Shown here: one piece after another, positions 1-15,948 of the stretch | Layout: every line of letters begins with the position of its first letter | How positions within the stretch are numbered: position 1 is the stretch's first letter | DNA from: Thiomonas sp. | Lineage (GTDB): Bacteria; Pseudomonadota; Gammaproteobacteria; Burkholderiales; Burkholderiaceae_C | Direction: 5' to 3' | NCBI GenBank assembly: GCA_028706735.1 | Contig: JAQTVS010000022.1 | Span: 1-15,948 of the forward strand | Length of the DNA stretch: 15,948 bases | Position numbers and translations under genes: made by a program | Notes under the pieces: generated by a model | The model's database searches: none | The model's input: the letters and a program-made list of their open reading frames with translations, nothing else | Told to the model about the DNA's origin: nothing

Positions 1-1908
1 CACGGCGATTTCGACCCGGCGCAGCAGATTGCGTTCCATCCAGTCGGCCGAAGAGATATAGACCTCGGCTTGGCCGCCATTGTGGAAATAGAACACCCGC
101 GAGTGCTCCAGAAAGCGGCCGATGGTTGAACGCACGCGGATGTTGTCGGACAAGCCTTCCACGCCGGGGCGCAGCATGCAGGCGCCGCGCACCAGCAGGC
201 GAACCTCCACCCCGGCTTGCGACGCAGCGTAAAGCGCCTCGATCACCGTGGGTTCGAGCAGCGCATTGACCCGCGCCCAAACCCGCGCGGGCTTGCCGTT
301 GCGCGCATGGTCGGCCTCGCGTGCAATGGCGCCCAGCACGTTGGCGTGCAGGGTGAATGGCGATTGCCACAGGCGCTTGAGTTCCTGCGCCTGGCTGGAG
401 CCGGTGATCTGCAGGAACACGCGGCGCGCGTCCTCGCAGATTTCGGGGTTGGCGGTCATCAGGCCGAAGTCGGTGTAAAGCCGTGCAGTCCGGGCGTGAT
501 AGTTGCCGGTGCCCAGGTGCGCATACATGCGCAGCATCTTGCGGCCGTTGTCCTCCCGGACTTCACGGCGCACGATCAGCAGCATCTTGGCATGGCATTT
601 GAAGCCCACCACGCCGAACACCACATGCGCGCCCGCGGCTTCGAGGCGCGAGGACCAGTTGATATTGGTCTCTTCATCCAGCCGCGCCATGAGTTCGAGC
701 ACCACGGTCACTTCCTTGCCGTTGCGCGCGGCTTCGATGAGGGCGTCCATCAGCTCGGAATTGCCGCCGGTACGGTAGATGGTTTGCTTGATGGCGACGA
801 CAGCAGGGTCGCGCGCCGCCGTGCGCACCAGATCGACCACCGGGGCGAAGGAATCGTAGGGGTGATGCAGCAGCAGATCGCGCGCGCGGATGCGGTCAAA
901 AATTTCGGCATCGACGCCCGGCCAGTTGGCGGGCAGGGCGGGCAGGTAGGAGGGAAACAGGAGCTGCGGCTCGTTCACGGACTCCAGAATTTCCTGCAGT
1001 CGCACCAGGTTCACCGGGCCGTCCACGCGGTAGCAGTCTTGCGGCACGATATTGTTCTCGCGCAGCAGCCGGTCGATGACCGCGTGCGGGCAGTCTGCCG
1101 CCACTTCCAGCCGCACCGCGTCGCCAAAGTGCCGGGCGCGCAGTTCACCCTGCAGCGCGGCGCGCAGGTTGGTGATGTCGTCATCATCGATGAACAACTC
1201 GCTGTTGCGGGTGACGCGGAACTGATGCACCCCGCGGACTTCAAGCCCCGGGAAGAGCTGCTCGGCGAAAGCCTGCATGCAGGAGGACAGCAACATGAAG
1301 CCATAGCGGGCGTCGCACAGCTCTGGCGGCATGGGGACGATGCGCGGCAGGGTGCGCGGCGTTTGCACCACGCCGAGTTCGATATTGCGGCCAAAGGCGT
1401 CGGTGCCATTGAGCTGCACCGCGAACACCAGATTCTTGTTGATGACGCGCGGAAACGGGTGCGCCGGATCGAGGCCGATGGGCGTGAGCAACGGGGAGAC
1501 TTCGGCCTCGAAATAATGCTGCGCCCAGGCGCGCTGGGCATCGTTCCAGTCGGACAGACGGTAGAGGCGGATGCCTTGCGCGTCCAGCGCGGGCAACACG
1601 GCCTGTTGCAGCACGCGGTACTGGTCGGCGATCAGGGCGTGGGCGCGCTCGGAAATCTCGGTCAGCGCGTCGCGCACCAGCATGCCGTCGGGGGTGCGCG
1701 AGTTGGGGTCGGCTTCGAGCATGTCCTGCAGCGTGGCCACCCGGGTTTCGAAAAACTCGTCCATATTGCTCGACACGATGCTGAGAAAGCGCAGACGTTC
1801 GAGCAGGGGATTGGTGTCGTCGAGCGCCTGGAACAGCACGCGGCGATTGAATTCGAGAGTGCCCAGTTCACGGTTGAGCAGGCGGGGAGGGGAGTCAGGA
1901 TGGGTCAT
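1..1908 (-). CDS. ppk: Polyphosphate kinase 1 (3' end cut by the window edge)
   Basis: Polyphosphate kinase makes long-chain polyphosphate from ATP, reversibly, through a phosphohistidine intermediate. The frame is open from an ATG at 1908 to base 1 with no stop, giving 636 residues of a protein usually near 690. The N-terminus (RLLNRELGTLEFNRRVL, then LSIVSSNMDEFFETRV) is the family signature. The autophosphorylated histidine is about residue 439 in KCHAKMLLIVRR, and the second catalytic histidine is about residue 602 in EHSRVFYF, followed by YISSADWMERN. No good Shine-Dalgarno is visible before the ATG. It diverges from ppx across 131 bp that contain PhoB-like repeats, so phosphate-starvation control of both genes is inferred. 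Long open frames on the opposite strand here are shadows. Family assignment is secure; only the C-terminal 50 or so residues are missing. Confidence 0.97.
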   Translation of the reverse strand, partial: MTHPDSPPRLLNRELGTLEFNRRVLFQALDDTNPLLERLRFLSIVSSNMDEFFETRVATLQDMLEADPNSRTPDGMLVRDALTEISERAHALIADQYRVLQQAVLPALDAQGIRLYRLSDWNDAQRAWAQHYFEAEVSPLLTPIGLDPAHPFPRVINKNLVFAVQLNGTDAFGRNIELGVVQTPRTLPRIVPMPPELCDARYGFMLLSSCMQAFAEQLFPGLEVRGVHQFRVTRNSELFIDDDDITNLRAALQGELRARHFGDAVRLEVAADCPHAVIDRLLRENNIVPQDCYRVDGPVNLVRLQEILESVNEPQLLFPSYLPALPANWPGVDAEIFDRIRARDLLLHHPYDSFAPVVDLVRTAARDPAVVAIKQTIYRTGGNSELMDALIEAARNGKEVTVVLELMARLDEETNINWSSRLEAAGAHVVFGVVGFKCHAKMLLIVRREVREDNGRKMLRMYAHLGTGNYHARTARLYTDFGLMTANPEICEDARRVFLQITGSSQAQELKRLWQSPFTLHANVLGAIAREADHARNGKPARVWARVNALLEPTVIEALYAASQAGVEVRLLVRGACMLRPGVEGLSDNIRVRSTIGRFLEHSRVFYFHNGGQAEVYISSADWMERNLLRRVEIAV

Positions 1909-1965
1909 GAAGGGTTCGGGCGGGAAGCAACTGTCATTTTGCCAGTGCTGGCGGCAATCCGAGCG

Positions 1966-1999
1966 AGAATGCAGGCTTGCGATGAAATCTTGATGACAA
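1966..1999 (-). promoter_or_regulatory. Candidate PhoB box and -10 for ppk
   Basis: Reading the minus strand, the 7-mers TTGTCAT (1993-1999) and ATTTCAT (1982-1988) are separated by 4 nt, the 11-bp period of PhoB half-sites (consensus CTGTCAT). A weak hexamer CATTCT (1966-1971) follows 10 nt later, the spacing expected for a Pho promoter -10. ppk is a known Pho-regulon member in several proteobacteria. The assignment comes from pattern matching only. Confidence 0.45.
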
Positions 2000-2033
2000 C
2001 TTTCAAATTTATGTCATCAAACTGACGTTCAAT
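2000..2033 (+). promoter_or_regulatory. Candidate PhoB box and -10 for ppx
   Basis: On the plus strand CTTTCAA (2000-2006) and ATGTCAT (2011-2017) are spaced by 4 nt, and a third weaker unit CTGACGT (2022-2028) continues the 11-bp period. TTCAAT (2028-2033) lies 10 nt after the second unit and could serve as -10. That would put transcription start near the ATG at 2040. The flanking perfect inverted repeat (TTGATGACA at 1990-1998, TGTCATCAA at 2012-2020) makes the site symmetric with the ppk box. Confidence 0.45.
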
Positions 2034-2039
2034 CTCTCT

Positions 2040-3575
2040 ATGCCCACTCTGTTGAATCAACATCTCGCCGCAGTCGATCTGGGATCGAATAGTTTTCGCA
2101 TGCTGATCGGCAGGGCGCAGGACAGTGCCGCCGGGGTGCAGGTCTATCCCATCGACTCTCTGCGCGAGGCGGTGCGCCTTGCCGCCGGGCTGGACGACAA
2201 GAAATATCTCTCGGAGGCGTCGCAGCAGATCGCGCTGCAAACCCTGCAGCGTTTTGGCGAGCGGCTGCGGCAGTTTCACCCGGACCGGGTGCGCGCCGTG
2301 GCCACCAACACCGTGCGCGTGGCCAAGAACGCACCGCAGTTCTTGCAGCGGGCGCAGCAGGCGCTGGGCTTTCCCATCGAGGTCATTGCGGGCCGGGAGG
2401 AGGCGCGGTTGGTTTATATCGGTGCGGCGCATTCTGTCTCGGTGGTGCAAGGCAAGCGGCTGGTGGTCGATATTGGCGGCGGCTCCACGGAATTCATCAT
2501 CGGCCAGGGGTATGAGCCGGGCTTGATGGAGTCGCTCTACATCGGCTGCGTGTCGATGAGCCAGCGCTTTTTTCCCGGCAATCAGGTGGATGAAACCACG
2601 ATGCGCGCCGCCGAGATTGCCGCGCGCAAAGAAATCCAGATCATCGCTGCCGACTTCAAGCGCAACGGTTGGAACCACGCAGTGGGCTCCAGCGGCACGG
2701 CGCGCGCGCTGGCCGACATGATCGGCGGCAGCCGCCTCAACCCGCCCGACCAGCCGGGCGACATCACGCTGCAAGGCCTGCGCGAGCTGCGGCGCGCTTT
2801 CGTGCGGGCCGGCAATCTCAACAAGCTCAAGATGGAAGGCCTCAAGCCAGACCGCGTGCCGGTGGCCGCTGGGGGGCTGGCCATCATGCTCGGAGTGTTT
2901 GAGGAATTGGGCATTCAGTCCATGGAAGTGACCGACGCCGCGCTGCGCCTGGGTGTGCTGTACGACCTGCTCGGTCGCGAGCAGTCGCAGGATATGCGCG
3001 AGGTCACCGCGCTGCAGTTCATCCAGCGCTACGGCGCCGATCCGCAGCAGGCGCAGCGCGTCAGCGATCTGGCGCAGCGCCTCTACGCCCACATGCGGCC
3101 CGATGCGACCGAGGCCGAGCAGCGCCTGCTGCGCTGGGCCGGGCAGCTGCACGAGATCGGCCTGTCCATCTCGCACAGCGCCTATCACAAGCACTCGGCC
3201 TATATCGCCGCCAATGCCGACATGCCGGGCTTCTCGCGCGGCGAGCAGGCCGCGTTGGCGCAACTGGTGCTCGCGCACACTGGCAAGCTCAAAAAGCTGA
3301 GCGCCACCGATCTGGAGAGCCTGGACCTCGACGCCGTGATGGCGCTGCGGCTGGCGGTCATCCTGGCGCGCAACCGCACCGCTGTCGACCTGGACGGCCT
3401 GCGGCTGCGCTACCAGGCCACTGGCGTCAGCCTGCCGGGGGCGCGTCCCGCGCTGGACATCGTGGCGCCCGAGCCCTGGCTCAAGGCCAATCCGCTGACC
3501 GAATACAGCCTGCGGCAAGAGGCTGCTGAATGGGCGCGGTTGAACTGGAACGTTACGTTACAAAGTCCGTCTTGA
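2040..3575 (+). CDS. ppx: Exopolyphosphatase, Ppx/GppA family
   Basis: This enzyme releases orthophosphate from the ends of polyphosphate and is the functional counterpart of PPK. The 511-residue product matches full-length bacterial Ppx. It has the ASKHA phosphate-1 motif VDLGSNSF at residues 12-19, the catalytic-acid region AGREEARL near 117-124, and the second phosphate loop DIGGGSTEF at 144-152. A C-terminal HD-like region includes LHEIGLSISHSAYHKHSAYI. The N-terminus aligns with E. coli Ppx (AAVDLGSNSF), which supports the ATG at 2040, although no Shine-Dalgarno precedes it. GppA (pppGpp hydrolysis) is the close paralogue; the ppk neighbour and C-terminal length favour Ppx. It is divergent from ppk and followed by a histidine phosphatase gene after 82 bp, so read-through into that gene is likely. 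Confidence 0.95.
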   Translation: MPTLLNQHLAAVDLGSNSFRMLIGRAQDSAAGVQVYPIDSLREAVRLAAGLDDKKYLSEASQQIALQTLQRFGERLRQFHPDRVRAVATNTVRVAKNAPQFLQRAQQALGFPIEVIAGREEARLVYIGAAHSVSVVQGKRLVVDIGGGSTEFIIGQGYEPGLMESLYIGCVSMSQRFFPGNQVDETTMRAAEIAARKEIQIIAADFKRNGWNHAVGSSGTARALADMIGGSRLNPPDQPGDITLQGLRELRRAFVRAGNLNKLKMEGLKPDRVPVAAGGLAIMLGVFEELGIQSMEVTDAALRLGVLYDLLGREQSQDMREVTALQFIQRYGADPQQAQRVSDLAQRLYAHMRPDATEAEQRLLRWAGQLHEIGLSISHSAYHKHSAYIAANADMPGFSRGEQAALAQLVLAHTGKLKKLSATDLESLDLDAVMALRLAVILARNRTAVDLDGLRLRYQATGVSLPGARPALDIVAPEPWLKANPLTEYSLRQEAAEWARLNWNVTLQSPS

Positions 3576-3657
3576 TCGTTTCATGACTGCCGCGTAATGT
3601 TTGCGAAGGGTAGCGCTGAGGAAGCATGACCGGGACAAACAAGACAAGGAACATGTG

Positions 3658-4275
3658 GTGCAAATCATCCTGACGCGGCACGGCGAAGTCGAAGGCATTC
3701 ATCCCGAGCGCTTTCGCGGCCGCATGGAACTGGAGCTGACCGCACTCGGTCGCCAGCAGGCCAAGGCCGTGGCGCAGCGCATTGCCGCCGAGTTCTCCCC
3801 GCAAGCGGTCTATACCAGCCCGATGGGGCGTTGCCGCGAAACCGGCGCCGAGATTGCCGCGGCCTGCGGCCTGAGCGCGCAGGTGCTCGAAGGGGTGAAC
3901 GACCTCGACTACGGCGCGTGGCAGTGGAAGACGCACGCGGAGGTGAAGGCGGCGCATCCGCAGACTTACGCCCTATGGAAGAGCGCGCCGCAGTGGGTGC
4001 GTTTTCCGGGGGGCGAGTCGCTGCAGGATTTGGCGCTACGCATCGCCGACGGACTGCGGGCGCTGTTGCAGCGGCATGCCGACCACGCCGTGGTGCTGGT
4101 CGGACACGACAGCGTCAACCGCGCGCTGCTGCTGCACGCGCTCGATCTGCCGCTTTCCGGCTACTGGCGCATCACGCAGAAACCTTGCTGCCTCAACCTG
4201 TTCAGCGTGGATGCACAAGGCAAGGTCGCGCTGCAACGCGTCAACGACACCTCGCATTTGAGAGGCTTGGCATGA
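3658..4275 (+). CDS. Histidine phosphatase family protein (phosphoglycerate-mutase-like)
   Basis: This 205-residue protein belongs to the branch-1 histidine phosphatases (RHG family), which hydrolyse phosphomonoesters through a phosphohistidine. The RHG motif is ILTRHGEVE with the nucleophile at residue 8, an arginine lies in SPMGRCRET near 58-60, and the second histidine is about residue 150 in VLVGHDSVNRALL. The pattern with FPGGESLQDLALRI resembles CobC/alpha-ribazole phosphatase and related broad phosphatases, but no cobalamin gene is nearby, so the substrate is unknown. I place the start at the GTG at 3658 because AAGGA (3646-3650) sits 7 nt upstream; an upstream in-frame TTG at 3601 would add 19 residues without a ribosome site. 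It probably forms one transcript with ppx and the HIT gene. Confidence 0.85.
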   Translation: MQIILTRHGEVEGIHPERFRGRMELELTALGRQQAKAVAQRIAAEFSPQAVYTSPMGRCRETGAEIAAACGLSAQVLEGVNDLDYGAWQWKTHAEVKAAHPQTYALWKSAPQWVRFPGGESLQDLALRIADGLRALLQRHADHAVVLVGHDSVNRALLLHALDLPLSGYWRITQKPCCLNLFSVDAQGKVALQRVNDTSHLRGLA

Positions 4276-4315
4276 AACGCCCCCCTGACGCGCGATGCCC
4301 GTTCCCCGTAGGGGG

Positions 4316-4351
4316 TGTCAGTTCCATCGGAACGGCCGTGCGGAACTGACA
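4316..4351. repeat. Hairpin overlapping the HIT gene start codon
   Basis: TGTCAGTTCC (4316-4325) and GGAACTGACA (4342-4351) are a perfect 10-bp inverted repeat with a 16-nt loop. The loop also holds GGAAC (4329-4333), which could pair instead with GTTCC (4321-4325). The last base of the right arm is the A of the ATG at 4351, so the RNA hairpin could limit translation of the HIT gene. It may equally be a genomic palindromic repeat. Confidence 0.6.
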
Positions 4352-4731
4352 TGAGACCGGGCGCCGATCCGCAATGTCCGTTCTGCCAGGAGATGCCTTG
4401 GGTGCTGCGCAACGAACTTGGCTTTGCGGTGTACGACCGCAGCCCGGTCAACCCGGGGCATCTGCTGCTCATTCCTTTTCGGCATGTGGCCGACTGGTTT
4501 GATTGCACCCCGCAAGAACAGCAGGCGTTGCTCGAGCTGGCCGCAACGGGCCGCGATCTGCTGCTGCGGGAGCACCGGCCGGATGGTTTCAATCTGGGCG
4601 TGAACTGCGGGGGCGCGGCCGGACAGAGCGTCTTCCATGTGCATCTGCACCTCATCCCGCGCTACGCCGGCGACGTGGCCGAACCCCTGGGTGGAGTGCG
4701 CGGCGTGATACCGGCGCGGCAGAAGTATTGA
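4351..4731 (+). CDS. HIT family protein
   Basis: This is a 126-residue histidine-triad protein, a family of nucleotide hydrolases and transferases acting on AMP-linked substrates such as dinucleoside polyphosphates or adenosine phosphoramidates. The signature triad is visible in SVFHVHLHLIPRY (histidines at about 96, 98 and 100), preceded by the core NPGHLLLIPFRHV. The N-terminal CPFC pair (residues 9-12) is common in bacterial members and may bind zinc. The ATG at 4351 is preferred; a GTG at 4315 is in frame but would put the hairpin inside the coding region. The ribosome site is weak. It lies 75 bp after the histidine phosphatase gene and is probably co-transcribed. The physiological substrate cannot be read from sequence. 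Confidence 0.88.
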   Translation: MRPGADPQCPFCQEMPWVLRNELGFAVYDRSPVNPGHLLLIPFRHVADWFDCTPQEQQALLELAATGRDLLLREHRPDGFNLGVNCGGAAGQSVFHVHLHLIPRYAGDVAEPLGGVRGVIPARQKY

Positions 4732-4788
4732 ATGGATCGCGCGGTTGGGAGCGATTGCATTTCGACGTAACCTTGAGCGCTCCGGACA

Positions 4789-4817
4789 TTGACCCTGCGC
4801 AGTTCATGGCCTAAATT
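4789..4817 (+). promoter_or_regulatory. Sigma-70 promoter of the fluoride riboswitch-cfa unit
   Basis: TTGACC (4789-4794) and TAAATT (4812-4817) are separated by exactly 17 nt. The predicted start is near 4824, a few bases before the riboswitch P1 stem, so the aptamer would sit at the very 5' end of the transcript. Confidence 0.7.
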
Positions 4818-4828
4818 CATACGGGCAA

Positions 4829-4896
4829 ACGGCGATGGAGTTCGCCGTCCAATTGCCTTCATAGGGGTTTTCGCCCCCCAGGCTGATGACTCCTAC
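4829..4896 (+). ncRNA. Fluoride riboswitch (crcB motif) upstream of cfa
   Basis: The aptamer has the conserved 5' segment GGCGATGGAGTTCGCC (4831-4846) and the 3' tail GCTGATGACTCCTAC (4882-4896). GGAGT in the P1 loop (4837-4841) can form the hallmark pseudoknot with ACTCC in the tail (4889-4893). Between them is a G/C hairpin around GGGGTTTTCGCCCC. Fluoride binding is known to turn on genes for fluoride export or for enzymes harmed by fluoride. The expression platform is probably the perfect 8-bp hairpin at 4911-4932 (GCCCGCTG and CAGCGGGC), followed by the Shine-Dalgarno AGGGAGGAG. No U-run follows, so translational or Rho-type control is more likely than intrinsic termination. Confidence 0.93.
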
Positions 4897-4956
4897 CTAT
4901 ATTCAGGTTGGCCCGCTGCCCGTGCAGCGGGCGGCGCCGTCAGGGAGGAGTCGCGG

Positions 4957-5133
4957 ATGTCCACATCCCCATTGATCAGTGATGTCTTGCCGCAAGTGCA
5001 AGACCGGGCGCCAGCCCAGCGGGTTCTGCTGCGAAAAATGGCATCCAGCCCAAATCTTCCCGGCGCCTGTGTCTGCAGGTGCGCCTGTTCGTGCTTGCCA
5101 CCATCTGAAAGGAGAACGGAATGTCTTCCATGA
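4957..5133 (+). CDS. Short ORF (58 codons) between the fluoride riboswitch and cfa
   Basis: An ATG at 4957 follows a strong Shine-Dalgarno (AGGGAGGAG at 4942-4950, 6 nt spacing), the same sequence that precedes the first gene of the opposing fluoride operon. The ORF encodes 58 residues beginning MSTSPLISDVLPQVQDRAP and ending in a Cys-rich stretch, and it overlaps the cfa start by 13 nt in another frame. I do not recognise a family, and there is no signal peptide or membrane segment. It could be a leader peptide coupling riboswitch control to cfa, or the decayed 5' end of a lost gene. The Cys-rich tail looks like out-of-frame sequence, which favours decay. This stretch (4732-5120) otherwise holds only the promoter and riboswitch. 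Confidence 0.35.
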   Translation: MSTSPLISDVLPQVQDRAPAQRVLLRKMASSPNLPGACVCRCACSCLPPSERRTECLP

Positions 5134-6476
5134 TGTCGTCAATTCTTGGCCAGGTCGATGAGCGCCTGTCGCATCTTCCCCTTCCGTGCAGCGTGGTGCT
5201 GCCGGGCGGCCAGCGCGTCGGCCCGAGCAATGCCAAGGTGGAAATGCGCCTGCGCGACAAGCGCGTGCTGTGGCATCTCACCACTGGGCAGATTGGCAAG
5301 CTGGCCGAGGATTATGTGGAAGGGATGGTGGACATTCTGGGCAATCTGCGCGACCTGATGCGCATCGCCCCGGTGCTGCTCGACGACGATCCGCGCAACG
5401 AGCCTTCGGCCGCCACCGCGCGGATGTGGCACGGCTTGCGCCGCACCCTGTGGGAGCACAACCACCACAGCCGCGAGAAAGACGCGGCGCAGATTCAGAG
5501 CCACTACGACGTGTCAGATGACTTCTATGCATTGTGGCTCGACCCGCGCCGGGTGTATTCCTGCGCTTACTTTTCTGAACCGTCGATGACCCTGGCGCAG
5601 GCGCAGGAAGCCAAGCTCGATCACATCTGCAGAAAGCTCATGCTCAAGCCGGGCGAGCGCTTCATCGACATCGGCGCTGGCTGGGGCGGGCTGCTGTTGT
5701 GGGCGGCAGAGCACTATGGCGTCAACGCCACCGGCATCACCTTGTCCAAGAACCAGTACGCCCACGTCAACAAGCTGATTGTCGAGAAGGGACTGCAGGG
5801 CCGGATGCGCATGCTGCTGCAGGACTACCGCGATGTGGACGAATCGCAGCCCTTTGACAAGGTGGCCTCCGTGGGCATGTGCGAACACGTCGGACGCCCC
5901 AATCTGCCGGTCTACTTCAGCAAGATCCGCCGCCTGCTCCAGCCCGGCGGGCTGGTGATGAACCACGGCATCACCGCCGGCGGGGTGGACAACAGCCAGC
6001 TCGCCGGCGGCATGGGCGACTTCATCGAGAAATACATCTTCCCCGGCGGGCAATTGGTGCATGTGAGCGTGATGGCCGAAACCATGACCCGCGGCGGCCT
6101 GGAGCCGCTGGATTTGGAGTGCCTGCGCCCGCATTACGCCAAAACCCTGTGGTACTGGGTGGACGCGCTCGAAGGCCATCTCGACGAGGCCCGCCGCGTG
6201 CTGGGCGACAACGCCGAAAAGACCCTGCGCGCCTACCGCCTGTATCTCGCAGGTTCCGCCATGGGCTTTGAGCAAGGGTGGATTTCGCTGTTTCAGATTC
6301 TTGGCAGCCGGCCCAGTGGCGTGGTGGAAGAGCGGGTCGATTGCGACCGCGTGCTGCGCGCGCGGCAATCCGACTATCCCTTCACCCGGGCCTATCAATA
6401 CGCGGACAAGGAGCAGGGCGCCCAGCCGCAAACCGCAAAGCCGCCTGAAGTTTCGGGGTGGGCTCAGAGTGTGTGA
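5121..6476 (+). CDS. cfa: Cyclopropane-fatty-acyl-phospholipid synthase
   Basis: This SAM-dependent methyltransferase adds a methylene across cis double bonds of acyl chains in membrane phospholipids. The 451-residue product has the usual N-terminal domain (1-120), QIQSHYDVSDDFYALWL and YSCAYF near 125-151, the SAM-binding loop FIDIGAGWGG at 181-190, and GMCEHVG near 252-258. The C-terminal active-site region includes FIEKYIFPGGQL (301-312) and HYAKTLWYW. The ATG at 5121 has AAGGAG 6 nt upstream. The last 20 or so residues are not conserved, and the final codons and stop fall in a palindromic repeat that may have replaced the original terminus. The gene lies 225 bp behind a fluoride riboswitch with no other promoter seen, so induction by fluoride is inferred. 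A link to HF permeation through the membrane would be new. Confidence 0.93.
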   Translation: MSSMMSSILGQVDERLSHLPLPCSVVLPGGQRVGPSNAKVEMRLRDKRVLWHLTTGQIGKLAEDYVEGMVDILGNLRDLMRIAPVLLDDDPRNEPSAATARMWHGLRRTLWEHNHHSREKDAAQIQSHYDVSDDFYALWLDPRRVYSCAYFSEPSMTLAQAQEAKLDHICRKLMLKPGERFIDIGAGWGGLLLWAAEHYGVNATGITLSKNQYAHVNKLIVEKGLQGRMRMLLQDYRDVDESQPFDKVASVGMCEHVGRPNLPVYFSKIRRLLQPGGLVMNHGITAGGVDNSQLAGGMGDFIEKYIFPGGQLVHVSVMAETMTRGGLEPLDLECLRPHYAKTLWYWVDALEGHLDEARRVLGDNAEKTLRAYRLYLAGSAMGFEQGWISLFQILGSRPSGVVEERVDCDRVLRARQSDYPFTRAYQYADKEQGAQPQTAKPPEVSGWAQSV

Positions 6477-6509
6477 TCAGCGGGCATGGCGGATTTGTTC
6501 ACACCCTCT
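6466..6509. repeat. 44-bp palindromic repeat at the cfa stop codon
   Basis: AGAGTGTGTGA (6466-6476) and TTCACACCCTCT (6498-6509) form an inverted repeat with two mismatches. The cfa stop TGA is the end of the left arm. The 26 bases at 6485-6510 recur exactly, on the other strand, at 11839-11864 in the biotin operon. It may act as a transcript-end hairpin for cfa. Confidence 0.75.
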
Positions 6510-6511
6510 CA

Positions 6512-6625
6512 TGGGAAAACGTCGGGCCGCCCCAAGTTTTCTCATCCCCCTCGGTGGGGCTGACGCGAACGCGGCAGGTCTGGGGGCGCTCTCAAGGAAA
6601 CGCCGGGCCGCCCCAAGTTTCCTTG
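6512..6625. repeat. Two REP-like hairpins with a shared core and covarying stems
   Basis: Copy 1 (6512-6544) has stem TGGGAAAAC / GTTTTCTCA and copy 2 (6593-6625) has stem CAAGGAAAC / GTTTCCTTG. Both enclose nearly the same 15-nt loop (GTCGGGCCGCCCCAA and GCCGGGCCGCCCCAA). The stems differ but remain paired, with one G-T pair in copy 1, so structure rather than sequence is conserved. The CCGGGCCGCCCCAA core is familiar from intergenic repeats of Burkholderiales. Confidence 0.75.
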
Positions 6626-6722
6626 ACCCCCGCCCTCCCCACGCCGTGGGGGAGGTGAGATCACTCCCTCCCCGCTTGTGGGGAGGGATGGGGTGGGGAG
6701 TGCCCGGCCCTGGGGGCGCTCA
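6626..6722. repeat. GC-rich palindromic repeats in the convergent gap
   Basis: Two further hairpins occur: CCTCCCCAC against GTGGGGGAGG (around 6634-6655), and a perfect 9-bp pair TCCCTCCCC / GGGGAGGGA (around 6665-6688). The block ends with CTGGGGGCGCTC, which also closes the preceding unit at about 6580-6591, so the whole gap reads as a tandem mosaic. It runs into the stop codon of the DUF190 gene. A role in bidirectional transcript ending is plausible; no T-run is present. Confidence 0.6.
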
Positions 6723-7046
6723 GTTGCAGCCGCACTGCGCCGACCAGTAGACGATGTGGCCTGGCGGCACCATGTCCTGGATGCGCGGCAGCACGGCCTC
6801 CACCACGTCGGGCTCGTCGAAAAACTCCAGCACCAGCGGCAGATGCACGTTCAGCCGCAGCAGGTCGTCGGCATGCACTTCGCCCTTGCTGCCGAAGCCG
6901 GCCACGCCGCGAAACACGGTGACGCCGTGCACTTTGTACTGTTCGTGCAGCAGTTTGAAGATCGCGCGCATCAGATTGTGATGATCGGTGTCCTTGTCGC
7001 CCTCTTTGATATAGACGCGAACCATGGTGACGGATTTGGCGCTCAT
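6720..7046 (-). CDS. DUF190 domain protein, partner of CrcB
   Basis: This 108-residue soluble protein is of the DUF190 family: VRVYIKEGDKD at the N-terminus, GVTVFRGVAGFG in the middle (a PII-like ferredoxin-type fold is expected for the family), and LPLVLEFFDEPDVVEAVLPRIQDMV near the C-terminus. DUF190 genes are often found beside crcB, but the function is not established; a regulatory or cytoplasmic partner role for the fluoride channel is inferred. Its ATG overlaps the crcB stop as ATGA, so translation is coupled. It is the last gene of the minus-strand fluoride operon and ends in palindromic repeats facing cfa. The C-terminal CGCN tail with two cysteines is unusual to my eye. Confidence 0.88.
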   Translation of the reverse strand: MSAKSVTMVRVYIKEGDKDTDHHNLMRAIFKLLHEQYKVHGVTVFRGVAGFGSKGEVHADDLLRLNVHLPLVLEFFDEPDVVEAVLPRIQDMVPPGHIVYWSAQCGCN

Positions 7047-7435
7047 GCTGAGACTCCCATATTGCGTGACAGATAGGCGCCAAACATGGCCGCTGCAACA
7101 GACAGCACAACCGAGGCGCCGATGTACAACCCGGCCTTCACCATCTCGCCGTTCTCGATCAGATTGAGCGATTCCAGCGAGAAGGTGGAGAACGTTGTGT
7201 AGGCGCCAAGACCGCCGGTGAGGATGCCGGTGCGCAGCTCAGGGCTGAGGTTGATGCGTTCAAGCGTTTCGAAAAACAGAAAGCCCATCAGGAAGGAGCC
7301 TAGTACGTTGATCGACAGCGTGGCAAAAGGGAACGAGCGTCCCAGCATGCCCTGAACGACGATGCTCTGGCCGTAGCGCGCGAACGCGCCGATGATGGCG
7401 AAGAGGGCGATGAAGACGTAAGTCATGGGGGACAT
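7043..7435 (-). CDS. crcB: Fluoride channel CrcB/Fluc
   Basis: CrcB/Fluc is a small dual-topology channel that lets fluoride leave the cytoplasm. The 130-residue protein has four hydrophobic segments and the family motifs: GAFARYG (16-22), the pore asparagine in SINVLGSFLMGF (41-52), and the Phe-box GGLGAYTTFSTFS (74-86). The start is either the ATG at 7435 or that at 7426; neither has a clear Shine-Dalgarno, which suggests it once depended on translation of the upstream gene, now broken. The stop overlaps the DUF190 start. It lies in the operon controlled by the fluoride riboswitch at 8220-8275, about 800 bp upstream. The single gene fits the homodimer type. Identification is secure. Confidence 0.95.
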   Translation of the reverse strand: MSPMTYVFIALFAIIGAFARYGQSIVVQGMLGRSFPFATLSINVLGSFLMGFLFFETLERINLSPELRTGILTGGLGAYTTFSTFSLESLNLIENGEMVKAGLYIGASVVLSVAAAMFGAYLSRNMGVSA

Positions 7436-7508
7436 CCAAAAAAAGGTTGGAAGGGAAAGAACTGCCGCGCCGTGAGACGCAGCCCAAGCAACGAGGTAAA
7501 AGCCAAGC

Positions 7509-8171
7509 TCAGCCTGGCGTCCACACCAGCACCAAGCCAAAAATCACCAGCAACAACACGCCGATAGAGGCCAGATAGGCGTTCATCAGCGCGTTCTGCA
7601 GGAAGCGCAATTTGCGCGCCAGCCAAACCGGGTTGTGAACAGCAGGGGGCCGAACAGCGGCGCCTGTGAATAGTCGGACTGCAATTCTTTCAGGAAATAG
7701 GCCTTGCCCGGGAACTGCCGCGCCACGGCATTTTGCGGACGAGAGATGAAGTTGTAGAACGCCCGCAGCCCGCAGCGCGACAGCGGCGCCCAGAATGCCC
7801 AGCGCCGTGCACTGGATGGACAAGCCCCAGGAAATGGTCAGCACGTTGAGAAATGGCGAAGCCGCCGGGGATGTCGCCCATGTCGGACAGCGGCAGCGGG
7901 TCATTGGTCAGCACCGGGATGAGGAGCGGCACCGTGAGCATGGCCGAGAACGCCACGATGGGCGCCGCCCAGAAAACCCACGAAGCCGTCTGCGGCACCA
8001 CGATCTCCTTGCGGAACCACTTGAACAGATCGCGGCAGGGCTGAAAGAGGCTGGGCCCCTGCCGCGCTGCATCTTTTCTTCCATCGTGACGATGAAGCCG
8101 TGCAGCAAGGGCGAAAGCAGCACAATGGCCAGCACTTGGCACACCTGCTGCAAGATCACATCACCGCGCAT
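7509..8171 (-). pseudogene. Relic of hydrogenase-4/formate-hydrogenlyase-like membrane subunits (HycD/HyfC-like, then NuoL/HyfB-like tail)
   Basis: From an ATG at 8171 with a strong Shine-Dalgarno (AGGGAGGAG), the protein starts VILQQVCQVLAIVLLSPLLHGF and TMEEKMQRGRGP, the N-terminus of HycD/HyfC/NuoH-type membrane subunits. A lost C near 8053-8057 shifts the frame; the next frame continues as LFQPCRDLFKWFRKEIVVP and LTVPLLIPVLTNDPLPLSDMG. Near 7855-7865 it shifts again to FLNVLTISWGLS, which resembles a HycD C-terminal segment, so the middle of the gene seems deleted. Another frame reads FYNFISRPQNAVARQFPGK, and the end (NPVWLARKLRFLQNALMNAY, then a hydrophobic helix) resembles the C-terminus of NuoL/HyfB antiporter-like subunits. 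The whole is 221 codons where intact genes would need far more. It is the first gene after the fluoride riboswitch. Formate-hydrogenlyase-like genes are, as I recall, a known fluoride-riboswitch association. Confidence 0.7.
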
Positions 8172-8173
8172 GG

Positions 8174-8214
8174 CTCCTCCCTGTCGTGAAACGCAAGCAG
8201 CACAAGCCGCTTGC
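8174..8214 (-). promoter_or_regulatory. Expression-platform hairpin and Shine-Dalgarno of the crcB operon
   Basis: Downstream of the aptamer a 9-bp hairpin (GCAAGCGGC and GCTGCTTGC on the minus strand, 8193-8214, one G-T pair) is followed by AGGGAGGAG (8174-8182) and the ATG at 8171. The layout copies that of the cfa riboswitch (hairpin, then the same Shine-Dalgarno). No T-run is present. Confidence 0.55.
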
Positions 8215-8219
8215 AGCAG

Positions 8220-8275
8220 GTAGGAGTCATCAGCTTGGGGCAGCCCCGCGCGGTTTTGGCGAACTCCATCGCCTT
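8220..8275 (-). ncRNA. Fluoride riboswitch (crcB motif) of the crcB operon
   Basis: On the minus strand the element has the same 5' segment GGCGATGGAGTTCGCC (8258-8273) as the cfa riboswitch, a shorter internal hairpin (GGGG/CCCC), and the tail AGCTGATGACTCCTAC. The pseudoknot pair is GGAGT (8263-8267) with ACTCC (8223-8227). It controls the unit relic-crcB-DUF190, which matches the classic role of this riboswitch. Confidence 0.95.
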
Positions 8276-8289
8276 AGTTGTTGCTATGC

Positions 8290-8319
8290 AGTCTAGGAGT
8301 TCGCCACGCGCTGGGTCAA
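8290..8319 (-). promoter_or_regulatory. Promoter of the crcB fluoride operon
   Basis: On the minus strand TTGACC (8314-8319) is separated by 18 nt from TAGACT (8290-8295), placing the start just before the riboswitch. The -35 is identical to that of the cfa unit. The remaining bases to fumC (8320-8459) must hold the divergent fumC promoter, but I cannot pick a convincing one. Confidence 0.55.
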
Positions 8320-8459
8320 GCTGACATCCGTTTCGAATCGCAAGTCAGATGACCAAACTTTACCCCAGCGATATGGCTGAATGATGCGGTCACAACTGCG
8401 GCGGTGGCAATGTTCGTGTGCAAGGACTACAACAACAAAAAACCACCAGGAGATGCGCC

Positions 8460-9896
8460 ATGAGTCACGTCGGCAATGCCCCCAAGCCATTGATCGAGCC
8501 CGCCGAGGGCATGCGGATCGAAACCGATTCCTTCGGCCCCATCGAGGTCTCCGAAGCGCATCTGTGGGGCGCGCAAACCCAGCGCTCGCTGCAGCATTTC
8601 GCCATTTCCACCGAGCAGATGCCGCGCGAATTCATTCGGGCGCTGGCCCTGGTCAAGCGCGCCTGCGCGGCGGCCAATGTCGATCTCGGCAAGCTCGATC
8701 TGCGCACTGCGCAGGCCATCATCGAGTCAGCGGATGAAGTGATCGCCGGGCGTTATCCCGACGAGTTTCCGCTGGCGGTCTGGCAGACTGGCTCGGGCAC
8801 CCAAACCAATATGAACATGAACGAGGTGCTGGCCAACCGCGCCTCGGTACTGCTGGGCGCAGGCGTCGGTCTGGCGCGCAGCGTGCATCCAAACGATCAG
8901 GTCAACATGGGGCAGTCGTCCAACGACATCTTCCCCACGGCCATGCATGTGGCCGCCGCCGCGCAGACCACGCAGAACCTGCTGCCAGCGCTGATTATGC
9001 TGCGCACCACCCTGCAGAGCAAAGCGGATGCGTTCGCAGACATCGTGAAGATCGGCCGCACCCATTTGCAGGATGCCACGCCACTCACACTGGGGCAGGA
9101 GTTCTCGGGTTATGTTGCGCAGCTCGATCTGTGCCGCCGCGCCATCGACGCCGCGCTCAACCCGGTGTATGCGCTGGCGGCGGGCGGCACCGCGGTGGGC
9201 ACCGGGCTGAACACGCCGCCGTCGTTCGGTGCGCGCGTGGCCGCCGAGCTGTCGCGCCAGACCGGGCTGCCATTCAGCAGCGCCGACAACAAGTTTGCTG
9301 CGCTGGCGGGGCACGAGGCGCTGGTCTTCCTGCACGGCGCGCTCAAGACCCTGGCCAGCGCGCTGATGAAAATCGCCAACGACATCCGCTGGCTGGCGTC
9401 CGGCCCGCGCAGCGGCCTGAGCGAGATCCGTATCCCCGAGAACGAGCCCGGCAGTTCCATCATGCCGGGCAAGGTCAACCCGACGCAATGTGAGGCGCTG
9501 ACCATGGTGTGCGCGCAGGTGTTCGGCAATGATGTGGCGATCAATATCGGCGGCGCTTCGGGCAATTTCGAGCTCAATGTGTTCAAGCCGCTGATCGCGC
9601 ACAACGTGCTCCAAAGCCTGCGGCTGCTCGGCGACGCGATGGCGAGCTTCGAGCATCATCTGGCACGCGGGATCGAGCCCGACCGCGCCCGCATTGCCGA
9701 GTTGATGCAGCGCTCGCTGATGCTGGTGACCGCGCTGTCGCCGCATATCGGCTATGACCAGGCCGCCGCCATCGCCAAGTCCGCGCATCACAGCGGCAGC
9801 ACCCTGCGCGAGGCTGCGCTGGCCTCTGGCCTTGTCAGTGCAGAGGATTACGACCGCTGGGTGCGGCCGCAGGATATGGTGGGGGCGCGGGAGTGA
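8460..9896 (+). CDS. fumC: Class II fumarate hydratase
   Basis: This iron-independent fumarase interconverts fumarate and malate in the TCA cycle as a homotetramer. The 478-residue protein shows the superfamily signature [16 protein letters not shown] at 331-346, the active-site blocks [14 protein letters not shown] (110-123) and [14 protein letters not shown] (143-156), and [17 protein letters not shown] (199-215). The ATG at 8460 is chosen because AGGAG lies 7-8 nt upstream; an in-frame ATG at 8418 lacks one. There is an extra segment of about 18 residues before the usual N-terminus. It is divergent from the fluoride operon and converges on the P450 gene with only 6 bp between stops, so no separate terminator fits there. 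Confidence 0.96.
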
Positions 9897-9902
9897 GTCG
9901 CT

Positions 9903-11120
9903 TCAGTGCGTCTGGAGCATCAAGGATTGCAAGCCGCGATAGGCTGGGTTCGCCATCCAGCGCGGCGTCGCCTGCGCCACCCGCATCCGGGGCCACCGCG
10001 CGAGCAGGTGTCGCAACACCACTTCAGCTTCCATCCGCGTGAGCGCGGCGCCCAAGCAGGCATGCGCGCCGGAGCCGAAGGCCAGCGCGCCCGGGTCGGG
10101 CCGCAGGATGTCGAGTTGTTCGGGCCGGGCGTGGCGCGCCGGGTCGCGGTTGGCAGAGCCGATCAGCGGCAAGACCAGATCGCCGCGCTCCAGCCGCTGC
10201 CCGTGCAATGTCAGCGCGGTTGCCACCCGTCGTCCGCTGTATTGCACCGGGCTGTCGTAACGCAGCAGTTCGCGCACTGCGCCTGAGGCGCGGCCCGGAT
10301 CTTCCAGCAAGCATTGCCATTGCTCGGGATGCGTGAGCAAGGCGTACAGGCCGTTTCCCAACAGATTGCGGGTGGTTTCATGCCCGGCGAACAGCAGCAT
10401 GGCGCATTGCGCCAGGAGTTCCGCGTCATCCTTGAGCGCACCCCGCTCGCGCGCCTGGCGCAGCTCGGTGAGCAGGCCGTCAGGGTGGGTGTCGTGCGAC
10501 CGACGCAACTGCTGCTGAAAATAGTCGGTCATGGCCAGCACGCTGCGCTGGGTGCGCAGCGCCAGCGTGCGCGTGGGCTGCGGGGCGCCGATGAAGGCGG
10601 CCAGATCGTCCGACCAGCGCATGAGTTCGGCGCTCTCGCTTGGGTCGATGCCCAGCACCAGGGCGATGGCCTGCACCGGCAGCGGGCGTGCGAGTTGCGC
10701 CATGACATCGAACGGTTCACCCGGGTCGATGGCGTCGAGCAGGGCGCTGGCGATTTGCGCAATGCGTGGCCGCAGGCGCGCCACGGCCTCAGGGCGAAAC
10801 GCGGCCTGCATCAGCCCGCGCACACGGCCGTGCTCAGGTGCGTCGAGAAACAGCAGGGCGCGGGAAAACAGGCGCTGAAATCGGGCGAGTTCGCCGCGCT
10901 CGGCCTCCACGTCGTTGAGCCAGCCGCCGGTGCGCTGGGCGGAGTAGCGCGGGTCGCGCAGTACGGCCTCAATGTCGGCATGCCGGGTCAACAGCCAGGC
11001 GCCGCCGAAGAATTCGTCGCTCCAGTGCAGCGGCCCGGCCTCGCGCAGTGCGCGGTAGGTCGGGTAGGGGTCAGCGAGAAACGCGGCATCGACCAGCGGC
11101 CGCTTCAGTAATGCCATCAT
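9903..11120 (-). CDS. Cytochrome P450 in the biotin operon (BioI-like role proposed)
   Basis: A 405-residue soluble bacterial P450. Motifs seen: FLDAPEHGRVRGLM (91-104), the oxygen-activation threonine in AGHETT (245-250, helix I), the ExxR pair ELLR (284-287), and the heme loop FGSGAHACLG with the cysteine ligand at 355. It is the fourth gene of bioA-bioF-bioD-P450; its ATG overlaps the bioD TGA, so the two are translationally coupled. In Bacillus subtilis the P450 BioI cleaves acyl-ACP to make the pimelate precursor consumed by BioF. The same role is inferred here from position, since bioC and bioH are not in the window. Sequence alone does not prove the substrate. A redox partner (ferredoxin or flavodoxin) must be encoded elsewhere. 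Confidence 0.93.
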   Translation of the reverse strand: MMALLKRPLVDAAFLADPYPTYRALREAGPLHWSDEFFGGAWLLTRHADIEAVLRDPRYSAQRTGGWLNDVEAERGELARFQRLFSRALLFLDAPEHGRVRGLMQAAFRPEAVARLRPRIAQIASALLDAIDPGEPFDVMAQLARPLPVQAIALVLGIDPSESAELMRWSDDLAAFIGAPQPTRTLALRTQRSVLAMTDYFQQQLRRSHDTHPDGLLTELRQARERGALKDDAELLAQCAMLLFAGHETTRNLLGNGLYALLTHPEQWQCLLEDPGRASGAVRELLRYDSPVQYSGRRVATALTLHGQRLERGDLVLPLIGSANRDPARHARPEQLDILRPDPGALAFGSGAHACLGAALTRMEAEVVLRHLLARWPRMRVAQATPRWMANPAYRGLQSLMLQTH

Positions 11121-11836
11121 CGGTCGAAAACCTGGCGCAGAGCCGCCGGGTCGAGGTGGGAGAGAATGCTCTGCGGGCTGGGGTCGAGCAGGCGGGGAAC
11201 CCAGCCGAGACTGACTGCGCCGTGCCGCGCCATCAGCAAGTCGCGCAGGGTGGCGAGGTTGCCGTCCACCCAGGGCATGTCCGGATCGACGGTATTGCCT
11301 ACCCAGCCGGCCAGCCGCAGGCCGCGCGCCCGCACGCTTTCGGCAGTGAGCAGAGCATGGTTGATGCACCCCAGACGCAGGCCGACGACGAGGACCACAG
11401 GCAGGCCGAGTGCCTGCGCCAGATCGGCCGTGTCCTTGTCTGCACCCAGGGGGACGACGAATCCGCCCACGCCTTCGACGACCAGGGCATCGGACCGCAG
11501 CGCCAGTTGCCGTGCGGCGCCCAGCAGGCTGTCGAAGTCGATGACCCGGCCTTCCATCGCGGCGGCGAGATGCGGGGCACAGGCGGCCTTGAACTGGCAG
11601 GGGCCGACTTCGGCATCGGTGAGCGGCGCCGACCCCGCCTGGCGCAGCGCCTGCACGTCGGCATTGATCCACCGGCCGTCCGCCTGCTCCAGACCGGCGG
11701 CAACCGGCTTGAATCCAGCGCTGCGCCAGCCCTGGTTGACGCACCAGTGCAGCAGCGCCGCGCTGATGCGGGTCTTGCCTACTTCGGTATCGGTGCCGGT
11801 GACGAAGCATCCATGAGGCGCGATCGGCTGGCTCAT
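11117..11836 (-). CDS. bioD: Dethiobiotin synthetase
   Basis: BioD closes the ureido ring of dethiobiotin from 7,8-diaminopelargonic acid, CO2 and ATP. The 239-residue product has the P-loop GTDTEVGKT at 14-22, KPVAAGLE near 44-51, and VVEGVGGFVVPLG near 108-120, all BioD signatures. The start is ambiguous. ATG at 11836 gives the family-like N-terminus MSQPIAPHGCFVTGTDTEVG but has no ribosome site. An in-frame ATG at 11863 adds nine residues (MADLFTPSR) and has GAGGAG upstream, but those codons lie in the palindromic repeat at 11840-11999. The repeat may therefore have provided the working start. Its stop overlaps the P450 start. Confidence 0.95.
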   Translation of the reverse strand: MSQPIAPHGCFVTGTDTEVGKTRISAALLHWCVNQGWRSAGFKPVAAGLEQADGRWINADVQALRQAGSAPLTDAEVGPCQFKAACAPHLAAAMEGRVIDFDSLLGAARQLALRSDALVVEGVGGFVVPLGADKDTADLAQALGLPVVLVVGLRLGCINHALLTAESVRARGLRLAGWVGNTVDPDMPWVDGNLATLRDLLMARHGAVSLGWVPRLLDPSPQSILSHLDPAALRQVFDR

Positions 11837-11839
11837 GCG

Positions 11840-11999
11840 AGAGGGTGTGAACAAATCCGCCATGTCCGCTCCTCGCGCCCAAACGCCCCCGCTCGGCGTT
11901 GCAAATGCGCGCCGTGCCGACGGGCACGGCTGTGCTTTGCGCCTTGACCGGGGGCGTTTGGACGCGCTGCTCGGCCACGCCGGTTCATTCACACCCTCT
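11840..11999. repeat. 160-bp imperfect palindrome between bioF and bioD
   Basis: The two halves are mutual reverse complements over most of their length. Perfectly paired blocks are AGAGGGTGTGAA / TTCACACCCTCT at the ends (11840-11851, 11988-11999), CCAAACGCCCCCG / CGGGGGCGTTTGG (11879-11891, 11949-11961), and GCCGTGCC / GGCACGGC at the centre (11911-11918, 11923-11930). It lies inside the biotin operon, overlaps the bioF stop and supplies a possible bioD start. The left end is shared exactly over 26 nt with the cfa 3' repeat. It is MITE-like in form, without a coding region. Confidence 0.8.
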
Positions 12000-13247
12000 G
12001 GGGTCTCGTGCAATGCCGTGCAATGCGGCAAGCAGGTGGTGGATGTCGTCGGCAGTGTGTGCGGCACTGAGGGTGATGCGCAGGCGGGACGTGCCTGCCG
12101 GCACGGTCGGCGGCCGGATGGCGGGAATCCACAAACCCTGCGCGTCCAGCGCGTTGGACAAGGCCAGCGACTGTGCGTTGTCACCGATGATGAGGGCCTG
12201 GATGGGCGTGTCGGACGCGCCCAGGCGCCAGCCCAGACCGGGGTATTGATCGATCAAGGCCTGCAGACCACTGCGCAACAGGCCAATGTGTTCTTGCAGT
12301 ACGGCGCGACGCCGCGCGCCCTCTTCGCTGGCGATGATGTGCAGGCTGGTCAGCAGGGCATGGGCGAGTGCGGGCGGGGCGGCGGTGGTGAACACCGCGC
12401 TGCGCGCGGTCTGCATCAGCCAGTCGATGATCACGGGGTGCGCCGCGACGAAGGCCCCGGCAATGCCCGCCGCCTTGCCCAGCGTGCCCATCAGAATGAA
12501 GCGCTCGCTGCGCAGTTCCACATGCGCCAGGCTGCCCTGGCCCTGCGGGCCGAGCACGCCGAAGCCATGTGCATCATCGAGGATCAGCCAGGCGTCGTAT
12601 CGCTCGGCGAGGGCCAGCAGGGCGGGCAGATCGGCCCGGTCGCCATCCATGCTGAACACCGCGTCGGTGACGATCAGGCGCAGCGGGGTGGGGCAGGCCA
12701 GCAGTTGCCTCTCCAGCGCGACAAGGTCGCCGTGGGGATAGCGCTGCACCTGCGCTTTGGCCATCATGGCGCCATCGATCAGCGAGGCGTGATTGAGCTT
12801 GTCGGAAAAAATGGTGGCCTGCGCATCCCCCAGCGCGGTGAGCAGCGCCAGATTGGCCATATAACCGGTACTGAAGGTCAGCGCGCGGGCCTGCGGAATG
12901 GCGGGACTCATCCACTCCGCCAGCAAATTTTCCAGCGCATCGTGCGCCTGCGAATGTCCGCTGACCAGATGCGAGGCGCCGCTGCCCGCGCCGTAGAGGC
13001 GCGCGCCTTCGGCAATCGCCTCGATCAGCGCCGGATGATTGGCCAGACCGAGATAGTCGTTACTGCAGAAGCCGAGCAAATTCCGCGGCTGCGCGCCCGC
13101 CGCGTGCGACCCGCCACGGACCTGCTGCCGCGGCGCGCAGGCGGTCACGGCCGTGCGCCTCTGGCGTTGCAGCCCCCTTGCCGTGCGCTCAAGCAATTGC
13201 TGGTTCAGATGGTCGATGAGCACCGGGATTTGCCTGTTGAAGCACAT
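11985..13247 (-). CDS. bioF: 8-amino-7-oxononanoate synthase (KAPA synthase)
   Basis: BioF is a PLP enzyme that condenses pimeloyl-ACP or pimeloyl-CoA with L-alanine. Counted from the ATG at 13247 (420 residues), SNDYLGLANHP is at 62-72, GHSQAHDALE near 98-106, DDAHGFGVLG at 224-233, and the PLP lysine about 258 in GTLGKAAGIAGAF. The ATG at 13247 overlaps bioA by 59 nt and has no clear ribosome site; a GTG at 13223 would give 412 residues and an N-terminus closer to E. coli BioF. The protein has an insertion before the NDYLG block compared with E. coli. The last codons (RGCE and stop) fall in the palindromic repeat end, so the natural C-terminus may have been changed. Confidence 0.93.
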   Translation of the reverse strand: MCFNRQIPVLIDHLNQQLLERTARGLQRQRRTAVTACAPRQQVRGGSHAAGAQPRNLLGFCSNDYLGLANHPALIEAIAEGARLYGAGSGASHLVSGHSQAHDALENLLAEWMSPAIPQARALTFSTGYMANLALLTALGDAQATIFSDKLNHASLIDGAMMAKAQVQRYPHGDLVALERQLLACPTPLRLIVTDAVFSMDGDRADLPALLALAERYDAWLILDDAHGFGVLGPQGQGSLAHVELRSERFILMGTLGKAAGIAGAFVAAHPVIIDWLMQTARSAVFTTAAPPALAHALLTSLHIIASEEGARRRAVLQEHIGLLRSGLQALIDQYPGLGWRLGASDTPIQALIIGDNAQSLALSNALDAQGLWIPAIRPPTVPAGTSRLRITLSAAHTADDIHHLLAALHGIARDPRGCE

Positions 13248-14571
13248 CGTCCAGGGTCGCGCGGACCTGCGCGGCCAGCCAGTTGGACAGGGCGGCATTC
13301 AGGACATAGGGCGGCATGAGATAGACCGTGCGGCCAATGGGACGGATGAGCAGTTCGCGCGCCCGGCCCGCAAGATGAAACCGCTCGGCAAAGCGCGGAC
13401 CGGCAAACGTCTCGTGCACGTCAAACGCCCAGATCATGCCGATGTGGCGAACATGCGCCAAGCGCGGGTCGTCGCGTAGCGGGGCCAGGGCTTCTGTCAA
13501 TGTCGGCGCCTGCTGCTGGTTGGCCTGCAGCACGGCGTGGTCGCGGAAGCGGTCGAGCACCGCGAGCGCCGCGCGGCAGGCCAGCGCGTTGCCGCTGTAG
13601 GAGTGGGAGTGCAAAAAGCCGCGCGCGACGTCGTCGTCAAGAAAAGCGGTGTAGATCGCGTCGCGGCACAACACCACGGACAGGGGCAGATAGCCGCCGC
13701 TGATGCCCTTGGACAGACACAGCAGATCGGGCCAGATCGGCGTCTGTTCTGCAAGGGTGGCCTGCTCGAAGGCGAAAAACGTCCCCGTGCGGCCATAGCC
13801 CACGGCAATCTCGTCGGCGATGAGCAGCACCGCATAGGCATCGCACAGGGCGCGTGCTTCGCGCAGGTAGATCGGGTCGTAGAACGCCATGCCGGTGGCG
13901 GCCTGCACCAGGGGCTCCAGAATGAGCGCGGCGATATGGTCGGCACGCACCTCGAACAGGGCGCGCAGATCGGCCACAGCCCGGCGCGCTACGTCTGCGG
14001 AGGTTTCGCCCGGTTGAGCCTGCCGCGCGTCGGGCGACATGACCTGATGCGCGCGCATCAGCAGCGGATCGTAGGCGTCACGGAACAGAGCCACATCCGT
14101 GACCGCCAGCGCCCCCAGGGTTTCGCCGTGGTAGCTCTGGCGCAGGCAGACGAATTCGTTCTTGTCCATCCGCCCGGTGTTGCGCCAGTAATGCACGCTC
14201 ATCTTGAGTGCGATTTCCACCGCTGAAGCGCCGTCGCTGCCGAAAAAACAATGCCCCAGAATCTGACCTGTCAGGCCGGACAGGCGCTCGGCCAGTTCAA
14301 TGGCCGGGGGGTGGGTGCAGCCGGCCAGCATGACATGCGGCAGACGGTCGAGTTGATCTTTGAGCGCCGCGTTGATGCCTGCATCGGCGTGGCCAAACAG
14401 ATTGACCCACCAGGAACTGCTGGTGTCGAAATAGCGGCGTCCAGCCTCATCGAACAACCATGGACCTTCGCCGCGCACCATTGCCAGAGGCGGAACATGC
14501 GCTGCACGCTGCATCTGCGTGCATGGGTTCCAGACGGCTTGCAGACTGCGTTGGGTAAGGGTTTGGGACAT
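13189..14571 (-). CDS. bioA: Adenosylmethionine-8-amino-7-oxononanoate aminotransferase (DAPA synthase)
   Basis: BioA transfers an amino group, in most bacteria from S-adenosylmethionine, to KAPA to give diaminopelargonic acid. The 460-residue class III aminotransferase has the substrate-pocket segment TSSSWWVNLFGH (50-61), FFGSDGASAVEIALKM (109-124), the PLP aspartate in LLIADEIAVGYGRTG (249-263), and the PLP lysine at about 288 in CLSKGISGGYLPLS. The start ATG at 14571 has only a weak ribosome site, but the N-terminus (VWNPCTQM) is family-typical. It is the first gene of the biotin operon and overlaps bioF. The 171 bp upstream contain CTGGAA, 17 nt, TAAGAT on the minus strand as a weak promoter candidate; I see no clear BirA operator. 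Confidence 0.96.
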   Translation of the reverse strand: MSQTLTQRSLQAVWNPCTQMQRAAHVPPLAMVRGEGPWLFDEAGRRYFDTSSSWWVNLFGHADAGINAALKDQLDRLPHVMLAGCTHPPAIELAERLSGLTGQILGHCFFGSDGASAVEIALKMSVHYWRNTGRMDKNEFVCLRQSYHGETLGALAVTDVALFRDAYDPLLMRAHQVMSPDARQAQPGETSADVARRAVADLRALFEVRADHIAALILEPLVQAATGMAFYDPIYLREARALCDAYAVLLIADEIAVGYGRTGTFFAFEQATLAEQTPIWPDLLCLSKGISGGYLPLSVVLCRDAIYTAFLDDDVARGFLHSHSYSGNALACRAALAVLDRFRDHAVLQANQQQAPTLTEALAPLRDDPRLAHVRHIGMIWAFDVHETFAGPRFAERFHLAGRARELLIRPIGRTVYLMPPYVLNAALSNWLAAQVRATLDDVLQQANPGAHRPSEPAIA

Positions 14572-14742
14572 GAACAGCGTCGCTGGTTGCCGCGGTTGCC
14601 GCCGTTGTCCTGCATCCCGCGCTCCGGGGCTGGAGTGGGCCGCAGCGCGTCCGCAAAGGCGCGCATCTTACAACGCATCAGTCTTTCTTCCAGGCCGCGG
14701 TTCGATCCTCGCTGCGCGCAACCAGACTGGGACGCTGCCCGT

Positions 14743-15543
14743 TCAGACCCCGAGAAAGTGCCGGGCGTAGCGCGGATTGACCTGGCTCAGGCGCATCAGC
14801 AGCGGGAAATCGGCCACGCCGAAGTCCGGGTCCCAGGCGGGCGCGCCGCACACCTTGGCGCCCACGCGCAAATAGCCTTTGAGCAAGGCCGGTGGCTCGA
14901 CTGCCAGGTCTTGCCGCAGACGCTGGATCGGCAGCGCGAGGCGGGGATGCACGCGGTCTTCAATCGCCGCCAGATGCGTGCGTTGCAACTGCGCCCACAG
15001 GCTGGCGGCGGTATGCCCGCCGCAGCGCATGGACATGCTGGCGCAGCCGATCAGCGCGTCCAGGCCGTGGCGCTGCATATAAGCCGCAATGCCGCTCCAC
15101 AAGGCCATGATGACCGCGCCGCTGCGGTGGTCGCGGTGCACGCAGGATCGGCCGATTTCCAGCAGGCGCGGCCTGAGGTGGTAGAGGCGGGTGAGGTCGA
15201 ACTCGGTTTCGGTGTAGAGCGTGCCCACGCGTTTGGCCTGATGCGGAGGCAGGGCGCGGTAGGTGCCGATGAGCCGGCCGTCGGCGTCGCGCACCAGCAG
15301 GTGGTCGCAGTAAGGGTCGAACAGGTCGATGTCGAGGCCCGCTTCGGGCGTCTTGATCTGTGCGCCCAATTCTTCGACGAACACCTTGTAGCGCAGGCGT
15401 TGGGCCTCGCGCACTTCTTCGGCATGCCGCGCCCAGGCGACGGTGATGTTGTTGTGCGCCGGGTGTTGAACGGCGATCGCGTGGTCTGACTGGCCGTTTT
15501 CTGGGCGCATCGCCAGCCGATGCGCGGTTTCATCATCGAACAT
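14743..15543 (-). CDS. olsB: L-ornithine N-alpha-acyltransferase (ornithine-lipid synthesis, OlsB-like)
   Basis: OlsB links a 3-hydroxyacyl chain from ACP to ornithine, the first step to phosphorus-free ornithine lipids. The 266-residue GNAT-like protein has EVREAQRLRYKVFVEELGA (43-61), RLIGTYRALPP (90-100), LLEIGRSCVHRDHRSG (127-142) with the acyl-donor binding region, LWSGIAAYM, and LIGCASMS, all typical of OlsB. The ATG at 15543 is chosen because GGAG lies 6 nt upstream; a TTG at 15570 is in frame but has no such site. The upstream region shows four PhoB-type half-sites, in line with known induction of ornithine lipids on phosphate starvation. No olsA partner is in the window. Other N-acyl amino acid synthases share the fold, so the amino-acid substrate is inferred. 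Confidence 0.88.
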   Translation of the reverse strand: MFDDETAHRLAMRPENGQSDHAIAVQHPAHNNITVAWARHAEEVREAQRLRYKVFVEELGAQIKTPEAGLDIDLFDPYCDHLLVRDADGRLIGTYRALPPHQAKRVGTLYTETEFDLTRLYHLRPRLLEIGRSCVHRDHRSGAVIMALWSGIAAYMQRHGLDALIGCASMSMRCGGHTAASLWAQLQRTHLAAIEDRVHPRLALPIQRLRQDLAVEPPALLKGYLRVGAKVCGAPAWDPDFGVADFPLLMRLSQVNPRYARHFLGV

Positions 15544-15571
15544 GCTGTCTCCTCTCTCACAATTGATCAAG

Positions 15572-15627
15572 AAGATAGGAATGCAGCGTGACGGTTCAGT
15601 GAAGATTCTGTGAATTTGGTGTGACAG
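15572..15627 (-). promoter_or_regulatory. Tandem PhoB boxes and -10 of olsB
   Basis: On the minus strand four 7-mers CTGTCAC, AATTCAC, TCTTCAC and CCGTCAC (15621-15627, 15610-15616, 15599-15605, 15588-15594) are each separated by 4 nt, a strict 11-bp period matching PhoB half-sites. TATCTT (15572-15577) follows exactly 10 nt later, the position of the -10 in Pho promoters. This is the best regulatory match in the window. Confidence 0.8.
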
Positions 15628-15641
15628 TGCAAGCCAAATGA

Positions 15642-15663
15642 CTAGAGCCTGAACAGGCTCTAG
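15642..15663. repeat. 22-bp near-perfect palindrome
   Basis: CTAGAGCCTG (15642-15651) and CAGGCTCTAG (15654-15663) are fully complementary with only AA between. The right CTAG is shared with the left end of the next 166-bp palindrome. A protein-binding site or transposition scar is possible. Confidence 0.6.
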
Positions 15664-15825
15664 AGCAGTGTTTCATGCTTGATGGAACAAATAAAAAGGA
15701 TGGATTTGGCGTCAGGGCAAGGCGCAAACCACAGCGATACCCGCAGGTATCGCGCGGATTTGCAACGCCGCCCTGGCGTCAAATCCACGTTTTTATGTTC
15801 CAGATTGCGTAAAACACTGCACTAG
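15660..15825. repeat. 166-bp imperfect palindrome bounded by CTAG
   Basis: The left end CTAG-AG-CAGTGTTT (15660-15673) matches the right end AAACACTG-CA-CTAG (15812-15825). Further paired blocks are GGAAC/GTTCC, GGATTTGGCGTCAGGGC against GCCCTGGCGTCAAATCC with one mismatch, and GCGATACC/GGTATCGC at the centre (15734-15741, 15746-15753). It carries no ORF. Its right end meets the probable left end of an insertion sequence. The 15544-15905 stretch otherwise holds the olsB promoter and the IS leader. Confidence 0.8.
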
Positions 15826-15948
15826 GAGTCTGTCGGACTTTCGAGGCTTTCGGATGCTGAGGTGATGCGGGACAATGGAGGCAGTGCATTCATGGGTTTT
15901 TTGCGATGAGCCGCTTCGTTAGCGTTGACCGAGACACTGCCTACCTTC
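15826..15948 (+). mobile_element. Left end of an IS1182-like insertion sequence (cut by the window edge)
   Basis: Directly after the CTAG at 15822-15825 comes GAGTCTGTCGGACTTTCG, which resembles the terminal repeat of IS1182-type elements, then an 80-bp leader and a transposase start. The exact terminus is inferred; the other end is outside the window. Confidence 0.55.
15906..15948 (+). CDS. Transposase N-terminus, IS1182-like (partial)
   Basis: An ATG at 15906 opens the peptide MSRFVSVDRDTAYL, which runs off the window. The VDRDTAYL sequence (usually followed by LPPS) is the typical N-terminus of IS1182-family DDE transposases. There is no clear Shine-Dalgarno directly upstream, which is common for transposases. 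Only 14 residues are available, so family is likely but activity cannot be judged. Confidence 0.6.
   Translation, partial: MSRFVSVDRDTAYL

Follow-up and report, generated by a model that had tools for sequence, protein, structure and literature searches.

A fluoride riboswitch unit of Thiomonas appears to include a cyclopropane-fatty-acid synthase gene

Two translational fluoride riboswitches are named as controls in the part of PMC13273304 available to us. The gene classes given for fluoride-riboswitch operons in the accessible portion of PMC11139923 are exporters, enolase, formate hydrogenlyase, pyrophosphatase and Na+/H+ antiporters, which serve fluoride export, ion and pH management, and the replacement or bypass of inhibited enzymes; the words "cyclopropane" and "lipid" do not occur in that portion. 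A search of papers available without subscription found none linking cfa, the gene for cyclopropane-fatty-acid synthase, with fluoride riboswitches. The cfa gene of E. coli answers to stationary-phase signals, among others. The locus described here resembles translational riboswitches of the crcB motif (RF01734) in that the aptamer ahead of cfa scores above the gathering cut-off, keeps its pseudoknot and has an arm that could pair with a Shine-Dalgarno sequence; it differs in having cfa as the gene downstream and in that the start codon under direct control apparently belongs to a leader ORF to which cfa is coupled. Like known fluoride-riboswitch operons, the locus holds crcB and hyf remnants of formate-hydrogenlyase type, with enolase in relatives, but it adds an enzyme that modifies membrane lipids. 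The protein matches known Cfa/CMAS proteins (PF02353; 5z9o, 7qos, 6bqc) over most of its length, whereas its gene is set apart from known Cfa genes by its place behind a fluoride aptamer. We consider it probable that cfa stands first among the full-length genes of a fluoride-riboswitch unit, is controlled through release of the leader ORF's Shine-Dalgarno and translational coupling, and forms a membrane arm of the fluoride response.

The window, that is, the whole stretch of Thiomonas sp. DNA analysed (15,948 nucleotides), contains the following features.

4789-4817, + strand: sigma-70-like promoter TTGACC-17-TAAATT, from a consensus scan, directly upstream of the aptamer
4822-4902, + strand: fluoride riboswitch aptamer (RF01734), cmscan 50.0 bits, gathering score 34, E 1.8e-11
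4888-4894, + strand: GACUCCU, 3' arm of the aptamer, predicted fluoride-free partner of AGGAGUC over the leader ORF's Shine-Dalgarno
4942-4952, + strand: Shine-Dalgarno region of the leader ORF, AGGGAGGAGUC, from the alignment; 4946-4952 complements 4888-4894 (7 nt)
4957-5133, + strand: leader ORF, 58 codons, overlapping the cfa start by 13 nt
5108-5114, + strand: AAAGGAG, Shine-Dalgarno of cfa
5121-6476, + strand: cfa, cyclopropane-fatty-acyl-phospholipid synthase, 451 aa (PF02353, E 6.9e-94; 5z9o, 7qos, 6bqc)
6720-7046, - strand: DUF190 gene of the facing fluoride unit (PF02641)
7043-7423, - strand: crcB, Fluc fluoride channel (PF02537 on the longer ORF 7043-7540)
7512-8171, - strand: frameshifted remnant, hyfC start and hyfB end, membrane subunits of a hydrogenase-4/formate-hydrogenlyase-type complex
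8214-8282, - strand: second fluoride riboswitch aptamer, cmscan 51.5 bits, gathering score 34, ahead of the hyf remnant and crcB

A sequence-only reading of this DNA had placed a fluoride aptamer at 4829-4896, with a promoter directly upstream and a 58-codon ORF between it and cfa. All three elements were recovered: the aptamer span falls within the Rfam match, and promoter and ORF lie as listed, the ORF occupying part of the 218 nt that separate the aptamer end from cfa. The pseudoknot of the cfa-side aptamer joins GGAGU (4837-4841) to ACUCC (4889-4893). Across 32 aligned aptamers, the five pairs formed by the P1 loop and the 3' arm were intact in every cell (100%, 32/32), three of the five showing changes on both sides. 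For the whole structure (12 pairs), the covariation score was reached by 0 of 500 shuffles and the number of pair types by 219 of 500. A chance match or artefact was ruled out by score and conservation. By its score and kept pseudoknot the element qualifies as a fluoride aptamer, predicted to bind fluoride and Mg2+. A plasmid collection held no near match to 4700-6480, and a plasmid origin was set aside. Genome-wide, with 150 of 574 first-look candidates scored, RF01734 was found in two copies, 4822-4902 (+) and 8214-8282 (-), with no third. The second copy, absent from the sequence-only reading, heads the crcB unit on the opposite strand, facing cfa. That reading had envisaged cfa acting beside the CrcB exporter, which proved literal: crcB neighbours cfa in the window, a crcB unit faces cfa on the same contig in 5 of 13 genomes of the genus (G000, G001, G003, G008, G012), and in Rhodanobacteraceae crcB lies between aptamer and cfa.

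The cfa reading frame is intact and its product carries a complete CMAS domain (positions 1-273 of 273 of PF02353). Residues 20-400 matched the solved Cfa 5z9o (E 1.1e-62), and the alignment revealed common YSCAYF, EHVG and HGIT motifs, which we take to hold active-site residues. The product is thus a predicted cyclopropane-fatty-acid synthase, expected to make cyclopropane lipids.

The promoter ahead of the aptamer was the sole sigma-70-like site found in 4650-6760 (shuffles gave a mean of 0.3, sd 0.5). A strong separate cfa promoter had been named as grounds for rejecting fluoride control; the consensus scan, a weak one, detected no promoter-like site downstream of the aptamer in that interval. 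TTGACC and TAAAT are kept in all 11 aligned HIT-cfa leaders of the genus; the twelfth row of the alignment, L018, represents another locus type and has neither. The stretch from aptamer to cfa in the window showed no terminator-like site, and a transcription-terminator platform was set aside. Locking the pseudoknot in silico raised the mean accessibility of the Shine-Dalgarno from 0.14 to 0.34 over 13 leaders, which include L018; random locks gave 0.17. Counting L018, where no change shows at two decimals, accessibility rose in 10 of the 13; it fell in L008, L014 and L020. The arm-to-Shine-Dalgarno complement of L008 is just 4 nt, and L018 and L089 fold without this pairing.

In 12 of the same 13 leaders the leader frame is free of stops as far as 15 nt short of cfa, and stop codons over the set number 1, 13 and 8 in frames 0, 1 and 2 (binomial P 0.0016, kinship ignored). 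In the two leader pairs compared, the peptide sequence was not conserved, codon changes being 19 nonsynonymous and 3 synonymous between L017 and L022, and 6 of each between L005 and L012. Since the frame is open while its codons change freely, a ribosome track is expected rather than a working peptide; the latter, judged on these two pairs, was unsupported. In 8 relatives the stop codon of the leader ORF is the TGA of TGAAAGGAG, at the cfa Shine-Dalgarno. In the window the ORF runs 13 nt into cfa in another frame; in L014 it continues out of phase, and in L023 it stops 38 nt short of cfa. Most likely, as judged from the folding model, fluoride would free the leader ORF's ribosome-binding site and translation would carry over to cfa.

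In the mechanism we propose, transcription from the promoter would yield a leader RNA, and its aptamer would bind fluoride together with Mg2+. When fluoride is absent, the 3' arm (ACUCCU) would pair with the leader ORF's Shine-Dalgarno and block it; when fluoride is present, the pseudoknot would capture the arm and the leader ORF would be translated. This translation would pass to cfa through the overlapping stop and start signals, and might also shield the RNA from Rho. Both the blocking and the leader-cfa coupling are predicted. In membrane phospholipids, unsaturated acyl chains would be converted by the extra Cfa to cyclopropane ones; this would be one part of a fluoride response in which CrcB also rises, along with enolase and MutS-like proteins in many relatives. 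We infer that fluoride induces cfa and that the benefit is against HF or the acid load of HF.

The sequence-only reading would have fallen had the arrangement lacked conservation in relatives. The order HIT gene-promoter-aptamer-leader ORF-cfa was found in 11 of 13 Thiomonas genomes, in one of which (G008) the aptamer scores 29.8 bits, under the gathering score. G004 has cfa without promoter, aptamer or leader (L078), and G010 has a decayed aptamer copy ahead of cfa (L302, judged by eye); the switch has thus been lost in 2 of 13 genomes, so that the control is dispensable. In G010 a further aptamer, followed by the start of a cfa gene, was found on contig C48 (L018) and left out of the 11/13 count; this locus lies at a contig end in an assembly of 340 contigs rated 3% contaminated. 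The leader is intact in Thiomonas bhubaneswarensis DSM 18181 (L081).

The arrangement extends beyond the genus. Of 147 Rhodanobacteraceae genomes sampled, 95 were listed with both elements, and in 85 of these a Cfa of a different subfamily lies 0-4500 nt downstream of the aptamer on the same strand, among the matches listed (150 rows, 97 of 101 positive genomes); chance would yield about 0.0006 such linkages per genome. A curiosity of the genus alone was dismissed given this linkage. The usual order in the family is aptamer-crcB-DUF190-cfa, found in 6 of 6 genomes of a Frateuria-type genus (one aptamer just under the cut-off), and cfa lies 113-185 nt from the aptamer in 4 genomes among the matches listed. 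G459, from another family (f20) of the order, has aptamer-cfa-mutS-mutS in tandem with hyf-crcB-DUF190. The Cfa tree required two recruitments; as far as sequence comparison goes, cfa was evidently recruited separately into fluoride-riboswitch units in two lineages. In wider samples, limited to aptamers above the cut-off and to flanks of 1-3 kb beyond which a cfa would be missed, cfa was near 2 of 136 aptamer loci, so the link is lineage-restricted. Membership of cfa in the fluoride regulon is thus upheld, by conservation and the promoter scan, as far as such data reach: cfa looks like a real member. Recruitment of a lipid-modifying enzyme twice suggests that the membrane itself is a regulated part of fluoride tolerance. 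Lipid composition as a setter of HF entry could be tested in culturable Thiomonas, Frateuria, Dyella and Rhodanobacter, and would be of relevance to acid bioleaching and engineered organofluorine metabolism.

Could cfa be a passenger? The switch might serve downstream enolase or MutS-like genes, with cfa first by accident, or the leader ORF alone, with cfa under its own promoter. Among the 13 genomes of the genus, 7 have enolase after cfa and 9 a MutS-like (MutS-V) gene, and cfa is kept in the 2 where the aptamer is lost or decayed. Yet neither gene is present beside cfa in the window, the only place where they were sought there, and the window, G008 and G012 alike keep aptamer, leader and cfa with no MutS gene after cfa and eno missing or a fragment. 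The independent linkage in Rhodanobacteraceae, including the 4 genomes with cfa directly behind the aptamer, and the fact that the window showed no promoter-like site after the aptamer and before cfa also speak against a passenger role, which we regard as unlikely.

Granting that cfa belongs to the fluoride unit, its product may counter an acid load: HF carries protons in, cyclopropane lipids would aid survival at low internal or external pH, and fluoride would be a mere signal. Thiomonas and Rhodanobacteraceae are frequent in acid settings, in keeping with such a role. The available part of PMC11139923 connects fluoride stress with acidification of the cytoplasm and ranks Na+/H+ antiporters second only to exporters among the classes linked to the riboswitch. 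On cyclopropane lipids in acid stress, the reports in what was accessible of PMC5487899 conflict: cfa knock-outs are acid-sensitive in Salmonella and E. coli, but a study cited there has E. coli lowering its cyclopropane fatty acids at low pH. Nor does acid load alone account for the recruitment, on two occasions, of a sensor of fluoride rather than a regulator that responds to acid. We hold this explanation to be a serious one, at somewhat under even chances, and protection from acid load to be at least as possible as lowered HF entry; the sequence data are compatible alike with a barrier to HF and with general protection against acid or membrane stress. Lowered HF entry was the idea of the sequence-only reading, in which cyclopropane lipids would cut the HF permeability of the bilayer and slow the entry of fluoride, complementing export by CrcB. 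Fluoride enters mainly as HF (PMC11139923 and PMC12831704, available portions), fluoride-stressed Acidithiobacillus ferrooxidans adjusts its fatty-acid saturation (work cited in the accessible text of PMC12831704), and cfa accompanies crcB in both lineages. Against this, a limited literature search found no HF-permeability measurement with cyclopropane lipids, and any effect on small neutral acids might be slight. A passive barrier is a tentative and rather doubtful proposal, and we are equally hesitant about its extension, that fluoride-sensing cells remodel the bilayer to lower HF influx by a strategy evolved at least twice, with different Cfa subfamilies, in Thiomonas with a Burkholderiales relative and in Rhodanobacteraceae. 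About as unlikely as a passenger role is a further reading, in which Cfa, whose active site holds bicarbonate, is itself weakened by fluoride and the switch makes up for the loss, as it would for enolase. A point in favour is the presence, behind cfa in the same unit in the seven genomes noted above, of enolase, a fluoride-inhibited enzyme (PMC11139923, part available). Inhibition of Cfa by fluoride is, however, conjecture, and several of the genomes compared carry further Cfa-like genes.

Scans of the window confirmed what the sequence-only reading had claimed: a fluoride aptamer (RF01734) preceded by a promoter-like element lies ahead of cfa, the gene for cyclopropane-fatty-acyl-phospholipid synthase, with a 58-codon ORF in between. 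The cfa product matches PF02353 (E 6.9e-94) and 5z9o (E 1.1e-62). On the opposite strand, a second aptamer heads a facing unit composed of a frameshifted hyfC/hyfB remnant (hyf, hydrogenase-4/formate-hydrogenlyase-type membrane subunits), crcB (Fluc fluoride channel) and a DUF190 gene. The features are as follows:

4789-4817, TTGACC-17-TAAATT, the sole promoter-like site within 4650-6760 in a weak consensus scan
4822-4902 (+), fluoride aptamer, 50 bits
4957-5133, 58-codon leader ORF, the next ORF after the aptamer
5121-6476, cfa, overlapped by the leader ORF for 13 nt
6517-6631, spacer between the convergent units, holding a 34-nt direct duplication (copies 85% alike); an inverted repeat overlaps the second copy
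7512-8171 (-), frameshifted hyfC start and hyfB end, behind an intact fluoride aptamer
8214-8282 (-), second fluoride aptamer, 51.5 bits

No further fluoride aptamer was found in the genome (2.93 Mb, 425 contigs) among the matches listed, 150 of 574 first-look candidates having been scored. The hyfC/hyfB remnant may now be a leader for crcB and nothing else; just the hyfC start and hyfB end are likewise left in genome G012 (locus L158).

At least one aptamer match is present in all 13 Thiomonas genomes. The order HIT gene-promoter-aptamer-leader ORF-cfa, established by tblastn of the window proteins on 25 loci and by leader alignment, is found in 11 of them (G000, the window's own genome, and G001, G002, G003, G005, G006, G007, G008, G009, G011 and G012), counting G008, whose aptamer scores 29.8 bits and falls under the gathering score. 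G004, a MAG, has cfa, eno and mutS and is missing the promoter, aptamer and leader ahead of cfa (L078/L317); if brought into culture, it would offer a natural comparison. In G010, inspection by eye of the region upstream of cfa on contig C244 (L302) showed a promoter-like segment and an aptamer in decay, and the end of contig C48 (L018) carries another aptamer together with the start of a cfa gene. Relatives had been proposed as the place to look for aptamers within 400 bp of cfa, and such aptamers were indeed found. The covariance model was run on 54 of the 80 Cfa loci that come from named genomes; an aptamer lies at most 400 nt upstream of cfa in nine, namely eight of the nine genus loci and L089, from genome G459 (50 bits with Rfam). 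The remaining 26, scanned by regular expression alone, gave no aptamer match. The nine best Cfa loci from the named collection (L076-L084), T. intermedia, T. bhubaneswarensis and MAGs among them, have Cfa 89-91% identical; in T. delicata (L085), whose Cfa is 75% identical, no aptamer lies within 400 nt upstream of cfa.

An enolase-matching gene, named from its sequence and found by a Thiomonas query, follows cfa in seven of the 13 genomes (G001, G002, G004, G005, G006, G009 and G010), and a MutS gene in nine (the same seven plus G003 and G007); in G010 both were observed on the contig holding the cfa end. In G003, two genes encoding MutS domain V come after aptamer, leader and cfa, and the facing unit, headed by the second aptamer, consists of hyfC, hyfE, hyfF-, hyfG- and hyfB-type genes, crcB and DUF190. 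What follows cfa in G012 is an eno fragment of 84 residues, with mutS missing; the G011 contig stops after cfa; neither eno nor mutS is found beside cfa in the window or in G008. Aptamer, leader and cfa are retained in G000, G008 and G012. In five genomes of 13 (G000, G001, G003, G008, G012), cfa and the crcB unit that faces it share a contig; in the others the two lie on separate contigs or were not both observed on one. Two adjacent MutS-domain-V genes occur in fluoride units of both Thiomonas and G459 (e.g., L156:4367-7494).

The leaders suggest how the aptamer would act. Its pseudoknot is paired in 32/32 aligned aptamers, with changes on both sides in three of five pairs. The 3' arm (GACUCCU, 4888-4894) complements AGGAGUC (4946-4952), which covers the leader ORF's Shine-Dalgarno; eight of the 13 leaders can form 6-7 consecutive pairs of this kind, counting G-U, and folding gave the pairing a probability above 0.3 in 11/13. 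In L018 and L089 the pseudoknot is altered to GACGU-ACGUC and CGUCU stands opposite AGACG or AGAUG, a pairing not selected when the whole leader was folded. Locking the pseudoknot in silico raised mean Shine-Dalgarno accessibility over the 13 leaders from 0.14 to 0.34 (0.17 with random locks), the increase occurring in ten leaders and amounting to less than 0.01 in one of these. Judged on sequence, cfa is likely to be regulated by the fluoride switch. In 8/13 leaders the leader ORF stops at a TGA inside TGAAAGGAG, the Shine-Dalgarno of cfa; in L018 and L089 its stop and the cfa start overlap (sequence ATGTTTGA). The ORF is out of phase in L014 and stops 38 nt before cfa in L023. Upstream of position -15, the three frames of the 13 leaders contain 1, 13 and 8 stop codons, and codon changes in two leader pairs compared are not restricted to synonymous ones. 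We predict that the leader ORF provides a ribosome track coupling cfa to the switch; its translation may also shield the RNA from Rho.

Fluoride aptamers were found in 13/150 genomes of the family, 65/399 of the order and 67/398 of the phylum, these draws overlapping. With eight Cfa queries, cfa was detected at two of 136 aptamer loci taken with flanks of 1-3 kb, L230 (G459) and L286 (G753). G459 is assigned to a different family (f20) within the order, has hyf-crcB-DUF190 and aptamer-cfa-mutS-mutS in tandem on one strand, and belongs to a genus in which two of seven genomes contain aptamers. G753 has the order aptamer-crcB-DUF190-cfa, and cfa there may begin at a start codon that overlaps the stop of DUF190; this order recurs in all six genomes of its Frateuria-type genus, the aptamer of one (G919) scoring 33.5 bits, just under the cut-off.

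Frateuria is a member of the Rhodanobacteraceae, where 101 of 147 genomes have an aptamer and 131 a close relative of the G753-type Cfa (E <=1e-120). A scripted coordinate comparison among the matches listed placed the cfa start 0-4500 nt downstream of an aptamer on the same strand in 85 of the 95 genomes listed with both (unlinked in 10), for a chance expectation of about 0.0006 per genome. Of the 85, 63 have a spacing of 790-920 nt, four one under 400 nt and 16 one above 920 nt; in G930, G1034, G945 and G1044 it is 113-185 nt. Twenty loci chosen across genera included cfa in 16, with the order crcB-DUF190-cfa in 15; thirty search-returned loci with 1.5 kb flanks included it in 10. At L318, L326, L330 and L332, cfa is divergent from a hyfC gene bearing its own aptamer. 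The link is kept across many Rhodanobacteraceae genera, the 85 genomes being far from independent by kinship.

On a Cfa tree of 54 rows, 28 of them labelled fluoride-linked, the label needs two changes, forced by the starred branches (mean of shuffled labels, 18.2). The labels are our own linkage assignments, several outgroup rows being cleared by regular expression alone and L318 being labelled linked though no same-strand aptamer is listed beside its cfa; the program warned of long branches L130, L151 and L304. The fluoride-linked groups are Thiomonas with G459, and Rhodanobacteraceae. We regard the addition of cfa to fluoride-riboswitch regulons as conserved and, from this topology, as having evolved twice. 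Since the G459 and Thiomonas Cfa group together, transfer between the two lineages is possible.

The openly accessible papers examined gave no link between cfa and fluoride riboswitches, and none turned up connecting such riboswitches with Thiomonas or with MutS; an earlier mention of cfa, in the original riboswitch gene lists or in subscription papers, is possible. The word "cyclopropane" is absent from PMC10790756, PMC11139923 and PMC13273304, and the parts available of PMC12421806 and PMC10402746 have no bearing on the matter. Riboswitch-linked classes named in the portion seen of PMC11139923 are exporters, Na+/H+ antiporters, pyrophosphatase, haloacid-dehalogenase-type proteins, enolase and formate hydrogenlyase. 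Two readings of what Cfa would do stand on excerpts of four papers. HF permeation is described as the main route of fluoride entry (PMC11139923), Acidithiobacillus ferrooxidans is cited as adjusting fatty-acid saturation among its fluoride responses (PMC12831704), and more membrane-permeable Pseudomonas putida cells are reported with NaF (PMC13104614); that Cfa lowers HF entry, as originally proposed, we consider rather unlikely. Fluoride also acidifies the cytoplasm (PMC11139923), and cfa knock-outs are acid-sensitive according to PMC5487899, which also contains a contrary E. coli study; that Cfa confers tolerance of the acid load is a tentative reading, somewhat short of an even chance.

Further aptamer arrangements were encountered along the way. 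Genome G009 has a third fluoride aptamer (L161:4767-4831, +) immediately upstream of a gene for a major-facilitator transporter (PF07690), possibly a further fluoride-linked gene. At L162 (G044), one aptamer precedes a tandem pair of crcB-like genes together with DUF190 and a hyfC fragment. Single Rhodanobacteraceae genomes contain up to 14 aptamer matches (G1049, 14; G996, 10; G928, 9; G930, 8), clustered on few contigs among the matches listed, and possibly representing large fluoride islands.
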